NCBI RefSeq assembly: GCF_000022025.1
Contig: NC_011881.1
Coordinates: forward strand, 62,001 to 126,000
DNA from: Pseudarthrobacter chlorophenolicus A6
GTDB taxonomy: Bacteria; Actinomycetota; Actinomycetes; Actinomycetales; Micrococcaceae
Reading direction: 5' to 3'
Length of the DNA: 64,000 nucleotides
In this document: piece after piece, positions 1-64,000 of the stretch
Layout: each line of letters opens with the position of its first letter
How positions within the stretch are numbered: the first letter of the stretch is position 1
The notes under the pieces: generated by a model
Databases searched by the model: none
What the model saw: the letters and a program-made list of their open reading frames with translations, nothing else
Told to the model about the DNA's origin: nothing
Translations under genes and position numbers: made by a program

Positions 1-342
1 TCCACCGGGGAACCGTTCAAGTTCCTTAACGGCAGCTTTCGCCCCGACGGCCAACGTTTGGGCTCTGCCGTGACGTGGAAGTCCGGCTGGGACGCCAAGG
101 GCTGGCCTACCGGTTCCGTCCCCCGTGTTGGGTCGGTCGTCTGGTACGCGCCCGGCACCGGGGGAGCGGACCCGACATACGGTCACGTCGCGGTGGTGAA
201 GGAAGTCAAGGACGACGGGACCTACGTCGAAGAGGGCTACAACGGCAACCCGCCCCCGGATGACCACAACTACTACACCCGCACTGTCAGCAGCGATGTC
301 CCGTCAGCGTTTCTGTACCTGCCCACCCAAGAGGAGAAGTAA
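1..342 (+). CDS. CHAP-domain cell-wall hydrolase, C-terminal part (5' end outside window)
   Basis: The reading frame is open from the first base, so the N-terminus lies outside the window. The visible 113 residues look like the end of a CHAP (NlpC/P60-type) amidase/peptidase domain: a GSVVWYAPG strand, then YGHVAVVKEV carrying the presumed catalytic His, then VEEGYNGN carrying the polar third residue. The catalytic Cys would lie upstream. In Gram-positive conjugation clusters such enzymes open the peptidoglycan for the transfer channel (the VirB1 role). The stop codon overlaps the next start by one base, so the gene belongs to the conjugation operon. Assignment rests on fold-like motifs and context only. 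Confidence 0.7.
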   Translation, partial: STGEPFKFLNGSFRPDGQRLGSAVTWKSGWDAKGWPTGSVPRVGSVVWYAPGTGGADPTYGHVAVVKEVKDDGTYVEEGYNGNPPPDDHNYYTRTVSSDVPSAFLYLPTQEEK

Positions 343-854
343 TGAAAAAGCCCCTGGCCCTCATCGCCGTGGCCTTGCTCTGCACCGCGTGCGCACCGGC
401 AGCGAACACGACGCCTGCACCGGATGAAACCACGGCAGTCACGCCTTCTGCGCCCGTTTCGCTGAGCGTCAGCAGCGGCCCGCAGGCTCCAGGGGGCACG
501 GTGCCGGCCACGATCGGCATCACCTGGGATGAGGCCAGTAAGGACGCCGCCATCGACGTTGCTGAGCAGGCCATGGCCGACTTTGCCCGCCCTGGCGTGG
601 AGGAAAGGCAGTGGGCCAACGATCTTGCCCGCTGGCTGACCCCGCAGGCCACTGCCGACTACTCGGCCGTGGACCCGGTCAACATTCCGGCCAGCCGCGT
701 CACCGGCCCGGCCACGCTGAACGTCGATGAAGCCAACGGATACGGCGTCATGGCAGCTGTTTCCACCGACGCCGGAACCTACACGCTGCAGCTGCTCCGC
801 ACGGGCAAGGAAGCTCCGTGGAAGGTCAACCGCTTCACACCACCCTCGTCCTAA
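342..854 (+). CDS. Putative lipoprotein of the conjugation operon
   Basis: A 170-residue protein with a short basic N-terminus, a hydrophobic stretch (about residues 5-16) and a lipobox-like LCTAC with Cys17 as the likely lipidated residue. The -3 position is Cys rather than the usual Leu or Val. A Thr/Pro/Ala-rich linker (about 20-45) leads to a mixed alpha/beta domain. The ATG overlaps the stop of the preceding CHAP gene (TAATG), so the two are translationally coupled. It probably sits on the outer face of the membrane as an accessory of the mating channel. I do not recognise the domain. Confidence 0.7.
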   Translation: MKKPLALIAVALLCTACAPAANTTPAPDETTAVTPSAPVSLSVSSGPQAPGGTVPATIGITWDEASKDAAIDVAEQAMADFARPGVEERQWANDLARWLTPQATADYSAVDPVNIPASRVTGPATLNVDEANGYGVMAAVSTDAGTYTLQLLRTGKEAPWKVNRFTPPSS

Positions 855-894
855 GCGCTGGAACTGCCCAACTCACACGTAAAGGAAGAAGCCC

Positions 895-2388
895 ATGAGC
901 ACCACATCCACCGAGGTCCTGGCCTTTCCCAATATCAGGGCCATCGTCCGTGAAAACGGGACCGCCGAGGTCGTTGTCGCCGGTAACTCCCGCATCGTCC
1001 CTGCCGGGGAATCCCTGCAGGATCTTCGCAACAACGCCCTTGCCCTCGTTGTGGGCGAGGCCCAGACGTTGAACCGTCCCGTCAGGGCTCAGATCGAGGA
1101 TCCCGAAGGACACGGTGAACTGATCGTGCACCCGGACAACAGGATCGAATCCGTCTCCTACGAGGCACACCCCGCCCGCCGCAGGGTAGTAGCAGCGGAA
1201 CCTATGCCCGAGCCGCCAGCTCCCAAAGTCCTTGAAACCCCGGCTCCCGCGGCTGAGTCTGTGGATGCTCCCGCGGCTGAGTCTGTGGATGCTCCGGCGG
1301 CTGAGTCTGTGGATGCTCCGGCGGAGCCTACGGCTGCTGCCGTCGCCACGGTGGGCCAGCCGTGGCCGCCCAACTCCGTCGCGTCAGAGACGACGCCAGC
1401 GCCGGCAGATGCCGTGAAGGAAGCACCGCCGACCCGGCGCAGCTTGAAGGAAACCTCGTTCCTGGTCAGCGCCCCGGTCCTGGAGCCGGCCACGCAGGGC
1501 TGGCGGGGTGCGCTCACGCGCCTGGGCCTCCGGATGGACCCGTCCGCCGAAGAACGGTCCGAGCGGGAGGATATCCGCACGGTCAGCCAGCACTGGCCCG
1601 GTCCCCGGACCATTGCCGTGGTCAACCGCAAGGGCGGCGCCAACAAGACCCCCACGGTCGTCATGCTCTCGGCCATCCTCGCCCGCTACAGCGGGGCCTC
1701 CACCGTCGCCTGGGACAACAACGAATCCCAAGGCACCCTGGGCTGGCGGACGGAAAAGGGCGCCCATGACCGGAGCGTCCTGGACCTGATCGACTCCTCA
1801 ACCGAGCTGCTGTCCCCGTCCACGAACGCTGCCGAGATTGCCAAATTCGTTCACCACCAGACCGCCGACAAGTTCGATGTCCTGCGCTCCGACGAGAACG
1901 AGGAAGGCGACCATGAGATTACTGCCGAGGAAGTGGACATCGCCCACGAAGTCCTCACCCGGTACTACCGGCTGGTGGTCATGGACTCGGGCAACACCGC
2001 CCGCGCAGCGAACTGGCGACGGATGATCCACCACACGGACCAGCTCGTTGTCCCGGTGACCGCCATCGAGGACCGTGCAGAAGCCGCGCGGCTGACGCTG
2101 CAGACCCTCGAATCCCGGGGCGGCCACGACGCCGAGCTGGCCCGTAACGCCGTCGTCATCGTCTCGGAATCCACCGACGCCAAGCGAACTATGTCCGGGG
2201 ATGCCTTGAAGCGGGCCAAGGACGAAGCCCAGCGCATCGCTGACGGCTTCGAGCCGTTCGTCCGCGCCGTCGTGAGGATTCCCTACGACCCGGCTCTGGT
2301 CAACGGCCCCATCCGCTATGAAGCCCTCCAGCCCGCCACCCAGCGGGCATGGCTGGCGGCTGCAGCCGCGGTCGCCAAAGGCTTCTAA
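895..2388 (+). CDS. ParA/MinD-like ATPase with variant Walker A, conjugation-associated
   Basis: A 497-residue protein with three parts: an N-terminal alpha/beta domain (about 1-95), a Pro/Ala-rich linker (about 100-170) containing three perfect PAAESVDA repeats, and a C-terminal ParA/MinD-type ATPase. The P-loop is KGGANKTPT (residues 246-254), where canonical ParA has KGGxGKTT; Asn replaces the Gly before Lys251. The VMDSGNTAR segment is the Walker B/switch II equivalent. A good SD (AAAGGAAG) precedes the ATG. Such proteins in actinobacterial transfer clusters may position the apparatus or partition DNA. ATPase activity is inferred because Lys251 and Thr252 are kept. Confidence 0.75.
   Translation: MSTTSTEVLAFPNIRAIVRENGTAEVVVAGNSRIVPAGESLQDLRNNALALVVGEAQTLNRPVRAQIEDPEGHGELIVHPDNRIESVSYEAHPARRRVVAAEPMPEPPAPKVLETPAPAAESVDAPAAESVDAPAAESVDAPAEPTAAAVATVGQPWPPNSVASETTPAPADAVKEAPPTRRSLKETSFLVSAPVLEPATQGWRGALTRLGLRMDPSAEERSEREDIRTVSQHWPGPRTIAVVNRKGGANKTPTVVMLSAILARYSGASTVAWDNNESQGTLGWRTEKGAHDRSVLDLIDSSTELLSPSTNAAEIAKFVHHQTADKFDVLRSDENEEGDHEITAEEVDIAHEVLTRYYRLVVMDSGNTARAANWRRMIHHTDQLVVPVTAIEDRAEAARLTLQTLESRGGHDAELARNAVVIVSESTDAKRTMSGDALKRAKDEAQRIADGFEPFVRAVVRIPYDPALVNGPIRYEALQPATQRAWLAAAAAVAKGF
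1243..1314 (+). repeat. Three tandem 24-bp repeats inside the ParA-like gene
   Basis: Three in-frame 24-bp units (1243-1266, 1267-1290, 1291-1314) encode PAAESVDA three times, followed by a partial fourth copy. Units 1 and 2 are identical; unit 3 differs by one base (ccc versus ccg). The array lies in the flexible linker between the N-terminal domain and the ATPase and can change length by slippage without frameshift. Confidence 0.9.
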
Positions 2389-2420
2389 ACCACACGAGCT
2401 GACTTCCGAAAGGAGGAACC

Positions 2421-3026
2421 ATGCACCAGTCCCTGAACCCCTGGATTACCAGCCCCGGCACCGAAACGCCGGAGGAGGAAGCACTGGACACGTACCTGCC
2501 CCCAGCGGCAGTCATCAGTGCCCCACTAACCGGCATGGTCGAACCCGACGCAGCGGACCGGCTGGCCAGCCGCACAATGGCCGGTTCCGCCGCATTGTGG
2601 GTCATCGGCGCTCACGGGGGAGCGGGCGAAAGCAGAATCGCGGACCTCCTTCATGGACGAGCCACAGGGCACTGCTGGCCAGTCCTCCAGGACGAAAGCA
2701 AACCACGGGTCCTGCTGGTCTGCCGCGCAGACATGCGCGGTCTGACAGCCGCCCAGAGTGCGCTGACCCAATGGGTGTCAGGAGCAACGCCGAAAGTTGA
2801 GCTGCTCGGCCTCGCGGTTCTTGCTGACGCGCCGGGGAAGACTCCCAAAGCACTCCGGGACTTCACCGCCATCGTCGGCGGGGGAGCGCCACGGCTATGG
2901 ACCCTGCCGTGGGTAGAGGGTTGGCGGCACGGGGACACCACGGCACCGCCGCCCCGTGAGTACCAAGGCTTCATCACCGACCTGGCCGCTCTGGCCATCG
3001 ACACCACTAAACCAACCACCAACTGA
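2421..3026 (+). CDS. Conjugation-cluster protein with degenerate P-loop (DUF6668-like)
   Basis: A 201-residue protein behind a strong SD (AAAGGAGG). Residues about 59-70 read VIGAHGGAGES, a P-loop-like motif in which the Lys/Thr of a functional Walker A are missing; PRVLLVCRADMRG resembles the following Rossmann strand. This looks like the small P-loop-derived family (I recall DUF6668) found next to ParA-like genes in actinobacterial transfer operons. Family name is from memory; the enzymatic role is unknown and nucleotide binding is doubtful. Confidence 0.6.
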   Translation: MHQSLNPWITSPGTETPEEEALDTYLPPAAVISAPLTGMVEPDAADRLASRTMAGSAALWVIGAHGGAGESRIADLLHGRATGHCWPVLQDESKPRVLLVCRADMRGLTAAQSALTQWVSGATPKVELLGLAVLADAPGKTPKALRDFTAIVGGGAPRLWTLPWVEGWRHGDTTAPPPREYQGFITDLAALAIDTTKPTTN

Positions 3027-3037
3027 AAGGTCTCACC

Positions 3038-3307
3038 ATGAACTACTTCTCCGCACTTGCAACTGGTGTCATCCCCAACCCCACTCCGACCATCCCGGCA
3101 GAGGCAGACGGGTTGCTCCTGGTCCTGAACTGGGCCTCCGGCATCGGCTTGGTCCTCGGCGTTCTCGGCGTCATCATCGTCGGCATCGGCATGGTCATCC
3201 AGCTCCAGCGCGGCGAAGGCGCACAAGCCATCGGCAAGCTCGGCTGGGTCCTCCTGGGCTGCATCATCATCACCGGCGCCGCCGGCATCGTCCGCGCCTT
3301 CGTCTAA
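3038..3307 (+). CDS. Small two-helix membrane protein, VirB2/TrbC pilin-like
   Basis: An 89-residue protein with two hydrophobic segments (about 27-53 and 67-88) separated by a short charged loop (QLQRGEGAQAIGK). Size, topology and place just before VirB8-like and VirB6-like genes match the small pilin-like or TrbC-like subunits of Gram-positive type IV secretion systems. SD GAAAGG lies close upstream. Assignment is by topology and context, not by a diagnostic motif. Confidence 0.65.
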   Translation: MNYFSALATGVIPNPTPTIPAEADGLLLVLNWASGIGLVLGVLGVIIVGIGMVIQLQRGEGAQAIGKLGWVLLGCIIITGAAGIVRAFV

Positions 3308-3332
3308 GCCAACACCAACACGGGAGGTTCGC

Positions 3333-4073
3333 ATGAACCAGTCAACAGAGAGCACCACCGAAAGCAATCCGTTCACCAAACCCGGGTTCATCATTGCGGC
3401 CGCGCTGGTGGTCGCGCTGATCGCATCAACCATCGTGATCTTCCTTCTCCCCAAGGGGCAGGGCAACGCGGAGCCGGCCCCTCCGTCGGGGGAGCCCACC
3501 GGGTCTGTAGCAGCCACCCCCAGCGCGTCGGCTGGGGCTGAGGCAAGTGTCTGCGGGCTCCCCTCATCTTCGGAAACCGCTTTGGGCGCTGCGCCGGAGA
3601 CGAAGTGGGAACTCGTAGGAAGCATGGCTGCCCCAACTGACCCCAAGGTTGGTCCAGGGAAGACCGATGATCAGGGCATCCGGTCCTGCTTCGCCCACAC
3701 ACCCACGGGTGCACTATATGCTGCGGTGAATCTTTGGGCTCTGGGTAGCGATCCCTCCAAGGAGCGAGCCATCGCCCAACAGCTTGTGGCTAAGGGAATC
3801 GGCCGGGATGCAGGAATGAAGGCACCGCAAACCGCCGCCCCGCCCTCGTCCGTGAAGATCCAGATAGCTGGATTCAACGTTTCGTATACATCTGCCCAAG
3901 CTGTGGTTGAACTGGCCTTCACGGCAGATAATGGTGCGCTTGCTTCTGTAAGGACAAACCTGCTTTGGCAGGACGGTGACTGGAAAGGAGTGGTAGCCGA
4001 CAACGGCGCACCCCTGGAAGAACCCCGCCAAATCCGTGATCTCTCAGGCTTCATCCCGTGGAGCGGAGCATGA
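3333..4073 (+). CDS. Single-pass membrane protein, VirB8/TcpC-like candidate
   Basis: A 246-residue protein: a short cytoplasmic N-terminus, one transmembrane helix (about residues 19-43), a Pro/Ser/Ala-rich linker (about 48-72), and an extracytoplasmic domain. This plan fits the VirB8/TcpC-type scaffold proteins of conjugation channels, which have a bitopic helix and an outer NTF2-like domain. No specific motif proves the family. It sits between the pilin-like gene and the TrbL-like gene, whose ATG overlaps this stop (ATGA), supporting one complex. Confidence 0.6.
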   Translation: MNQSTESTTESNPFTKPGFIIAAALVVALIASTIVIFLLPKGQGNAEPAPPSGEPTGSVAATPSASAGAEASVCGLPSSSETALGAAPETKWELVGSMAAPTDPKVGPGKTDDQGIRSCFAHTPTGALYAAVNLWALGSDPSKERAIAQQLVAKGIGRDAGMKAPQTAAPPSSVKIQIAGFNVSYTSAQAVVELAFTADNGALASVRTNLLWQDGDWKGVVADNGAPLEEPRQIRDLSGFIPWSGA

Positions 4074-5320
4074 AGCCCGTATGGAACCCGGCAGGAGATT
4101 GGATAGCGGGCATCACTGATGATGCGATAGGGAATCTCGCCAAGGCCATCATGGAGGGCATGAGTCAGATGGTGACGACTCTATCGACCTTCTGGGTTTC
4201 AATGCCCACGGTGAACCTGGCGAGCGAGGACGGGACAAATCCAAGCCCGGTTGTTTCTGCGGTCAACAGCGAACTAATGCCATGGACGCTGGCTCTGGCG
4301 GTTCTCGCCGTGATCCTCGGTGGAATCCGGATGATTTGGGAGCAGCGTGGTGCACCGCTCAAGGACCTGCTCCGTTCGCTGCTCACACTGACATTGGTGT
4401 CCGGCCTGGGTCTGGGTGTCATCTCGATTCTGGTGATCGCGGCCGACACTTTTTCTGTCGCCATCATTGAGCGCTCTACGGACGGCAAAGGATTTGCCGA
4501 GGCGATGAACATGCTCGTCGTGACGGGCCAGACGGACGTCGGGGTGTTCATCCTCATCATCCTGGGCCTGGTCGGGCTAATAGCTTCGCTGGTCCAGATA
4601 GTCCTGATGGTGGTCCGCAGCGGCATGTTGGTAATCCTGGCGGGCATCCTGCCCACCACTGCAGCGTTCACCAACACCGAGATGGGTAGGCAGTGGTTCC
4701 AGAAAGCAGTCGGCTGGACCATCGCCTTCATCCTCTACAAGCCCGCGGCGGCCATCGTGTACTCAGTCGCGTTCCTTCTGATGGGCAACCCGGACGGGCA
4801 GGACGCCCTGGTCGGCTCGATCACAGGGTTCACGTTGATGATCGTTGCCCTGTTCGCGCTCCCGGCGTTGATGCGGTTCGTGACACCGATGGTTGGTGCC
4901 GTTGCCTCGGGCAGCGGAGCCGCAGCAGGGGCTGCCGTTGGTGCCATGGCCACTGGTGCTGTGTCCTTGGGCCGTGGCGGCAGCGGCAGGGGAAATGCAG
5001 CCCCGATACCTCCCACGACCAACAACACCCAGAGCCCGAACGGTACCCACACCATCAGCTCGCCTAAGGGCAGTGATGGACCATCCGGGCCGCGGGGTGG
5101 GGGAGGACAGCCCACCCTTGGAACGCCGGGTCTCGGTGGACCCGCAGGCGCTGCTGGCGCCAGCAAGGCAGGGACCGCGGGGGCAGGCGGCGGGGCAGCG
5201 GCAGCTGGCCCGGCTGGGATGGCTCTGGCGGCCGGGGCGCACGTGGCGACCAAGACGTCGCAGGCAATTGAAAAGACCGCGCAGGATTCAACCGGGGAGG
5301 GCCCCAGTGGCAGCAATTAA
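4070..5320 (+). CDS. TrbL/VirB6-like polytopic membrane channel protein
   Basis: About 416 residues. After a short amphipathic N-terminus there are roughly six hydrophobic segments spread over residues 65-290, then a long Gly/Ala/Pro/Ser-rich, low-complexity cytoplasmic tail. This is typical of the inner-membrane channel subunit TrbL/VirB6 of type IV secretion. An in-frame GTG exists at 4058, but the ATG at 4070 overlaps the preceding stop as ATGA behind GAGCGGAG, and is preferred. The 3' end overlaps the next gene by 14 bp. Confidence 0.8.
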   Translation: MKPVWNPAGDWIAGITDDAIGNLAKAIMEGMSQMVTTLSTFWVSMPTVNLASEDGTNPSPVVSAVNSELMPWTLALAVLAVILGGIRMIWEQRGAPLKDLLRSLLTLTLVSGLGLGVISILVIAADTFSVAIIERSTDGKGFAEAMNMLVVTGQTDVGVFILIILGLVGLIASLVQIVLMVVRSGMLVILAGILPTTAAFTNTEMGRQWFQKAVGWTIAFILYKPAAAIVYSVAFLLMGNPDGQDALVGSITGFTLMIVALFALPALMRFVTPMVGAVASGSGAAAGAAVGAMATGAVSLGRGGSGRGNAAPIPPTTNNTQSPNGTHTISSPKGSDGPSGPRGGGGQPTLGTPGLGGPAGAAGASKAGTAGAGGGAAAAGPAGMALAAGAHVATKTSQAIEKTAQDSTGEGPSGSN

Positions 5321-6815
5321 CACCGAATACAAGGAACCGTCCTACGGCAACTGGCGCGTACCGCGCTCGGCCGGGCTGGGCAACCTCGGCGCTATCGGCA
5401 CCGGGATTGTTATGGCCGGGCTGTTGCTGGGCATCACCACCTTCGCTATCTGGGGCCTGTTCCTGGGCCTCGCTGTCCTCGCCCTTGCAGGGGCAAGCGC
5501 CCTGTTGCTCACGGTCAAGGACAAGCACGGCCAGTCCGCTGTAGACCGCTTCGGCACCCGGATGGCCTTCCGGCTCTCCCGGTCCTCCGGAACAAACCTC
5601 TACCGCTCCGGCCCTCTGGGGGTGACGGAGTGGGGCATGTACCAGCTCCCCGGACTGGCGGCGAAGTCCACCCTGTACGAGTTCGCCGACTCCTACAAAC
5701 GCCCGTTCGCCATGCTTCACGTACCTGCCACCAGCCACTTCACCGTCATCTTCTCCACCGAACCCGACGGGGCCTCTCTGGTTGACCCTGAGCAGGTCGA
5801 CGCCTGGGTCGCCAACTGGGGTGGTTGGCTCGCCGGCCTTGCCGACGAAGCCGGGCTGGACGCCGCTGCCGTCACCGTGGAGACCGCCCCCGACTCCGGG
5901 TACCGGCTCCGGAACGAAGTCGAAATGAACCTCGACCCCAACGCACCCGAGTTCGCCCAGGCCATCCTGCGCGAGGTCGTCGACACCTATCCGGAGGGAT
6001 CAGCGACGGTCCGCGCCTGGGTGTCCCTGACCTTCAACGCCTCCCTGCGCTCCGGGTCGAAGAAGCGAACACCCGAAGATGTGGCCCGCGACCTTGCCTC
6101 CCGGGTCCCCGGGCTGTCAGCCCGGCTGCAGTCCACCGGCGCCGGTATCGCCCGGCCGATGTCAGCGCAGGAACTCTGCGAAGTCGTCCGCGTCGCCTAT
6201 GACCCGCCCGCTGCTCTGATCATTGATGAAGCCCACGCCGCCGGTTCCCCTGTTGCCTTGGCCTGGGGCGAGGTCGGCCCCACCGCCACGCAGGCGAATT
6301 GGGACGGCTACCGCCACGATTCCGCGTTCTCTGTCTCCTGGACCATGACCGGAGCCCCTCGCGGGTCCGTGAACTCCTCGGTCCTGTCCCGGCTGCTGGC
6401 CCCCCACGGGGACATTGACCGCAAACGCGTCTCCCTGCTCTACCGTCCGATGGACTCCGCGAAGGCTGCCGCCGTGGTGGAGCGCGACCAGAACAACGCC
6501 AACGTCCGCATCACCTCCGTAGGCCGGCCCACCGCACGCGACCTGGTCGATGCCCGCTCCGCCGTGCAGACCGCCCAGGAAGAAGCCCGAGGTGCCGGCC
6601 TGGTGAATTTCGGGATGGTCGTCACCGCCACAGTCACCGACAGGGAACGGCTGCCTGATGCCGTGGCCGCCATCGAACAGACCTCAGGCACCGCCCGGGT
6701 GCTGCTGCGCAGCGCCTACGGGGCACAGGACACCGCGTTCGCCGCTTCCCTGCCGCTGGGATTGGTGCTGCCCAAGCACAGCATGATGCCACCCGAAATC
6801 AGGGACGCCCTCTAA
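5307..6815 (+). CDS. SCO6880-family conjugation/secretion protein
   Basis: A GTG-started protein of 502 residues; SD GGGGAGG at 5294-5300 fixes the start 14 bp inside the previous gene. Two adjacent transmembrane helices (about residues 25-70) are followed by a large cytoplasmic alpha/beta region. The arrangement (PrgI-like membrane hairpin, then a region resembling the N-terminus of VirB4) is that of the actinobacterial SCO6880 family, which always sits beside a VirB4-like ATPase. Here the ATPase follows with a 1-bp overlap, so the two halves probably act together as a split VirB4-type energiser. Family assignment from memory of the sequence pattern. Confidence 0.75.
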   Translation: MAAINTEYKEPSYGNWRVPRSAGLGNLGAIGTGIVMAGLLLGITTFAIWGLFLGLAVLALAGASALLLTVKDKHGQSAVDRFGTRMAFRLSRSSGTNLYRSGPLGVTEWGMYQLPGLAAKSTLYEFADSYKRPFAMLHVPATSHFTVIFSTEPDGASLVDPEQVDAWVANWGGWLAGLADEAGLDAAAVTVETAPDSGYRLRNEVEMNLDPNAPEFAQAILREVVDTYPEGSATVRAWVSLTFNASLRSGSKKRTPEDVARDLASRVPGLSARLQSTGAGIARPMSAQELCEVVRVAYDPPAALIIDEAHAAGSPVALAWGEVGPTATQANWDGYRHDSAFSVSWTMTGAPRGSVNSSVLSRLLAPHGDIDRKRVSLLYRPMDSAKAAAVVERDQNNANVRITSVGRPTARDLVDARSAVQTAQEEARGAGLVNFGMVVTATVTDRERLPDAVAAIEQTSGTARVLLRSAYGAQDTAFAASLPLGLVLPKHSMMPPEIRDAL

Positions 6816-8410
6816 TGGCACTCAAGGACGTTTTGCCAGCAATGACAGTAAAGCCAGTAAAGAAAGTAAAAAGCACTCCAAAGGACAAGCCGGGTAAGCG
6901 GCCGAATGAGGCCGGGCCGGGTGCCCGTGGCTGGGCCGGACGTGGGGGCGGGATGGCGCAGCTCGTCCCCTCGGTGAAGGAGTACCGGGGAACCACGGTC
7001 CAGGTTTGCGGTCTGTGGCCGTTCTCCTCCGGTGCGTCCTCGCCCATGATCGGTGTGCCGCTCGGACGGCATGAGGAAACCCAGGCCACGGTCTGCTGCG
7101 ACCCGATCAGCTGGTTCCAGCGTGCCCGCCTCATCTCCAACCCTTCCGCTTTCATCCTTGGCAAACCCGGGCTGGGCAAGTCCACCCTGGTCCGGCGCAT
7201 GTTCCTGGGCCTTGCCGCCCAGGGCGTCAACCCCCTGGTTCTCGGGGACCTGAAAGGCGAGCACGTCAAAGCCGTCGAAGCTCTCGGCGGGCAGGTCATC
7301 AAGCTCGGCCGCGGTGTCGGCTACCTGAACATTCTCGACCCGGGCCAGGCCGTCGAGGTCGCCCAGCTCCTCGAGGAGCACGGCCATCATGAAGCGGCCA
7401 CCCGGGTCCGTGCCGATGCTCACGGCCGCCGGTTGAACATGGTCGTCTCACTCATCACGATCAGCCGGAACAACCCGCCCACCGATCAGGAACAGACCAT
7501 CCTGGACCGGGCGCTGCGGGTCCTCGATGACCGGTTCGACGGGATCCCGGTCCTGAAAGACCTGCTGGAGGTGATTGTCTCCGCACCTGACGAGCTGCGG
7601 CAGGTCGCTTTGGACCGTGGCGACATGAACGTCTACCTGCGGGAGACCCGGGCGCTGGAAGCAACCCTGCTGGGTCTGACCGGGGGAGGGAAGCTGGGAG
7701 AAATCTTCTCCCAGCAGACCACAAACCCGATGAAGCGGGACCGCGCCGTGGTCTTCGACGTCTCCAGCATCGACGAAACCGAAACCGACCTGCAGGCCGC
7801 CGTGCTGCTGGCCTGCTGGTCCTACGGCTTCGGCACCGTGAACGTCGCCAACACCCTCGCCGACGCCGGGCTGGAACCACGCCGGAACTACTTCGTGGTC
7901 CTGGACGAACTATGGCGGGCGCTCCGCTCCGGCAAGGGCATGGTCGACCGGGTCGACGCCCTCACCCGGCTGAACCGGTCCGTCGGTGTCGGGCAAATCA
8001 TGATCTCCCACACCATGTCCGACCTGCTCGCGCTGCCGGCGGAAGAGGACCGGATGAAAGCCCGCGGCTTCGTCGAACGCTCCGGCATGGTGATCTGCGG
8101 CGGCCTGCCCGCCTCAGAAATGCCGCTCCTGACCTCCGCGATCCCGCTCTCCCGGCAGGAGCAGCAAAAGCTCATCTCCTGGCAGGACCCGCCAGCCTGG
8201 GACTCACGCGGCCTCGACATCGAGCCCCCGGGCAGGGGCAAGTTCCTGATCAAGGTCGGCGGCCGCCCCGGTATCCCCGTCCAAATCGGGCTGACCTCGA
8301 TCGAGAAGAACGACGGCCTGAACGACACCGACACCCGCTGGCACGCACCGGCGAAAACCCTGATGGACCAGGCAGCACCATCACTGCCGACAGAAGGAGG
8401 AACACTGTGA
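6815..8410 (+). CDS. VirB4-like conjugation ATPase
   Basis: A 531-residue P-loop ATPase. Walker A is GKPGLGKST (residues 116-124); Walker B is VVLDELWR (Asp364-Glu365); ISHTMSD near residue 395 looks like the sensor segment. It belongs to the HerA/FtsK-type VirB4/TraE ATPases that power type IV secretion at the membrane. The basic, Lys/Pro-rich N-terminus (about 8-45) is unusual. Start ATG overlaps the SCO6880-family stop (TAATG); the end overlaps the TraG-like start. Confidence 0.88.
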   Translation: MALKDVLPAMTVKPVKKVKSTPKDKPGKRPNEAGPGARGWAGRGGGMAQLVPSVKEYRGTTVQVCGLWPFSSGASSPMIGVPLGRHEETQATVCCDPISWFQRARLISNPSAFILGKPGLGKSTLVRRMFLGLAAQGVNPLVLGDLKGEHVKAVEALGGQVIKLGRGVGYLNILDPGQAVEVAQLLEEHGHHEAATRVRADAHGRRLNMVVSLITISRNNPPTDQEQTILDRALRVLDDRFDGIPVLKDLLEVIVSAPDELRQVALDRGDMNVYLRETRALEATLLGLTGGGKLGEIFSQQTTNPMKRDRAVVFDVSSIDETETDLQAAVLLACWSYGFGTVNVANTLADAGLEPRRNYFVVLDELWRALRSGKGMVDRVDALTRLNRSVGVGQIMISHTMSDLLALPAEEDRMKARGFVERSGMVICGGLPASEMPLLTSAIPLSRQEQQKLISWQDPPAWDSRGLDIEPPGRGKFLIKVGGRPGIPVQIGLTSIEKNDGLNDTDTRWHAPAKTLMDQAAPSLPTEGGTL

Positions 8411-10176
8411 GCGCACCGAACCGCAAAGGAATGGGCCTCGAAGATGCCCTGCTGGTCTGGCTGGCCATCGCTGCCATCGTCGTCTTCGGCGGCGGGACCT
8501 ACGCCGCCGTCCACCTCGGGTCCTGGATGGCGGGCATCACCAAGCCCCCAGCTCACCCCATCGACCTCATAGCCGGCCTCATCAAAGGCCGGATTCCCTG
8601 GCCCACCCAATCCACCATCGTCGTCTGCGTCATGGCCGCCCTGATCCTCGCGCTTGCCATTGTCGTGCTCGTGGCCTGGCGGAAAGGGGCATCCAAGCGT
8701 GCCCGTGTCGACAAGGCGGCCCGCTACCTGGGCCGCGGCAAAGCCCTCGACGCGTTCTCCGAAAAAGGGGCGCAGGCCAAAGCCGACCGTCTCGGGATCA
8801 ACGACAACCCAGGGATCGTCGTCGGCAAGGTCGTCTCCACCGGACAGAAGTTCGTCCAGTCATGGGAAGACCTCAGCCTCGACATCTGGGGACCCCGAAC
8901 GGGTAAGTCCACCTCCCGGGTGATGCCCGCAATCCTGGACGCGCCCGGCGCCGTTGTCTCGACGTCGAACAAGCGTGACGTCGTGGACGGCACCCGCGGC
9001 GTCCGCGAGAACGCGGCCCCGGTTTGGGTCTTCGATCCGCAGAAGATCGCCCAGGAAGAACCGGACTGGTGGTGGAACCCCCTCTCCTACGTCACGGACG
9101 AAGAGAAGGCCTACAAACTCACCCAACACTTCGCTGCCGGCTCACGGGTGCCCGGCTCAAAACCGGACGCCTACTTCGACCCCAAAGCCGAGGACATCCT
9201 TTCCTCGTACTTCCTCGCCGCAGCCCTCGGTGGCCTGCCGATCACCCAGGTCTACCTGTGGGTGACAGAGCAGGTCAGCCAGGAACCCATCGAAATCCTC
9301 CGGGAGCACGACTACGAGCTGCAGTACAAAGGCTTGGAGTCCACGCTAAAGCTGGCCGACAAACAGCGCGACGGTATCTTCGGTACCGCCGAAAAGATGA
9401 TCCAGTGCCTCAAGAGCCGGAACACGCTCCGCTGGGTCGCCCCGACAGGCGGCGCAAGCGTGGCAGGGGATGCGCGACGGCAATTCAACCCGCACGCCTT
9501 CGCCGCCTCCCAGGAAACGATCTACATCCTTTCCAAGGAAGGGGCAGGATCGGCCGCCCCGCTCACCACAGCGCTGACCGTGGCAATCGCCGAGGCAATG
9601 GAGGAACGGGCCGAGCGCAGCGGCGGGCGCCTGCCCAAACCGGCACTGTTCGCCTTGGACGAGCTGGCCAACGTTGTCAGGTGGGCTGGCCTGCCGGACC
9701 AATTCAGCCACTACGGCTCAAAAGGACTGATCGTCATGGGCATCCTGCAGTCCTGGTCCCAGGGCGTCGAGCTCTGGGGAGAGGCGAACATGCGGAAGAT
9801 CTGGTCGGCCGCGAACGTCAAAGTCTACGGCGGCGGCGTCGCCGAGGAAGGGTTCCTCCGCGCACTCTCCGACCTGATCGGAGACTACAGCTACATCAAT
9901 ATCTCCGTCTCCTCCGGGAAGTCCGGATCCAGCCGCTCCCGGCAGGAGGCCAAGGAACGGATCTTCGACGTCTCCAACCTGGCCGAGCTGGACCGCGGCC
10001 GCGCCGTGATCCTCGCCTCCGGCGCACCAGCCACCCTGGTCAGGACCATGCCCTGGTACACCGGCCCCCACAAAGAAGCCGTCGAAGCATCAATCAAAAA
10101 GTACAGCCCCCAGCCGGAGGAAGAACCGGTACCGGTGGCAGCGGCACCGGCCGCCAATCCCTGGGTCACCGGGTAG
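8407..10176 (+). CDS. TraG/VirD4-type coupling protein
   Basis: A GTG-started 589-residue protein (start set by GAAGGAGG and by GTGA overlap with the preceding stop). Two N-terminal transmembrane helices (about 14-45 and 70-98) precede a cytoplasmic ATPase with Walker A GPRTGKST (162-169) and Walker B ALDELANV (Asp418-Glu419). This is the TraG/VirD4 type IV coupling protein plan with a TraM-recognition-like C-terminal domain. It recruits the relaxosome to the channel. No relaxase gene is visible in the window. The C-terminus is Pro/Ala/Glu-rich. Confidence 0.9.
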   Translation: MSAPNRKGMGLEDALLVWLAIAAIVVFGGGTYAAVHLGSWMAGITKPPAHPIDLIAGLIKGRIPWPTQSTIVVCVMAALILALAIVVLVAWRKGASKRARVDKAARYLGRGKALDAFSEKGAQAKADRLGINDNPGIVVGKVVSTGQKFVQSWEDLSLDIWGPRTGKSTSRVMPAILDAPGAVVSTSNKRDVVDGTRGVRENAAPVWVFDPQKIAQEEPDWWWNPLSYVTDEEKAYKLTQHFAAGSRVPGSKPDAYFDPKAEDILSSYFLAAALGGLPITQVYLWVTEQVSQEPIEILREHDYELQYKGLESTLKLADKQRDGIFGTAEKMIQCLKSRNTLRWVAPTGGASVAGDARRQFNPHAFAASQETIYILSKEGAGSAAPLTTALTVAIAEAMEERAERSGGRLPKPALFALDELANVVRWAGLPDQFSHYGSKGLIVMGILQSWSQGVELWGEANMRKIWSAANVKVYGGGVAEEGFLRALSDLIGDYSYINISVSSGKSGSSRSRQEAKERIFDVSNLAELDRGRAVILASGAPATLVRTMPWYTGPHKEAVEASIKKYSPQPEEEPVPVAAAPAANPWVTG

Positions 10177-10187
10177 GGGAGCAGGGC

Positions 10188-10628
10188 ATGACGATCGACA
10201 TCGGCCGGTTCGGCGAAGCACCCGGCCCGGACGTAGAGGCACCCGGGGATAACCCCGGCCAGGAGCAGAAGCCGCCGGAACTGGTTTACGGTTCAGCCGA
10301 GGAATTCCTTCACGAGCAACTGCTGCCCACCTACGTCCGCGACGTCGACGGACGCGCCGCCAAATGGTGCCTCGAGTGGTACTTCCACCCCGAAGCGGTC
10401 TCCCGGGTGGAAGCTCTCTGGCGGTCCTGGGAACACCTCCGGCTCGACGGGGCAACCGGCATTAGCGTCTGGTTCAGAGACCACGCGGACCATCACATGG
10501 GTGTGCTATTGGACCCACGGGGACCGTTCTATAAATGCGACATGCAAAAACACCGCGACCCCGAACACCTCGAACCCAAAAAGGCGCCCGCAGGCTGGTT
10601 CCCGGACGTCCGGACTATTCCTGCCTGA
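10188..10628 (+). CDS. DUF4913-family protein, end of conjugation operon
   Basis: A 146-residue soluble protein starting 11 bp after the coupling gene behind AGGGGAGCAGG. The conserved-looking core (VRDVDGRAAKWCLEWYFHPEA, then HADHHMGVLLDPRGPF) matches the small DUF4913 family that commonly trails TraG-like genes in actinobacterial plasmids. Function is unknown. It is the last gene before the terminator at 10674-10704. Confidence 0.75.
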   Translation: MTIDIGRFGEAPGPDVEAPGDNPGQEQKPPELVYGSAEEFLHEQLLPTYVRDVDGRAAKWCLEWYFHPEAVSRVEALWRSWEHLRLDGATGISVWFRDHADHHMGVLLDPRGPFYKCDMQKHRDPEHLEPKKAPAGWFPDVRTIPA

Positions 10629-10673
10629 AAGGCATCAGCTGCACGGCTATTTGTAGCCGCTACCAAAACAATC

Positions 10674-10704
10674 AGGGCCGGAATCCGTAATGGATTCCGG
10701 CCCT
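10674..10704. terminator. Bidirectional intrinsic terminator between the transfer operon and lsr2
   Basis: Perfect 13-bp stem (10674-10686 with 10692-10704) and 5-nt loop GTAAT. On the plus strand it is followed by TGATTCTTGTTTT; on the minus strand by GATTGTTTTGG. It lies between convergent genes and can serve both. Confidence 0.85.
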
Positions 10705-10723
10705 TGATTCTTGTTTTCCGGCT

Positions 10724-11053
10724 TTAGTGCGCGGCTTCGTACTTCTCTACAACGTCCGCCTGGATACGGCCGCGCGTGTTGACCTGGATGCCATTCTCGG
10801 CCGCCCACATCCGCACCGCCTTGGCATCAGGGCCTCCATGCGAGGACTTGGTACGGACCGCGGGGCGACCACGACCGCCGGCCACTTTGCGCCCAGCTTC
10901 GGTAAAGCGAGCCAGAGCGTCACGTAGTTCATTAGCGTGCCCCTCGTTGAGATCAATTTCATATTCACTGCCGTCGAGGGCGAAAGATAGGGTTTCGGTA
11001 GCTTTCGAACCGTCAATATCATCTTCCAGCAGCACGACTGTCTTTTTTGCCAT
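10724..11053 (-). CDS. lsr2: Lsr2-family nucleoid-associated protein
   Basis: A 109-residue protein with the Lsr2 layout: an N-terminal oligomerisation domain starting MAKKTVVLLEDDIDGS, a basic Gly/Arg hinge (GGRGRPAVR), and a C-terminal DNA-binding domain with MWAAENGIQVNTRGRIQ, whose RGR is the minor-groove AT-hook-like element. Lsr2 silences AT-rich, horizontally acquired DNA in Actinobacteria. A plasmid copy beside a transfer operon may lower the cost of carrying foreign DNA. It converges on the conjugation operon. Confidence 0.93.
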   Translation of the reverse strand: MAKKTVVLLEDDIDGSKATETLSFALDGSEYEIDLNEGHANELRDALARFTEAGRKVAGGRGRPAVRTKSSHGGPDAKAVRMWAAENGIQVNTRGRIQADVVEKYEAAH

Positions 11054-11660
11054 GAATTAAGGCTATCAGTCTGCTGACTATCGCGATTCCTCACTTATCC
11101 AGACCGCCGCTCGGAATGCGAGCAGTCCACAGTTGGGGGTCAATCCGGGTTATCCACGGCTGGAATCGGGAGCCCTTGGGCAGCTCCCTTAGCAGCAGTA
11201 GCGGTGGAATAACCCATCAGGATTGTCCCCGGCTGTGGGCAGCGAAACCTTCTATCCAAAGGCCCATGGACAATTGCGCAACAACTTGTTGCGCACAATC
11301 GCTGAGGCCCCCGGCAACATCAGAGCGGCCGGCTGTCAGGTTTGAATCTAAGACTAGGGCTAGGGGACTGTAAGAAACCGCCCTCACGACCCTATTCTGA
11401 CGCTCCTCTGGAAGCTGCCTGACGTCAGGTTGGGGTGTACCTAACCGGACCGTCTCCCTGCCCGTAAGCCAGGCTCTCTCTGCACGGGCGCCAGTAGCAC
11501 GAGCCGTGGTGGCAGGGGCATCTCAAGGGAGTGAGTCCGGAAACCCGAGTTCAGAAACAAAGTTGGACACAACCTGCAAAGGTTGTATCTCCTGACGCCA
11601 ACGAGTCCGCAGTCACGAGTGTTGATCCAGCGTTGCCCTTGACCACGTACACTTCAGACT
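11054..11660. other. 607-bp non-coding region, possible origin or control region
   Basis: No convincing gene. It holds the lsr2 promoter region, two sequences one base away from the DnaA box TTATCCACA (CTTATCCAG near 11094 and TTATCCACG near 11150), a perfect palindrome at 11275-11295 and a 12-bp palindrome CCTGACGTCAGG at 11418-11429, then the leader of the AraC gene. An origin or transfer-control role is only a suggestion; no replication initiator gene is visible. Confidence 0.4.
11275..11295. promoter_or_regulatory. Perfect 21-bp palindrome TGCGCAACAA-C-TTGTTGCGCA
   Basis: Two perfect 10-bp arms around a single C, in non-coding DNA between lsr2 and the AraC gene. There is no T-run, so it is not an obvious terminator. 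It looks like a dimeric protein-binding site or an origin or transfer element. Confidence 0.6.
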
Positions 11661-12623
11661 ATGACGCAGCCCATACCAGGTGTGCGCCCGAACGGCTTGA
11701 CCCGGTTCTCGACGGCGGGGTTGCCCGAGGCACGGCGGATCGCAATGTGGGAAGAGCACAATGCGCGCGCCCTGGTCGGGCTGCAGGCCCGAACACTGGC
11801 GGGTGGCGGGTTGAAAGCTACCGAGCTGAATTTGAACCTGCCCCGGCTGCAGGTGGCCCAGGTTTGGGGCAATCCGCACGTTGTAGAACGGTCAGCGCGG
11901 GAAATTGCTGCGCATCCAGCTGATGCCGTGGTCGCGTACTTCACGTTGGAGGGCGAGGGCTTCTTCTATCACCAGGACGGCTGCGAAATCCTCAGGCCGG
12001 GCGAGGCAATCCTCTATGACGCGGACCAGCCGTTCATGCGCGGATTTTCGCACGGATTGAAGGAGCTGGCCCTGAAGATTCCCCGCAGTACCCTGAGGGA
12101 ACTCACGCGGCAGTCTGGGCTGAAACGCCCCAAGGTTTTTGGCTTCCATGGCCCCCAGGCGGAGCGTATATACGCCGGCGCCCTGGCCTCTTCCCTCGGT
12201 GCCGCGTTGTCCGGACGGGCCGGGGACTGGGACGAACTAGAAAACACGGCGCTGGAACTGCTCGCCGTCACCCTCGGCGCTCCCGCAGGACCGGCCGGAC
12301 ATCTGGCCGCTGCGCAGGCATTTATCTCTCTTCAATCCGCAGATCCGCAGCTGTCGGCCGGGCGAATTGCTGCAGCCGTCGGCATTTCCGAACGCCAGCT
12401 CTCACGCATCTTCGCGGAGGGTGGCACCAGCGTACCGCGAGCTATTCTCAATGCGAGGCTAGAGGCGGCCCGGCAGCAGTTACTCTCCCCGGCAGCCGCC
12501 CGGATTCCTCTGAGCGCCCTGGCGCTGCAGCAGGGGTTTGCCTCGCAGGCGCATTTTTCTCGCGTCTATAAGGAGAAATTCGGCCTCTCCCCGCTGCAGG
12601 ACCGCCGGTCCGCCAGCGACTAA
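11661..12623 (+). CDS. AraC-family transcriptional regulator of the adjacent catabolic genes
   Basis: A 320-residue regulator: an N-terminal AraC-type ligand-binding domain (about 20-190, with a cupin-like FTLEGEGFFYHQDG strand pair) and a C-terminal double helix-turn-helix (about 215-315). The first HTH is IAAAVGISERQLSRIF; the second region carries LALQQGFASQAHFSRVYKEK and ends GLSP. The organisation resembles the NphR-type activators of phenol and nitrophenol genes. It lies 223 bp upstream of, and on the same strand as, the hydroxylase-reductase-dioxygenase genes it probably activates. Corynebacterium rolHMD instead uses a TetR repressor. Confidence 0.85.
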   Translation: MTQPIPGVRPNGLTRFSTAGLPEARRIAMWEEHNARALVGLQARTLAGGGLKATELNLNLPRLQVAQVWGNPHVVERSAREIAAHPADAVVAYFTLEGEGFFYHQDGCEILRPGEAILYDADQPFMRGFSHGLKELALKIPRSTLRELTRQSGLKRPKVFGFHGPQAERIYAGALASSLGAALSGRAGDWDELENTALELLAVTLGAPAGPAGHLAAAQAFISLQSADPQLSAGRIAAAVGISERQLSRIFAEGGTSVPRAILNARLEAARQQLLSPAAARIPLSALALQQGFASQAHFSRVYKEKFGLSPLQDRRSASD

Positions 12624-12846
12624 TGAGTCATATTGTTGGAGCATCCTCTCCTCTTGGTCAGCCGAACCTTACAGGCGAGTATTGTGCTGCAGGTCATGAG
12701 GGTGTCCGACGTGACTTTTTACCCCAATCCGCCCAGCTTTTGCTTGATTCCGCCGATAACGGCGCGACACCGCTTGGCTGCGGAATGACCTGAAACACTC
12801 GGAAGTAGTCCGGAACAAGACCGGCTGTTGAAGTGGAGTGTAAGCA

Positions 12847-14643
12847 ATGGTGCTTTTCAATGACGGGGTCTCTGAGACCGAGATCCCAGACTCAGCCGTC
12901 GTTGAGACGGATGTCCTTATCGTTGGCTCAGGCCCGGCCGGGTCGTCGGCCGCGCTTTTCCTGTCCTCGTTGGGCGTGCCCAACATTGTGATCACGAAAT
13001 ACCGGTGGACGGCGAACACGCCCCGGGCGCACATCACGAACCAGCGGACCATGGAAATTTTTCGAGATCTGGGCATTGAGGACCAGGTGCTGGCTGACGC
13101 GACTCCGCATCATATGATCGGGGACACCGTCTTCTGTACCTCCATTGCAGGGGAGGAAATCGGCCGAATCCTCACGTGGGGCAACCATCCCGCGCGTCAC
13201 GCGGACTATGAGCTGGCCTCGCCGTCGCTGAACTGCGATATCCCTCAGACGTACCTGGAACCGATCCTGGTCAGGAATGCCACCATGCGCGGGACGCAGA
13301 CGCAGTTCTCCACTGAGTATGTCTCGCACCAACAGGATGAGGACGGCGTGACTGTGCGGGTGCTGAACCGGCTCACCGGCCATGGCTACACCATCCGCGC
13401 CAAGTATTTGATCGGGGCCGACGGTGCCCGCTCCAGGGTGGCCGCAGACGTGGGACTGCCCTACGAGGGGCGGATGGATATTGCCGGTTCGATGAATATC
13501 ACTTTCAAAGCTGACATCGCAGAGTTCGTAGGGCACCGGCCCTCGGTGCTGTATTGGGTCGTTCAGCCCGGCTCCAACATCGGCGGTATCGGTGCCGGCC
13601 TGGTGCGCATGGTCCGGCCGTGGAACGAATGGCTTATAGTTTGGGGTTTCGACATCGCCCACGGCACCCCCGAGGTCTCCGAGGACGATGCCCGGCAAGT
13701 TGTCCGGAACCTGATCGGCGTACCTGACCTGGACGTGGACATCACAGGCATCTCACTCTGGGGAAACAATGAGCAGTACGCCACCCGGCTGCACGCCGGC
13801 CGCGTGTTCTGTGCCGGCGACGCAGTCCACAAGCACCCCCCGAGCAACGGGCTCGGCTCCAACACTTCCATTCAAGACTCCTACAACCTGGCGTGGAAAC
13901 TGGCCGCTGTGCTCAAGGGCCAGGCCGGGGTGGAGTTGCTGGAAACCTACACCATCGAGCGGGCGCCCGTCGCGAAGCAGATCGTGACCCGGGCGAACAA
14001 GTCTGGCCGGGAGTTCGGCAAGCTCTTCGAAGCACTCGGCATCGACAATGCCGAAACTGCCGAGGAGATGAACGCCCTGATCGAGTCGCGCAAGAACAAC
14101 ACCGCCGAAGGGGCCGCGAAGCGCCAGGCCATCCACGCGGCCATGGAGATCAAGAACTACGAATTCAACGCCCACGGGGTGGAACTCGGCCAGCATTACG
14201 ACTCCTCAGCCATCGTCCCGGACGGAACAGAGAAACCGGCACCTGCTCGCGATCCTGAGCTGTACTACGAGCCGTCTACTTATCCGGGCGGGCGACTGCC
14301 ACATGCCTGGATCGGAGATAACGTGCACAAGCACTCCACGCATGATCTGGCACCTTACGGCCAATTCACGGTTTTCACCGGCATCACCGGTGAGGACTGG
14401 ACAACTGCCGCGCAGAAAGTTAGCGAGCGGCTCGGCGTCACGATCGGGTCCGTCGTCATCGGCCCGGGACAGGACGTCACCGACCTGTACTTCGATTGGG
14501 CCAAACTGCGTGAAGTGGCCGAAAGCGGTGCGGTACTGGTCCGTCCAGACAAGCACGTCGGCTGGCGCGCGGACCGCTTGGCGGACGACCCCGAAGGTGC
14601 CCTTTACGCCGCCGTCGCCGCAATCCTGAACCGGGAGAACTGA
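12847..14643 (+). CDS. FAD-dependent phenol/resorcinol hydroxylase (RolH/TfdB-like)
   Basis: A 598-residue class A flavoprotein aromatic hydroxylase. Motifs: GSGPAG (G27, G29, G32) for FAD, GADGARSR (Asp192-Gly193), and CAGDAVHKHPP (Asp325). The C-terminal thioredoxin-like domain (about 430-598) is that of phenol 2-monooxygenase/2,4-dichlorophenol 6-monooxygenase. The order hydroxylase, maleylacetate reductase, hydroxyquinol dioxygenase is that of the resorcinol operon rolHMD, so resorcinol to hydroxyquinol is the leading reaction; a halogenated or alkyl phenol is the alternative. Start ATG follows GTGGAG. The next ATG lies 3 bp beyond its stop. Confidence 0.85.
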   Translation: MVLFNDGVSETEIPDSAVVETDVLIVGSGPAGSSAALFLSSLGVPNIVITKYRWTANTPRAHITNQRTMEIFRDLGIEDQVLADATPHHMIGDTVFCTSIAGEEIGRILTWGNHPARHADYELASPSLNCDIPQTYLEPILVRNATMRGTQTQFSTEYVSHQQDEDGVTVRVLNRLTGHGYTIRAKYLIGADGARSRVAADVGLPYEGRMDIAGSMNITFKADIAEFVGHRPSVLYWVVQPGSNIGGIGAGLVRMVRPWNEWLIVWGFDIAHGTPEVSEDDARQVVRNLIGVPDLDVDITGISLWGNNEQYATRLHAGRVFCAGDAVHKHPPSNGLGSNTSIQDSYNLAWKLAAVLKGQAGVELLETYTIERAPVAKQIVTRANKSGREFGKLFEALGIDNAETAEEMNALIESRKNNTAEGAAKRQAIHAAMEIKNYEFNAHGVELGQHYDSSAIVPDGTEKPAPARDPELYYEPSTYPGGRLPHAWIGDNVHKHSTHDLAPYGQFTVFTGITGEDWTTAAQKVSERLGVTIGSVVIGPGQDVTDLYFDWAKLREVAESGAVLVRPDKHVGWRADRLADDPEGALYAAVAAILNREN

Positions 14644-14646
14644 CCC

Positions 14647-15723
14647 ATGAGCCTGACTTTTGAGCATGTGACCTTGGGCCAGCGCGTTCTCTTCGGCACC
14701 GGCAATGCCGCTGCGAACCTTGCCGCCGAGGTCGCCCGGCTGGGCGCACAGCGGGTGATGGTCATCGCCTCTGACTTCGAGACCGACATAGCCCGTACAG
14801 TCGCTACCGGCATCGAGGTGGCACTGTGGCACCACGATGTGGTGATGCACGTTCCCATCGAGACCGCCGAGAAAGCACGCGCCGCCGCGGCCGGGCACGG
14901 CATCGACCTGCTCGTGAGCGTCGGCGGCGGCTCGACCACAGGCTTGGCGAAGGCCGTGGCGATGACTACCCGAATCCCGGTCATCGCCGTGCCCACCACC
15001 TATGCCGGATCAGAAGCGACCAACGTGTGGGGCCTGACCGAGGCATCCCGGAAAACCACCGGGGTGGACGACGCCGTACTGCCGGTCACGGTCATCTACG
15101 ACGCGGCCCTGACCCTGTCCCTGCCGGTAGACATGTCCGTCGCCTCCGGCCTGAACGGCATGGCCCACTGCATCGACTCGATGTGGGCGCCCCACATGGA
15201 CCCGATCAACGCCGCACTTAGCGCCGAAGGCATCCGCGCCCTCAGTTCCGGCCTGCCCTTGATCGTGGATGACCCTACCGGAACTGAGGGACGCGAGCAG
15301 GCTCTTTACGGTGCGTACCTGTCCGCGGTCGCGTTCGCCTCCGCCGGGTCCGGGCTGCACCACAAGATCTGCCACGTCCTGGGCGGCACGTTCAACCTGC
15401 CCCACGCCCAGACCCACGCCACCGTGCTGCCCTACGTGCTGGCCTTCAACTCTCCCTTTGCTGCCGACGCTGAGGCCCGCATCGCCGCAGCGTTCGGCAC
15501 CGCCGACGCCCTCACCGGACTCCAGAACCTCCGCAAACGCCTGGACGCGCCCAAAGCGTTGTCTGATTACGGCTTCACCGCCGACGGGATCGCTGAGGCC
15601 GTGACCGTCATTCTCCCGGCCGTCCCGGCGTCCAACCCGCGCGCCGTCACCGCAGAGAACCTCAGCCGCCTCGTCCAGGCGGCCCTGACCGGCGAAGAGC
15701 CCCAAGTCCTTTTGGACCTCTAA
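14647..15723 (+). CDS. Maleylacetate reductase 1 (iron-type alcohol dehydrogenase family)
   Basis: A 358-residue enzyme of the Fe-ADH superfamily: nucleotide-binding SVGGGSTTGLAKA (about residues 91-103), AVPTTYAGSEATNVWG, and a His-containing region with AHCIDSMWAP and GLHHKICHVLGG. Maleylacetate reductase converts maleylacetate to 3-oxoadipate with NAD(P)H. SD GGAGAA overlaps the end of the hydroxylase gene, indicating an operon. It is one of three paralogues in the window (also 26329 and 45426), each tied to its own ring-cleavage enzyme. Confidence 0.92.
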   Translation: MSLTFEHVTLGQRVLFGTGNAAANLAAEVARLGAQRVMVIASDFETDIARTVATGIEVALWHHDVVMHVPIETAEKARAAAAGHGIDLLVSVGGGSTTGLAKAVAMTTRIPVIAVPTTYAGSEATNVWGLTEASRKTTGVDDAVLPVTVIYDAALTLSLPVDMSVASGLNGMAHCIDSMWAPHMDPINAALSAEGIRALSSGLPLIVDDPTGTEGREQALYGAYLSAVAFASAGSGLHHKICHVLGGTFNLPHAQTHATVLPYVLAFNSPFAADAEARIAAAFGTADALTGLQNLRKRLDAPKALSDYGFTADGIAEAVTVILPAVPASNPRAVTAENLSRLVQAALTGEEPQVLLDL

Positions 15724-15793
15724 CTCGGGTTCCTTGCCCGGTCGCCGGCCGAGCCGCCAGCACAAACCCACCCTCGAACCACAGGAGTAAAGC

Positions 15794-16705
15794 ATGTCGG
15801 GAATCATCCATGCCGGCGCCGGCATCAGCCCGGAACAGGCCGCCGTCGAACAAAAACTCGTGGACACCGTCATCGCGTCCTTCGACAAAACCCAGGACCC
15901 GCGTCTGAAGAAGGTCATGCAGTCCCTGACCCGGCACCTGCACAACTTCGTCCGCGAAGTCCGTCTCACCGAGGACGAGTGGAACACCGGGATCGAATTC
16001 CTCACCGCCGCCGGGCACATCACCGATGACAAACGCCAGGAATTCATCCTGCTCTCGGACGTCCTGGGCCTGTCCATGCAGACCGTCGCGATCAACAACA
16101 AGGCCTACAAAGGCGCCACCGAGGCCACCGTCTTCGGCCCGTTCTTTATCGAAGACGCACCCGAAATCCCCCTAGGCGGAGACATCGCCGGCGGCGCCCA
16201 CGGCCAGCCCTGCTGGGTCGAGGGCACCATCACCGACACCTCCGGGAACCCTGTGCCGGGCGCCCGCATCGAGGTCTGGGAAGCGGACGAAGACGGCTTC
16301 TATGACGTCCAATACGCCGACGCGCGCGTTGCCGGACGCGCCTACCTCTACGCCGACGACCACGGCAGATACTCCTTCTGGGGACTCACCCCCACCCCGT
16401 ACCCCATCCCGCACGACGGGCCAGTGGGCAAGATGCTTGAGGCGGCCGGGCGCTCACCAGTCCGCACTTCCCACCTGCACTTCATGGTCACCGCCCACGG
16501 TCTGCGGACCCTCGTGACCCACATCTTCGTCGAGGGAGACCCGCAGATCGAAATTGGGGACTCAGTGTTCGGCGTCAAAGACTCCCTGATCAAACGCTTC
16601 GAACCCCAGCCGGCAGGCACACCCACCCCCGACGGCCGGGACCTGGGCAACCAGACCTGGGCACGCACCCGCTTCGACGTGGTCCTCGCCCCCGCCCTCG
16701 CATGA
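15794..16705 (+). CDS. Hydroxyquinol 1,2-dioxygenase 1 (intradiol)
   Basis: A 303-residue intradiol dioxygenase with an N-terminal helical dimerisation domain (about 15-105) and a catalytic beta domain. The Fe(III) ligands are visible with family spacing: Tyr170 (in DGFYDVQY), Tyr203 (in TPYPIPHDG), His227 and His229 (in SHLHF). It opens hydroxyquinol (1,2,4-trihydroxybenzene) between carbons 1 and 2 to give maleylacetate, the substrate of the reductase just upstream. SD CAGGAG precedes the ATG. It closely resembles the second copy at 18859-19773. Confidence 0.93.
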
Positions 16706-16884
16706 AATGAAAGAGTTCTGCTCAAACCTAGGCAGGGCAACGTGGCTGAGCCCCAAAGTGCACGCTGCGCGTCCCCGGCAAGGAGTTAAGGCTGGCAATG
16801 GTGAGCGATCGAATGTCGACCGTACCTCCTGCTGCGGTGACTCCGAGATACGCGTCGCTCATTTGCGCTCTGCACGGCGCTCGG

Positions 16885-16931
16885 TCACCCAGCGTGCTCA
16901 CGCGCACATACCCGGTCCGCTGTCCGGCCAC
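16885..16931 (-). pseudogene. N-terminal fragment of a serine resolvase
   Basis: On the minus strand 16931-16885 reads AGQRTGYVRVSTLGD, the N-terminal strand and active-site Ser of a serine resolvase, then loses homology. The flank (GAAGGGTTGGAGC) also matches DNA ahead of the intact resolvase at 51368. It is the remains of one insertion, separate from the longer relic next to it. Confidence 0.7.
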
Positions 16932-17037
16932 TGTTGCTCCAACCCTTCGCCTGTGAGGTTGAGTTCCAGATACGTCCTACAAGGAATCGCCGCTTCGTCT
17001 CCGCGTGGTGGCGTCGGCAGGGGAGAGGCTCAGTCTT

Positions 17038-17634
17038 GCTTGGCGTGGCACAGGTACTGGTAGACGGTCTCGCAGCTGATTCGATAGTCACGGGCAAGGA
17101 CGGCCTTTGGAACACCGCTTACGGAGCGGGGACCAGTACGGCGGCACCGTTCCGGTGCGAGGATCTTTTTCCGTCTTTTGTGGGCGCCGCGCTGCTTGGC
17201 CAGGGCGATTTCTTCTTTTTGGCGTTCCGCGAGGAGCGAGCGTTCGAATTCCGCGAAGGCACCCAGGACGGGAGCATGAGGCTGGCTATAGGGGAGTCCT
17301 CACCGATGAAGACTACGTTCTCTTTGACGAAACTCCACCCCGCACGCCCTCACGGGTCAGACCATGGACGAGAGCACGTACGTCGACGAGGTTGCGGGCG
17401 AGCCGTCCATGCTGTGCCCCACCACGATGTCCCCGTCGCGGGCGAACTGGAGTAGTTCCGTGAGCTGTGGCCTGCTGGTGTCCCTGCCCGAGGCCTGTCG
17501 GTGAAGACCCGGTCAACCTGGCCGAGCTGGCGTTTCTCGTTCTGCTCCACCGTGCTAACGCACACGTACGCGAGCCGCTGTCCGCTCACCTGCGTCTCCA
17601 AACCTCGTCCTGTCAGGTTGAGGTCTAGGCTCAA
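17038..17634 (-). pseudogene. Decayed, frameshifted serine resolvase
   Basis: Reading the minus strand in shifting frames recovers nearly the whole resolvase seen intact at 51368-51934. The start is GQRLAYVCVSTVEQNEKRQ (about 17590-17535); fragments for RVFTD, the MDRLARN region, FAEFERSL and the ETVYQYL terminal helix follow down to about 17040. Several frameshifts and an internal deletion (EGQAL is lost) make it non-functional. The DNA ahead of the start also resembles that ahead of the intact gene. It sits between two catabolic modules, so it probably marks where they were joined. Confidence 0.8.
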
Positions 17635-17641
17635 CCCAGAA

Positions 17642-18139
17642 GAAGGTCAATGCTTGCCGGTCGGGTTTGTCGGGGTATGTGCCCGGAGTCTGGCACTGCC
17701 AGGTCCCTGGCCATGTCAGGAACGGCGCATCCGTTCACGCCCAAAGAGAGCAACAAATCGCTTGCCCAATCCGTGAAATGGCTCGTTGATCAACCACTGC
17801 TGACACCGCTTGGGCTTCGGCACCGTCAGGATCACATCTCAAGTTTCCTAGTGAGCGGCGGTCTCTTCGCTTCGATATTCGTCGTTGTAATGCAGTCCTA
17901 CCCAAGGAGAGGCGCAAAACTCTACGAGGATAGGCCCCTGCCAGCTATCGGTCTCTTCTTTTCGTCCTTCGGGCTTCCAGTCCTGGCCTAAGGTGTGGCT
18001 TCTTGTTGGCATCCTGGCTCCTACATAGTCGGATAATTTACGCTAGATCGGGCATAGTCAGTTCTGGTTGAGTACATAAGGTTCTTCCTGCACCCACATG
18101 CAACGGACCCGGTCGGGGACCAGAGCTGCACCGATGCAG
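17642..18139. other. Intergenic stretch with no supported gene
   Basis: Short open frames here on both strands have no recognisable domain, no convincing SD and no coupling to neighbours. I see no transposase motif. It lies between resolvase relics and the end of the next operon and probably holds insertion-sequence debris. Confidence 0.35.
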
Positions 18140-18862
18140 CTAAAAGGCTTGGAGGCCAGCGGCAGCGTAGGCGGATCTTGCGAGGGAGCTGCTCAGGAAG
18201 TTGAAAAGTGCGGTTGCCAGGTACTTATCGGCTGTCTTATTGCATAAATATGTGGAGAACTCCGTGTACCTCTGAACGGCGGCTGGAAGCGGCCCGAGAA
18301 AGTTCACCTCGGGGACTAGCTTGAGTTCAGAGATTTGTTGCACAGCTAGAACGGCTCGTCCGTCAATTAAAGCGCTGGCTGTTGACCCTTCCTCCACAAA
18401 AGTGGCGCGGGAGTTCACTATGTCAGCTATCCCTAGGTCCTCGAGCATCCGATGGAAATAGGTCCCGCTCGGTCGCGTCCTCGAGTAGGCAACCGAGCGG
18501 CACCTTGTAAGTGCAAAGGCAAGCTCCTCAACGGTTGTGATGCTGGGAGCTTTGGCATCGGGGGCGGCAGCGACTCCGATTCCCGACCTAACGATGTGTC
18601 TTGCAGTGTGGAAGGCGTCGCTGCCCGGAGGCTCCGGGTTCCCAAGGGAACCTGAGAGACCTACAAATACAGCCGGTTTAGCCCCCGCATTGACCCTTTC
18701 CAGGAGCCTCGCCGTTGAATCGAAGACAATATATACAGGTTGTCCAGTAGCTCTGGTAAAAGCCGGCATGATCACCTCCTCTACCGGCTTCCTGAGAGCA
18801 TTAGCACAGAAAAGAGACACGGTAGCGGTTACGGAACTCGGTTTCGTCGTCTCAGTGTTCAC
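18140..18862 (-). CDS. ModA-like substrate-binding-domain protein without signal peptide
   Basis: A 240-residue protein resembling the periplasmic-binding fold of molybdate-type (ModA/Wax) solute-binding proteins: [20 protein letters not shown] at the N-terminus, an [14 protein letters not shown] strand-loop, then [19 protein letters not shown]. There is no signal peptide or lipobox, and no transporter genes are adjacent, so it is probably cytoplasmic. The GTG start overlaps the stop of the hydroxyquinol dioxygenase gene (GTGA), so it is co-translated with a ring-cleavage enzyme. Its role could be ligand sensing or substrate sequestration; this is unproven. Confidence 0.7.
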
Positions 18863-19773
18863 TTCAGATCAGGATTAGGAGCAAGCACGATATCAAACCG
18901 AGTGCGCGCCCATGTTGCACCGTGAAGCTCGCGACCGTCAGGAGTCGGGGCTCCCGCTGGTTGTTGCTCAAAGCGTTTGATTAGGGAACTCTTGACTCCG
19001 AAAACTGAATCGCCGGCTTCAATATAAGGGTCACCCTGGACAAAGATATGAGTAACCAAGGTGCGGTGTTCATCAGCTGTAACCATGAAATGCAGATGCG
19101 AGGCGCGCATGGGAGATCGACCTACCGCTTCCAGCATTTTCCCCACCGGCCCATCATGCGGGATTGGATACGGTGTTGGGGTCAGTCCCCAGAAGGCGTA
19201 GTGTCCGTCCTGGTCAGCGAAGAGATGGGCGCGGCCAGCAACTCGGTGATTCGTGTATTGGACGTCGTAAAAGCCGTCTTCATCGGCTTCCCAGACCTCG
19301 ATTCGGGCGCCGGGAAGAGGTTTACCGCTGGTGTCTGTAACGATGCCTTCGACCCAGCAGGGCTGACCGTTTGCCCCACCGGCGATGTCGCCTCCAATCG
19401 GGATTTCGGGGGCATCCTGGACGAAGAACGGCCCAAAAACTGTAGCTTCAGTCGCGTTCTTGTGGGTTTCGTTATTTATGGCGATGGTCTGCATGGAAAG
19501 GCCTAGAACGTCAGAAAGCAAAATGAACTCTTGGCGCTTGTCATCGGTGATGTGGCCGGCGGCGGTGAGAAATTCTATGCCCGCGTTCCATTCGTCCTCC
19601 GTGAGGCGAACTTCACGTGCGAAGTTGTGTAGGTGCTGGGTGAGGGCTTGCATGAGTTGCCTCAACCGGGGGTCCTGCGCCTTCTCAAAAGAGGCAACTA
19701 CTGTGTCCACGAGTTCTTGCTCTACCGCTGCCTGTTCAGGTGAAATCGGTGGGGCTACTTGACGGGTCGTCAT
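18859..19773 (-). CDS. Hydroxyquinol 1,2-dioxygenase 2 (intradiol)
   Basis: A 304-residue intradiol dioxygenase, strongly similar along its whole length to the copy at 15794-16705. Iron ligands are Tyr169, Tyr202, His226 and His228, all conserved. It cleaves hydroxyquinol to maleylacetate. SD AAGGAATCC precedes the ATG. It lies in a minus-strand operon downstream of the flavin reductase and of a small coupled gene, and overlaps the ModA-like gene. With the HpaB-type hydroxylase encoded divergently it forms the lower part of a phenol to hydroxyquinol to maleylacetate route. Codon use is less GC-rich than copy 1, suggesting separate origin. Confidence 0.92.
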
Positions 19774-19907
19774 GAGGATTCCTTAGGGGTCTTGTGAGGT
19801 TCCGTAGTGTGCTTGGAAAGATGACTTGACTCGGGAGGGATTCGGTTTGGGACCGGGTTACTGGTAGTCGTTGCTCGTAGCGGCGACCGGATAGAACCAG
19901 CTCTGGA

Positions 19908-20195
19908 TCACCTTGTTTGTTTTTCGTGCAGGGTCCCACTCCAGTGGAGAGTCAGGTGATAGCCGTCCGCTCGAGCAAACATCCGGCGCCCCCAACCCCC
20001 TGCAAGATGCACCCAAATAATCGCCCCGTCAGCGGTCACGTCGTCTACTCGTCCGTGGAAATGGCCCTGGCCCTTTTTGTACAGGGAAACGTCGTGGCCG
20101 GGGGAGACCTCTTGCCAATCAGGTAATGCCACTTGGGATGACACTTCCTGTTGCCTGTGTCCGCTGCGGAACGAATACGCCAAGTGCGAGCTCAC
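19908..20195 (-). CDS. Small conserved-looking protein coupled to the flavin reductase
   Basis: A 95-residue protein starting with GTG that overlaps the flavin reductase stop as GTGA, a strong sign of translational coupling. The central part (VSLYKKGQGHFHGRVDDV, then IIWVHLAGGWGRRMFARADG) looks like a small all-beta, SH3-like fold with conserved aromatic and Gly residues. I do not recognise a named family. It sits between the reductase and the hydroxyquinol dioxygenase and is probably expressed with both; function unknown. Confidence 0.6.
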   Translation of the reverse strand: MSSHLAYSFRSGHRQQEVSSQVALPDWQEVSPGHDVSLYKKGQGHFHGRVDDVTADGAIIWVHLAGGWGRRMFARADGYHLTLHWSGTLHEKQTR

Positions 20196-20971
20196 CGGCT
20201 TCCCGTTTCACGTGAGGATCCGCTCAGAGCATTTGGGGCGGCGGGCATTGACAGTTTGTCCGTTGCTGTCAGCTTGGGTGTCAGGAGGTAAGTCCCATCG
20301 GGCTCCGCCAGCAATAGCCCTTCATTTCGAAGTTGCTGAAGAGCATGATAAGCCGAGGAACGGTCAACCTTCAGTTCAAGGGCCATATTGGCCGCAGTGA
20401 TAGGTCCAGAAGCGTTACCGGTACGGGCAAGGATGGTCTCGCGGATCAGCTCGTAGACAGACTCATCCAAGGCCCGAGTAAAACTGCCAAACTGGCCTCT
20501 GAAATACCCCAAGGGATCTCCTGCACCGGCTTCAGCCGTTTTCACCTCGGCCATAAATACAGCGTGTGTTGCCACGTCGGTGCGTGAAACGATGGTGCAT
20601 TCAATCTGCGCCAACGCGTCAGAGATGAGCGGGACGTCAAGCTCGCGGGTCATCAGTTCCACGTCCCTGAACTTGTCGGGATGCCGGGTCGCGAACTGAA
20701 CCGCTAACTCGGCCTGCTTATCCCCGAGGATGTTCACAGCGAAGACGCCGGCCTCGCTCACAGCATCTGTTGTGGCGAGCTGTCGATTCAGGCACACCAA
20801 CAACATAGGTGGGTCCATGGAGAGGGAGCTCACAGCGCTGGCCGTTACGCCGAACTTGGTGCCGGCGTGTTGCGTCGTAATAACCGCAACCCCGCTAGTG
20901 AAATGGCTGATGACCCTACGGAAGGCAACCGGATCGACAGACTCCCGGACCCGTGTGTCGGAGATGCTCAT
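20192..20971 (-). CDS. Flavin reductase fused to a C-terminal winged helix
   Basis: A 259-residue protein. Residues about 13-165 form a flavin-reductase domain (FRRVISHFTSGVAVITT, then GVTASAVSSLSMDPPMLLVCLN, and GYFRGQF), the small component of two-component flavin hydroxylases. Residues about 170-240 form a winged helix (GPITAANMALELKVDRSSAYHALQQLRNEG) like a GntR or MarR reader head. It should supply reduced flavin to the HpaB-type hydroxylase at 24616. An ATG 16 codons upstream exists, but the ATG at 20971 has SD GAGAGG and starts where homology begins. The fusion suggests flavin or redox-linked regulation, or is structural. Confidence 0.85.
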   Translation of the reverse strand: MSISDTRVRESVDPVAFRRVISHFTSGVAVITTQHAGTKFGVTASAVSSLSMDPPMLLVCLNRQLATTDAVSEAGVFAVNILGDKQAELAVQFATRHPDKFRDVELMTRELDVPLISDALAQIECTIVSRTDVATHAVFMAEVKTAEAGAGDPLGYFRGQFGSFTRALDESVYELIRETILARTGNASGPITAANMALELKVDRSSAYHALQQLRNEGLLLAEPDGTYLLTPKLTATDKLSMPAAPNALSGSSRETGSR

Positions 20972-21089
20972 GATGGTTCCTCTCAAGCGATAAATGTGAT
21001 GCAGTTCATGAATCAGCATCGTGGGCGCCCGTTAACGAGGTCGAAATGGGCGATCTGTGCCGCCGCTCACCCGGGCTATATTGTGTCTT

Positions 21090-24000
21090 ATGTCACGCAC
21101 TAGAGGCCGTTCGGCTGGTCTGATAATTCGCAGCAAACTCGCGGTGCCGCCTCTGGCGGAGCGACTGGTTATGCGGCCCCGTCTTAACCAGCTGTTCAGT
21201 CAGTTGATAAACCAGAACCGCGTGGTTTGGGTTGCCGCAACGGCAGGTTCCGGCAAAACCACGGCGATTGTTCAGGCTGCTGCCACATGGGGCGGCCCTA
21301 TTGCCTGGCTCACTCTGGACGGGACAGACGCTGCCCCCGGCCGGCTTCTCATCTATCTGGAGGCGGCAATAGCAGCACACGTGCCAGACGCTGCCGGTCT
21401 GGCCAGCAGCGCGCTCACGGCGCGTATTCCCCATCCCGAAGTGGCTGGTTTGCTGGCCGAGTCTGTAGGAGATGAAGATCTCCTGCTGGTGCTTGATGGC
21501 CTGGAGAATCTAGTTGGCGCCTACGAAGCGCTGGACGTCGTCGGGGCGGTTGTCCGTTATGCACCGGTGGGACTCAAGGTTGTCCTGCTTACTCGGGTTG
21601 ATCTACCGATCGATCTAAGTGCTCAGGCTGGGGTTGATCGCGTGGCAACTATAGGTGAGGAGGACCTGGCCTTCACTCCCGAGGAAGCTGCAGGGGCACT
21701 CGTTGAAGCCGGAATAACAGACATTGACGCCTCCAGTGCCGTCGAGGCAACAGGCGGCTGGGTAACAGGGGTTCTTTTTGAGGCGTGGCACTCACGGCTG
21801 TACATTTCCGGAACCGGCGGTGAGGCTGACCCCCTACATGGCTATCTGGCTTCGCAAATCCTGGCTAAGTTGGCTCCTGAAGAACGGGAGTTCCTCATCG
21901 TTTCTTCCTTACTGGACGAAGTGACACCATCCCGGGCGGCAGCCCTGGGTCAATCCAACGCCGGCGATTTGCTGGTTAGACTGCGAAGCCACCACTTGCC
22001 TGTTTCCTGGATTTCCGGGACCTACCGCATGCGGTGCCACCCTCGATTCCGAGAATACTTGGTGACTTGTTTGGAGCGCCGGGGAAAGGCAGAAGTTCAG
22101 GCTACACGGCGCGCCTATGGGGACCTTCTAGTCACCGAGGGCCATCTTGAGGAAGCTGTCGAGCAGTTCCTGGCCGCAGAAGAGCTGGACCGAGCTGTGG
22201 ATGCTGCCGAAGTGGTTATAGGCGACGTACTAGACCGACTCGATTTCGTTGTTGCCGAAAGGTGGCTCGGTTACCTCGCCCCACCTGGCAGTTCCGGGTC
22301 CCGGAGGCTGGGCCCGGCCACACTCATGCTGTCAATAGCCCGCGAGGACTACCGAAAGGGCGTGGCTATCGCCGATGATCTTCAGGCAAACGGTGTCAGG
22401 GATGACCTGGCCCGTCTTTCCCCGCGGGGTGGTGCAATCATGGCGTGGTGTTACTGGCATCTGGACCGGCTAGACGATATGCGGGCGGTGATCGACCTGG
22501 CCCCGAATAGCCCAGAGATTGATGCTGTCCGTTACCTGCTATCACTTGCCACCCGTCGGGAAGCAACCGGCGCTTACCCCGCTCCTACCCTTAGTGGTGG
22601 ACCACTGGATGCTTTGGTGATGCGCGTGCACTACGCCCACGGAAGACTGAGTGAGGTCAGCAAAATGCCGGACTCCCCATGGGCTGCTGCAGTCTCCGCT
22701 CCGTGGCGAGTGGGCGCTCTTAGAGCAACAGGCCGCTTGACGGAGGCCTTGGAGCTCTATCGCTCAGCTGATGCTGGCCACTGGGCGCCCGCCTGGATGC
22801 ACGGCATTGTTGGTCCGGAACTGATGATCGATCTGGAGGACACAGAAGAAGCGCAACGGGTACTTGCCAAGGGCCAGGGATTGGTCAGGGCAAGCGGCTC
22901 CGTTGTGTTCGAGTGGCTGAACCGCCTCATCGAAGCCAAACTTGAGCTGCGTTTGAACCACGACCCTGTTGCTGCGCTAAATCTTCTCGAACAGGTGGAG
23001 AACGCCGGAGGGCGCCACTATGACTTCATTAGTGAGGCTTTGGATACCTGGAAGGGCCTCGCGCTTCTGCTTTCCCGGTCAGACAATGACGACGCCGTCG
23101 TGATGCTCAGACGAGCTGTTAACAGCATGACCGAGGCCAACCGCATTCTTGACCTGCCCGCTGCGGCGATATACCTAGCTGAAGCCGAATGGAGACAGGG
23201 TGACTTGACAGAATCTGATGCAGCTGCCGACCAGGCGATGGTTGCCGCCAGGCTCCAAGAATCCAACCACCAGATTCTACTGGCCCTTGCGGATTTTCAG
23301 GCAGTACTAACTCGTCGCCTGGACTCTGAAGAATTCACCGACTCACCATGGCATGAACTGGGCCAGGCCCTGATGGCCCGCGGCGTGGGAGCAGGTTGGA
23401 ATCAGCATCCCGTCATTCTCTTATCCGAGTTCGGGCGGATTGCCATCTCAGTCGCTGGGCAAGAGGTAAAGCCGCGCATTGCCAAAAGTCTGAATCTACT
23501 AGCCTATCTGGCCGCAGTCCCGAGTCACCATGCTTCCCGCGAAGATCTGCTTTCGGCGCTCTTCGATGGTCAATCAGACGAGTCCGCGAGAGCCTACTTG
23601 CGCCAGGCCGCTCACCGGCTTCGGGAAGCTCTTCCTGCCGGTATCGGACCAATCTTCACCGGCAATACCTTGGCGTTCACCACTCCCGTCATTCTGGACA
23701 GCGAGTCCACCAGATTCGAGGCGTTAATCGCAAAGGCTGCACGACTCCGCGGGCAGGGAAGACTTGAAGCGCTTTTGAAGGCGCTTGCCATCGTTGACAG
23801 CGGGGAGTACCTGCCGGGGATGGATTCATCCTGGGCAACGCAGCGGCGGGAGCAATTAGAGGAGCAGGCAGCCCAAGCTCGACTTCAGGCTGCCCAAATG
23901 GCATTTACAACCCAGCAGTACCGCCAGGCCGAGCAACTTGCGGAACAAGTTGTCGCCCAAGATCCGTATAAAGAGAGCGCTTGGCGAATTCTCATGCGGA

Positions 24001-24128
24001 TAGCCAGCGCCACAGGAAATGAGGACGGCGTCGTAGCCTCCTACCGCCGCTGCAAGGCAGCACTCCAAGAGCTGGGCATCACGCCCTCAGACTCAACCCA
24101 ACAAATGTTTCAACGGCTCAGGCGTTAA
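21090..24128 (+). CDS. Large MalT/SARP-type transcriptional regulator (STAND ATPase)
   Basis: A 1012-residue protein. An N-terminal MalT-like entry (RSKLAVPPLAERLVMRPRL) leads to a STAND ATPase with Walker A AGSGKTT (G53-T58) and Walker B LLLVLDGLEN (near residue 137). A long TPR-like helical region (about 330-770) follows. The C-terminus is SARP-like: a winged helix (about 780-850, SLNLLAYLAAVPSHHASREDLL) and a BTAD-type bundle ending CKAALQELGITPS. There is no terminal LuxR HTH. An upstream GTG at 21057 is possible; the ATG at 21090 matches the family start. It is divergent from the flavin reductase, with about 120 bp between, and precedes the hydroxylase genes, so it is probably their inducer-responsive activator. 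Confidence 0.82.
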   Translation: MSRTRGRSAGLIIRSKLAVPPLAERLVMRPRLNQLFSQLINQNRVVWVAATAGSGKTTAIVQAAATWGGPIAWLTLDGTDAAPGRLLIYLEAAIAAHVPDAAGLASSALTARIPHPEVAGLLAESVGDEDLLLVLDGLENLVGAYEALDVVGAVVRYAPVGLKVVLLTRVDLPIDLSAQAGVDRVATIGEEDLAFTPEEAAGALVEAGITDIDASSAVEATGGWVTGVLFEAWHSRLYISGTGGEADPLHGYLASQILAKLAPEEREFLIVSSLLDEVTPSRAAALGQSNAGDLLVRLRSHHLPVSWISGTYRMRCHPRFREYLVTCLERRGKAEVQATRRAYGDLLVTEGHLEEAVEQFLAAEELDRAVDAAEVVIGDVLDRLDFVVAERWLGYLAPPGSSGSRRLGPATLMLSIAREDYRKGVAIADDLQANGVRDDLARLSPRGGAIMAWCYWHLDRLDDMRAVIDLAPNSPEIDAVRYLLSLATRREATGAYPAPTLSGGPLDALVMRVHYAHGRLSEVSKMPDSPWAAAVSAPWRVGALRATGRLTEALELYRSADAGHWAPAWMHGIVGPELMIDLEDTEEAQRVLAKGQGLVRASGSVVFEWLNRLIEAKLELRLNHDPVAALNLLEQVENAGGRHYDFISEALDTWKGLALLLSRSDNDDAVVMLRRAVNSMTEANRILDLPAAAIYLAEAEWRQGDLTESDAAADQAMVAARLQESNHQILLALADFQAVLTRRLDSEEFTDSPWHELGQALMARGVGAGWNQHPVILLSEFGRIAISVAGQEVKPRIAKSLNLLAYLAAVPSHHASREDLLSALFDGQSDESARAYLRQAAHRLREALPAGIGPIFTGNTLAFTTPVILDSESTRFEALIAKAARLRGQGRLEALLKALAIVDSGEYLPGMDSSWATQRREQLEEQAAQARLQAAQMAFTTQQYRQAEQLAEQVVAQDPYKESAWRILMRIASATGNEDGVVASYRRCKAALQELGITPSDSTQQMFQRLRR

Positions 24129-24178
24129 CTGCCGGCTATTTCGCAGCCGTTAACACCTGATACCGGATCGTTGCACCC

Positions 24179-24619
24179 ATGGAGAACAACGCCAGCTTCG
24201 AAAGTCCGGGATCGATCTTCAAGCGCCTGCATGAGGCGTACAACAGGCACGACCACGCCGAAGCGGCTGCCTTGTACGCAATTGACGGCGAGCATGAGGA
24301 CATCGCACTAAGCCATGTTGCTCGGGGACGCGATGCAGTTGCGGCGGGGCTGGCTCATTTCTTCACAGCCTTCCCTGATGCGCACTGGCACGCGCTGGAT
24401 GATCTCGAAACGACGGATCGCGCTATGGGCCGCTATGTCCTCACCGCGACGTTGCAACGGGACATGGGAAACCTGAAGGCCGCTGGTCAGCGTTTGCAGC
24501 TGCGAGGCGTACACATTCTGGAAACGGCTCAAGGGCTGATCCAGCGGTCGGAGGACTTCTGGGACAGCAAAACGTTCCATAACCAAATGAACACCATGAA
24601 TACAGGAGCTAAAGCATGA
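24179..24619 (+). CDS. SnoaL/NTF2-like protein coupled to the hydroxylase
   Basis: A 146-residue protein with the SnoaL-like (NTF2 fold) pattern: RLHEAYNRHDHAEAAALYA at the N-terminus, GRDAVAAGLAHFFTAFPDAHW, and a closing strand ending EDFWDSKTF. The family binds or transforms small cyclic molecules. Its stop overlaps the HpaB-type start (ATGA), and the hydroxylase SD lies inside it, so the two are made together. It may hold or isomerise a hydroxylation product; no activity can be read from sequence. Confidence 0.75.
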   Translation: MENNASFESPGSIFKRLHEAYNRHDHAEAAALYAIDGEHEDIALSHVARGRDAVAAGLAHFFTAFPDAHWHALDDLETTDRAMGRYVLTATLQRDMGNLKAAGQRLQLRGVHILETAQGLIQRSEDFWDSKTFHNQMNTMNTGAKA

Positions 24620-26223
24620 GGACAGGAAAAGAATACCTGGAGTCTCTTCGCGACGGACGCAAAGTCTATGTCGGCGGAGAGCTCATTGAGGATGTAACGA
24701 CGCATCCCAAGACAAAGGGTTATGCCCAGGCAATAGCCGAATACTACGACCTTCATCTCAAGCCGGAGAACCAGGACCTCCTGACGTTCGTCGACGAGAA
24801 CGGCAAACGCGAATCGATGCACTGGTTCTTGCCGCGCTCAAAGGAAGACGTCATCAAGCGTCGTAACTACGCCGACTTCATTTTCCGGCACTTCCAGGGC
24901 GGCATCTTCACCCGACCGCCGGCAGGGATGAACGTCGTCATGTTCACCCAGGTGGACGACCAGGAACCATGGGCGGAAAACTCCAGGTTTAAGAACGGCC
25001 ACCGTGACCTGTCCGGCAACATCCAGCGCCACTGGGACGAAGTCACCGCCAAGGACCTGGCGGTCTCGCCAATGTTCGTCGACGTGCAGTACGACCGGGG
25101 CCGCGATGACTCAATGGCCGAAACGCCCATGCTCAGTATCATCGAGGAAAACGATGAAGGTATCGTCGTGCGAGGCTGGAAAGCCATCGGAACCTCGATC
25201 CCGTTCGTAAACAACCTGCTGATCGGTAACCTGTGGCGGCCCGGCCAGACAGCCGAACAAACCATCTACGCCATGGTGCCGCTGGCCACACCCGGCGTGA
25301 GCGTCGTTGCCCGCGAATCCCGCGCCCAACCTGATGCGGATCCTTACGATCGTCCGTTGGCAACACTGGGAGACGAGCTCGACGGCATGGTCTATTTTGA
25401 CGATGTTCTCATTACTTGGGACCAGGTGCAGCACGTCGGAAACCCGGAACACGCGAAGTGGTACCCCCAGCGGCAGTTCGACTGGGTACACCTCGAGACC
25501 CAGATCCGTCAGACAGTGCACGCAGAGCTGATGGTCGGCCTTGGCCTGCTCATCACCCAGGCTCTTGGAACCAGCAAGAACCCCGTGGTCCAGTCTCAGC
25601 TGGCAGAGCTCATCCGCTTCCGCGAGACGTGCCGGGCGTTCATGATCGCTGCAGAAGAGACGGGCTTCCACACCCCCGGTGGCCTGTATAAGCCCAACAA
25701 CATCTTCATTGACTTCGGCCGGGCACACTATCTCGAGCACCAGCACGAGTTTGTCAACATGCTCATCGAGTTCTGCGGCCGCGGCATCGTTATTCAGCCC
25801 ACCAAGCGCGAGCTTGATCACCCTTACATTGGACCGAAACTTCAGGAAGCCCTTCGCGGCTCCGAGATCAGCGCCCGCGATCGAATCAAGATCTTCCGTC
25901 AAATCAGTGAACGCTTCCTTACCGAATTCGGTAGCAGGCACGAGATGTTTGAAAAGTTCAACGGTACTCCGCCATACCTGATCAACATCCTCACGATGCA
26001 GCGCACCGAGTATCAGGTTGACGGACCCCTGACACAGCTGGCACGAGATGTCTTGGGCTTTGGCGATACGGCCGAGCTTGGCAGGCGAGCAGAAGAGGCC
26101 GAAAAGGCTTCGCACTACGCGAGCGTCAAGTACCAGCCCGAATACGCACGCTCCCAGGACGTGCACGACGGCTACATCGAGAACGCCGAATCAAGTGACC
26201 CTGCGGTAACCACGCCGGCCTAA
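24616..26223 (+). CDS. HpaB-type FADH2-dependent phenol hydroxylase (nitrophenol/chlorophenol type)
   Basis: A 535-residue large component of a two-component flavin monooxygenase in the HpaB/TcpA/NpdA2 family: N-terminal MRTGKEYLESLRDGRKVYVGG, a middle acyl-CoA-dehydrogenase-like beta domain (IPFVNNLLIGNLW, AMVPLATPGVSVVARES), and a C-terminal helical bundle (RFRETCRAFMIAAEET). It uses reduced FAD from the reductase at 20192 to hydroxylate a phenol. With hydroxyquinol dioxygenase and maleylacetate reductase alongside, likely substrates are 4-nitrophenol/4-nitrocatechol, chlorophenols or resorcinol. SD GGAG. A strong hairpin follows the stop. Confidence 0.88.
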   Translation: MRTGKEYLESLRDGRKVYVGGELIEDVTTHPKTKGYAQAIAEYYDLHLKPENQDLLTFVDENGKRESMHWFLPRSKEDVIKRRNYADFIFRHFQGGIFTRPPAGMNVVMFTQVDDQEPWAENSRFKNGHRDLSGNIQRHWDEVTAKDLAVSPMFVDVQYDRGRDDSMAETPMLSIIEENDEGIVVRGWKAIGTSIPFVNNLLIGNLWRPGQTAEQTIYAMVPLATPGVSVVARESRAQPDADPYDRPLATLGDELDGMVYFDDVLITWDQVQHVGNPEHAKWYPQRQFDWVHLETQIRQTVHAELMVGLGLLITQALGTSKNPVVQSQLAELIRFRETCRAFMIAAEETGFHTPGGLYKPNNIFIDFGRAHYLEHQHEFVNMLIEFCGRGIVIQPTKRELDHPYIGPKLQEALRGSEISARDRIKIFRQISERFLTEFGSRHEMFEKFNGTPPYLINILTMQRTEYQVDGPLTQLARDVLGFGDTAELGRRAEEAEKASHYASVKYQPEYARSQDVHDGYIENAESSDPAVTTPA

Positions 26224-26230
26224 AGAAACA

Positions 26231-26265
26231 GGCAGGACCCGGGATACCCCTTCCCGGGTCCTGCC
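26231..26265 (+). terminator. Strong hairpin after the hydroxylase gene
   Basis: A perfect 13-bp GC-rich stem (26231-26243 with 26253-26265) and 9-nt loop lie 7 bp after the hydroxylase stop, with only TT following. It could terminate, or attenuate reading into the maleylacetate reductase gene 64 bp downstream. Confidence 0.65.
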
Positions 26266-26328
26266 TTACCGCTGCGCCCCCAGATCAATCCGCCTATGAG
26301 CGGGCAGTCGTGAAACGAGAACTCCCCA

Positions 26329-27393
26329 ATGACCGATCGTTTAGTGTTTGCACATCAAACCTTAGGGCAACGTGTCCTGTTCGGTTCCGGCCTGGCCGCA
26401 GTCAACGTGGCCGCGGAGGTGGACCGCCTAGGGGCCGACACGGTCATGGTGATCACAGGGGGACATGACAAGGATTTCGCAGCCCGCGTTGCCCACCAGG
26501 CCAAGGCAACTCTCTTGTATGACGATGTGGCGCCCCACGTTCCGCTCGAAAAAGCCGAGAAAGCCAGGGCTGCCGCGGAGGAGCATGGCGTCGATCTCGT
26601 GGTGTGCGTGGGAGGTGGCTCCGCTATCGGACTGGCCAAGGCGATTGCCCTAACATCAAGGCTGCCCATCATAGCTGTGCCCACTACCTACGCTGGCTCT
26701 GAGGCAACCAATGTATGGGGCATAACTGAAGCGTCCCACAAGACCACCGGCGTTGATGACGGCGTACTTCCCGTGTCCGTCATCTATGATGCCGAACTTA
26801 CGCTCTCCCTGTCCGTCGAGCTGAGTGTCGCCTCAGGGCTGAACGCTCTGGCACACTGCGTGGATTCCTTATGGGCTCCTCGTGCTGACCCTATTAATGC
26901 AGCCATGGCCGCGGAGGGTATTCGGGCCCTTTCTGCCGGCTTGTCGGCCCTGAACACTGATCCAAGAGACTTACGCGGTCGTGAGCAGACCCAGTACGGG
27001 GCCTATCTCTCAGCCGTAGCATTTTCCTCAGCCGGATCCGGCCTTCACCACAAAATCTGCCATGTGCTCGGCGGTGCTTACGATCTCCCGCATGCCCAGA
27101 CCCATGCGACCGTCCTGCCGTATGTTCTTGCCTTCAATGCTCCGGCCGCGCCGGAAGCTGCCAGCCGGATCGCCACCGCGCTTGGTCACAGCGATGCTCT
27201 CGAAGGGCTAAATCAGCTTCGAAAGGTGCTTAAGGCCCCCGTTGCACTCCGTGATTACGGTCTGAAGGAGACAGATCTGGCAGAGGCAGCCGATCTAATC
27301 TTGAAAGTGATTCCGCCCTCCAACCCCCGGAATGTAACGCAACAGGACCTACTCACCCTCCTTCATGGGGCCTGGAGCGGCGCGGATTTATAG
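26329..27393 (+). CDS. Maleylacetate reductase 2
   Basis: A 354-residue Fe-ADH-family enzyme with the same motifs as the other two copies: CVGGGSAIGLAKA, TTYAGSEATNVWG, AHCVDSLWAP and GLHHKICHVLGGAY. It reduces maleylacetate to 3-oxoadipate. It is placed after the HpaB-type hydroxylase and separated by a hairpin, so expression may be partly uncoupled. The SD is weak. No genes for the 3-oxoadipate steps are local; the pca set at 46.7-49.3 kb probably serves it. Confidence 0.92.
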   Translation: MTDRLVFAHQTLGQRVLFGSGLAAVNVAAEVDRLGADTVMVITGGHDKDFAARVAHQAKATLLYDDVAPHVPLEKAEKARAAAEEHGVDLVVCVGGGSAIGLAKAIALTSRLPIIAVPTTYAGSEATNVWGITEASHKTTGVDDGVLPVSVIYDAELTLSLSVELSVASGLNALAHCVDSLWAPRADPINAAMAAEGIRALSAGLSALNTDPRDLRGREQTQYGAYLSAVAFSSAGSGLHHKICHVLGGAYDLPHAQTHATVLPYVLAFNAPAAPEAASRIATALGHSDALEGLNQLRKVLKAPVALRDYGLKETDLAEAADLILKVIPPSNPRNVTQQDLLTLLHGAWSGADL

Positions 27394-27406
27394 CTAGCCC
27401 ACTTGA

Positions 27407-27442
27407 CGTTTGAAGTTGCCTGCCTAGCGGCAACTTCAAACG
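27407..27442. terminator. 14-bp hairpin between convergent maleylacetate reductase and TetR genes
   Basis: Perfect stem 27407-27420 with 27429-27442 (CGTTTGAAGTTGCC and its complement), 8-nt loop, 13 bp after the reductase stop. No clear T-run on either strand. It probably insulates the two transcription units. The rest of the stretch to 27704 holds no gene I can support. Confidence 0.55.
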
Positions 27443-27704
27443 AAGATGAGCCAAGTGCGACCTCCCGAGGGTGATCCTGCTGAGCTGCAGCGGGAGGGGA
27501 CAGAACCTTCCCCGCGATATCGATGTTCCCACCGATTTTCTTAACCCTGTGGTCACCTTCGGCTATTGCCGCTTCCAAACTGAGCCCGACAAAGCCGATG
27601 CGGTTGTTGGTCGCCGCCGCACTGTCCCGCGAATTCGCAACTAATCGGCTGGTGCGAGTGGCGACCGTCTCGTCGAGCTATACACCTTGAAGTTTGCGGA
27701 AGGA

Positions 27705-28331
27705 CTATTCCGACTTCTCATAGATGGTCAAAGTTCCGGCTAGGTCCAAGTCGAGGGCAGACCCTCTGACACCAGCCCGAGACAGAAGAACTGCCCCGAA
27801 TGCCGTACTCCAGAACGTGCGGACCTCGACAGTTAGAGGCCGTTTGTGGGACCAGTTGCGTTCGCCTATCAGCGTTTGCAGGTAGCGTTCCGACTGGCGG
27901 AATAGCAGGTGTAAGTAGTACCCAAGCGTTCCAGCGAGACCGGGATTTGCGCTTCCGGTCGCAACAGCCTGGGCGACCAGCCTCATAGACGGTAGGGCAA
28001 GAATTGTGCGGGCCATGACACTCTTGAAACCCTCAACGGTCTGCATCCGGTAACCCGCGGCCTCTAGACGCTCAGCATCATGCAGCAGTGCAAAGAATGC
28101 TGAGTGAATAAGGAGTGCATCCTTAGACCCGAAGTAGTAAGTCACCTGGTTCGGATAAACACCCGCAGCTCGTGCAATCGTACTCACGCTGACGTCGCTC
28201 AATTGATGTTTCCCGAACAACACTGCTGCCTCTTCAAGGATGCGACGTCGCGTCTGCTTTCCCTTTGCCCGCACCGGCTCGCCAGCGGCCCGACGCTTCG
28301 TCGCCGTTACCCTCGCACTCTCTGCCATCAT
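27705..28331 (-). CDS. TetR-family repressor, divergent to the ketosynthase
   Basis: A 208-residue TetR-type regulator. The N-terminal HTH is TRRRILEEAAVLFGKHQLSDVSVSTIARAAG with YYFGSKDALL as the recognition-helix end; the rest is a helical ligand domain. The ATG lies 8 bp from one of two identical TTGTAT-N3-ATACAA operators in the divergent promoter. This implies autoregulation and control of the ketosynthase gene at 28427. There is no clear SD and a second ATG follows directly, so it may be read from a very short leader. The ligand is unknown. Confidence 0.88.
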   Translation of the reverse strand: MMAESARVTATKRRAAGEPVRAKGKQTRRRILEEAAVLFGKHQLSDVSVSTIARAAGVYPNQVTYYFGSKDALLIHSAFFALLHDAERLEAAGYRMQTVEGFKSVMARTILALPSMRLVAQAVATGSANPGLAGTLGYYLHLLFRQSERYLQTLIGERNWSHKRPLTVEVRTFWSTAFGAVLLSRAGVRGSALDLDLAGTLTIYEKSE

Positions 28332-28338
28332 GACGGAA

Positions 28339-28381
28339 TTGTATCCGATACAACTAAAAGTGTAAGTTGTATAAGATACAA
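28339..28381. promoter_or_regulatory. Twin TetR operators TTGTAT-N3-ATACAA
   Basis: Two perfect copies of the same palindrome, 28339-28353 (spacer CCG) and 28367-28381 (spacer AAG), with start-to-start distance 28 bp. They occupy the divergent promoter between the TetR gene and the ketosynthase gene. Different spacers with identical half-sites indicate selection on the half-sites. Confidence 0.8.
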
Positions 28382-28426
28382 AAAACTTTCCAGTAGTGAC
28401 TGGGGACCGACTTTGCAGGAGCCGTC

Positions 28427-29650
28427 GTGGACGACAACGATGTTGTAGTAACCGGACTGGGAGCCATTACCCCATTGGGCGCTGATGTGGGCTCCTTGTG
28501 GACGGGCATGATAGAAGGGCGTTCGGGGGTCCGCTCTATAAGCGATGCTCTGATACCAGGGCTGGAACTGCCCGTGACAATCGCCGCTCCAATGCCTGTA
28601 TCACCTGCGGACCTCCTTGATCCTATAGAGGCCAAACGTCTGGACCGTTCGCAGCAGGCGGCACTGGTGGCCGCCCGGGAGGCGTGGTCAGATGCAGGAA
28701 CTCCAGAAGTAGAGTCCTCACGCCTGGCGGTAGTGATTGGCACCGGAATCGGGGGGGTACTCACCCTTTTAGGCGAGGACCACGTCCTCCAGCGTTTCGG
28801 AGCGCGGCGCGTTTCTCCTCGTACTGTCCCGATGCTGATGACGAACGGAGCAGCTGCGGCGCTAAGCATTGAATTCGGGGCGAAGGCCGGCACTTACACT
28901 CCGGTATCAGCCTGCGCTTCAGGGGCAGAAGCCATCGCGGCTGGGGCACGTCTGATTCGGGCCGGTGAAGCGGACGTAGTGATCGCCGGCGGAACTGAGG
29001 CGGCGATTACAGCGATCACCCTGGCCGCGTTCGCGCAGATCGGTGCGCTGTCGAAACGCGGAGACCCTGAATTCGCGTCACGTCCCTTTGACCGGGACCG
29101 GGACGGCTTTGTGCTGGGCGAAGGCGCTGGGGTTATGGTCCTCGAACGCGCAGACCGCGCCAGTGCCCGGGGCAAACGAGCCCGGATTGTCCTAAATGGA
29201 GCCGGTATCACTTCCGACGCCTTCCACCTAACTAGCCCCCACCCCCAAGGCGAGGGTCAGAGCAATGCGATGAAGGCAGCTCTTCGACAGGCAGGGCTGC
29301 ATGGTGGCGATATCAGACACGTCAATTGCCACGCTACGGGCACTGCTACTGGCGATCTGGCGGAAGCAAGATCAATCCGCCAAACCCTGGGGCCGAGTCC
29401 CGTTCTTACCGCCCCGAAAGCGTCCTTGGGCCACCTTGTGGGAGCAGGAGGGGCCGTTGAAGCGATTGTCACGGTCTTGAGCATGCGGAATGAACTGATA
29501 CCTCCAACCCGTAACTTAGAAAATGTGTCCCCAGAGATCGACCTGGACATTGTTACCGGCAGCGCCCGTAGCGGACCAATCGAGGCGGCCATCACAAACT
29601 CTTTTGGTTTCGGAGGCCAGAATGTTTCGCTGCTCTTCACGATGCGGTAA
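28427..29650 (+). CDS. FabF-type beta-ketoacyl synthase
   Basis: A 407-residue condensing enzyme of the KAS II (FabF) type. The full catalytic set is visible: Cys163 in SACASGAEA, His302 in NCHATGTATGD, Lys331 and His336 in KASLGHLVGAGG. GTG start with SD AGGAG. It stands alone, without an acyl carrier protein, ketoreductase or malonyl transferase, between two TetR genes. A housekeeping FabF would lie in a fab operon, so this copy is probably specialised, for example to modify membrane lipids under aromatic stress or to join a short acyl metabolite. Substrate unknown. Confidence 0.88.
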   Translation: MDDNDVVVTGLGAITPLGADVGSLWTGMIEGRSGVRSISDALIPGLELPVTIAAPMPVSPADLLDPIEAKRLDRSQQAALVAAREAWSDAGTPEVESSRLAVVIGTGIGGVLTLLGEDHVLQRFGARRVSPRTVPMLMTNGAAAALSIEFGAKAGTYTPVSACASGAEAIAAGARLIRAGEADVVIAGGTEAAITAITLAAFAQIGALSKRGDPEFASRPFDRDRDGFVLGEGAGVMVLERADRASARGKRARIVLNGAGITSDAFHLTSPHPQGEGQSNAMKAALRQAGLHGGDIRHVNCHATGTATGDLAEARSIRQTLGPSPVLTAPKASLGHLVGAGGAVEAIVTVLSMRNELIPPTRNLENVSPEIDLDIVTGSARSGPIEAAITNSFGFGGQNVSLLFTMR

Positions 29651-29720
29651 GCATGCGGGGATAGCGTTATGGCCTCACGAACAAGACAAAATAACTGCTG
29701 CTTAGCTAAACATCGGGAGT

Positions 29721-30311
29721 TTAGGAAGTCGATGTACCCAGGAGCGACTGCACGGTAAGCGCGACAGGCCTTACCACCGAGGCACGACGAGCTGAATCCC
29801 GCATGATCCGTTCCCCCGAGGGATAGGAACTTCCGTGGAGGATAACAGGCGAGCAGGCGCAGAGCGTCACAATCGTAAATAGGACGTCCGCTGCGCCTGC
29901 CCGGTCTAACCCAGGAATCGCTATCAAGAGACGGTCCATTTGTCGGATCCACCAGCGTCCAGTGCAGTTGGATTCCAGTGCCCCGGGCGTGCCCTCCAGC
30001 GCCTCCCAGAGTAGGAGCCTCGCTAGGGTGTCATCCTCGCAGTATCGGTCAAAGAGTTGCCCAACAAAGTCGCTCAATGATTCAGAGCCGCGCTCTTGCA
30101 GCGGCACCTCAAGATCACGGGAGACCAGTTCACCTAGAACCGCGTAAAAAAGCCCGGCTTTGTTTCCGAAATACCGATAAATCCGCTCTTTACTGACTCC
30201 CGCACTTCTTGCTATATGATCCACGCGAGCCCCAGCGAGGCCCTTTTCGCTGAATTCACTGGTTGCTGCAGCAAGAAGCAACAACTTGGTCCGCTCAGTG
30301 TTCCACGCCAT
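29721..30311 (-). CDS. TetR/AcrR-family regulator
   Basis: A 196-residue regulator with an N-terminal TetR HTH (LLLAAATSEFSEKGLAGARV, then IARSAGVSKERIYRYFGNKAGLF) and a helical C-terminal domain. SD GAAGGG precedes the ATG. It converges on the ketosynthase gene. A partial palindrome TTGGC-N4-GCCAA lies at 30324-30337 just upstream of its start and may be its operator. Target genes are not evident. Confidence 0.87.
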   Translation of the reverse strand: MAWNTERTKLLLLAAATSEFSEKGLAGARVDHIARSAGVSKERIYRYFGNKAGLFYAVLGELVSRDLEVPLQERGSESLSDFVGQLFDRYCEDDTLARLLLWEALEGTPGALESNCTGRWWIRQMDRLLIAIPGLDRAGAADVLFTIVTLCACSPVILHGSSYPSGERIMRDSARRASVVRPVALTVQSLLGTSTS

Positions 30312-30484
30312 CGATTACCCTTCTTGGCATTGGCCAAATGGGGGCGCCCCTAATCCCTACACCGGGCAACCCATCATCGTGGGGCAGCGCCCACGCTGAT
30401 GGGTTGAGACGTACTTCCCGAAGTTGTCATTGGACCGGCGTATCCACCGTCCCAGTTGGTCTGGCCTCAGGTCTTGCCGCGACG

Positions 30485-32212
30485 CTACTCGACCAGTTTT
30501 CCAGCCGTCGATACGTCTTGCATCAACTCTGCTATTTCGTCCGGGATGGGCGGGATTGCTTCACGATCTAAGCGACCGGGCGACCATACGAAGTTAACCT
30601 GAAGCGACTCATCTTGATCCGGGAAGTCCGACCTGTTGTGGCAGCCCCGGGATTCTCGGCGTTCCAGGGCCGCTTCAAGCGTCGCGCGGGCGGCGAGCAG
30701 CGAGGACTTGAGGTCAAAAGCGTGGGCCAGATCCTGGAAACCGGCGATATCAGGGTGAATTCCAAGATGTTCAAGTCGGTCCTCAGTGGAGTCCAATTCC
30801 TCCAAGCCCGCGATCAAACCTTCTTCGCTCCTCACCACGCCGGCGTGCTCTGTCATCGTGTCCCGGACGGCCCGTTGTAGGGCCCGAACGTTTTCCGATC
30901 CCTGACAGGCCAGAAGTGCGTCCACCTCGGACCGCGCTTCTACGATCGCCTCGAGAGACCGGCGTTGTGATTCAAGTTGGTTAGAGTACTTAGCGGCCGC
31001 TTCGCCCACGATCCGTCCGAATACCAGTAGCTCGATAAGGGAGTTACCACCCAGTCGGTTAGCACCGTGAAGTCCACTGGCTGCCTCCCCGATCGCGTAC
31101 AGGCCGTCAACGTCCGTTCCATGGTCTTCTGGTCGAACCCATACCCCACCCATGGAGTAGTGAGCCGTAGGGGCTATCTCAATAGGGTCCTTGGTGATAT
31201 CAAGCATTTGGACGTCGAGTAAGGTCTGGTAGACCCTGGGCAGGCGCTCCATGATGACTTTGCGGGGGAGATGGGACACGTCCAGCCAGACACCGCCGTT
31301 TGCGGTTCCGCGGCCCTCCTTTATTTCTGTGTATGCAGCTAGCGCCACGCGGTCGCGGGTGGAGAGTTCCATCCGCTCGGCGTCGTAGCGCTCCATGAAC
31401 CGTTCTCCCCGGGCGTTACGGAGGATTCCACCCTCACCGCGGGCTGCTTCGGAAACGAGCGTTCCGGCGGCGCTTTCTGGCTCGATGATTCCGGACGGGT
31501 GGAACTGAACCAGTTCGGGGTCCCGGATCCTTCCCCCGGCCTCGACGGCGAGGCGGAAGGAATCGCCGGTGTTTTCGTCTCGGCGAGATGATGACCGCCG
31601 CCAGATCCGGTTGTGGCCCCCTGCCGCCAGAATCACAGCGTCGGCGTGGATGACGTAACGGGTACCGTCTTCGAGATCAAACCCGTAGGCCCCGAAGATG
31701 GTGTTCTCCCGGACAAGCAACTTGGTGATGTAGATGGTGTCCAAAATGGGCACACGCAATTGTTCGGCCCGCCGAATCAATGTCCGTTGTATTTCAAGAC
31801 CCGTGTAGTCCCCAGCGAAAGCAGTCCGCCGAAATTTGTGGGCCCCGAAGAACCGCTGTGAGATTGCACCGTTCTCTTCGCGGGCGAAGTTCATGCCGTA
31901 ACGTTCCAGATCACCTATTCCGCGCTCTGCTCCTTCAGCGACGATTTGAACCGTTAACGGATTCGCCAGAAGGTAACTTTCCCGGATCGTATCAGCGGCG
32001 TGTTGCTGCCAGGTGTCTTCCGGGTCCATCGTTGCCAAGGCAGCGTTGATTCCGCCAGCAGCCAGCGAGGTATGTGCGTCAGCCTTCGGGCGCTTGCCCA
32101 CCGCAATGACATCTACTCCTCGCTCGGCGAGTTCGATAGCGGCACGGAGCCCTGAGCCGCCAGTCCCGATGACAAGGACAGCGGTAGTTATTCTCTTCTC
32201 TTGGATATTCAT
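30485..32212 (-). CDS. Fumarate reductase/SdhA-type flavoprotein
   Basis: A 575-residue flavoprotein of the SdhA/FrdA/L-aspartate oxidase family. FAD-binding VIGTGGSGLRAAIELAERG begins near residue 13; HTSLAAGGINAAL and GANRLGGNSLIELLVFG are family signatures; EAARGEGGILRN holds the catalytic Arg region and IAPTAHYSMGGV a substrate His. GGAGGAAAC sets the ATG at 32212; earlier in-frame ATGs are less likely. No iron-sulfur or membrane partner is nearby, so it is probably a soluble enzyme using a free electron donor. It may reduce an unsaturated dicarboxylate of the ring-cleavage route, or oxidise succinate or aspartate. Confidence 0.8.
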   Translation of the reverse strand: MNIQEKRITTAVLVIGTGGSGLRAAIELAERGVDVIAVGKRPKADAHTSLAAGGINAALATMDPEDTWQQHAADTIRESYLLANPLTVQIVAEGAERGIGDLERYGMNFAREENGAISQRFFGAHKFRRTAFAGDYTGLEIQRTLIRRAEQLRVPILDTIYITKLLVRENTIFGAYGFDLEDGTRYVIHADAVILAAGGHNRIWRRSSSRRDENTGDSFRLAVEAGGRIRDPELVQFHPSGIIEPESAAGTLVSEAARGEGGILRNARGERFMERYDAERMELSTRDRVALAAYTEIKEGRGTANGGVWLDVSHLPRKVIMERLPRVYQTLLDVQMLDITKDPIEIAPTAHYSMGGVWVRPEDHGTDVDGLYAIGEAASGLHGANRLGGNSLIELLVFGRIVGEAAAKYSNQLESQRRSLEAIVEARSEVDALLACQGSENVRALQRAVRDTMTEHAGVVRSEEGLIAGLEELDSTEDRLEHLGIHPDIAGFQDLAHAFDLKSSLLAARATLEAALERRESRGCHNRSDFPDQDESLQVNFVWSPGRLDREAIPPIPDEIAELMQDVSTAGKLVE

Positions 32213-32526
32213 GTTTCCTCCGGGGATGTGATGAACCGTTACTACCTGGGTTGAGTTCGATGGGTCCCCTGCACGCCGTGCTCTCTCGGGCATACGGAAG
32301 GCGGTTTAAGGTCGCGCCGAGGTATGAATCAATTCACGATTTTGCTTATTGGCGAGGCTGCGGCCAGCAGGATTCGCTGACCGCAGCTTCGTGCGTCCCA
32401 ATCATCGACACGAGGCCGATGCATTTTGGTTGGCACCTGCTGTCTGGTGGTTGCCTTGTGGGTTACTCATCAGTGATTTGTCGTGGGCTGGGGTTTTCCG
32501 TTGACGCAGCGGGAGCTCCTGTGGTG

Positions 32527-33279
32527 CTAGGAGTTTGTGTTCTCCTGCAACCATTGGTCCAGAGTTTTCTCGCCGATGCGGGCTTCTCCGACCGGGACAA
32601 TGGTTGTTTCCTCGATGGGGATACCGAAGTACCCGGCGTCAGGGTCAACGGCCACGGTGCGGGGATCGCCCTGCGCGCTGAGGACCCGGCTGGCGAACTC
32701 GTGCATGGGTGCTCGTTCGGGGCCGGCAATTTCAAGCTCCCCGTTCAGGGCAGGAGACACCGCTGCATCGGCGACCAATCGCGCGACGTCGGCGGCGGCC
32801 ATCGGCTGCATCAAGTGGGGGGTGAGGAAGACTTTGCCGTCACGGGTCCCAACGTCAGCGATCATCGGGATGAACTCGAAGAACTGGGTTGCCCGGACCA
32901 AGGTGTAAGGCACCCCGCCGTCCCGGACTGCGTTCTCCTGGACCGTCTTACCTGCGAAGTACCCGACTGGACCAATCCGGTCGGTCCCCACAACGGAAAG
33001 GACCACGTGGTGCTGCACTCCGGCTCGCTTCTCGGCAGCAAGGAGATTTGCCGTGGATTTCGTGAAGAACGGAACCACAACGTTTTCGTCGAAATCCGTG
33101 GTGTTCGTCAAGTCGATAACAACATCGGTGCCGGCCATTGCTTCGTCCAAACCCTCGCCGGTCACCGAGTCCACACCGCTGGAGGGGGAAGCAGCAATTG
33201 CCTGGTGTCCCTGCCCGGTCAGAATATCCACAACCTGCCTGCCGATCAGGCCTGTGCCGCCTGCAACCAGAATTTTCAT
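32527..33279 (-). CDS. NmrA-like NAD(P)-binding oxidoreductase (left copy)
   Basis: A 250-residue atypical short-chain dehydrogenase of the NmrA/NAD(P)H-quinone reductase type. The Rossmann motif is GGTGLIGRQVV (about residues 7-17). No classical YxxxK pair is evident where expected, as in NmrA-like sensors and QorB-type reductases. It is divergent from an Rrf2 regulator across a promoter with two palindromes. Given the hydroquinone and catechol chemistry nearby, a quinone-reducing or redox-sensing role is plausible. The same protein is encoded by the right copy. Confidence 0.85.
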   Translation of the reverse strand: MKILVAGGTGLIGRQVVDILTGQGHQAIAASPSSGVDSVTGEGLDEAMAGTDVVIDLTNTTDFDENVVVPFFTKSTANLLAAEKRAGVQHHVVLSVVGTDRIGPVGYFAGKTVQENAVRDGGVPYTLVRATQFFEFIPMIADVGTRDGKVFLTPHLMQPMAAADVARLVADAAVSPALNGELEIAGPERAPMHEFASRVLSAQGDPRTVAVDPDAGYFGIPIEETTIVPVGEARIGEKTLDQWLQENTNS

Positions 33280-33298
33280 ATCTCATCCTCACCTACTA

Positions 33299-33319
33299 CT
33301 CGGATAACTTTTATCCGAG
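33299..33319. promoter_or_regulatory. Palindrome CTCGGATAA-CTT-TTATCCGAG, probable Rrf2 operator (left)
   Basis: Perfect 9-bp arms with a 3-bp spacer in the divergent promoter between the NmrA-like and Rrf2 genes. A second palindrome CGGACA-TCATG-TGTCCG follows at 33330-33346. Both contain CGGA/TCCG half-sites, as expected for one dimeric regulator. The same pair is present in the right copy at 35897-35944. Confidence 0.75.
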
Positions 33320-33357
33320 ATGAAGGTTACGGACATCATGTGTCCGAGTCAACTACT

Positions 33358-33843
33358 ATGGACGATATGAAGTTATCTGGAGGTGTCGAATGGGCTATCC
33401 ACTGCTGCGTGGTCCTCAGCCGGATGGACGGGGCAGTACCCGCTGGGAAGCTCGCAGGACTCCACGATGTCTCAAGCAGCTATCTGGCCAAGCAGATGCA
33501 GGCCCTTTCACGCGGCGGACTTGTCCGATCGCTGCAGGGGCACGCCGGAGGCTACGTGCTGACCCGGCCCGCCGACCAGATCAGCATCCTCGATGTCGTA
33601 CAGGCGGTCGAAGGCAAACAACCACTGTTCGTCTGCACTGAGATCCGCCAGCGCGGCCCCCTCGGCACCCCTCCAGAAAAATGCCTCACGCACTGCCCCA
33701 TCGCGATAGCGATGATGACAGCAGAAACGGCCTGGCGGGACTCCCTCAACAAAATCACCATCGGGGACCTCGCCCACCAGGTAAGCAGCACGTCAGGACC
33801 GGAAACCTTCCAAACGATCCAGCACTGGTTCGCCGGCGCTTAG
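33358..33843 (+). CDS. Rrf2-family regulator (left copy)
   Basis: A 161-residue Rrf2-type winged-helix regulator (MKLSGGVEWAIHCCVVL, then SSSYLAKQMQALSRGGLVRSLQGHAGGYVL). Cys93, Cys109 and Cys113 lie where Rrf2 proteins hold an iron-sulfur cluster or redox thiols, so it may sense redox or electrophilic (quinone) stress. A second ATG at 33367 is an equally good start. Its last residue lies at the edge of the inverted repeat; it ends FAGA, whereas the right copy ends FAGATVP. Confidence 0.85.
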   Translation: MDDMKLSGGVEWAIHCCVVLSRMDGAVPAGKLAGLHDVSSSYLAKQMQALSRGGLVRSLQGHAGGYVLTRPADQISILDVVQAVEGKQPLFVCTEIRQRGPLGTPPEKCLTHCPIAIAMMTAETAWRDSLNKITIGDLAHQVSSTSGPETFQTIQHWFAGA

Positions 33844-34417
33844 CAGCACATGAACTGCCTAAACAACGAGCGCTCCAAGGGCTGACCTCCTTGGATGAAT
33901 CCAGTCACCGCCCACCTAGCGGGAATTGGCCCTTGATCGGCTGTCCGCCGGCGAGCTGCCCTGCCAAATGCTCAGTGTGCTGCTTCTCGGAAATGCTGTA
34001 GTTAGTTCCAAGAGTGCCGGCTGCGAGCCTGGCACAAAAATCCTGGTATGAGAGCTGACAATAATAATCGGAGTATCGGGGCTCACTGGTGTTGTGCATG
34101 ACGAGTTCGTTCCTTCGGGAGGTTCGACTAACAGATACCAACAGCATCGTCTGCGCCCGTTAACCCTTCAGAAATGTGTCAGACTTGCCGATTACTATCA
34201 AAATGAGCCAATACGACGACAACATGGGCAGCTAGCGGTCGTTGCAATGATTGGTGGGGGTCCCAGTTGGGGAGTGGCGCTTATTCGGCTGGAGTGGCCT
34301 ATTCGGCGGCCACATGTAGCCGAGGCGAATCAATGAGGTTGATAGCGGCTCTGCTGGGCATCTCCAGGAAAACTCTCGCGACGGCCTCAAGGTTGAGAGA
34401 ATGCGGGATCAGACGCA
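33844..34417. other. Spacer of the inverted repeat, no supported gene in this part
   Basis: Short open frames on both strands here have no recognisable domain or coupling. Base composition is noticeably less GC-rich than the flanks (for example around 34020-34240), suggesting a different origin from the duplicated arms. Confidence 0.35.
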
Positions 34418-34741
34418 GTGCGACCTATGGTTGCCCGAGGTGCGGATACCAGTCGGCGCATGCAGGTGTATATCGACCAGGCAGCCGGTATTGTCGCTGA
34501 TTACCAAGGCTGCCTGCGGACGGAAGTGACCGGCATGTGTGGAATAGGGCCCTTTTGGCAAGGGCAAAAGCTGATAATGACAATTTGGGCTTACGCCTTG
34601 ACCGTAGGCGCACTCATTACGTCGATTACCCACTTAGCAACGGGTAGGAGCGAGTGGCCGTTCTATGCGCTGTGCGTACTCGCCGGAACGTTCATGACCG
34701 ATTGGATAAGAAAAGCGCCGATCAAGGAAGCTAGGCGATGA
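34418..34741 (+). CDS. Possible small membrane protein inside the repeat spacer
   Basis: Up to 107 residues from GTG 34418, or about 54 from an internal ATG at 34577. The C-terminal half has two hydrophobic segments (IMTIWAYALTVGALITSITHL and WPFYALCVLAGTFMTDWI) and a basic tail. Its TGA overlaps the ATG of the next open frame (ATGA), the main argument for reality. No family recognised; the start is uncertain. Confidence 0.35.
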   Translation: MRPMVARGADTSRRMQVYIDQAAGIVADYQGCLRTEVTGMCGIGPFWQGQKLIMTIWAYALTVGALITSITHLATGRSEWPFYALCVLAGTFMTDWIRKAPIKEARR

Positions 34742-34992
34742 GAGTCCTCGGGCTGAGTCTCCTTGCCGTCAGCGCCGCCGGTCTCTTTGTGAGCGTCATA
34801 TTTTCCTCACCGACAAGCAAAAACCGGCGTTCTGTTTCGCCAGAAGACGATCGTAGTTCCCGTGGCTTTCGGATCAGAGGCGGTGGGCAAGCTGATCCTC
34901 TATCTCTCGCAACGGCCTTGAATCAAGGGACACGCATCGCTGGCCGTTCTTGGAGGTACCACTTTGAAACCTTGACCGGCACAGAGTTTTAG
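34738..34992 (+). CDS. Possible small membrane-anchored protein inside the repeat spacer
   Basis: Up to 84 residues: an N-terminal hydrophobic helix (LGLSLLAVSAAGLFVSVIF) followed by a polar, Ser/Arg-rich tail. It overlaps the preceding frame by 4 bp. No domain recognised. Composition is atypical, so this could be a chance pair of frames. Confidence 0.3.
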   Translation: MRVLGLSLLAVSAAGLFVSVIFSSPTSKNRRSVSPEDDRSSRGFRIRGGGQADPLSLATALNQGTRIAGRSWRYHFETLTGTEF

Positions 34993-35390
34993 GTGCCAGT
35001 ACTCATCACGCAACCACCGATACCCAATTTCCTTATTGACTCCGGCTGGGCGGGCTAAAGGTTTGAGACCCCTTCCCTCCCTGATGAGAGCGAGAAACCT
35101 GATGCCGTAGGCGAATCGGACTGTTGTGAAATCGAAGGAAGTCCCTGTTTGGGTGTTGCTTCGACCAACAGAATCCGGGGTAACTCAAACGTGACGGTCC
35201 GAGGCAGGTCAGCACTCGGCGCTGACTGCACCTTCGCCGCGTCCGGGTTGAGCCCCAAGAGCTACTCTTCGGGGTGCCACAGTAAGGCGTCCAGGCTTAA
35301 ACGCGGATTCAGTTACTTTCGACTAGAGCCTGTTGCGACGATCGTTGGAAACCGCCGAGCGCTTGGGCTCTGGGTTGCTGTGTCGTGTTG
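34993..35390. other. Right part of the repeat spacer, no supported gene
   Basis: About 400 bp without a plausible gene. It contains only short frames without domain or SD support, and ends at the boundary of the right arm. Confidence 0.35.
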
Positions 35391-35885
35391 TTAGGGGACC
35401 GTGGCGCCGGCGAACCAGTGCTGGATCGTTTGGAAGGTTTCCGGTCCTGACGTGCTGCTTACCTGGTGGGCGAGGTCCCCGATGGTGATTTTGTTGAGGG
35501 AGTCCCGCCAGGCCGTTTCTGCTGTCATCATCGCTATCGCGATGGGGCAGTGCGTGAGGCATTTTTCTGGAGGGGTGCCGAGGGGGCCGCGCTGGCGGAT
35601 CTCAGTGCAGACGAACAGTGGTTGTTTGCCTTCGACCGCCTGTACGACATCGAGGATGCTGATCTGGTCGGCGGGCCGGGTCAGCACGTAGCCTCCGGCG
35701 TGCCCCTGCAGCGATCGGACAAGTCCGCCGCGTGAAAGGGCCTGCATCTGCTTGGCCAGATAGCTGCTTGAGACATCGTGGAGTCCTGCGAGCTTCCCAG
35801 CGGGTACTGCCCCGTCCATCCGGCTGAGGACCACGCAGCAGTGGATAGCCCATTCGACACCTCCAGATAACTTCATATCGTCCAT
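35391..35885 (-). CDS. Rrf2-family regulator (right copy)
   Basis: Identical in protein sequence to the left copy up to the edge of the duplication, then extended: it ends FAGATVP because the repeat stops one codon before the left stop. Length is 164 residues from the outer ATG, or 161 from the inner one. The same Cys93/109/113 set is present. Having two identical regulators doubles the dose on both operator sets. Confidence 0.85.
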   Translation of the reverse strand: MDDMKLSGGVEWAIHCCVVLSRMDGAVPAGKLAGLHDVSSSYLAKQMQALSRGGLVRSLQGHAGGYVLTRPADQISILDVVQAVEGKQPLFVCTEIRQRGPLGTPPEKCLTHCPIAIAMMTAETAWRDSLNKITIGDLAHQVSSTSGPETFQTIQHWFAGATVP

Positions 35886-35896
35886 AGTAGTTGACT

Positions 35897-35944
35897 CGGA
35901 CACATGATGTCCGTAAACTTCATCTCGGATAAAAGTTATCCGAG
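35897..35944. promoter_or_regulatory. Rrf2/NmrA divergent promoter palindromes (right)
   Basis: Mirror of the left pair: the 9-bp-arm palindrome at 35924-35944 and CGGACA-N5-TGTCCG at 35897-35913. The only base that differs between the two duplicated arms (35917) lies between these palindromes, outside both. Confidence 0.7.
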
Positions 35945-35963
35945 TAGTAGGTGAGGATGAGAT

Positions 35964-36716
35964 ATGAAAATTCTGGTTGCAGGCGGCACAGGCCTGATCG
36001 GCAGGCAGGTTGTGGATATTCTGACCGGGCAGGGACACCAGGCAATTGCTGCTTCCCCCTCCAGCGGTGTGGACTCGGTGACCGGCGAGGGTTTGGACGA
36101 AGCAATGGCCGGCACCGATGTTGTTATCGACTTGACGAACACCACGGATTTCGACGAAAACGTTGTGGTTCCGTTCTTCACGAAATCCACGGCAAATCTC
36201 CTTGCTGCCGAGAAGCGAGCCGGAGTGCAGCACCACGTGGTCCTTTCCGTTGTGGGGACCGACCGGATTGGTCCAGTCGGGTACTTCGCAGGTAAGACGG
36301 TCCAGGAGAACGCAGTCCGGGACGGCGGGGTGCCTTACACCTTGGTCCGGGCAACCCAGTTCTTCGAGTTCATCCCGATGATCGCTGACGTTGGGACCCG
36401 TGACGGCAAAGTCTTCCTCACCCCCCACTTGATGCAGCCGATGGCCGCCGCCGACGTCGCGCGATTGGTCGCCGATGCAGCGGTGTCTCCTGCCCTGAAC
36501 GGGGAGCTTGAAATTGCCGGCCCCGAACGAGCACCCATGCACGAGTTCGCCAGCCGGGTCCTCAGCGCGCAGGGCGATCCCCGCACCGTGGCCGTTGACC
36601 CTGACGCCGGGTACTTCGGTATCCCCATCGAGGAAACAACCATTGTCCCGGTCGGAGAAGCCCGCATCGGCGAGAAAACTCTGGACCAATGGTTGCAGGA
36701 GAACACAAACTCCTAG
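35964..36716 (+). CDS. NmrA-like NAD(P)-binding oxidoreductase (right copy)
   Basis: A 250-residue protein identical to the left copy, with Rossmann motif GGTGLIGRQVV. It is transcribed away from the right Rrf2 gene towards the cupin gene. The promoter region differs from the left copy by one base only. Same proposed role in quinone or redox handling. Confidence 0.85.
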   Translation: MKILVAGGTGLIGRQVVDILTGQGHQAIAASPSSGVDSVTGEGLDEAMAGTDVVIDLTNTTDFDENVVVPFFTKSTANLLAAEKRAGVQHHVVLSVVGTDRIGPVGYFAGKTVQENAVRDGGVPYTLVRATQFFEFIPMIADVGTRDGKVFLTPHLMQPMAAADVARLVADAAVSPALNGELEIAGPERAPMHEFASRVLSAQGDPRTVAVDPDAGYFGIPIEETTIVPVGEARIGEKTLDQWLQENTNS

Positions 36717-36982
36717 CACCACAGGAGCTCCCGCTGCGTCAACGGAAAACCCCAGCCCACGACAAATCACTGATGAGTAACCCACAAGGCAACCACCAAT
36801 AAAGGTCCTCTATTTGGGCCTAGGTTCGCGGTTCTTTGCCGGGGTCTGCCATTCAATCTCTAGGCTTGCCGCCTAGGGCGTCGCACCCGATGAGGCAAGG
36901 ATCAAAGTCCGGCAATTAGGACACAACTTTTTCCTGCTCCTAATAAAACCCCAAAGTCGATCATGAAAGGAAGTCAGCAACA

Positions 36983-37393
36983 ATGCACACATCCAATGAA
37001 TTCGAAGGCCGCGCGGTCATTGACGTTTTGTCGTCGGTCGCGGCCCCGCCTATTCCGACAGATGCTCATGCAATGACCATTTTGGTCACGCTTACCCCAG
37101 GAAGCGTTGGATCCCCTCCTCACCGCCACAGCGGACCGGCCTACGGGTACGTAGTTGAGGGCGAAATGATTTTCGAGCTGGAAGGCGAGCCCCAACGTGT
37201 GGTCAAAGCCGGGGAGACGTTCTGGGAACCAGGGGGAGACGTGATTCATTATCAGGACGGGAACAACCTGCAGGACGCTGAAACCAAGTTCGTGGTGACA
37301 ATGTTCTGCGCACCTGGAAAGCCCATGCTCGAAGTAGTCCCAGCCGAGGAATTGGAGGAACGTAGGGAGCGACGGGCTCCAAGGCCCTCTTAG
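36983..37393 (+). CDS. Small cupin-domain protein
   Basis: A 136-residue single-domain cupin. Motif 1 is GSPPHRHSGPAYGYVVEGE (two His, then Glu), and motif 2 is GETFWEPGGDVIHYQ with the final His; together these give the metal-binding 3-His/1-Glu set. Small cupins of this kind act as dioxygenases, isomerases or quinone/aldehyde scavengers. SD AGGAAG is clear. The next gene starts 1 bp after its stop. In this place it may act on a ring-cleavage or quinone intermediate; activity cannot be read from sequence. Confidence 0.82.
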   Translation: MHTSNEFEGRAVIDVLSSVAAPPIPTDAHAMTILVTLTPGSVGSPPHRHSGPAYGYVVEGEMIFELEGEPQRVVKAGETFWEPGGDVIHYQDGNNLQDAETKFVVTMFCAPGKPMLEVVPAEELEERRERRAPRPS

Positions 37394-37394
37394 C

Positions 37395-37850
37395 ATGCTG
37401 CTTCACGGCCGCCTCTGCGCGGGCGCGACAGCGGGATCATGCGTGCTGCATATTTTCCTGGTTAATAGCCTTCACCCATGGTGGCTCAATCTGATGATCA
37501 TCGTCATGGTTGGGGTGTGCGTTCCGTGCGCCGCGCATACTTGGCACCGTCCAAAGGTGCGGGCGCTCCGGCAGATTAGCATCGCTGCACTGATGATGGC
37601 AGCGCTGCATGCGGGCCCTATGTTGTTTCAGACCCCTCAAGGCCACGTTCACGGGACCCAGCACTCCGTGATGCTACAGGCCACGGACGCTGGCAATGCA
37701 TCAACAGTGGCCGTGATCGTGGTCGAATTGCTGACAGCGTTGCTGGCGTCGACACTCCTTGCTCGACTCAGAAGGGAAGGCTCAGCACAAACGCGTTGTT
37801 CCGATCCGCACCGAGGGCTTGTGGCGGCGAGGCAGCGTCCAGAAGGCTGA
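37395..37850 (+). CDS. Polytopic membrane protein downstream of the cupin gene
   Basis: About 151 residues with four hydrophobic segments (about 10-24, 30-50, 63-82, 102-122) and several His residues (LHAGPMLFQ, GHVHGTQH). The ATG lies 1 bp after the cupin stop, consistent with coupling. I do not recognise a family. The tail after residue 125 is polar. It could be a small transporter or metal-binding membrane protein. Confidence 0.5.
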   Translation: MLLHGRLCAGATAGSCVLHIFLVNSLHPWWLNLMIIVMVGVCVPCAAHTWHRPKVRALRQISIAALMMAALHAGPMLFQTPQGHVHGTQHSVMLQATDAGNASTVAVIVVELLTALLASTLLARLRREGSAQTRCSDPHRGLVAARQRPEG

Positions 37851-38622
37851 AACGCTAGTTTTGGCATTTGACGTTCCCTGGGGACCATCACAGAGTCGTG
37901 CGGTGGAGAAAAATGCTGGCAGAGTGGGCAACTCCCTGTGACTCGCTCAAGCATCATACTTTTTTACGGCTGCAGCAGCGAATACGCGAAAGCATATTTC
38001 CTATCCTGCAAAGCGCGTAATCCGGCACAGGGGGACTGGCGGTCAGGCGACATCTTTCGTCTGACCGTTAGTCCTCCATAAACATGTAGACGCGCTGGAG
38101 GATTGTGGTGTGTCTTCGATGTACGTGGGGAAGTCCGCGCGGATTCCAAGAGTAACGCGCCGAGGCTGCCTGCTCACCAGTGCGCTCCGCAGCTGCTGCA
38201 GCGAGAACGGCTCCAGGAGCCCTGAAAAAGCTGCTGTTCATGTCCGTGTCGCGAAGTAACGACGCATTCGGGCTCTGACATCCGGTTTCGGCAGCGTTAA
38301 CGAAGGGGGGCAATGATTAAGGCGGGCCTCAAACCGCACTCGTTCGGAGGAAAATGTCACCTCTACGCATACACCTCGGCAACCGTGTCATTCTCCCAAG
38401 ATTGATGAAATCGTTCGCGTATCGTCCTGCGCGCTCCACGTCTCTGATCGTTTCTGGTATATACACCGCCCCGGGTCGGCTATACAGTGACCCGGGGAGC
38501 TCCAATGCAGGCCCAAAGTGCGGCGGAATCTGCCGTACGCTCAAATCACAGGTATCAGGCCCGAAGTTACGTCAGCACGTGTCGCTATTAGGGCAGAGCT
38601 GCGATCTAGTCCGGATCGTCTA
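37851..38622. other. 772-bp intergenic region, no supported gene
   Basis: No convincing coding sequence. A hairpin of 11-bp arms with one wobble pair (38040-38050 with 38057-38067, loop CATCTT) could end the cupin operon. No riboswitch consensus for FMN was seen ahead of the FAD-synthetase-like gene. Confidence 0.4.
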
Positions 38623-39462
38623 ATGAAAATCTGGAACTCTTTGGAGGACGTACCGGCTGAGACTGGCCAAACGGTTGTCAGCTTGGGCTGCTTCGACGGC
38701 GTCCACCGTGGACATCAGCTCCTTCTCGCTAGGCTTCTGAATGCGGCGGAAACAAACGCTGCCAAGTCCGTCGTTGTAACCTTTGATCCCTTGCCCGCCC
38801 AGTTGCTCTATCCAGAAACGGCTCCTTTGGCCGTCATGGCGCTTGAGGACAGGCTGGCTGCTCTTGAAGTCGAGGGTGTGGATGCTGTCTTGGTCATCAG
38901 ATACACCAGAGACGTCGCGGCCCAAGCGGCGGAAGTCTTTGTAGAGAAGGTTTTCGTGAAGACACTGCACGCTGCAGCTGTGGTCGTCGGAGAGGATTGC
39001 CGGTTCGGCCAGGGACGCGCCGGAAACATTGAGACGTTGCGCGCCGCTGGGCTCAGATGGAGCTTCGACGTATCTGTCTTGGGCGATCGTACCGCAGGGG
39101 GAACCGAGGGCAGGCGCTACTCCTCGACTTGGGTGCGCGAAGTACTTTCATCTGGAGACGTAGGCATCGCTGAGCAAATCCTCGGACGACCCCACAGAAT
39201 CAGAATGGAGGTGACTCGGGCTGCGGGTTCGTGGAGAACGAAAGCCCGCGCCGTGCAAGGAATGTTGCCCGCCTCCGGTGATTATGCCGGGTGGGCCCGT
39301 GTCGGCTCAGGCGAACGAATCCCCGCAATCATCCGTATCCCCCGCAGGGCCTCGCTCGCCACCGATATTACTGTTGAGCTGCAGATGCCGGCAGACCGAT
39401 ACGCTGAAAAGTCACCCGGCATGTCGAGGAAGATTTCCTTTGACTTTTCGTCGACATCTTGA
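38623..39462 (+). CDS. FAD synthetase (RibF N-terminal module)-like protein
   Basis: About 279 residues from ATG 38623. It has the FMN adenylyltransferase signature of RibF: VSLGCFDGVHRGHQLLLARLL near residue 18 and VVTFDPLPAQLLYPE; YSSTWVREVLSSGDV matches the SST-x-IR motif. The usual C-terminal riboflavin kinase domain is not recognisable; the last 80 residues are short and divergent. So it is probably an FAD-forming single-activity paralogue that supplies cofactor to the flavin hydroxylases of this island. No strong SD; frames open further upstream, so the start is tentative. Confidence 0.75.
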   Translation: MKIWNSLEDVPAETGQTVVSLGCFDGVHRGHQLLLARLLNAAETNAAKSVVVTFDPLPAQLLYPETAPLAVMALEDRLAALEVEGVDAVLVIRYTRDVAAQAAEVFVEKVFVKTLHAAAVVVGEDCRFGQGRAGNIETLRAAGLRWSFDVSVLGDRTAGGTEGRRYSSTWVREVLSSGDVGIAEQILGRPHRIRMEVTRAAGSWRTKARAVQGMLPASGDYAGWARVGSGERIPAIIRIPRRASLATDITVELQMPADRYAEKSPGMSRKISFDFSSTS

Positions 39463-39865
39463 ACGCGTCCCATGTGCTTCGGCAGGGTCCCGTGCGGCCT
39501 CTACAACGCGTGAAGCGCCCATATTTAGGCGACCTGCAGCGGGCCGGGTCAAGTTCAGCTCAGTTGCCTTGACACCGACGTCCGGCGATGTTTTGCCATC
39601 GGCAGAAAACCCGGCGCGTGCGTGGCACTATTGCCATGCAATCCGTTGCGCCTAGGGAACCACACGGTGGAAAACGGTGCAAAGCATGAGGGTATTTACC
39701 TCGACCAGGCCCAAAATGAAGTAGCGTCTACGAAGTCCAAGCCAATGAGGACTCTGCCTCGGATGTCCCAAATCAACAGTGTCCAAGAATGGCCTGATCC
39801 TTCCAACTCGCGTATTTGGCTGAGGAGCATATTCGTAACGCGCCGTTGCCCGTGCTTTTTTAGTC
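39463..39865. other. Intergenic region holding an AraC-gene relic
   Basis: Apart from the relic at 39470-39646 no coding sequence is supported. It separates the FAD-synthetase-like gene from the convergent AraC gene. Confidence 0.5.
39470..39646 (-). pseudogene. Relic of an AraC-family regulator N-terminus
   Basis: Read on the minus strand, this segment gives RIAWQ-stop-CHARAG, then VKATELNLTRPAAG and GASRVVEAARDPAE. It lines up with residues 25-85 of the AraC regulator at 11661 (RIAMWEEHNARAL, LKATELNLNLPRLQ, NPHVVERSAREIA). It carries a stop and small shifts and has no DNA-binding half. It is thus a leftover of an NphR-type regulator gene. Confidence 0.7.
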
Positions 39866-40867
39866 TCAAACGCCCCAAGAGCCGCTAAGCGCCTCTTGCC
39901 GGAATTCGGCGGGCGTAAGTCCAAAAGTTTTCCTAAAGGACATTCCGAAATGAGACGCGGTCTTAAAGCCCCATCGGAGCCCAATGGAGGCGGCGGAAAC
40001 GGCATGGAGAGCGGGATCGCTTAGATCGCGCCGACAGCGTTGCAGCCGCTGATGGCGGACCCAAGACGCAACGGTGAGCCCTTGGGCTTGGAAGATGCCG
40101 TGAAGCTGGCGCAGTGAGATGTAATGCGCGGCCGCGATAGTCCTCGGTCCCAGCCCAGGATCTGAGAGATTTTCGTCGATGTAGCTCCTAATTTGCTCCA
40201 GCAAGGCCGGAGACGTTGCTTGTGGATATGAAGGGGTGGAAATATCCAATTGCCTTTGGAACATGGTGGTGATGATGTCCAGAGCTCCTTGGGCGGCAAG
40301 AATTTTGCTTCTGCCCGAGCTAGTATCCATCAGCTGGTTCATCGTGATGAGCAATGTACCCGCCGCTGGGGCGAATCCGTCCCTTGCTCCTGTACGTGTT
40401 GCTGTCAACTGGCCTAACTGCTCCGGCGGAAGGTTGATGAGACGTTGGGGAAACTTCATGCAGAGGTTGCGGTAGTCCGTGCTACTCACCACCGTCGTGG
40501 GCCGGGTTGTGTCGAAAAGGGTGAGGTCACCCGGTTGGAGAACAGCGGTGCGGTTGTCCTGCGAGAACTCACCCACCCCTGCAATTTGCAGGCACAAAAG
40601 ATAATCGGGCCGATCCGTACTGCTGATACTTTCAGCTCCTCGGTGCGCCAGATGCTTGCCGGTGGACATCTCTATGAATTCAATGCCGGCAACTTTCCGA
40701 TTCCGCAGATAGCCCTGAAACGCTCCGGGGCGTTCCAATTCAACTTCGAAACTCATCAGCGACCGTGATAGCAAGACTCCCCAGTCCTCAATACTCCGAA
40801 CCGCTGCTTGCGGACTTTGATTCTGGTTCTGGGCGGACGATCGTGAAGCCGAATCCTCGCTTTTCAA
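39866..40867 (-). CDS. AraC-family regulator of the hydroquinone cluster
   Basis: About 333 residues: an N-terminal ligand-binding domain (about 25-200) and a C-terminal AraC HTH pair (about 235-325; GPRTIAAAHYISLRQLHGIF, then GFKTASHFGMSFRKTFGLTP). A GTG at 40921 would add 18 residues, but TTG at 40867 has a near-perfect SD (GAGGAGGAG, spacing 6) and is preferred. It is divergent from the FAD monooxygenase at 41199. Two direct repeats TGACGGACAGT lie in the region between. It probably activates the monooxygenase-dioxygenase-hydrolase-YceI-reductase genes. Confidence 0.85.
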   Translation of the reverse strand: MKSEDSASRSSAQNQNQSPQAAVRSIEDWGVLLSRSLMSFEVELERPGAFQGYLRNRKVAGIEFIEMSTGKHLAHRGAESISSTDRPDYLLCLQIAGVGEFSQDNRTAVLQPGDLTLFDTTRPTTVVSSTDYRNLCMKFPQRLINLPPEQLGQLTATRTGARDGFAPAAGTLLITMNQLMDTSSGRSKILAAQGALDIITTMFQRQLDISTPSYPQATSPALLEQIRSYIDENLSDPGLGPRTIAAAHYISLRQLHGIFQAQGLTVASWVRHQRLQRCRRDLSDPALHAVSAASIGLRWGFKTASHFGMSFRKTFGLTPAEFRQEALSGSWGV

Positions 40868-40898
40868 ATGCGTCTCCTCCTCTGCGGCCTGCAGGGAA

Positions 40899-40966
40899 TG
40901 ACGGACAGTGCGTCGTTGCACGCCGTTAGTCTTCCAATTTTATGCGTACGAAGAGTGACGGACAGT
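40899..40966. promoter_or_regulatory. Direct repeats TGACGGACAGT in the AraC/monooxygenase divergent region
   Basis: Two identical 11-bp copies at 40899-40909 and 40956-40966, 57 bp start to start. Direct repeats are the usual binding pattern of AraC-family activators. With the TTG start of the regulator both copies fall in non-coding DNA. The 331-bp stretch 40868-41198 otherwise holds only promoter sequence. Confidence 0.55.
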
Positions 40967-41198
40967 CGCGCTGACCTTACTGCACGGAATGAACATGCGA
41001 CCGCACTCTAGAGCGATGCTTTGTGACCCGACTCACCTATAGCTTATTTCGGAAGACGCAAAACGAAAGAAGAAGTCGTGTGATGCCGGGCCTTCCGGAT
41101 CTAAAGAGCGCTCGTCAAACGTCGATTCCCCCTAGAGCACCAGCAATGAAAGCTGTCACCCGTGCCCAAACTATCGGGTTGACCAGGAAGAGGTAGCT

Positions 41199-42866
41199 AT
41201 GAATGATTATGACGTTCCAGTCCTGATAGTGGGCGGCAGCCTTGTCGGCATGACGAGCGCCGCCCTGCTGGGCACCCATGGAATCCCCTCCTTAGTCGTG
41301 GAACGCCACCGCAGTTCGGCGATCCATCCCCGTGCCGCCCTAATCCTTCAGCGTTCGATGGAGATTTTGCGGACTGCCGGGCTCGAGGAAATTATCAGTG
41401 CCAAATCGGCGGAACAGTTTGACCAGGATGCCGCGATCATGTCCGTGGAGACATTGGCGGGCGAAGAGATCGCGTGGCACTTGCCCAAACTCAATGATGG
41501 TGTCCGCGATTTGAGCCCGTGCGAGAGACTTTTTGCCACACAGGTGGCAATCGAGCCGGTGCTGAAGGGCCGGGCACAGGAGCTCGGAGCGCAGACCTTG
41601 TTCGGGACGGAATTGGTCAGTTTTGAACAGGACGCCGACGGAGTGACGGCCCTAATCCGGGACCGCGACACCGGAGAGACCTCAACAGTCCGGGCGCGGT
41701 ACATGCTCGCCGCTGACGGAGCCCACAGCCCAACAAGGGATCGGCTCGGGATCAGCAGGGTGGGACATGGCGTGCTGTCAAAAAGCATCACCATCTACTT
41801 CCGCGCGGACGTCAAAGAACTGCTCCGAGGGCGGAACCTGGGAGTTATTATGGTCGTCAATCCAACACTGCAGGGGTTTTTCCGTATCGAGAAGCCGTAC
41901 AAGTCAGGTTTTCTAGCTGTCCACGGTCTTGGTGATCCGCTAAACCCGAACAGTGACATCTGGACCGATTTGACGGAGGAGGGCTGCGTGGACCTCGTCC
42001 GCGCGGCCTTGGGCGACGACAGTATCGCGGTCGAGATCGATGACGTCATGCGGTGGCAGGCGACAGCTCAGGTGGCAGAAAGGATGCAAAGCGGGCGGAT
42101 CTTCCTCGTCGGTGACGCGGCGCACTCAATGCCCCCGTACGGTGGTTACGGTGGTAACACCGGAATCCATGACGCCCATAATCTGGCCTGGAAGCTGGCC
42201 GCCGTTATAAAGGGAGACGCCCAGCCCGAACTTCTGTCGACTTACGACTCTGAGCGTCGGCCCGTAGCAGGCTTTACCGTCGCACAGGCCTTCTCGAGAT
42301 ACGTCGCACGGGCGGCACCATTCCTAGCCACTGACGACATGGAACCTCTGGTTAGCGACGCGAACATCGACCTTGGCTACCGCTACAGGTCCACAGCCGT
42401 GACAGCAGACGCCGATGACCTCGGCGAGCTCCATGGCAATCCCCGCGAATCCAAGGGCCGCGCCGGCACCCGAGCCCCACACCACCCCATTGAACTTGAC
42501 GGAGAAATCCTCTCAACGCTTGACCTCTTCGGGCGAAATTTCGTCCTATTGACAGGCTCAAATCAGCCGGCATGGCACGAACGCGCCCTTCGGGCCTCGA
42601 AAGCACTCGACATTGACATCGACGTGCATTCCATTGGCGACTCGGGTGGATACTCCGACGCCGGCGGTGGCTTCTCTGATGCCTATGGCATCTCAGCAAC
42701 GGGCGCCGTACTCGTCCGGCCCGACGGCTTCGTCGCCTGGCGTGCCGTCACTGATGCTGATGCCACCGACGTCTCCATCAGTGCAGTTCTCATCGACCTG
42801 CTGGGCCACGCAAGCCAGGCCCCGAATTCGAACGCCGAGGACATCGCCCAACCCCAGCCCGCATAG
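41199..42866 (+). CDS. FAD-dependent aromatic monooxygenase (phenol to hydroquinone type)
   Basis: A 555-residue class A flavin hydroxylase: LIVGGSLVGMTSA (G12-G17; Ser14 replaces the middle Gly, as often in this family), ADGAHSPTRDRLGI, and FLVGDAAHSMPPYGGYGGN with Asp306. A C-terminal thioredoxin-like domain (about 410-545) follows. The next gene encodes a hydroquinone ring-cleavage enzyme, so the likely reaction is para-hydroxylation, possibly with loss of a substituent (as in PcpB or nitrophenol monooxygenases), giving a hydroquinone. SD GAAGAGG. The ring-cleavage gene starts 48 bp downstream. Confidence 0.85.
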   Translation: MNDYDVPVLIVGGSLVGMTSAALLGTHGIPSLVVERHRSSAIHPRAALILQRSMEILRTAGLEEIISAKSAEQFDQDAAIMSVETLAGEEIAWHLPKLNDGVRDLSPCERLFATQVAIEPVLKGRAQELGAQTLFGTELVSFEQDADGVTALIRDRDTGETSTVRARYMLAADGAHSPTRDRLGISRVGHGVLSKSITIYFRADVKELLRGRNLGVIMVVNPTLQGFFRIEKPYKSGFLAVHGLGDPLNPNSDIWTDLTEEGCVDLVRAALGDDSIAVEIDDVMRWQATAQVAERMQSGRIFLVGDAAHSMPPYGGYGGNTGIHDAHNLAWKLAAVIKGDAQPELLSTYDSERRPVAGFTVAQAFSRYVARAAPFLATDDMEPLVSDANIDLGYRYRSTAVTADADDLGELHGNPRESKGRAGTRAPHHPIELDGEILSTLDLFGRNFVLLTGSNQPAWHERALRASKALDIDIDVHSIGDSGGYSDAGGGFSDAYGISATGAVLVRPDGFVAWRAVTDADATDVSISAVLIDLLGHASQAPNSNAEDIAQPQPA

Positions 42867-42914
42867 GGCCCCCAAGTCCAACCCCATTTCATCGATAAAC
42901 AAAGGAGCAACACC

Positions 42915-43868
42915 ATGGCCTATCTTGAAGGCTCGCACCATGTCACCCTGTCCGTCGGAGGTGCCCAGGAAGACGTTGATTTTCACGTCAAGACCCTGGG
43001 CATGAAATTCATCAAACGCACGGTCCTCTTCGACGGTTCAACGCCCGTCTACCACCTCTACTACTCCAACGCCAACGGTGATCCCTCCTCGGTGGTTACA
43101 ACATTCCCGTGGGCCCAAGCCGGTCTTGTTGGCAAGCGGGGAACGAACCAGGCCCGTGAAGTTCTGCTCTCGGTACCGCCGACGTCCCTCGACTACTGGC
43201 ACAAGCGACTTAACCAGCACAAAATTGATGTTGAAAATATCGAGGTTTTCGATCAGCGACGTCTCGCTTTCCGCCACCCCAGCGGCATCGAGTACGTTTT
43301 CGTCGGCAATGAAAATGACGACCGCGAAGGATTTGCAGGGAATGGCGTACCGGCCGAACATGCTATTCATGGTCTGCACGGCGTCGGAATTCACGTTTCA
43401 ACCCCTGAGCGTATGGTCGACTTCGCCAACGACACCTTCTTCGCCCAGGGAACCATTCTGGAAGACGGAGACCGGGCAGCACTCCAGGTCGGCAACGAGA
43501 AAATCGGCAACCACATCGAACTGATCGCGAACCGGAGTGAAGACCAGGGTACCTGGACTTACGGTGCAGGAACCTTCCACCACTTCGCGTGGAACCTGGA
43601 CACCCTGAAGAACCAGGACGAAGTGAAATTCGGCATCGAAGGCGCCGGCTACACGGACATCTCCGAACTTAAAGACCGCAAGTACTTCAAGTCGGTGTAC
43701 GTCCGCACTCCAGGTGGTGCTCTGTTCGAACTGGCGGTCACTCACGAGGACGGTGGCTGGGATTGCGATGAGTCCCCGCACGAACTCGGGACGAAGTTCC
43801 AGGTCCCTCCCCAGTTCGAGTCACGCCGAGATGAAATGTTCGAGCAACTCGAACACATCACCGTCTAA
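42915..43868 (+). CDS. Hydroquinone 1,2-dioxygenase, PcpA/LinE-like (extradiol, Fe(II))
   Basis: A 317-residue two-domain glyoxalase-fold protein that closely resembles LinE and PcpA: SHHVTLSVGGAQEDVDF, then VYHLYYSNANGDP, GLVGKRGTNQ and KSVYVRTPGGALFELAVT. Expected Fe(II) ligands are His8 or His9, His223 (GTFHHFAW) and Glu272 (ALFELAV); the His-Glu spacing of 49 equals PcpA. It cleaves hydroquinones next to a hydroxyl group. Chlorohydroquinone would give maleylacetate by acyl-chloride hydrolysis; hydroquinone itself gives 4-hydroxymuconic semialdehyde. No aldehyde dehydrogenase is nearby, which favours a substituted hydroquinone. Confidence 0.85.
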   Translation: MAYLEGSHHVTLSVGGAQEDVDFHVKTLGMKFIKRTVLFDGSTPVYHLYYSNANGDPSSVVTTFPWAQAGLVGKRGTNQAREVLLSVPPTSLDYWHKRLNQHKIDVENIEVFDQRRLAFRHPSGIEYVFVGNENDDREGFAGNGVPAEHAIHGLHGVGIHVSTPERMVDFANDTFFAQGTILEDGDRAALQVGNEKIGNHIELIANRSEDQGTWTYGAGTFHHFAWNLDTLKNQDEVKFGIEGAGYTDISELKDRKYFKSVYVRTPGGALFELAVTHEDGGWDCDESPHELGTKFQVPPQFESRRDEMFEQLEHITV

Positions 43869-43870
43869 CC

Positions 43871-43911
43871 ACTGGAGGGAGCGTGACCTTGACCATCCCG
43901 CTCCCTCCAGT
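43871..43911 (+). terminator. 13-bp hairpin between dioxygenase and hydrolase genes
   Basis: Perfect stem 43871-43883 with 43899-43911 (ACTGGAGGGAGCG and complement), 15-nt loop, 2 bp after the dioxygenase stop; no T-run follows. Within an operon this may be an attenuator or an mRNA 3'-end stabiliser that raises dioxygenase over hydrolase. Confidence 0.5.
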
Positions 43912-43935
43912 CCTTACCAGGTAGGAGTAACCGCC

Positions 43936-44619
43936 ATGGCAGCTAACAGACATCTCGAACAACCCGTGGTGTCATGGGGCACTGGACGATCAGAGGCGCG
44001 CATGGCAGTCATGGCGGTGCACGGCCGCGGCCAATCACCGTCCTTCATGCAGGAGCAGTCACTGAGGATCCGTTCCCACGGAATTCGTTATTACGCTCCC
44101 CGTGCATTTGGCGACAGCTGGTACCCGCGGCCCTTTATGGAACCCATTGAGGGCAATGAACCGTACGTCGCTGAAGCCCAAGAAGCCTTGCGTGCCACTC
44201 TATTGAGGATGCAGGACGACGGTTTTGCACCACAAGACACCGTCCTTTGGGGCTTTTCCCAGGGCGCCTGCCTTCTCTCGCATTTCATCCTGACCACGCC
44301 AATGCCATTCGGGGGGCTCCTGCTTTTCACTGGGGGCTATATCGGGAACGAATCCGTTGAATCCCAACAGGACAAACCTCTGCATGGTGTCCCTGTCCTT
44401 ATTCGAAGCATCGAGCACGACCCGTGGGTCCCCTCCAGCCGGGTACAGGACACCGCGGAGATCCTGACCAGGCTGGGTGCAAAGGTTGACCTGCGGATCT
44501 CCCCGGGGTCCGAACACATCATCACTGATGAAGCCATGTCCGCGGCAAGCCGCCTGCTAAGCCAAGAACCGAGAAAACCAGCAGCTCGGCATAGTCACCA
44601 ACACTCAGCAGACCAGTAA
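43936..44619 (+). CDS. Alpha/beta hydrolase, carboxylesterase/phospholipase type (MhqD-like)
   Basis: A 227-residue hydrolase with the full catalytic triad: Ser in GFSQG (about residue 101), Asp in EHDPWVP (about 160), His in GSEHIITDE (about 195), and an N-terminal VHGRGQSP oxyanion segment. It belongs to the dienelactone hydrolase/YpfH/MhqD group; in Firmicutes mhqD and the glyoxalase-type dioxygenase gene mhqO are both hydroquinone-responsive. SD AGGAG. It could open an ester or acyl product of ring cleavage or detoxify quinone adducts. Confidence 0.85.
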   Translation: MAANRHLEQPVVSWGTGRSEARMAVMAVHGRGQSPSFMQEQSLRIRSHGIRYYAPRAFGDSWYPRPFMEPIEGNEPYVAEAQEALRATLLRMQDDGFAPQDTVLWGFSQGACLLSHFILTTPMPFGGLLLFTGGYIGNESVESQQDKPLHGVPVLIRSIEHDPWVPSSRVQDTAEILTRLGAKVDLRISPGSEHIITDEAMSAASRLLSQEPRKPAARHSHQHSADQ

Positions 44620-44643
44620 CACCACCACCCTTAGGAAAATCAA

Positions 44644-45216
44644 ATGTCCATTTCGACCAACTCCACTCCTTCCACCCTCCTAGGGCTTACCCCTGGGATC
44701 TGGACTCTCGACAGCTCTCACAGCGAGATCGGTTTCACTGTTCGTCACGCAGGCATCAGCAAAGTACGCGGTAGTTTCGACGAGGTGACAGCCACCCTTC
44801 AGGTGTCAGACACACTGGAGAAGTCGGCGGCCACCGCAACCATCGCTGCGAAGAGCCTTAATTCCAACAACTTGGACCGCGATGCCCATGTTCGCGGCGG
44901 GGACTTTTTCGACGTCGAGCAGTTTCCCACCCTTACCTACCAGTCCACCGGATGCAGCAGAAATGGCGACACATACAACCTGGAGGGGAAACTGACAATC
45001 CGTGGCCTCACCAGGCCCGTAACCCTAGTAACCGAATTCAACGGCGTGACTGTCGATCCGTTTGGTGCGACTCGGGCAGGGTTCTCTGCCACAACGGTGA
45101 TTAGCCGCAAAGAGTTTGGCCTAACGTGGAACGCGGCTCTTGAAGCAGGTGGCGTCCTGGTCGGAGACAAAGTCACGATCAACATCGACGCCGCGTTTAT
45201 AGCAACCAACGCCTAA
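44644..45216 (+). CDS. YceI-family lipid/quinone-binding protein
   Basis: A 190-residue YceI-like lipocalin-fold protein (TPGIWTLDSSHSEIGFTVRHAGISKVRGSF, then DRDAHVRGGDFFDVEQFPT and LTIRGLTRPVTL). No signal peptide is evident. The family binds polyisoprenoid chains such as quinones. It lies in the hydroquinone operon, so it may buffer hydrophobic or quinone species. SD TTAGGAAAA. Confidence 0.88.
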   Translation: MSISTNSTPSTLLGLTPGIWTLDSSHSEIGFTVRHAGISKVRGSFDEVTATLQVSDTLEKSAATATIAAKSLNSNNLDRDAHVRGGDFFDVEQFPTLTYQSTGCSRNGDTYNLEGKLTIRGLTRPVTLVTEFNGVTVDPFGATRAGFSATTVISRKEFGLTWNAALEAGGVLVGDKVTINIDAAFIATNA

Positions 45217-45425
45217 GTGTGTGTGACGGCGCGATGAGGAGATTGCTCTCCAAGTAGAAAGAATCGCGGTAAGGCCAAGTGCCGGGGACAGGCTGCATTA
45301 GCTACCAACGCCACCAAGACAATGTGCCGCCGTTGACGGCTGCGCAAGGTTCGAGCAGATGGAGTCGCCCTGAACCTCGCGCAATCTATCTCCCGCAACG
45401 GCAAATCACAACCTAAGGACCCTTT

Positions 45426-46490
45426 ATGGACCTCGAATTTGAACATAACACTCTCGGACAGCGCGTGCTCTTCGCCCCAGGCAAAGCCGCGGAGAAGCTA
45501 GAGGCTGAAGTCTCCCGTCGCGGTGCACACAGCATCATGCTGATCGCTTCAAAGGCCGAGATCGAGATTGCGCTAGGAGTTAGTTCTGCCATCGAGGTAG
45601 CCCTGACTTATACGGATGTTGCCCCGCATGTGCCAGTCGAAAAGGCGGAGAAGGCGCGGGCGGCCGCCGCCGAAGCAGGTACTGATTTGCTGGTGTGTGT
45701 TGGCGGCGGATCAACGACAGGGTTGGCCAAGGCCATCGCCCTGACCAGTGGCCTGCCCATCGTCGCTGTTCCAACCACCTACGCCGGATCTGAAGCCACT
45801 AACGTCTGGGGCATGACGGAGGCGTCCCGCAAGACGACCGGAGTAGACGACGTTGTACTCCCCCAAACGATCATCTACGACGCCGAACTAACCTACTCCC
45901 TGCCAGCGGGGCTTTCCATGGCATCCGGATTGAATGCTTTGGCCCACTGCATTGATTCCATGTGGGCTCCAGGCAGTGACCCCATCAACCAGGCCTTGGC
46001 CACTGAGGGCATCCGGGCGCTGTCACAGGGCCTGCCGCGTATCAAGGCTGACCCGCGCGACCGGAAAGGACGGGAGCAGGCTCTCTACGGAGCCTATCTC
46101 TCGGCGGTCGCGTTCGCTGCCGCCGGCTCCGGTATGCATCATAAAATTTGCCATGTTCTTGGTGGCGCATACAACCTGCCTCACGCCGAAACTCATGCCG
46201 CTGTCCTCCCTCACGTTCTCGCGTTCAACGCTCCGGCTGCACCGGAGGCCGTCGCCCGTATTGCTGCCGCGTTTGGTGCCGAGGCAGCCGTCGATGGCCT
46301 TAACGCGCTGCAGGAGGCAATTGATGCGCCACGAGCGCTGAGGGACTATGGGCTGGCCGAGACGAGCATCTTGGAAGCAGTCCAGCTAATACTCCCGGTG
46401 GTCCCGCCAACGAACCCACGGTCGGTGACGCAGGATGCCCTCAGGCAACTACTCGAATCCGCATGGGCCGGAACGGTGCCAATACGCTGA
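45426..46490 (+). CDS. Maleylacetate reductase 3
   Basis: A 354-residue Fe-ADH-family reductase with CVGGGSTTGLAKA, TTYAGSEATNVWG, AHCIDSMWAP and GMHHKICHVLGGAY. It converts maleylacetate from the hydroquinone branch to 3-oxoadipate. SD AAGGA. It ends the hydroquinone cluster and leads to the pca genes 206 bp downstream. It is closer in motif detail to copy 1 (STTGLAKA) than to copy 2 (SAIGLAKA). Confidence 0.92.
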   Translation: MDLEFEHNTLGQRVLFAPGKAAEKLEAEVSRRGAHSIMLIASKAEIEIALGVSSAIEVALTYTDVAPHVPVEKAEKARAAAAEAGTDLLVCVGGGSTTGLAKAIALTSGLPIVAVPTTYAGSEATNVWGMTEASRKTTGVDDVVLPQTIIYDAELTYSLPAGLSMASGLNALAHCIDSMWAPGSDPINQALATEGIRALSQGLPRIKADPRDRKGREQALYGAYLSAVAFAAAGSGMHHKICHVLGGAYNLPHAETHAAVLPHVLAFNAPAAPEAVARIAAAFGAEAAVDGLNALQEAIDAPRALRDYGLAETSILEAVQLILPVVPPTNPRSVTQDALRQLLESAWAGTVPIR

Positions 46491-46696
46491 CTTGAAGGCG
46501 CTCCGTTGGATCATTTCTGCCTCGTTAACAGCGCAAGGTCATTCTGTTTGTAAAGAACGTCGGGTTGGTGGTTCTCACAGCTTTAGAAGGAAATGCTCGA
46601 GAGCTGAGAGGCGAGACGATGTTTGGCAGGGGTGCTTGCTTGCTTCGTTGAAGATACCTACAGCCAGCAGATCAGAGGAACTTTGGAGAAGATTTC

Positions 46697-47911
46697 GTGA
46701 ACCAGGCTTTTGTGTACGACGCCGTGCGCACCCCGTTCGGCAAGTTCGGTTCCGGCCTTGCCGGTGTCCGCCCGGACGACCTTGCCGCGCACGTGATCAA
46801 GGAGTCCGTAAAGCGCGCCCCCGGGCTGGATCCGGAGCGGATTGATGAGGTGGTGTTCGGCAACGCCAACGGTGCCGGTGAGGAGAACCGGAACATCGCC
46901 CGGATGGGCACCCTGCTGGCGGGTTTGCCGGTGTCCATTCCGGGGACCACGGTGAACCGGCTCTGTGGCTCGTCGCTGGACGCGGCGATCATCGCCTCCC
47001 GCCAGATCAACGCCGGCGACGCGGACCTGATGCTCGTGGGCGGTGCGGAGTCGATGTCCCGCGCGCCGTGGGTGCTGCCGAAGACGGAGAAGCCCTACCC
47101 GGCCGGGGACATGACGCTGGCTTCCACCACCCTTGGGTGGCGGCTGGTGAACAAGGCGATGCCCAAGGAGTGGACCATCTCCCTGGGCGAGGCCACCGAA
47201 CGGCTGCGCGAGAAGTACGGGGTGACCCGGCAGGCACAGGATGAGTTCGCCGCTAACTCCCACAACCTGTCCGCCGCGGCATGGGACGAAGGCTTCTACG
47301 ACAACCTCGTGGCCCCGGTGCCGGGCACTGACCTGGTGCGGGATGAGGGCATCCGGCCCGGTTCCACCGCGGAGAAGCTTGCGGCACTGAAGACGGTGTT
47401 CCGTTCAGAGCCTGAGGGCGCCGAGGTGGGCGGCACGGTTACCGCCGGCAACGCATCCCCGTTGTCCGACGGCGCTTCCGCGGCCTGGGTGGGGTCCGAG
47501 GCTGCCGCCGGGCTGCTCGGGCTTGAGCCTCTCGCCCGCATCGCGGGCCGCGGTGCGCATGGCAACGACCCTCAGTACTTCGGCTTCGCCCCGGTGGAGG
47601 CTGCGAACAAGGCCCTCGCGAAGGCGGGCATCGGCTGGGACCAGGTGGGCGCCGTCGAACTTAACGAAGCCTTCGCCGCGCAGTCACTGGCCTGCATCAA
47701 CGCCTGGGGCATCGACCCTGCCATTGTGAACGGGCATGGCGGGGCGATCGCGATGGGCCACCCGCTCGGCGCGTCCGGCACCCGGATCCTGGGCACCCTG
47801 GCCCGGTCCCTGCAGGCCTCCGGGGAACGGTGGGGCGTCGCGGCGATCTGCATCGGTGTGGGCCAGGGCCTGGCCGTGGTGCTCGAAAACGTTACTGCTC
47901 GGAAGGCGTAG
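46697..47911 (+). CDS. pcaF: 3-oxoadipyl-CoA thiolase (PcaF)
   Basis: A 404-residue thiolase. The catalytic set is Cys90 (RLCGSSLDA), His355 (GHPLGASG) and Cys385 (ICIGVGQG). NANGAGEENRNIARMG is typical of beta-ketoadipyl-CoA thiolases. With the CoA transferase subunits directly downstream, it splits 3-oxoadipyl-CoA to succinyl-CoA and acetyl-CoA. GTG start with SD GGAG. The three genes 46697-49275 have high-GC codon use unlike the relics around them. A general acetyl-CoA acetyltransferase is the alternative, but context argues for PcaF. Confidence 0.88.
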   Translation: MNQAFVYDAVRTPFGKFGSGLAGVRPDDLAAHVIKESVKRAPGLDPERIDEVVFGNANGAGEENRNIARMGTLLAGLPVSIPGTTVNRLCGSSLDAAIIASRQINAGDADLMLVGGAESMSRAPWVLPKTEKPYPAGDMTLASTTLGWRLVNKAMPKEWTISLGEATERLREKYGVTRQAQDEFAANSHNLSAAAWDEGFYDNLVAPVPGTDLVRDEGIRPGSTAEKLAALKTVFRSEPEGAEVGGTVTAGNASPLSDGASAAWVGSEAAAGLLGLEPLARIAGRGAHGNDPQYFGFAPVEAANKALAKAGIGWDQVGAVELNEAFAAQSLACINAWGIDPAIVNGHGGAIAMGHPLGASGTRILGTLARSLQASGERWGVAAICIGVGQGLAVVLENVTARKA

Positions 47912-47915
47912 GGGA

Positions 47916-48602
47916 ATGTTGAACTTTGCAGATTCGGTCCAGGAGGCCGTGGCCGGGATCAGTGACGGTTCCACCGTGATGATCGGCGGGTTCGGCAACG
48001 CAGGGCAGCCGTTCGAACTGATTGACGCGCTGCTCGAATGCGGGGCCACCGGACTGACCGTGGTGAACAATAACGCCGGCCAGGGCGACCAGGGCCTGGC
48101 TCTGCTGATCAAGGAAGGCCGGGTGAAGAAGATGATCTGTTCCTTCCCGCGGCAGTCCGATTCCTGGCACTTCGACGCCAAGTACAAGGCCGGCAAGATC
48201 GAACTCGAACTGGTGCCGCAGGGCAACCTGGCCGAGCGCATCCGCGCTGCCGGTGCCGGGATCGGCGGGTTCTTCACGCCCACCGGGTATGGCACCATGC
48301 TGGCCGAAGGCAAGGAAACCCGGATCATCGACGGCCGCGGCCAGGTGTTCGAGACGCCCATCCACGCCGACGTTGCCCTGATCAAAGCCCTCAAAGCCGA
48401 CGGCAAGGGCAACCTCGTCTACCGCAAGACCGCCCGGAACTTCGGCCCCATCATGGCCGCCGCTGCAAAGCACACCATCGTCCAGGTGTCCGAGGTCGTC
48501 CCGGTCGGCGGGCTCGACCCGGAGAACATCGTCACCCCCGGCATCTACGTCAATACGGTTGTCCGCGTGGCGGCTTCGAGTTCAGCAGGAAAGGTGGCTT
48601 GA
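47916..48602 (+). CDS. pcaI: 3-oxoadipate CoA-transferase subunit A (PcaI)
   Basis: A 228-residue class I CoA-transferase alpha subunit with SDGSTVMIGGFGNAGQP at the N-terminus and the GGFFTPTGYGT loop. It starts 4 bp after the thiolase stop. With subunit B it moves CoA from succinyl-CoA to 3-oxoadipate. An in-frame upstream extension into the thiolase gene is not credible. A generic succinyl-CoA:3-ketoacid transferase is the alternative. Confidence 0.88.
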   Translation: MLNFADSVQEAVAGISDGSTVMIGGFGNAGQPFELIDALLECGATGLTVVNNNAGQGDQGLALLIKEGRVKKMICSFPRQSDSWHFDAKYKAGKIELELVPQGNLAERIRAAGAGIGGFFTPTGYGTMLAEGKETRIIDGRGQVFETPIHADVALIKALKADGKGNLVYRKTARNFGPIMAAAAKHTIVQVSEVVPVGGLDPENIVTPGIYVNTVVRVAASSSAGKVA

Positions 48603-48603
48603 G

Positions 48604-49275
48604 ATGACCACTGCAACAACCTCCATCCAGACCTCCGCCACACCCCTGGGCCGGGATGACCTCGCCCGCCTCGTGGCCAAGGACATCGCCCCGGGATCGT
48701 TTGTGAACCTGGGCATCGGCCAGCCCACCCTTGTCTCCAACTACCTCACCGAGGACCAGGACATCACCCTCCACACCGAGAACGGGATGCTCGGCATGGG
48801 CCCCGCCGCGGAGGGCGACGAGATCGACGGCGACCTCATTAACGCAGGCAAGATCCCGGTCACCGAACTGCCCGGCGCCTCGTACTTCCACCATGCCGAT
48901 TCGTTCGCGATGATGCGCGGCGGGCACCTGGACATCTGCGTCCTGGGCGCCTTCCAAGTCTCCGCCACCGGTGACCTCGCGAACTGGCACACCGGGGCAC
49001 CCGGGGCGATCCCCGCCGTCGGCGGCGCCATGGACCTCGCCACCGGCGCCAAGGACGTGTTCGTGATGATGACGCTCCTGACGAAACAGGGCGCCTCCAA
49101 GATCGTGGAAACCTGCACCTACCCGCTCACCGGCGTCGGCTGCGTCACCCGCGTCTACACCGACAAAGCCGTCTTCCTCACCGGACCCGAAGGCGTCACC
49201 GTCCGCGAAACCTTCGGCTGCACCCTCGAAGAACTCCAGAAACTGGTACCCGTCCCGCTCAACTTGGCCGCCTAA
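48604..49275 (+). CDS. pcaJ: 3-oxoadipate CoA-transferase subunit B (PcaJ)
   Basis: A 223-residue class I CoA-transferase beta subunit. The active-site Glu is Glu59 in TENGMLGMGP, preceded by SFVNLGIGQPT. The ATG follows the PcaI stop by 1 bp, so subunits are made in equal amounts. It completes the shared lower pathway that all three maleylacetate reductases feed. Confidence 0.9.
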   Translation: MTTATTSIQTSATPLGRDDLARLVAKDIAPGSFVNLGIGQPTLVSNYLTEDQDITLHTENGMLGMGPAAEGDEIDGDLINAGKIPVTELPGASYFHHADSFAMMRGGHLDICVLGAFQVSATGDLANWHTGAPGAIPAVGGAMDLATGAKDVFVMMTLLTKQGASKIVETCTYPLTGVGCVTRVYTDKAVFLTGPEGVTVRETFGCTLEELQKLVPVPLNLAA

Positions 49276-49434
49276 GGCCGAGCTCCGAGCTGGCCCAGCA
49301 GCAGGCAAGAGCATACGGAATGGTACTCCGCGCCCGTCATGTGGCAGGACGAGCGTCCTCTGTTGATGGACTACTGCAGGACTTGGAGCTTCATGTTTCG
49401 GCCGCGGGCCAACGACATCGAGAGGGTATAAGGA

Positions 49435-49698
49435 ATGCGTACTGCTCTGAATGCCGTATCGGGCAGTGGTGAAGTAACGGTCTTTTCACCTGGTGTGGCT
49501 GAAGTTGTGGTCGCAAAGGCAGCAGACCTCGACCACGCTCTCCACAACGCGGTTACTTTGGTGATGGAAACCGCTATCGAGCGTCGAACGGGAATTATGA
49601 TGACCCGCCTAGGCATCGGGAGGTACATTGTGCAGGTCCATCCAGAAGTCCCAGTTGGGCTCATCCGCGAACGACATGTACTGAAGGCGGACCAATAG
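49435..49698 (+). CDS. Small hypothetical protein
   Basis: An 87-residue protein with an alternating strand-helix pattern: SPGVAEVVVAKAADLDHALHNAV, then RRTGIMMTRLGIGRYIVQVHPEVP. The C-terminal core looks conserved in style (Gly and aromatic positions). GAGGG lies 8 bp before the ATG. No family recognised. It is not coupled to its neighbours. Confidence 0.5.
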   Translation: MRTALNAVSGSGEVTVFSPGVAEVVVAKAADLDHALHNAVTLVMETAIERRTGIMMTRLGIGRYIVQVHPEVPVGLIRERHVLKADQ

Positions 49699-49861
49699 GC
49701 TGCACGGTTACCTTCTCTGTGCCGGCCGTAGAGACGCGTTGGTCCACACAGCCAATCTGAAGCGCCGCTAATAGCCCTGGTGCAGCTGGTGAGGCAGTTC
49801 AACAATGGTGACCCCACACCTCCACCCGATTCGGAAACGCCGATAACCGTCCTTATGTCAA

Positions 49862-49907
49862 GTAAACCCCTGCATATTGCATCAGATGCAACACTTCTGG
49901 GTTTTAC
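49862..49907. terminator. Nested palindrome downstream of the toxin gene
   Basis: A perfect 15-bp palindrome TTGCAT-CAG-ATGCAA (49877-49891) sits inside outer arms GTAAACCC (49862-49869) and GGGTTTTAC (49899-49907, one bulged T). On the minus strand it lies 16 bp past the toxin stop and ends in GGGGTTTAC, so it may terminate that operon; a recombination or protein-binding site is also possible. Confidence 0.5.
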
Positions 49908-49922
49908 ACCAGTTACCGATTA

Positions 49923-50270
49923 CTACCTGCCCAAATTAGCTACGGCACGCAGGTAAGCGTCAAGCCCGTGCCGCCGTCCGACGGCAACGCCTTCCACCGT
50001 TAGCCCCGCAACAGCGCCGTCGCCCAAAAGTCGGTAGACGAGGCGAAATCGCCACTCACTGCGATTATCAAATTCAGGATCGGGATCAAAGTAGACCTTA
50101 TAGCAGTCACTGAGGTCGCCTGTCGCGGACGACTCGTCCAGTGAAAGACCGGATATCCGGCCGTCCCGGATGTCCATGAGAAGTTGGATGGCCATTCGCT
50201 GGCAGTTGTCCGGGAGGAGCTTGATATCGCTCCTAAAACCTTCAAGTACGGTTATTTTCTCATATGTCAT
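49923..50270 (-). CDS. RelE/ParE-like toxin
   Basis: A 115-residue protein following a Phd-like antitoxin with no gap. It has RelE/ParE-superfamily features: an N-terminal basic-helix region, then a CYKVYFDPD strand, EWRFRLVYRLLGDGAVAGLTVEGVAVGRR strands and a helical C-terminus. Toxins of this fold are ribosome-dependent RNases or gyrase inhibitors. The catalytic set cannot be assigned by eye. Probable plasmid-stability module. Confidence 0.75.
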   Translation of the reverse strand: MTYEKITVLEGFRSDIKLLPDNCQRMAIQLLMDIRDGRISGLSLDESSATGDLSDCYKVYFDPDPEFDNRSEWRFRLVYRLLGDGAVAGLTVEGVAVGRRHGLDAYLRAVANLGR

Positions 50271-50549
50271 CTACTCGGCCGAGTCTAGCCCCAGTTCCGA
50301 GACCAAATCTGCAAGTGGCATCGAACGGTTGGTCGCGATGCGATGGGTAACCTCGGCCCTCATGCGAATCTCGTCAATTTGAGGCAATAGTTGTTCATAC
50401 ATTTCAATGGGGATAAGCGCGGCCTCTGGCTTACGGTGTCCACCGATCAACGCTGGCTCGGCCAACACTCCCTCTTCCCGGAAGGCCCGAAGGTGCCCCG
50501 GGAGCCCTGACCTAGCCTGGGTAACAGTTTCGACGCTGGCGATTGTCAT
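50271..50549 (-). CDS. Phd/YefM-like antitoxin
   Basis: A 92-residue protein: an N-terminal Phd-type segment (ARSGLPGHLRAFREEGVLAEP, then GHRKPEAALIPIEMYEQLL) and an acidic C-terminal helix likely to cover the toxin. Its stop directly adjoins the toxin ATG (TAGATG). It should autorepress its own promoter. Confidence 0.78.
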   Translation of the reverse strand: MTIASVETVTQARSGLPGHLRAFREEGVLAEPALIGGHRKPEAALIPIEMYEQLLPQIDEIRMRAEVTHRIATNRSMPLADLVSELGLDSAE

Positions 50550-50786
50550 GTGCCTATGCTAGCAATGCGACCTCCTTCCTGTCCAGAATCATGTACATGT
50601 TTCTGGACAGGCTTTGGCCGAACGCCAAGCGTTTTCATGTGCCGCAGCGGGCGCCTGCTGCCTTGCTCGGCTCGCCGTCGAGGCGACAAACCCAACCAAA
50701 ATATTCCGGAGAATTTCAGCATTTGAAACTATCCCCGAATATTCGGGGGCTTGGCGCACAGCCGGCCCTTGCCGCGGGGGAGGTTG

Positions 50787-51089
50787 TCAGGCTTCGCATT
50801 CCTTGCAGTAGGAATGGCCGTTGCTTTCGCGTGCGAGTTGGGTCCGGTGCCGGACCAGGAAGCACGATGAGCAGGTGAATTCGTCCTTGCCCTGCGGGAT
50901 GACCTGGACGATGAGCTCTTCCGAGACGATTTCGCCGCCGGGGGTCAGCCCTCCGTCGAGAGCTTCGGATTCGTCCAGTTCGGTGACGACGCTGCGTGCA
51001 TCTGGGGCGTTGGCAGACTTCAGTGCCTCCAGCGAGCGTTCTTGGGATTCTTTGACGTCGGAGCGGACTTCATCGTAATCGGTAGCCAC
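50787..51089 (-). CDS. DUF4193-family zinc-ribbon protein
   Basis: A 100-residue acidic protein: MATDYDEVRSDVKE, a variable acidic middle, and a C-terminal zinc ribbon CSSC...CKEC with FLVRHRTQLA between. This is the actinobacterial DUF4193 family, a small protein of unknown role. Its presence on an accessory element is mildly unusual, since the family is generally a chromosomal core gene. Confidence 0.85.
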   Translation of the reverse strand: MATDYDEVRSDVKESQERSLEALKSANAPDARSVVTELDESEALDGGLTPGGEIVSEELIVQVIPQGKDEFTCSSCFLVRHRTQLARESNGHSYCKECEA

Positions 51090-51367
51090 AGTAGGCGGTT
51101 CTCATTTCTTTGCTTGCCGGTTCTTTCCTGACCGAGGGAGCAACGTCCACGGTCTTGGAGTTGTTCCAGCTCAGAGGCCTGCCCCCCCTCTCCTGCGCCA
51201 GGATCAACCGGCGGTTGCTGACTTCCGCTTATGCCGCTGAACATCAGGAGGATGAGGCCATGGCGCTCACCAGGTCCCGGACAGCACTGTGAGCGTAAGG
51301 GGATGTCTTGACGTTCTTCTTGCGTACCCTGACACTCGTTCTCAGGCATCGAGGGTTGGAGGCCGCC

Positions 51368-51934
51368 GTGAATGGTCAGCGAATCGGCTACGTTCGGGTG
51401 AGCACACTCGACCAGAACGAAAAGCGCCAGCTTGAAGGTCAGGCTCTGGACCGGGTATTCACCGACAAGGCCTCCGGCCGGGACACAGCACGACCGCAGC
51501 TCGCGGAGCTGTTGCGGTTCGCCCGCGAGGGCGACACGGTGATTGTGCACAGCATGGACCGGCTCGCCCGTAACCTGGATGACCTCCGCGCCCTTGTCCA
51601 GGGCCTCACCCGACGCGGGGTGCGGGTGAAGTTCCTCAAAGAGCAGCTCGTATTTACGGGTGAGGACTCCCCCATGGCCAACCTCATGCTCTCCGTCATG
51701 GGTGCTTTCGCTGAATTCGAGCGGTCCCTCATTAGGGAACGCCAGCGCGAGGGCATCACTCTGGCCCAGCAGCGTGGCGCCTACAAGGGACGGAAGAAGA
51801 CCCTGACCCCGGAACGGGCGGCCGAGCTGGTCCAGCGAGCCGGCAGCGGGATCCCCAAAGTCATCCTCGCCCGTGACTACGGAATCAGCAGGGAAACCGT
51901 CTACCAATACCTCCGGCAAGCCAGACTGGAGTAG
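51368..51934 (+). CDS. Serine resolvase/invertase
   Basis: A 188-residue small serine recombinase (Tn3-resolvase type). The catalytic Ser lies in GYVRVSTLDQNEKRQ; SMDRLARNLDDLRALV and FAEFERSLIRERQREG are family blocks; the C-terminal HTH is GIPKVILARDYGISRETVYQYL. GTG 51368 matches family starts; an earlier in-frame start at 51308 would add 20 atypical residues. Two relics of the same kind lie at 16885-17634. It may resolve plasmid multimers or be left from a transposon; no transposase is seen. Confidence 0.9.
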   Translation: MNGQRIGYVRVSTLDQNEKRQLEGQALDRVFTDKASGRDTARPQLAELLRFAREGDTVIVHSMDRLARNLDDLRALVQGLTRRGVRVKFLKEQLVFTGEDSPMANLMLSVMGAFAEFERSLIRERQREGITLAQQRGAYKGRKKTLTPERAAELVQRAGSGIPKVILARDYGISRETVYQYLRQARLE

Positions 51935-52337
51935 ACGCCGCCTCCCAGGGGAAATCTTGCCAGAGTCGGCAAGCAAAGAATCCGGGTCCCGCAACTGTTC
52001 ACAGCCAACCTCAAGGTTCACCGGGCAGGGTTGTTCTTGGAACTTCGGCCAACCGCTATTTGGTCGAAGTTTCGCCAATTTCGCGGGTTTCCCGGCCAGC
52101 CACCGGACGTTTCATCTCTGTGCTGGCATCCGAGGCGCCACCCTGTGTGACCGGACCCGGCAGCCCCCACCAGCTCTGCCTCAGGCCAAGGCCACGGGTT
52201 GCACCCTGCTCGCCAGCCCGCCTCCTCCAGCTTATGGAGCGTTCGTGATCGGCGTTTCGATCCAACCGCCTCCCTGCGACCCCGCACCCATTGCCTTGTG
52301 GCGATCCTGCCGCCACGCCAAGGTTCGCGATTCTTTA
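51935..52337. other. Intergenic region before the candidate defence operon
   Basis: About 400 bp without a supported gene. It contains a 6-bp-arm hairpin CTTGCC-AGAGTC-GGCAAG near 51956-51973 after the resolvase. No recognisable resolution site was identified. Confidence 0.4.
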
Positions 52338-52369
52338 CCTAAGATTAGGTTGTGTATCATGAACCTAAC
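52338..52369 (+). promoter_or_regulatory. Operator-promoter of the XRE-ImmA/nuclease operon
   Basis: Three related half-sites: ACCTAA (52338-52343), TTAGGTT (52346-52352) and AACCTAA (52363-52369). The outer pair forms a perfect inverted repeat with a 10-bp spacer holding a -10-like TATCAT (52356-52361). SD AAAGGGTGAG and the GTG at 52383 follow. A regulator bound here would block the promoter; the XRE protein of the operon is the obvious candidate. Confidence 0.6.
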
Positions 52370-52382
52370 GAAAGGGTGAGAC

Positions 52383-53006
52383 GTGCTATTCGACTACGCC
52401 AAAGAGAGTGTTGCTCGTCACAAGTTGGCTGACCTTGGGCTGACGGTGGAGCAAATTCATGACACGTTGCTGTACGGAGCTGCGGAAAAGTCCACGTACA
52501 CAGAACTCGATGCTCCGGGAGCTGGAGAATACGCTCGATGGTCGCGGCACGTTCGCCGCATGAGCGAAACTCTCGCGCAGCAAGGCTGGGAGAGAATCAA
52601 TCCGGATCATCAACCTACGATCGTTCACCCAAGCTTCGAGCACGCCCTTGTTATCACAGGGGGAAACAGTGCAACTGGATTGGCTTATGCAACGCCCACG
52701 AACAAGAACCCCAAGGGCCGCAGCATCCGCAATGCCGTGATGGGTAACAAGGAATCGGTCTTGTTCCGACCCCAGGATGTCCAGCCTGTGTTGGGCGGTC
52801 TCCGCCAGACTTGGGTCCTTCTCACATATGTCGCCGACGATGGGCGGATCCGAGCTGAGGTCAGCCTCCCGGGTGACATGGTCGGAGAGCAAATCACACA
52901 CTGGATCCACCGCATCCTTCTCCCCGAAATCGATCCGAACGCTGGTCTGGCCCTGGGAAGTGAGGAAGAACCACCAAGCTACGACTTCGAAGTTCTTCGG
53001 AAATGA
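52383..53006 (+). CDS. First gene of the XRE-ImmA/nuclease operon, unknown function
   Basis: A 207-residue soluble protein, GTG start with good SD. N-terminal helical segment (YAKESVARHKLADLGLTVEQIHDTLLYG), middle beta-rich part (FEHALVITGGNSATGLAYATPTN) and C-terminal DYDFEV-like acidic end. I do not recognise a domain. Its stop overlaps the XRE-ImmA start (ATGA), so it is a constant part of this operon. It may be the sensor or inhibitor partner of the peptidase. Confidence 0.7.
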   Translation: MLFDYAKESVARHKLADLGLTVEQIHDTLLYGAAEKSTYTELDAPGAGEYARWSRHVRRMSETLAQQGWERINPDHQPTIVHPSFEHALVITGGNSATGLAYATPTNKNPKGRSIRNAVMGNKESVLFRPQDVQPVLGGLRQTWVLLTYVADDGRIRAEVSLPGDMVGEQITHWIHRILLPEIDPNAGLALGSEEEPPSYDFEVLRK

Positions 53007-54121
53007 GCCTCGAAAACAGGCCGCCGTTTGTTTCCGCTCGCCTTACTCACGCACGCAGGCGGCGGGGGATGACAATCACAGCGCTTAGTACTGCAAGTGG
53101 AGTCAGCACTAAGAGTATTTCCGACTTCGAGAACGGAAAAAAGGAGCCTGCCCCCGAGACGCTACGGCGATTAGGTCATGTCTTAGGCGTGCCACTCGAG
53201 CATTTCGCGCGCCCTGGCATCGAAGAAGTCCCCGTAGCTTCCGTCAGCTTCCGCGCGCCAAGCAAGATGACTGCCAGGAATAGAGACATGGCTCTTACAG
53301 TCTCTGGCCATGCGATAGAGCTCCGAGCGTGGATTGACTCTCACTACGATACTCCCCCCGCAGATGTCCCAACCTTGCATAAATTCACTGGGGCACCCGA
53401 TGCGTCCGCTGCTGCGGAGATCCTTCGAGCCAAGTGGGGATTAGGACAGGCTCCGCTAGGAAATATGATTCACCTCCTGGAGCTCCATGGTGTCGCCGTG
53501 TTTTCAGCCAAGGCGGACAAGGGAGAAATGGACGCCTTTTCATTCCGGGATTCGGGCACTCCTTACGTACTTCTTAGTACAAAGAAGTCCGCCGAACGGG
53601 GAAGGTTTGACGCCGCTCACGAATTGGGCCACTTAGTTCTCCACGCGGAATCAGTTAAACCATCCGGCGTGGAGGCTGAACGCGAGGCGGACAGTTTCGC
53701 TTCGGCTTTCCTAATGCCGGAGGCGGATGTCCGGGCGCAAGTTCGGCTTAATCCTTCGCTAGATGAGATTCTGCGTAAGAAAAAACGATGGAACGTTTCG
53801 GCAATGGCATTGGCCTACCGCCTCCACGACCTTGGCTTGCTCAGCGACTGGCTCTACCACACGACCTGCGTCAACCTGTCTCGGATGGGATATCGGTCTG
53901 GAGAACCTAACGGCATAAATCGAGAATCGTCTCGACTGCTAACTCAGGTAGTGAACGACCTATGGAACAGACCGGGTGGCTTCGAACAGCTGTGCAACGA
54001 CCTAGCCGTCAGTGCCGAGGATGTAAATGATCTCATCTTCAAGCTGGCTCCGGTCGGGCTGAGGGGGTCGGCACAATCTTCCCCTCCTCTCCGGCCAAAC
54101 CTCAGGGTAGTAGCGGGGTAA
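53003..54121 (+). CDS. XRE HTH - ImmA/IrrE metallopeptidase fusion
   Basis: A 372-residue two-domain protein. Residues about 10-68 form an XRE-type HTH (ARRRRGMTITALSTASGVSTKSISDFENG). Residues about 130-300 form an ImmA/IrrE Zn-peptidase with HELGH (206-210) in RFDAAHELGHLVLH and a downstream Glu in EREADSFASAFLMP as third ligand. Such proteins cleave repressors, as ImmA does in ICEBs1 and IrrE in Deinococcus; with a built-in HTH they often act as repressor and sensor. It is encoded upstream of a nuclease-like gene and probably controls it through the operator at 52338-52369. Confidence 0.88.
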   Translation: MSLENRPPFVSARLTHARRRRGMTITALSTASGVSTKSISDFENGKKEPAPETLRRLGHVLGVPLEHFARPGIEEVPVASVSFRAPSKMTARNRDMALTVSGHAIELRAWIDSHYDTPPADVPTLHKFTGAPDASAAAEILRAKWGLGQAPLGNMIHLLELHGVAVFSAKADKGEMDAFSFRDSGTPYVLLSTKKSAERGRFDAAHELGHLVLHAESVKPSGVEAEREADSFASAFLMPEADVRAQVRLNPSLDEILRKKKRWNVSAMALAYRLHDLGLLSDWLYHTTCVNLSRMGYRSGEPNGINRESSRLLTQVVNDLWNRPGGFEQLCNDLAVSAEDVNDLIFKLAPVGLRGSAQSSPPLRPNLRVVAG

Positions 54122-54157
54122 AAATTTCTAGTCGCTGTGGGATTGAAGGGTTTGAGC

Positions 54158-55459
54158 ATGCAGGGTGATGACATCAAGAGGCTTGGTCGCGCCGTAGTCT
54201 TTGTACATCAACACGACCAGAAGATTGCGGATCACCATGTCAGGGCTGAAATAGAGGTTCTCCTGCTCACGGGGAAAGCTATGGACTTCGCGGCCCGACT
54301 CAAGGGCCATCAGGCGATCTTCCCACTGACGCACGAACTAGTTCAACAATATGCGAAGTTCGCAGGCCTAGGTTTCCTAGAGCTCTCAAATACCGTACTT
54401 CCTGCACTAAAGCGTGCCGGTCTCATCGACTACTCTCTCTCCGACCAGGGGCGGATAGTCGGGTTAGATGAATATATTGGGGTTTCAGCGACCGTAACTG
54501 AGCAGACGGTCCAGCTTCTGAACGTCTTGATGCCGCAGCGCTCCGACCTGGCGTTTTTGCATTCTGTCGAAGTGGCTGCCATCGCACCGCTTGCAGAGTC
54601 GGACCATCTGCAGGAGGTCGTTAGCCGTGGGTTCGGCGAGGCGGAGGCGGCCAGTGCCCTGACCCTAGCTAAGGCCGTGGGGCTAAATCTCACAGTCCCT
54701 TCGGCAGAGCTGAATGAGCGCGTCGTTTATAGCCCTTACGTCTGGGGCACCCGCCAGCTTTCCCTTGCGAAGTTCCTGCGCGAGCTGCCCCCAAACGAGA
54801 GGGACGCCCTTCTCGGAATGAGCGAGCAGGTCCTTGCCACTCCTGGCATTCACATGTCAAAGCTAGTAGCCACGCCGGCAGTTATTCGAAGTGCGCGAAA
54901 CGCTGGACTCATCCAGGCTGCGAACGTTCAATCCTCCACCGGCAATGGTTCGACCTACGTCTTCTCCCCCTTGCTGGAAGCCGAAGACAATTTGTGCACC
55001 ACCACAGAAGCATTCCATCTCAGGAAGCTCTTCGTCGCACACATTCTTTTCGGGCATGAACGTGCTATAGCAGGTGGTGGAATCATCCACAGCCCCACGG
55101 TGCTTGTAAACGCGCTCCTAAGGCGGGGCGTAGTGGGACCGGCGACGAATATCGGCACCGATTACTACCTTCTGGAAGCCGCCGGAGTTGTTGCAGTCGA
55201 ACCAGACGCAGGCAGGGCTTACCTCCGCCTAGTTAAGCCTGAAATCGCTGAAGCGGGGCTGGATTGGATCCGACGGATCACAGACTCCGCGGGAACAGGT
55301 GAGCTGACGTTGAATCAGCGTCCCGCCAGCTTTCAAAAGCCGGAAGATATGCGGACTGAGGAAACGACAGGCGCTGCTAATGAATTGATGGTTGCGTCAA
55401 TAAACGAGCTTCGGAAGGAGATGCAGCGTGCAGCACGCCGCGACGATCCCTGGTCTTGA
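54158..55459 (+). CDS. Unknown protein of the XRE-ImmA/nuclease operon
   Basis: About 433 residues from ATG 54158 (SD GAAGGG; a GTG at 54137 is possible). It appears mainly helical with several winged-helix-like stretches: ALKRAGLIDYSLSDQGRIVG near residues 90-110, VIRSARNAGLIQAANVQ near 250 and VNALLRRGVVGPATNIG near 315. No Walker or nuclease motifs. The 3' end overlaps the nuclease-like gene by 32 bp, so the two products probably form a complex. It may be a DNA- or RNA-recognition subunit. Confidence 0.75.
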   Translation: MQGDDIKRLGRAVVFVHQHDQKIADHHVRAEIEVLLLTGKAMDFAARLKGHQAIFPLTHELVQQYAKFAGLGFLELSNTVLPALKRAGLIDYSLSDQGRIVGLDEYIGVSATVTEQTVQLLNVLMPQRSDLAFLHSVEVAAIAPLAESDHLQEVVSRGFGEAEAASALTLAKAVGLNLTVPSAELNERVVYSPYVWGTRQLSLAKFLRELPPNERDALLGMSEQVLATPGIHMSKLVATPAVIRSARNAGLIQAANVQSSTGNGSTYVFSPLLEAEDNLCTTTEAFHLRKLFVAHILFGHERAIAGGGIIHSPTVLVNALLRRGVVGPATNIGTDYYLLEAAGVVAVEPDAGRAYLRLVKPEIAEAGLDWIRRITDSAGTGELTLNQRPASFQKPEDMRTEETTGAANELMVASINELRKEMQRAARRDDPWS

Positions 55460-56648
55460 TCCCGGGGCAAAAGCAGAAGTTCGGGTCGCTCAGGCTTGGT
55501 TCTGGGACGGCTACTTTGTACGCAGGGGTGTGGACCTGACGCACAAATTCGGTAGCGATTCGGCAACAATAACGGACCTTGACGTACTTGCGGTCTCTCT
55601 GGACGCTGCCCTTCGTGCTCATAAACATATCGGCGAAGTAAAAACCGGAAAGTCCAACAACACTCCTCGGCCGTTGGACCGTGCGCTTTGGCTACGAGGT
55701 GTCCGCGAGCTCATCGGAGCGGAAAGCGGCGAGATCACAACTGCTTTCCGAACTTCAGTTGGCGTAAGGGATGCCTGTCGGCGCCTCGGAGTTTCGGTCC
55801 AGCACATGGACGACCTCGCCGCACGTGAACAGCGGCTAGGGATAGCTGACCTTGCTGACATCGGGTCTAATGGCGAGACCGTCGCGCTTTTGAAAAAGGA
55901 CGTACTCGCTTTCGCTAAGCAGGAGCCTACTCTCGAACGTGCTTACTGGTTCTTAACTTCAGAAGTTTGGTTCCTTGGGCCCTTTGACGCTCTGAAACGC
56001 ACCTTGGGGCTCATCCGTGAGCTCGGTAAGAGCTGGCCTGACGAGTCACATGCTCAGGAAGCCAGGGCCGCTAGATGGTTTTTTGCTGAAGGCATCGCCC
56101 TGATCACCCTTAACCTTGCTGTCATCGCGGGACAAGCTAACACGATGGACAGCGTGGGGTTCCGTGCCATTGCTGCGGATAGGCTCTCCTCGGGTGACGT
56201 GCCCTCCTATGCCGTCCGGAAACTTTCTGAACGATTTGATGAGTATCTCGGCAAGATTCTAAATTCCTTAGATGCACCGGCAGATATCAGGGCAACCGCG
56301 TCCGGGGCTTTCCTACCTACAGAACCTGGATATGCCGAACCGTTAGTCGAGTTGATACAACGGCTCTCTTCGGAAGCGTCTCTGACTGCTCTCCTGCCCA
56401 GGCAGTTGGACGTGATTCTCTTCGAAAGGCTCGTTCGTAGGCGTGAACTGAACCCGGAAATTAGTCGTCGGCTAGGAATCGGTCGCGATACCGAACGACT
56501 GATGAGGCTAATCGGGGCTTTTCTTCGCGGGCAATTCGCCCTACCAAGTGTCGTGGAGAAAGTACTCACATCGCCCCTGTCCGAGGGCCATCTCACTGGT
56601 GAGTCTAAGGGGAGCCAAATTGCGCTCTTTGACGAAGTCGACTTATAG
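55428..56648 (+). CDS. Putative PD-(D/E)XK nuclease of the XRE-ImmA operon
   Basis: A 406-residue protein, GTG start with SD GGAAGGAG inside the previous gene. Residues 14-75 fit a PD-(D/E)XK nuclease core: Glu17 in a first helix (AKAEVRVAQAWFWDGYFVRRG), Asp50/Asp52 in ITDLDVLAV, and Glu70-x-Lys72 in GEVKTGK, with a hydrophobic strand before each. The remaining 300 residues are helical and unrecognised. It resembles Mrr- or effector-type nucleases joined to a sensing domain. With the XRE-ImmA controller it forms a plausible anti-phage or anti-plasmid effector. Nuclease assignment is motif-based inference. Confidence 0.72.
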   Translation: MQHAATIPGLDPGAKAEVRVAQAWFWDGYFVRRGVDLTHKFGSDSATITDLDVLAVSLDAALRAHKHIGEVKTGKSNNTPRPLDRALWLRGVRELIGAESGEITTAFRTSVGVRDACRRLGVSVQHMDDLAAREQRLGIADLADIGSNGETVALLKKDVLAFAKQEPTLERAYWFLTSEVWFLGPFDALKRTLGLIRELGKSWPDESHAQEARAARWFFAEGIALITLNLAVIAGQANTMDSVGFRAIAADRLSSGDVPSYAVRKLSERFDEYLGKILNSLDAPADIRATASGAFLPTEPGYAEPLVELIQRLSSEASLTALLPRQLDVILFERLVRRRELNPEISRRLGIGRDTERLMRLIGAFLRGQFALPSVVEKVLTSPLSEGHLTGESKGSQIALFDEVDL

Positions 56649-56798
56649 GTTCACAAGGGGGGCGAGCGCTGGTTGCAGCTGCACCGAGACGGGCGCTTCC
56701 GCAAGGCCATTGTGAAAGAAGAACGTAGCCTGGCCGCTCCCTCTTTTTGGTCTGGGCTGCAGGGGAGGGCCTCGTCCACTCCCCCAGATTGACGAAAG

Positions 56799-56817
56799 GT
56801 CCATTATCGGCGCTTGA
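56799..56817. repeat. 19-bp direct repeat, copy 1
   Basis: GTCCATTATCGGCGCTTGA. It matches 58398-58416 at 18 of 19 positions in the same orientation, 1,599 bp apart. The pair frames the nucleotidyltransferase and pRiA4b ORF-3-like genes. These may be ends left by an insertion sequence or cassette. Confidence 0.65.
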
Positions 56818-56852
56818 GAATGGCCGGGGGAGAGGCTTGAAAAGGAGCCGTT

Positions 56853-57539
56853 TCACCGGCCGATGAGGGTCCGGTCTGCCGGCGGCGGGACAGCGTCCGG
56901 GTCCGCATCGATGCTGTAGATGGTCTCGGACCGATTGGTGAGCCTGGTGATGTCCTCGGTTGTGATGTTGATGAACGCCGATCGGTTCTTCAGGTGCTGG
57001 ACGAGTTCGGTATATGGCCATAGCAGCCGGTCCACATACGTACTGAAGGACCGCCCGCTGGCCCTGGCGTAGTCCGCCACGAGCTTGGGGTCGGTGATCC
57101 TTCTGCCGTACGTGAGCTCGATGTCGACGTCGCCCAGCGGGTCGATCTGAGGGTCGAGATAACTGCCGAAGACCCTAAGCGCGTCGACAAACAGGGGCTT
57201 ACCTTGGTCGGCGTTGTAGGCGTGTGCACGCTTCAGCAGTTCAGAAACCAGCCGGTCGGCGGTCTTTCGGCTGATCGGTTTCCCGAAGCTTGCCATCGCC
57301 AGAGCGTTGCCCTGAATGGTGGTATCCCACCAGACGTCCCCGGCGGCATCGGTCTCGACCGTCTCCATGTATCCGGCAGCTTCCAGTTCGGCCAGCACCG
57401 TCCCGGGTTCATGCCCGGTGCCGTCGAGGAGGTCTGCCACACCCACGACGGTCATTTCCCTGCCCCTGAACCGGCGGACGATCGCACGGGCCAACTCCGC
57501 CGGCAGCCCGGCGATGACATCCGATTTCGCTACCCTCAC
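56853..57539 (-). CDS. Nucleotidyltransferase-domain protein with N-terminal winged helix
   Basis: A 228-residue protein. The N-terminal half looks like a winged helix (VADLLDGTGHEPGTVLAELEAAGYME). The C-terminal half has the minimal nucleotidyltransferase motif GSYLDPQIDPLGDVDIEL (Gly125-Ser126, Asp137 and Asp139). MNT-type enzymes of this kind are often antitoxins of HEPN toxins, but no HEPN gene is adjacent. GTG start behind GGTGAG. Could be a stand-alone AMP-transferase regulating a partner elsewhere. Confidence 0.7.
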   Translation of the reverse strand: MRVAKSDVIAGLPAELARAIVRRFRGREMTVVGVADLLDGTGHEPGTVLAELEAAGYMETVETDAAGDVWWDTTIQGNALAMASFGKPISRKTADRLVSELLKRAHAYNADQGKPLFVDALRVFGSYLDPQIDPLGDVDIELTYGRRITDPKLVADYARASGRSFSTYVDRLLWPYTELVQHLKNRSAFINITTEDITRLTNRSETIYSIDADPDAVPPPADRTLIGR

Positions 57540-57663
57540 CTCACCAGCCTACGGGTGAACTACCTCGGCTTCCCGAGGTGCCAGCTCTCTGGGACACCGG
57601 ATCGGACGTCCAACGGAGACTCCCGGGAAGGTATCGCGCTGGCATCATGGTGGCCTTTTCGCG

Positions 57664-58326
57664 CTAGTTGCGCGCGTGAGCCTGCGCAGCCAGCGCGTGA
57701 TTCACGGACTCGACGTCCCAAAACGCTGGGTCAAAGGGTTCGTCTGAGTCAGTGATCTCTGCGACCCATTCGACGCTCTCTGCGTGGTCTGGATGGGCCG
57801 GATCGGCAAGGGCCTCGAGGAGTTCTTCGTACCCTGGGAATCCTCCGGAGTCTTCCAGTGGGCCCCGGCGGGTACCGTCAAGTACCCGGGCCGGTGAAGT
57901 GCCCTCACTCCAGGTGCGCTGTGAAACCAGCTCAAGCCGATGCAGCCAACTATCGCCGAAATCGTACTCGTAGAAGGCCGCGCCACCGCCAAGCGCCAGC
58001 AGTTGGGCAAGGGCTAGGTCTTCCTCTGGCCTGTCATCCGTCTCCACGCACTCTTGCCGGGGAAGCCATTGCAGCGTCTCCGGCATCTGACCATCCACCG
58101 TCCGCAACGGTGCGAAGGGGTCGTCGGCTGTGAACCTGTGCAGGTGCATGTCCTCCCAGCCAAAGGCAGTTTGCAGGGTCTGGTGGACACGGTCCAGAGT
58201 CAACGAGCCACGGACTTCCAGTTGGCGCCATATTTTGGGGTCACTGTCGACCAGCTCGACACGAACCTCGAGCATCGACTCTGGTTTCCCGCCCATTGCG
58301 GCAGAATCGTTCTCCATGCAGGCCAT
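57664..58326 (-). CDS. Plasmid pRiA4b ORF-3-like protein
   Basis: About 220 residues from ATG 58326 (alternative ATG 58317; a much longer frame upstream is not protein-like). The core LEVRVELVDSDPKIWRQLEV, then LDRVHQTLQTAFGWEDMHLHRF and FYEYDFGDSWLHRLEL are hallmarks of the pRiA4b ORF-3/IS1096 TnpR-like family found on plasmids and mobile elements. Function unknown, although once linked to transposon resolution. It supports a mobile origin for the segment between the 19-bp repeats. Confidence 0.85.
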   Translation of the reverse strand: MACMENDSAAMGGKPESMLEVRVELVDSDPKIWRQLEVRGSLTLDRVHQTLQTAFGWEDMHLHRFTADDPFAPLRTVDGQMPETLQWLPRQECVETDDRPEEDLALAQLLALGGGAAFYEYDFGDSWLHRLELVSQRTWSEGTSPARVLDGTRRGPLEDSGGFPGYEELLEALADPAHPDHAESVEWVAEITDSDEPFDPAFWDVESVNHALAAQAHARN

Positions 58327-58397
58327 TCTTGCAGGCCCCACAACTCGCGTCCGAGACCCTGCCACTCCCCTGCCATCGATCGTCAGGCTTACAGAAC

Positions 58398-58416
58398 GTC
58401 CATTATCGGCGTTTGA
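58398..58416. repeat. 19-bp direct repeat, copy 2
   Basis: GTCCATTATCGGCGTTTGA; differs from 56799-56817 by one base. It lies in the 265 bp between the pRiA4b ORF-3-like gene and the sugar kinase gene, which otherwise hold no gene I can support. Confidence 0.65.
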
Positions 58417-58591
58417 AATCCTCGATGAGGGAAGGGCCCGAGATCGCCCTGAGGGCGCCACCGGCCTCGCCCTTAGCGTCCACGAAAACCAGCGAAGGGC
58501 CTGCGTCGGTCTGGCTCTTCGGTAGCTGCGACGGCGGCTGTCGCCGTCGCCCGTGGGTCCGATTCCATCGGCTTTCGACTTTGCGGGTTGG

Positions 58592-59596
58592 TCAATGCAC
58601 GCTCCGGAAATCCGCCGGGGCGGCAAATAGGTCGCTGAGCTCTCGCGCCCAAGGTGGATCGGCACCTGGCCTGGAGCAGGTGATGGATGCTGCGCCGTTC
58701 GCATAGTCAAGCAGGTTCTGAAGTGCTTGGGGTGAGAGATCCTTCAATTTCTCCCGGGCGCCTGCGCCGAGGAGGTTTCTCGTGCCGAGCCAGGAAATTA
58801 ATGCGGCCATGAAGGAATCGCCTGCGCCGACGGTGTCAGCGACTTCGATTTCCCGGGCCGGCATCTGTACCATCGTGCGGCCGTTTGTGATCACTGGACC
58901 GCCTTCGCCGCGGGTGACTGCCACTATGGCCGGTCCCAGCTTGAGCCATGCGTGCGCGGTCTGGTCTGGCGTCCTGTCCGGGTACAGCCATTCCAGGTCC
59001 TCGTTGCTGGCTTTGACGATATCGCTCGCCGCTACAAACCGCTCGATGTCCCGGCGGGTGCTGTGAACATCTCCGCTGATCGCGGGCCGGCAGTTCGGGT
59101 CGTAGCTGATCGTGGCACGTCCACGGGCAGCTTGCAGCAGCGTGTAGACAGTGTCGCGCCCGGGAGGCAAGACGGTGGCGATCGAACCTGCATGGACGTG
59201 GCGGGAGCTTTCGACTGCTGACAGCGCTGGAAGAGAGGTCCCGTTAAGATCCCAGGTGATGGCGATGGAATAGCGGGCGGCTCCAGCGTGGTCAATGTTT
59301 GCGGTAGCAACGCTTGTCGGGGAGTGTCCGCCGACGAGGGCGGCGACCCCGTTGGCCGTCAGATGTTTTTCGATCATCCCCCCGTACTGGTCTTGGCCGT
59401 AGTGGGTGATCAAACTGGTCGTCATGCCGAGGCGCGCACAGCCAATGGCAACGTTTAGCGGGCTTCCGCCCGGACGTATGGCGGTCGAGGTTCCCGTTTT
59501 GTGGGGGTGAGTGATGACGTCCACGAGAGATTCACCGATGACCGTCACTCGGGGGTAAGCGTCTGGGCTGGCGGTTGGCATAGCTTTGGAGGTCAC
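58592..59596 (-). CDS. PfkB-family sugar kinase
   Basis: A 334-residue ribokinase/fructokinase-type kinase. Signature 1 is RPGGSPLNVAIGCARLG near residue 42; signature 2 is ADTVGAGDSFMAALISWLG with catalytic base Asp260. It phosphorylates a sugar or sugar acid with ATP. Its ATG overlaps the stop of the unknown gene upstream (ATGA), which follows a ribose-type ABC transporter. Substrate could be fructose, ribose or 2-keto-3-deoxygluconate; the sequence does not decide. Confidence 0.88.
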   Translation of the reverse strand: MTSKAMPTASPDAYPRVTVIGESLVDVITHPHKTGTSTAIRPGGSPLNVAIGCARLGMTTSLITHYGQDQYGGMIEKHLTANGVAALVGGHSPTSVATANIDHAGAARYSIAITWDLNGTSLPALSAVESSRHVHAGSIATVLPPGRDTVYTLLQAARGRATISYDPNCRPAISGDVHSTRRDIERFVAASDIVKASNEDLEWLYPDRTPDQTAHAWLKLGPAIVAVTRGEGGPVITNGRTMVQMPAREIEVADTVGAGDSFMAALISWLGTRNLLGAGAREKLKDLSPQALQNLLDYANGAASITCSRPGADPPWARELSDLFAAPADFRSVH

Positions 59597-60942
59597 GCGC
59601 GGTGGGCCGTGGGTGCAGTCTCCAGTTGGTCTGCCACGTGCTGCCAGCCGTCGCTGAACATACCGTATGCCGTTTTAATTTGGACACCGACGGGAAGTTC
59701 GGGGCATTCGTTTTCGCCGTTGGTTCCCCAGTTGACCCAGCCGGACTGGCGGCGCTGGACGATCTGGAAGGCACCGGACGGTTCAGATGTCCACCACACC
59801 ATGGTTCTGTCCAGGTCTGAATGGAATTCGGCGGTTTTTGAGGCCGGCCCGGCGAAGATGGTTTCGTGCGGCACAGCCGAGACATCGACGGGGGCATCCG
59901 CTATCGTCCAACGCCGTTCAGGCAGGTCGGCGAGCACGTGCGAGGTTGCCCTGACACGGGCGAGGCGTTCGCGGATCTCCTCGTTGTCCAAGGCGCCTTC
60001 CCAGCTGCAGAACAGGCGCCAGTACAGGTCCCAGTGGGCCGCTTCGATGTTGCCGGTGAGTTGGCGGCGGAATTCCAGGAACTTCGCAGTGTTGGACGTT
60101 GAGTTCGCGATGGTTTCCTCGACCATTTGTGCGAGTTCAGCGGCGTAGGGATCGCCGGAGCGGTACCGTGTGCCGTCGTATGCTTCGAAGCGGTTGAAGA
60201 CCACATCGCCTTGGCCGGCCTCGAATTCATCGCCGACGGTGATCTTGTTGGTTATGGAGCGTCCGTTGATGACGGTCTGGAAGTCGTCCACCCGGTAGCT
60301 GCGGGTGAAGTAGGGCGTGCCGTGGGTGAACTGCCAGTCGATGGAAAACGTCTTGCCCTTGAGTTCCTCGAGCAGGCCGTCGGGGATTGTCCCGTGCATC
60401 CGGTAGTGATGCAGGATGGGGCCTTCTTCGATGGTTTCGATGTGGACGGTGGTGTGTTCGGGCGGGTTGATGAGGCCGTTCTCGGGGGTGAAGAAGGGGC
60501 CGTAGAACCCGCCGATGGCGTTGTTGCCCGAGGGCAGCAGGTCGATGCCTTCTTTCAGCGTTGCGAAATGACGCAGTCCCCATTTTGAGGCGCCGGTACC
60601 CTCGGCAGTTCCCGAGCACATTTCGAGGTCGAAGTATCCGGTGTCCAAGCGGACGAAACCGTCGGCTTCGACAGGTTCGCGCTTGGTGATCCCGTCAACG
60701 TGACCGGTGACAGGTGCGGTCAGCGTGAGCTCGAGGCTGCCGTCAAAGGACAGGACGGTGACGAAGGTGGTTTTACCTGGTTCGGGTTGGGCGTTCAGCC
60801 GCTGGCAGGTAACGGTGTCTCCGGAACTGGTAGTTGCAGTCCAAAGGCTCTCGGTCAATACGCCGTCGACGGTGAAGGTCACCGGTTCGTTGGTGCGGCG
60901 GCCGGGAAGGGCGTCCTTGACGGCGATGGTGGGCAATGCCAC
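59593..60942 (-). CDS. Unknown protein of the sugar operon
   Basis: A 449-residue protein without signal peptide or membrane segments. It appears beta-rich, with blocks such as GLRHFATLKEGIDLLP, NAIGGFYGPFFTPENGLINPP and ILHHYRMHGTIPDG. These look like a sugar-binding or lyase/hydrolase-type beta-sandwich, but I cannot name a family. Placed between ABC transporter genes and a PfkB kinase with ATGA coupling to the kinase, it probably acts on the imported sugar, perhaps as a cytoplasmic glycosidase, lyase or isomerase. Confidence 0.65.
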   Translation of the reverse strand: MALPTIAVKDALPGRRTNEPVTFTVDGVLTESLWTATTSSGDTVTCQRLNAQPEPGKTTFVTVLSFDGSLELTLTAPVTGHVDGITKREPVEADGFVRLDTGYFDLEMCSGTAEGTGASKWGLRHFATLKEGIDLLPSGNNAIGGFYGPFFTPENGLINPPEHTTVHIETIEEGPILHHYRMHGTIPDGLLEELKGKTFSIDWQFTHGTPYFTRSYRVDDFQTVINGRSITNKITVGDEFEAGQGDVVFNRFEAYDGTRYRSGDPYAAELAQMVEETIANSTSNTAKFLEFRRQLTGNIEAAHWDLYWRLFCSWEGALDNEEIRERLARVRATSHVLADLPERRWTIADAPVDVSAVPHETIFAGPASKTAEFHSDLDRTMVWWTSEPSGAFQIVQRRQSGWVNWGTNGENECPELPVGVQIKTAYGMFSDGWQHVADQLETAPTAHRA

Positions 60943-61061
60943 GGGCTTTTCCTCTCAGGTTTTTTGGCGTGGGGCTGCATTCCGGCCGCTTGGGAAAGCG
61001 GGCCGGAAATGTCCCCCCGGGGGCAGGCAGGATGCTGCTGCCTGGTGCGTTGGGTGTGCGC

Positions 61062-62108
61062 TTATGCAGCTTTCTGGGCTGCGATGGCCTTGGACCACGG
61101 CAGGCGGAGCGTACGCTGCTTCAGGCTGTCGATAGCCACCGCGAGGATGATGACGAGGCCCTTGATCAGCAGCTGGGTGAAGAACTGGACGTTCATCAGG
61201 ATCAGTCCGGTGCTCAGGACACCGAGAATGATGGAACCTATGAGGGTTCCGTAGATCCGGCCCCGGCCGCCAACAAGACTCGTGCCGCCCAGAACGACCG
61301 CTGCGATCGCATCCAGTTCATAGCCGCCGCCCGCTGTCGGCTGGGCAGAGACGACCCGGGCGGAGAAGATGACGCCGGCGAGTCCGGCGCAGACACCCGC
61401 GATGACGTAGACGGAAGTGAGGACTCGCTTGACGTTGATTCCTGCCAGCCTGGCTGCTTCAGCGTTGCCGCCGACGGCGTAAACGTGTCGGCCGTAGCGG
61501 GTGCGCTCAAGGACGAACCATGCCGCGACGTAGACGATGACCATGATCACCACGGGCACGGGGATGCCCGCAATGTACCCGTTGCCGATGTCCCGGAAAT
61601 TTAGGGTGTTGGAGACAATGGGCTGCCCGTCGGTCATCGTGTAGGCCAGACCGCGCAGGAAAGTCATGGTGCCGAGGGTCACGATAAAGGCGGCCAACGC
61701 CAGGTAGGAGCTGAGCAGGCCGTTGATCAGTCCCGCGAGGGCCCCTGTCAGGACTCCGACCAGGATCGCGACGGGTGCGGGAAGTCCCGCGATGCCTGTC
61801 ATGACCGATGCGACCCCCGCGACGGCCAGAATAGAGCCCACGGAGAGGTCGATTCCGGCTGCGAGAATGACGAACGTCATTCCGGCGGCGAGAATCGCGT
61901 TGATGGAAATCGACCGGGCGATGTTAAGCAGGTTGTTGACGCTCGCGAAGTTCGGGGCGATGACGACCATCAACGCTACGAGGGCGATCAGGACAACGAG
62001 GATGCCAACGCGGTCCCACCAGTAGGCGAAGTCGAAGCCGCGGGCAGGCATGGCTACGGCCTCTGGCCGGAGGTCAGCGTCCTGTGGGTTGAGAGCCTGG
62101 TTAGTCAT
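61062..62108 (-). CDS. Ribose-type ABC transporter permease (RbsC family)
   Basis: A 348-residue permease from ATG 62108 (SD CGGAG; an upstream ATG at 62147 is less likely). It has about nine hydrophobic segments and the RbsC-type pattern NAILAAGMTFVILAAGIDLSVGSILA, then GRNVYAVGG-like GRHVYAVGGNAEAARLAGI. It is the membrane channel of a CUT2-class sugar importer. It overlaps the ATPase gene by 8 bp and is followed by 119 bp before the unknown gene. Confidence 0.92.
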   Translation of the reverse strand: MTNQALNPQDADLRPEAVAMPARGFDFAYWWDRVGILVVLIALVALMVVIAPNFASVNNLLNIARSISINAILAAGMTFVILAAGIDLSVGSILAVAGVASVMTGIAGLPAPVAILVGVLTGALAGLINGLLSSYLALAAFIVTLGTMTFLRGLAYTMTDGQPIVSNTLNFRDIGNGYIAGIPVPVVIMVIVYVAAWFVLERTRYGRHVYAVGGNAEAARLAGINVKRVLTSVYVIAGVCAGLAGVIFSARVVSAQPTAGGGYELDAIAAVVLGGTSLVGGRGRIYGTLIGSIILGVLSTGLILMNVQFFTQLLIKGLVIILAVAIDSLKQRTLRLPWSKAIAAQKAA

Positions 62109-63633
62109 GGAATTCTCCGTTTGTCTGTGCTGCGGTACCGGTCGCATGGGACATGACGTCCTCTTCGCTGGCGGTGCGTGAGTTAAGTTCGTGGACGATC
62201 TGGCCGGAGCGCATCACCAGGAGCCGGTCGCTGATGCCAATCGCTTCGGGCAGGTCCGAGGAGATGACCAGGATGGCCTTGCCGGCCCTGGCCAAGTCGT
62301 TGATGACTTCATAGATTTCGCTTTTGGCGCCGATATCCACGCCCCGGGTTGGTTCGTCCAGGATCAGAACGTCGGATTCTCTCATCAGCCACCGGGCCAA
62401 AACCGCCTTTTGCTGGTTGCCGCCGGACAACGCGCTAACCGGCAGGCGCAGGGCGTTTTGCCGCAGGTGCAGGCGTTCCATCTGCTTTTTCACCGCATTC
62501 CGGATCCTGGTCCGCTGGAGCACACCGGCGTTTACGTGCCCACCGAGGGAACTGACGGCGATGTTGTCCTCGACAGTGTGGGAGACGAACAGGGCCTGGT
62601 CTTTGCGGTCCTCAGGCACCATCGCGATCCCGCGGGCGATCGCCTGGGCAGGGCTGGAGGCCAGTGCGGCCTTGCCTTGGACGGTGACGGTGCCGCCGCG
62701 GGGCCGGTCCGCGCCGAAGATCATGCGGGCCGTCTCGGTGCGGCCGGCCCCGATGAGTCCGGAAAGGGCGACAACTTCCCCTGCACGGACCTGGAAGCTG
62801 ACCGGGCCGATTCCGGCTCCGTCGGTGAGGTCCTTCACGTCCAGCATGACCTCTCCCGGGCTGTGCCGGTCGTGGTGGTACAAGTCCTCAAGGTTGCGGC
62901 CCACCATCATCCGTACGACATCGGGCGGGCTGATCTCAGTCTTTTCCCTGGTACCGACGTACGTGCCATCGCGGAACACGGTGACGCGGTCCCCAAGTTC
63001 CCAGACTTCTTCCATCCGATGGGAGATATACACCAGCCCGACGCCTGCGTCGCGCAATTCGTTAATGATCTTGAAAAGGTGCAGCGTCTCGCTTCGTGAC
63101 AGTGCCGCCGTTGGTTCATCGAGGACCAGGATTTTGGCGTTCTCGCTGACGGCACGCGCAATCTCAACCATCTGTTGCATGCCGATACTCAGTTGGCCGA
63201 GCTCGCTGCGTGGGTCGATCCGTGCCCCAACACGGGCAAGTTTCTCTCGGGCCTGGGAAATCATGGCGCGACGGTCCAACGCCCCGAACCTGGTCGAAGG
63301 CTCGCGTCCGAGAGCCAAGTTCTCCGCAACTGTCATCGCCGGCACCGTGTTGAGCTCCTGATGGATGATGGCTATGCCGTGGGAAACGGCCTCCTGCGGG
63401 GAGCGGATGTCGATTTCGTTGCCGTCCATCAGGATGCGTCCGGAATCCCGGGTAACATTTCCCGCCAGGATCTTCATCAGCGTGGATTTACCGGCCCCGT
63501 TTTCGCCCATCAGAGCATGAACTTCACCCGCACGCAGGTCGAAGTGGACGTTGTTCAGCGCCAGGGTCGCGCCAAATCGCTTGGTGATGCCTTCCAGCTG
63601 CAGCAGCGGTTGGCGGGAGGTTGTTGTGGTCAT
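62101..63633 (-). CDS. Ribose-type ABC transporter ATPase (RbsA family, two NBDs)
   Basis: About 510 residues with two tandem nucleotide-binding domains. NBD1: GENGAGKST, LSIGMQQMVEIAR, ILVLDEPTAALS. NBD2 has a degenerate P-loop (LIGAGRTE), LSGGNQQKAVLARWL and LILDEPTRGVD, as in RbsA/MglA. It energises CUT2-type sugar uptake. ATG 63633 matches family starts; ATG 63660 with GGAG 9 bp upstream is an alternative. Operon order: binding protein, ATPase, permease, unknown gene, kinase. Confidence 0.92.
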   Translation of the reverse strand: MTTTTSRQPLLQLEGITKRFGATLALNNVHFDLRAGEVHALMGENGAGKSTLMKILAGNVTRDSGRILMDGNEIDIRSPQEAVSHGIAIIHQELNTVPAMTVAENLALGREPSTRFGALDRRAMISQAREKLARVGARIDPRSELGQLSIGMQQMVEIARAVSENAKILVLDEPTAALSRSETLHLFKIINELRDAGVGLVYISHRMEEVWELGDRVTVFRDGTYVGTREKTEISPPDVVRMMVGRNLEDLYHHDRHSPGEVMLDVKDLTDGAGIGPVSFQVRAGEVVALSGLIGAGRTETARMIFGADRPRGGTVTVQGKAALASSPAQAIARGIAMVPEDRKDQALFVSHTVEDNIAVSSLGGHVNAGVLQRTRIRNAVKKQMERLHLRQNALRLPVSALSGGNQQKAVLARWLMRESDVLILDEPTRGVDIGAKSEIYEVINDLARAGKAILVISSDLPEAIGISDRLLVMRSGQIVHELNSRTASEEDVMSHATGTAAQTNGEFHD

Positions 63634-63705
63634 GGTGGGGCCTATTCTCGATCCGGTCATGTGGGGCCGCTCCACGAGATGAGCGACCCCATACAGGAGT
63701 GGCGG

Positions 63706-64000
63706 CTACCAGCCCTTGTACTGGCTGACGGTGTCGCGGGTCACAAGCTCACTGGGGATCAGGATGGTGGTCTCCGCCGGGGGCTTGTTATCGATGATGT
63801 TCTGGGCGACTTCGACGGCCTTGCGGACCATCTCGGCCGGATTCTGCGTTGCCGTTCCCATGAACGGCGACCCCGACTGCTTCAGTTCCGCCACTGCCTC
63901 GGGGCTTCCGTCGACACCGGTGACCTTTACGGTTCCGGCCTTGTGGGCCTGCTGGACCGCCAGTACGGCGCCCAGCGCCGACGGGTCGTTCATGCCGAAG
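63706..64000 (-). CDS. Ribose-type periplasmic binding protein, C-terminal part (5' end outside window)
   Basis: The last 98 residues of a CUT2-type sugar-binding protein: FGMNDPSALGAVLAVQQAHKAG, then VTGVDGSPEAVAELKQSG and GTATQNPAEMVRKAVEVAQ, matching RbsB-like proteins. The start, signal peptide and N-terminal lobe lie beyond 64000. It is the first gene of the sugar operon seen here and gives the transporter its specificity, which cannot be read from this part. Confidence 0.88.
   Translation of the reverse strand, partial: FGMNDPSALGAVLAVQQAHKAGTVKVTGVDGSPEAVAELKQSGSPFMGTATQNPAEMVRKAVEVAQNIIDNKPPAETTILIPSELVTRDTVSQYKGW

Follow-up and report, generated by a model that had tools for sequence, protein, structure and literature searches.

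A RosmerTA Toxin-Antitoxin Pair and an Adjoining Candidate Restriction-Like Module in Pseudarthrobacter chlorophenolicus A6

Described Systems Closest to the Locus

RosmerTA is a named toxin-antitoxin pair of phage defense, and the pneumococcal RipAB has been assigned to the same family. Its PADLOC models cover a toxin, RmrT, and an antitoxin, RmrA, that joins a helix-turn-helix (HTH) domain to an M78-type peptidase. A RosmerTA of Gordonia phage Kita has been published (PMC10440598). HTH and M78-type peptidase parts are also shared by the CapH+CapP and PprI-DdrO switches, each of a repressor and a protease. For example, pairs of an HTH protein and an ImmA-like protease of the CapH+CapP type control adjacent immune operons elsewhere (PMC13373217). 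Mrr-type (type IV) restriction enzymes are represented by a catalytic domain, Mrr_cat, and a winged-helix domain, Mrr_N.

The window (the whole 64-kb stretch of P. chlorophenolicus DNA that was analyzed) contains four consecutive plus-strand genes that the original prediction had treated as one undescribed defense operon. The four genes and their coupling are as described there: an ATGA at 53003-53006 joins genes 1 and 2, a 36-nt gap separates genes 2 and 3, and a 32-nt overlap (55428-55459) links genes 3 and 4. They probably represent two adjoining modules, a RosmerTA toxin-antitoxin pair followed by a separate, unnamed two-gene module that is a restriction-like candidate.

The RosmerTA Pair

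Gene 1 (52383-53006, plus strand), which begins with GTG and encodes 207 amino acids, had been listed as an unknown protein. It has no match in Pfam, NCBIfam or PHROG; the PADLOC RmrT model PDLC03935 matches it over residues 10-207, nearly its full length (E 1.4e-47). Gene 2 (53003-54121, plus strand; 372 amino acids) is matched by 14 RmrA models of PADLOC, the best being PDLC03949 (E 2.2e-133, again nearly full length). Its Pfam domains, HTH_3 (E 5.2e-12) and Peptidase_M78 (E 1.3e-22), confirm the predicted fusion of an XRE-type HTH to an ImmA/M78 peptidase, and the HELGH at residues 206-210 leaves the peptidase motif intact. By family, gene 1 is presumed to be the toxin RmrT and gene 2 its antitoxin and repressor RmrA. 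The pair is a RosmerTA, and the claim of novelty for these two genes is removed.

As in other RosmerTA pairs, a toxin gene and an HTH-M78 antitoxin gene lie side by side, here coupled by the ATGA. This arrangement is well conserved: RmrA adjoins RmrT in 13/13 other fetched RmrT genomes and also on plasmid pRHL2. What differs is the unrelated gene 3/4 pair downstream on the same strand, absent from the sequence fetched around the 13 other RmrT loci. RmrA also matches the PADLOC models capP (E 3.4e-21) and capH (E 1e-6). In CapH+CapP controllers the HTH protein and the protease have a gene each and stand next to a CBASS-type operon, an arrangement not found at this locus; in contrast to both CapH+CapP and PprI-DdrO, RmrA unites the two parts in a single chain and has a toxin gene as its partner, the four-gene set includes no CBASS gene, and no PADLOC model matches gene 3 or gene 4.

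An inverted repeat, TTAGGTT-10 nt-AACCTAA, lies upstream of gene 1 at 52345-52368. Both of its 7-nt arms are perfect, and the exact repeat occurs once in the window; when up to 3 mismatches are allowed there are 3 matches, compared with 0.60 expected by chance. It is presumed to be the RosmerTA operator, to which the HTH of RmrA would bind. The operator had been thought to cover a promoter. A sigma-70 scan of 52200-56900 gave none beneath the repeat, its single site being on the minus strand (shuffled sequences give 1.5).

By analogy with its family, RmrA would neutralize RmrT and also repress the promoter through the repeat. Infection or DNA damage might then lift the action of RmrA, leaving a toxic RmrT free to stop the cell. 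None of these results demonstrates the self-cleavage that had been put forward for the fused chain.

A Nuclease-Like Protein and Its Partner

Gene 4 (55428-56648, plus strand; GTG start, 406 amino acids) had been proposed as a PD-(D/E)XK-type nuclease, and both residue conservation and profile comparison uphold this. E17, D50, D52, E70 and K72 fit the catalytic pattern E...D...(E/D)xK. An alignment of 50 rows shows no change at D50, D52, E70 or K72 and at least 90% conservation at E17; in 20 rows that extend down to 18% identity, D50, D52 and K72 are still invariant, with E17 and E70 at 90% or above. The profile of the N-terminal domain aligns to that of 33 Mrr_cat domains across 113 columns, with the catalytic positions in register (probability 92%, E 5.8e-7, score 43.7). 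For comparison, 100 shuffles of gene 4 reached at most 22.0 and YraN, the positive control, scored 40.9; the negative control, gene 3, scored 26.6, which is above the shuffle maximum, although those shuffles were made for gene 4. A direct comparison of gene 4 with 19 YraN sequences was marginal (28.3; maximum of 40 shuffles, 24.7).

Gene 4 can thus be described as carrying a Mrr-like PD-(D/E)XK domain, to judge from its sequence. It differs from Mrr-type enzymes in several ways. The window protein has no Pfam Mrr_cat match at the curated cut-off, a further C-terminal part lacks Mrr signal, and the product of its partner, gene 3, is not fused to it and gives no clear Mrr_N signal. Among 40 diverse gene 3 and gene 4 proteins there was one weak match to Mrr_cat (E 0.022), and none was significant for any PADLOC (PADLOC-DB 2.0.0) or Pfam family. 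The nuclease domain has no sequence match in the PDB. The gene 4 profile matches nothing in the PDB except histone H2B chains, at E 0.011 and 0.19; these matches fall outside that domain and were judged to be chance; Pfam matches to HTH_28 and HTH_29 were below cut-off and ignored.

Gene 3 (54158-55459, plus strand; 433 amino acids, or 440 if an in-frame GTG at 54137 is the start) has no significant family in Pfam, PADLOC, NCBIfam or PHROG. The helical character proposed for it earlier was not confirmed. A wide profile of the protein found only two PDB entries, Rv0081 (E 0.26) and 2obp (E 0.67), both annotated as DNA-binding regulators. Compared with 24 MarR domains, residues 285-390 scored 26.9 over just 21 columns (maximum of 40 shuffles, 18.5), residues 25-130 scored 21.3 (maximum 19.1), and residues 190-300 scored 17.3 (maximum 14.3). 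These weak signals are no more than suggestive of a winged-helix-like protein. Tested as a split Mrr_N, gene 3 gave no clear signal: in a comparison with 8 Mrr_N domains its three parts scored 17.0, 14.3 and 8.9, where shuffles reached at most 15.7, 16.4 and 17.8, respectively. This test had little power, since the MarR positive control reached just 13.5. A UVR match below the Pfam cut-off was ignored.

Distribution and Possible Role of Genes 3 and 4

Gene 3 precedes gene 4 in 20/20 other loci where both are visible (about 18 of them independent), down to roughly 20% identity, and mostly the two genes overlap. The pair is conserved across Actinobacteria and occurs in one Chloroflexi MAG, but is rare and patchy, being present in 4/396 genomes of the phylum, 3/394 of the class and 1/295 of the family (its own genome counted). 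No description of a module of this make-up was found by title or abstract start in an open-licence library of papers. A nuclease-like protein and its partner, with no significant PADLOC-DB 2.0.0 or Pfam match, are the real candidate that has been isolated, an unnamed module with a putative role in defense.

Genes 3 and 4 may act as a type IV-like restriction system that is split between two proteins. In this scheme gene 3 would recognize some feature of DNA and then recruit or license gene 4, whose Mrr-like domain would cut DNA that enters the cell. At the loci seen, the pair has no recurrent methyltransferase neighbor; therefore discrimination of self from non-self would rest on modification, structure or regulation. 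If phages or plasmids are indeed restricted, this would be a new split, Mrr-like immune system.

The defense-like context that had been predicted is seen at several gene 3/4 loci. Neighbors include Gabija, LmuA/LmuB (Lamassu), AbiEii (AbiE), a type II/IIG methyltransferase, IetA, and a CAP12/Pycsar TIR effector. While proteins of Gabija, Lamassu, AbiE and Ietas lie near the pair, none of the PADLOC models for these systems matches gene 3 or gene 4. Defense-named matches were obtained at 6/14 loci, compared with 0 to 2 of 12 arbitrary stretches, a weak enrichment (one-sided p of 0.013, 0.06 and 0.155 for 0, 1 and 2 control loci).

A different role for genes 3 and 4, in DNA processing or maintenance of plasmids and islands (repair, recombination, plasmid competition) instead of defense, is rather unlikely. 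It would suit the presence of the pair on plasmids of several genera, its position in Rhodococcus pRZP5, with conjugation genes on one side and the MobF relaxase gene on the other, and its location in Actinoplanes behind the TnsB/TniQ genes of a Tn7-like transposon. The patchy distribution and the defense genes near several loci argue against it.

One Unit or Two Modules

The four genes had been expected to form one conserved set, and co-occurrence was looked for from both sides. Neither gene 3 nor gene 4 is in the fetched flanking sequence of any of the 13 other RmrT loci; for pRHL2, the closest RosmerTA relative, neither occurs within 5 kb. Conversely, RmrT is near 0/20 other gene 3/4 loci, and RmrA is near 2/20, those two being almost identical in sequence. 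Because of this gene context in both directions, which is the outcome that the original prediction had named as refuting it, the four-gene unit was rejected.

RmrA might still be a shared switch, a common repressor and protease whose inactivation on infection would release both RmrT and a two-component Mrr-like nuclease. Such immunity would be layered: DNA is cut first, and the cell arrested if cutting fails. We regard this as improbable. Its appeal lies in the four genes on one strand, the 36-nt gap that holds no terminator-like site, and the CapH+CapP precedent for control of a neighboring immune operon (PMC13373217). Nocardioides loci L002 and L003 also have a different, divergent RmrA adjoining genes 3 and 4. 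In the closest gene 3/4 clade, with five visible loci, RmrA is adjacent in the window and in these near-identical two, and is missing at L004 and L005. The absence of genes 3 and 4 from the sequence fetched around the 13 RmrT loci, the two near-duplicate RmrA cases among 20 gene 3/4 loci, and an exact operator repeat found solely upstream of gene 1 all weigh against a common switch. If it were true, RosmerTA-type antitoxins would be recurrent controllers of neighboring restriction modules. With two adjoining modules, control of genes 3 and 4 by RmrA is possible, and the gene 2/3 adjacency makes regulation of a neighboring defense module by an HTH-ImmA antitoxin a testable question.

Phage Matches and Flanking Genes

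That the set is a prophage remnant or serves phage lysogeny is very hard to credit, and this reading was rejected. In its favor, RmrA matches the phage transcriptional-regulator family PHROG 2439 (E 1.4e-78) and a RosmerTA is known in phage Kita (PMC10440598). Against it, a search of 50,697 phage records with genes 1 and 3 gave no match, the gene 3 and gene 4 profiles found no confirmed relative in viral contigs, and genes 1, 3 and 4 match no PHROG.

A second toxin-antitoxin pair had been placed next to the four genes; its antitoxin gives only a Phd/YefM match below cut-off (E 9.3e-4) and its toxin has no Pfam match. The neighboring resolvase is clearly recognized by Pfam (E 9.6e-37).

Two modules in one four-gene stretch

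Four consecutive plus-strand genes, gene 1 (52383-53006), gene 2 (53003-54121), gene 3 (54158-55459) and gene 4 (55428-56648), were originally predicted to form one undescribed defence operon. In the window sequence the four frames are open as described, with an ATGA at 53003, a gap of 36 nt and an overlap of 32 nt, and the motifs are there too. That observation is partly confirmed, its core fully, with the promoter and the toxin-antitoxin neighbours excepted. Its interpretation is partly supported: half of the set, genes 1 and 2, is already known as RosmerTA, and genes 3 and 4 form a distinct, unnamed pair that makes a credible candidate for a defence module.

Genes 1 and 2 are RosmerTA

Residues 10-207 of gene 1 match the PADLOC model PDLC03935 for the toxin RmrT (E 1.4e-47), and 14 PADLOC models for the antitoxin RmrA match gene 2 (best E 2.2e-133, residues 9-370). 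Pfam detects both HTH_3 and Peptidase_M78 in gene 2, as expected of the predicted XRE-ImmA fusion. Published accounts describe RosmerTA as a diverse family of phage-defence toxin-antitoxin systems in which the ImmA-domain antitoxin RmrA partners different toxins (PMC10440598), the toxin of the pneumococcal member RipAB as targeting the sliding clamp (PMC12795458), and the activity of Streptococcus thermophilus homologues as narrow (PMC12322248). For the related systems CapH+CapP and PprI-DdrO, a peptidase activated by single-stranded DNA is described (PMC13373217, PMC10904395).

A perfect inverted repeat, TTAGGTT-N10-AACCTAA (52345-52368), lies upstream of gene 1. The proposed operator-covered promoter is half shown, because a consensus scan gave no sigma-70-type promoter at this repeat. 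RmrA would repress through the repeat, and RmrT would be held by RmrA.

RmrT of this type occurs in 15/396 genomes of the order, the present genome included. For 13 of the 14 others (one weak match with internal stops was excluded) the context was sampled; RmrA adjoins RmrT in all 13, and tblastn found neither gene 3 nor gene 4 at any of these loci (about 18 kb each, three shortened to 10 to 14 kb by contig ends). On Rhodococcus jostii pRHL2, which carries the nearest relative found (RmrT 48% and RmrA 69% identical), neither gene 3 nor gene 4 lies within 5 kb of it.

Genes 3 and 4 are a conserved pair

Homologue searches, each limited to about 8000 scored candidates, gave at least 72 proteins for gene 4, at least 288 for gene 3 and at least 279 for a profile of the distant gene 4 branch; no Pfam domains were seen among the matches listed (at most 120 per search). 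Pair loci were located mainly via gene 3. Gene 3 precedes gene 4 in 20/20 loci where both are visible (16/16, plus 4/4 on further plasmids), leaving uncounted one locus cut by a contig end (L056) and with L047 a duplicate of L018. Two couples are nearly the same sequence, L002/L003 (99% over 8.2 kb) and L166/L167 (99%), which leaves about 18 independent loci. At 16 junctions, measured from start codons picked by the analyst, the two genes share 4 to 35 nt in 15 cases and are 1 nt apart in the other. The pair is rare (4/396 genomes of the phylum, 3/394 of the class and 1/295 of the family, own genome in each count). Its carriers include Nocardioides, Actinoplanes, Kineosporia, Arthrobacter, Streptomyces, Rhodococcus, Paenarthrobacter and Rubrobacter, as well as an Acidimicrobiia MAG and a Chloroflexi MAG.

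By tblastn of flanks that range from some hundreds of bases to 10 kb per side, RmrT is near 0/20 pair loci and RmrA near two, L002 and L003, where a different RmrA (31% identity) with a 262-aa partner is divergently oriented. Conserved co-occurrence of all four genes was accordingly not found. The layout would allow wiring between the two modules; nothing in the comparative data demands it.

Gene 4 and gene 3 products

In a 50-row alignment D50, D52, E70 and K72 of gene 4 are invariant and E17 nearly so; in 20 rows with identity as low as 18%, T49, D50, D52, K72, W88, G91 and R114 are among the residues that never vary. Profile comparison of the N-terminal domain with 33 Mrr_cat domains gave a probability of 92% and a score of 43.7 over 113 columns (E 5.8e-7, valid for that single comparison). 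By the same measure the highest of 100 column shuffles scores 22.0, whereas the values are 14.4 for the C-terminal part of gene 4, 26.6 for gene 3 and 40.9 for the positive control YraN. The Pfam Mrr threshold is not reached by gene 4, and its nuclease domain has no PDB sequence match. The conserved residues and profile scores give good support to a predicted Mrr-like PD-(D/E)XK domain, in line with the nuclease originally proposed. Several gene 4 homologues (among P0002, P0025, P0058 and P0062) are named "DNA-binding response regulator" by NCBI; no response-regulator domain was seen in gene 4 in this analysis, and the name is probably a misannotation.

Neither gene 3 nor its relatives have a significant family match. 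Matches to DNA-binding regulators in the PDB (E 0.26 and 0.67) and to MarR domains are weak, and a DNA-binding role for gene 3 is putative. In a type IV-like manner, gene 3 would provide recognition and gene 4 would cut.

Setting in the window

The window is part of contig 2 of 3. In 1-kb windows GC is 0.54-0.58 across the four genes. It amounts to 0.61-0.63 from 57 kb onwards and is mostly in the range 0.62-0.69 at 46-49 kb; it is also low (0.56-0.60) at 49.5-51.5 kb. Stretches resembling Arthrobacter-group plasmids occur on both sides. For example, 58389-62000 (3.6 kb) matches, at 99.9% identity, a segment of a Paenarthrobacter ureafaciens plasmid that holds carbohydrate kinase and ribose transporter genes. 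No aligned stretch spanning the four genes is apparent among the 15 of 30 matches listed. The locus is probably plasmid-borne, with an acquired insert.

The resolvase gene expected as a neighbour is present by Pfam just upstream (51308-51934). The expected toxin-antitoxin genes went unconfirmed: of two adjacent small minus-strand genes (49923-50549), the upstream one has a sub-cut-off Phd/YefM antitoxin match (E 9.3e-4) and the second no Pfam match, and they are a plausible candidate toxin-antitoxin pair. Behind gene 4, a 228-aa minus-strand frame (56853-57539) has no Pfam match; its GSYLDP...GDVDIEL stretch may be nucleotidyltransferase-like.

Defence and mobile-element neighbours of the pair

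Elsewhere the pair lies near Gabija GajA and GajB (Nocardioides), AbiEii (L006), a type II/IIG methyltransferase and helicase (L007), IetA (L017), a CAP12/Pycsar-type TIR protein (L054), and TnsB and TniQ genes (L004). In Kineosporia an LmuA-like gene is directly downstream, with LmuB behind it. Some neighbours tested in L006, L009, L016 and other loci gave no match. At E <= 1e-15, 109 proteins from 14 pair loci (7/115 listed proteins dropped, one added) match 94 PADLOC models (25 of the 94 listed), against 2 models for 103 control proteins, all retained, from 12 arbitrary 14-kb stretches of the same phylum; the comparison is rough, with redundant models, a mostly chromosomal control and several pair loci on plasmids. 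Several of the matches at pair loci (PD-T4-6, QatA, mad6) could simply reflect ordinary kinases or ATPases. Matches that the analyst judged defence-named occur at 6/14 pair loci (L002, L005, L006, L007, L017, L054) and at 0, 1 or 2 of 12 control loci, depending on whether TAP-like and mad2 are counted (one-sided p 0.013, 0.06 or 0.155). This context is supportive of a defence role, not proof.

In Nocardioides soli (L002, 7897-9857, minus strand; L003 almost identical), RmrA (PADLOC E 6e-105) and the 262-aa gene, upstream of and overlapping it, lie between the Gabija-flanked gene 3/4 pair on one side and a large gene on the other. The 262-aa gene, with no PADLOC or Pfam family match, is possibly an uncatalogued RosmerTA toxin. 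In Actinoplanes couchii (L004, 4133-12515) a TnsB-like and a TniQ-like gene are followed about 150 bp behind by the pair, which may therefore be cargo of a Tn7-like transposon. On the Rhodococcus plasmid pRZP5 (L016, 4393-16792) conjugation genes lie on one side of the pair and a mobF relaxase gene on the other, as if it were carried by the transfer region.
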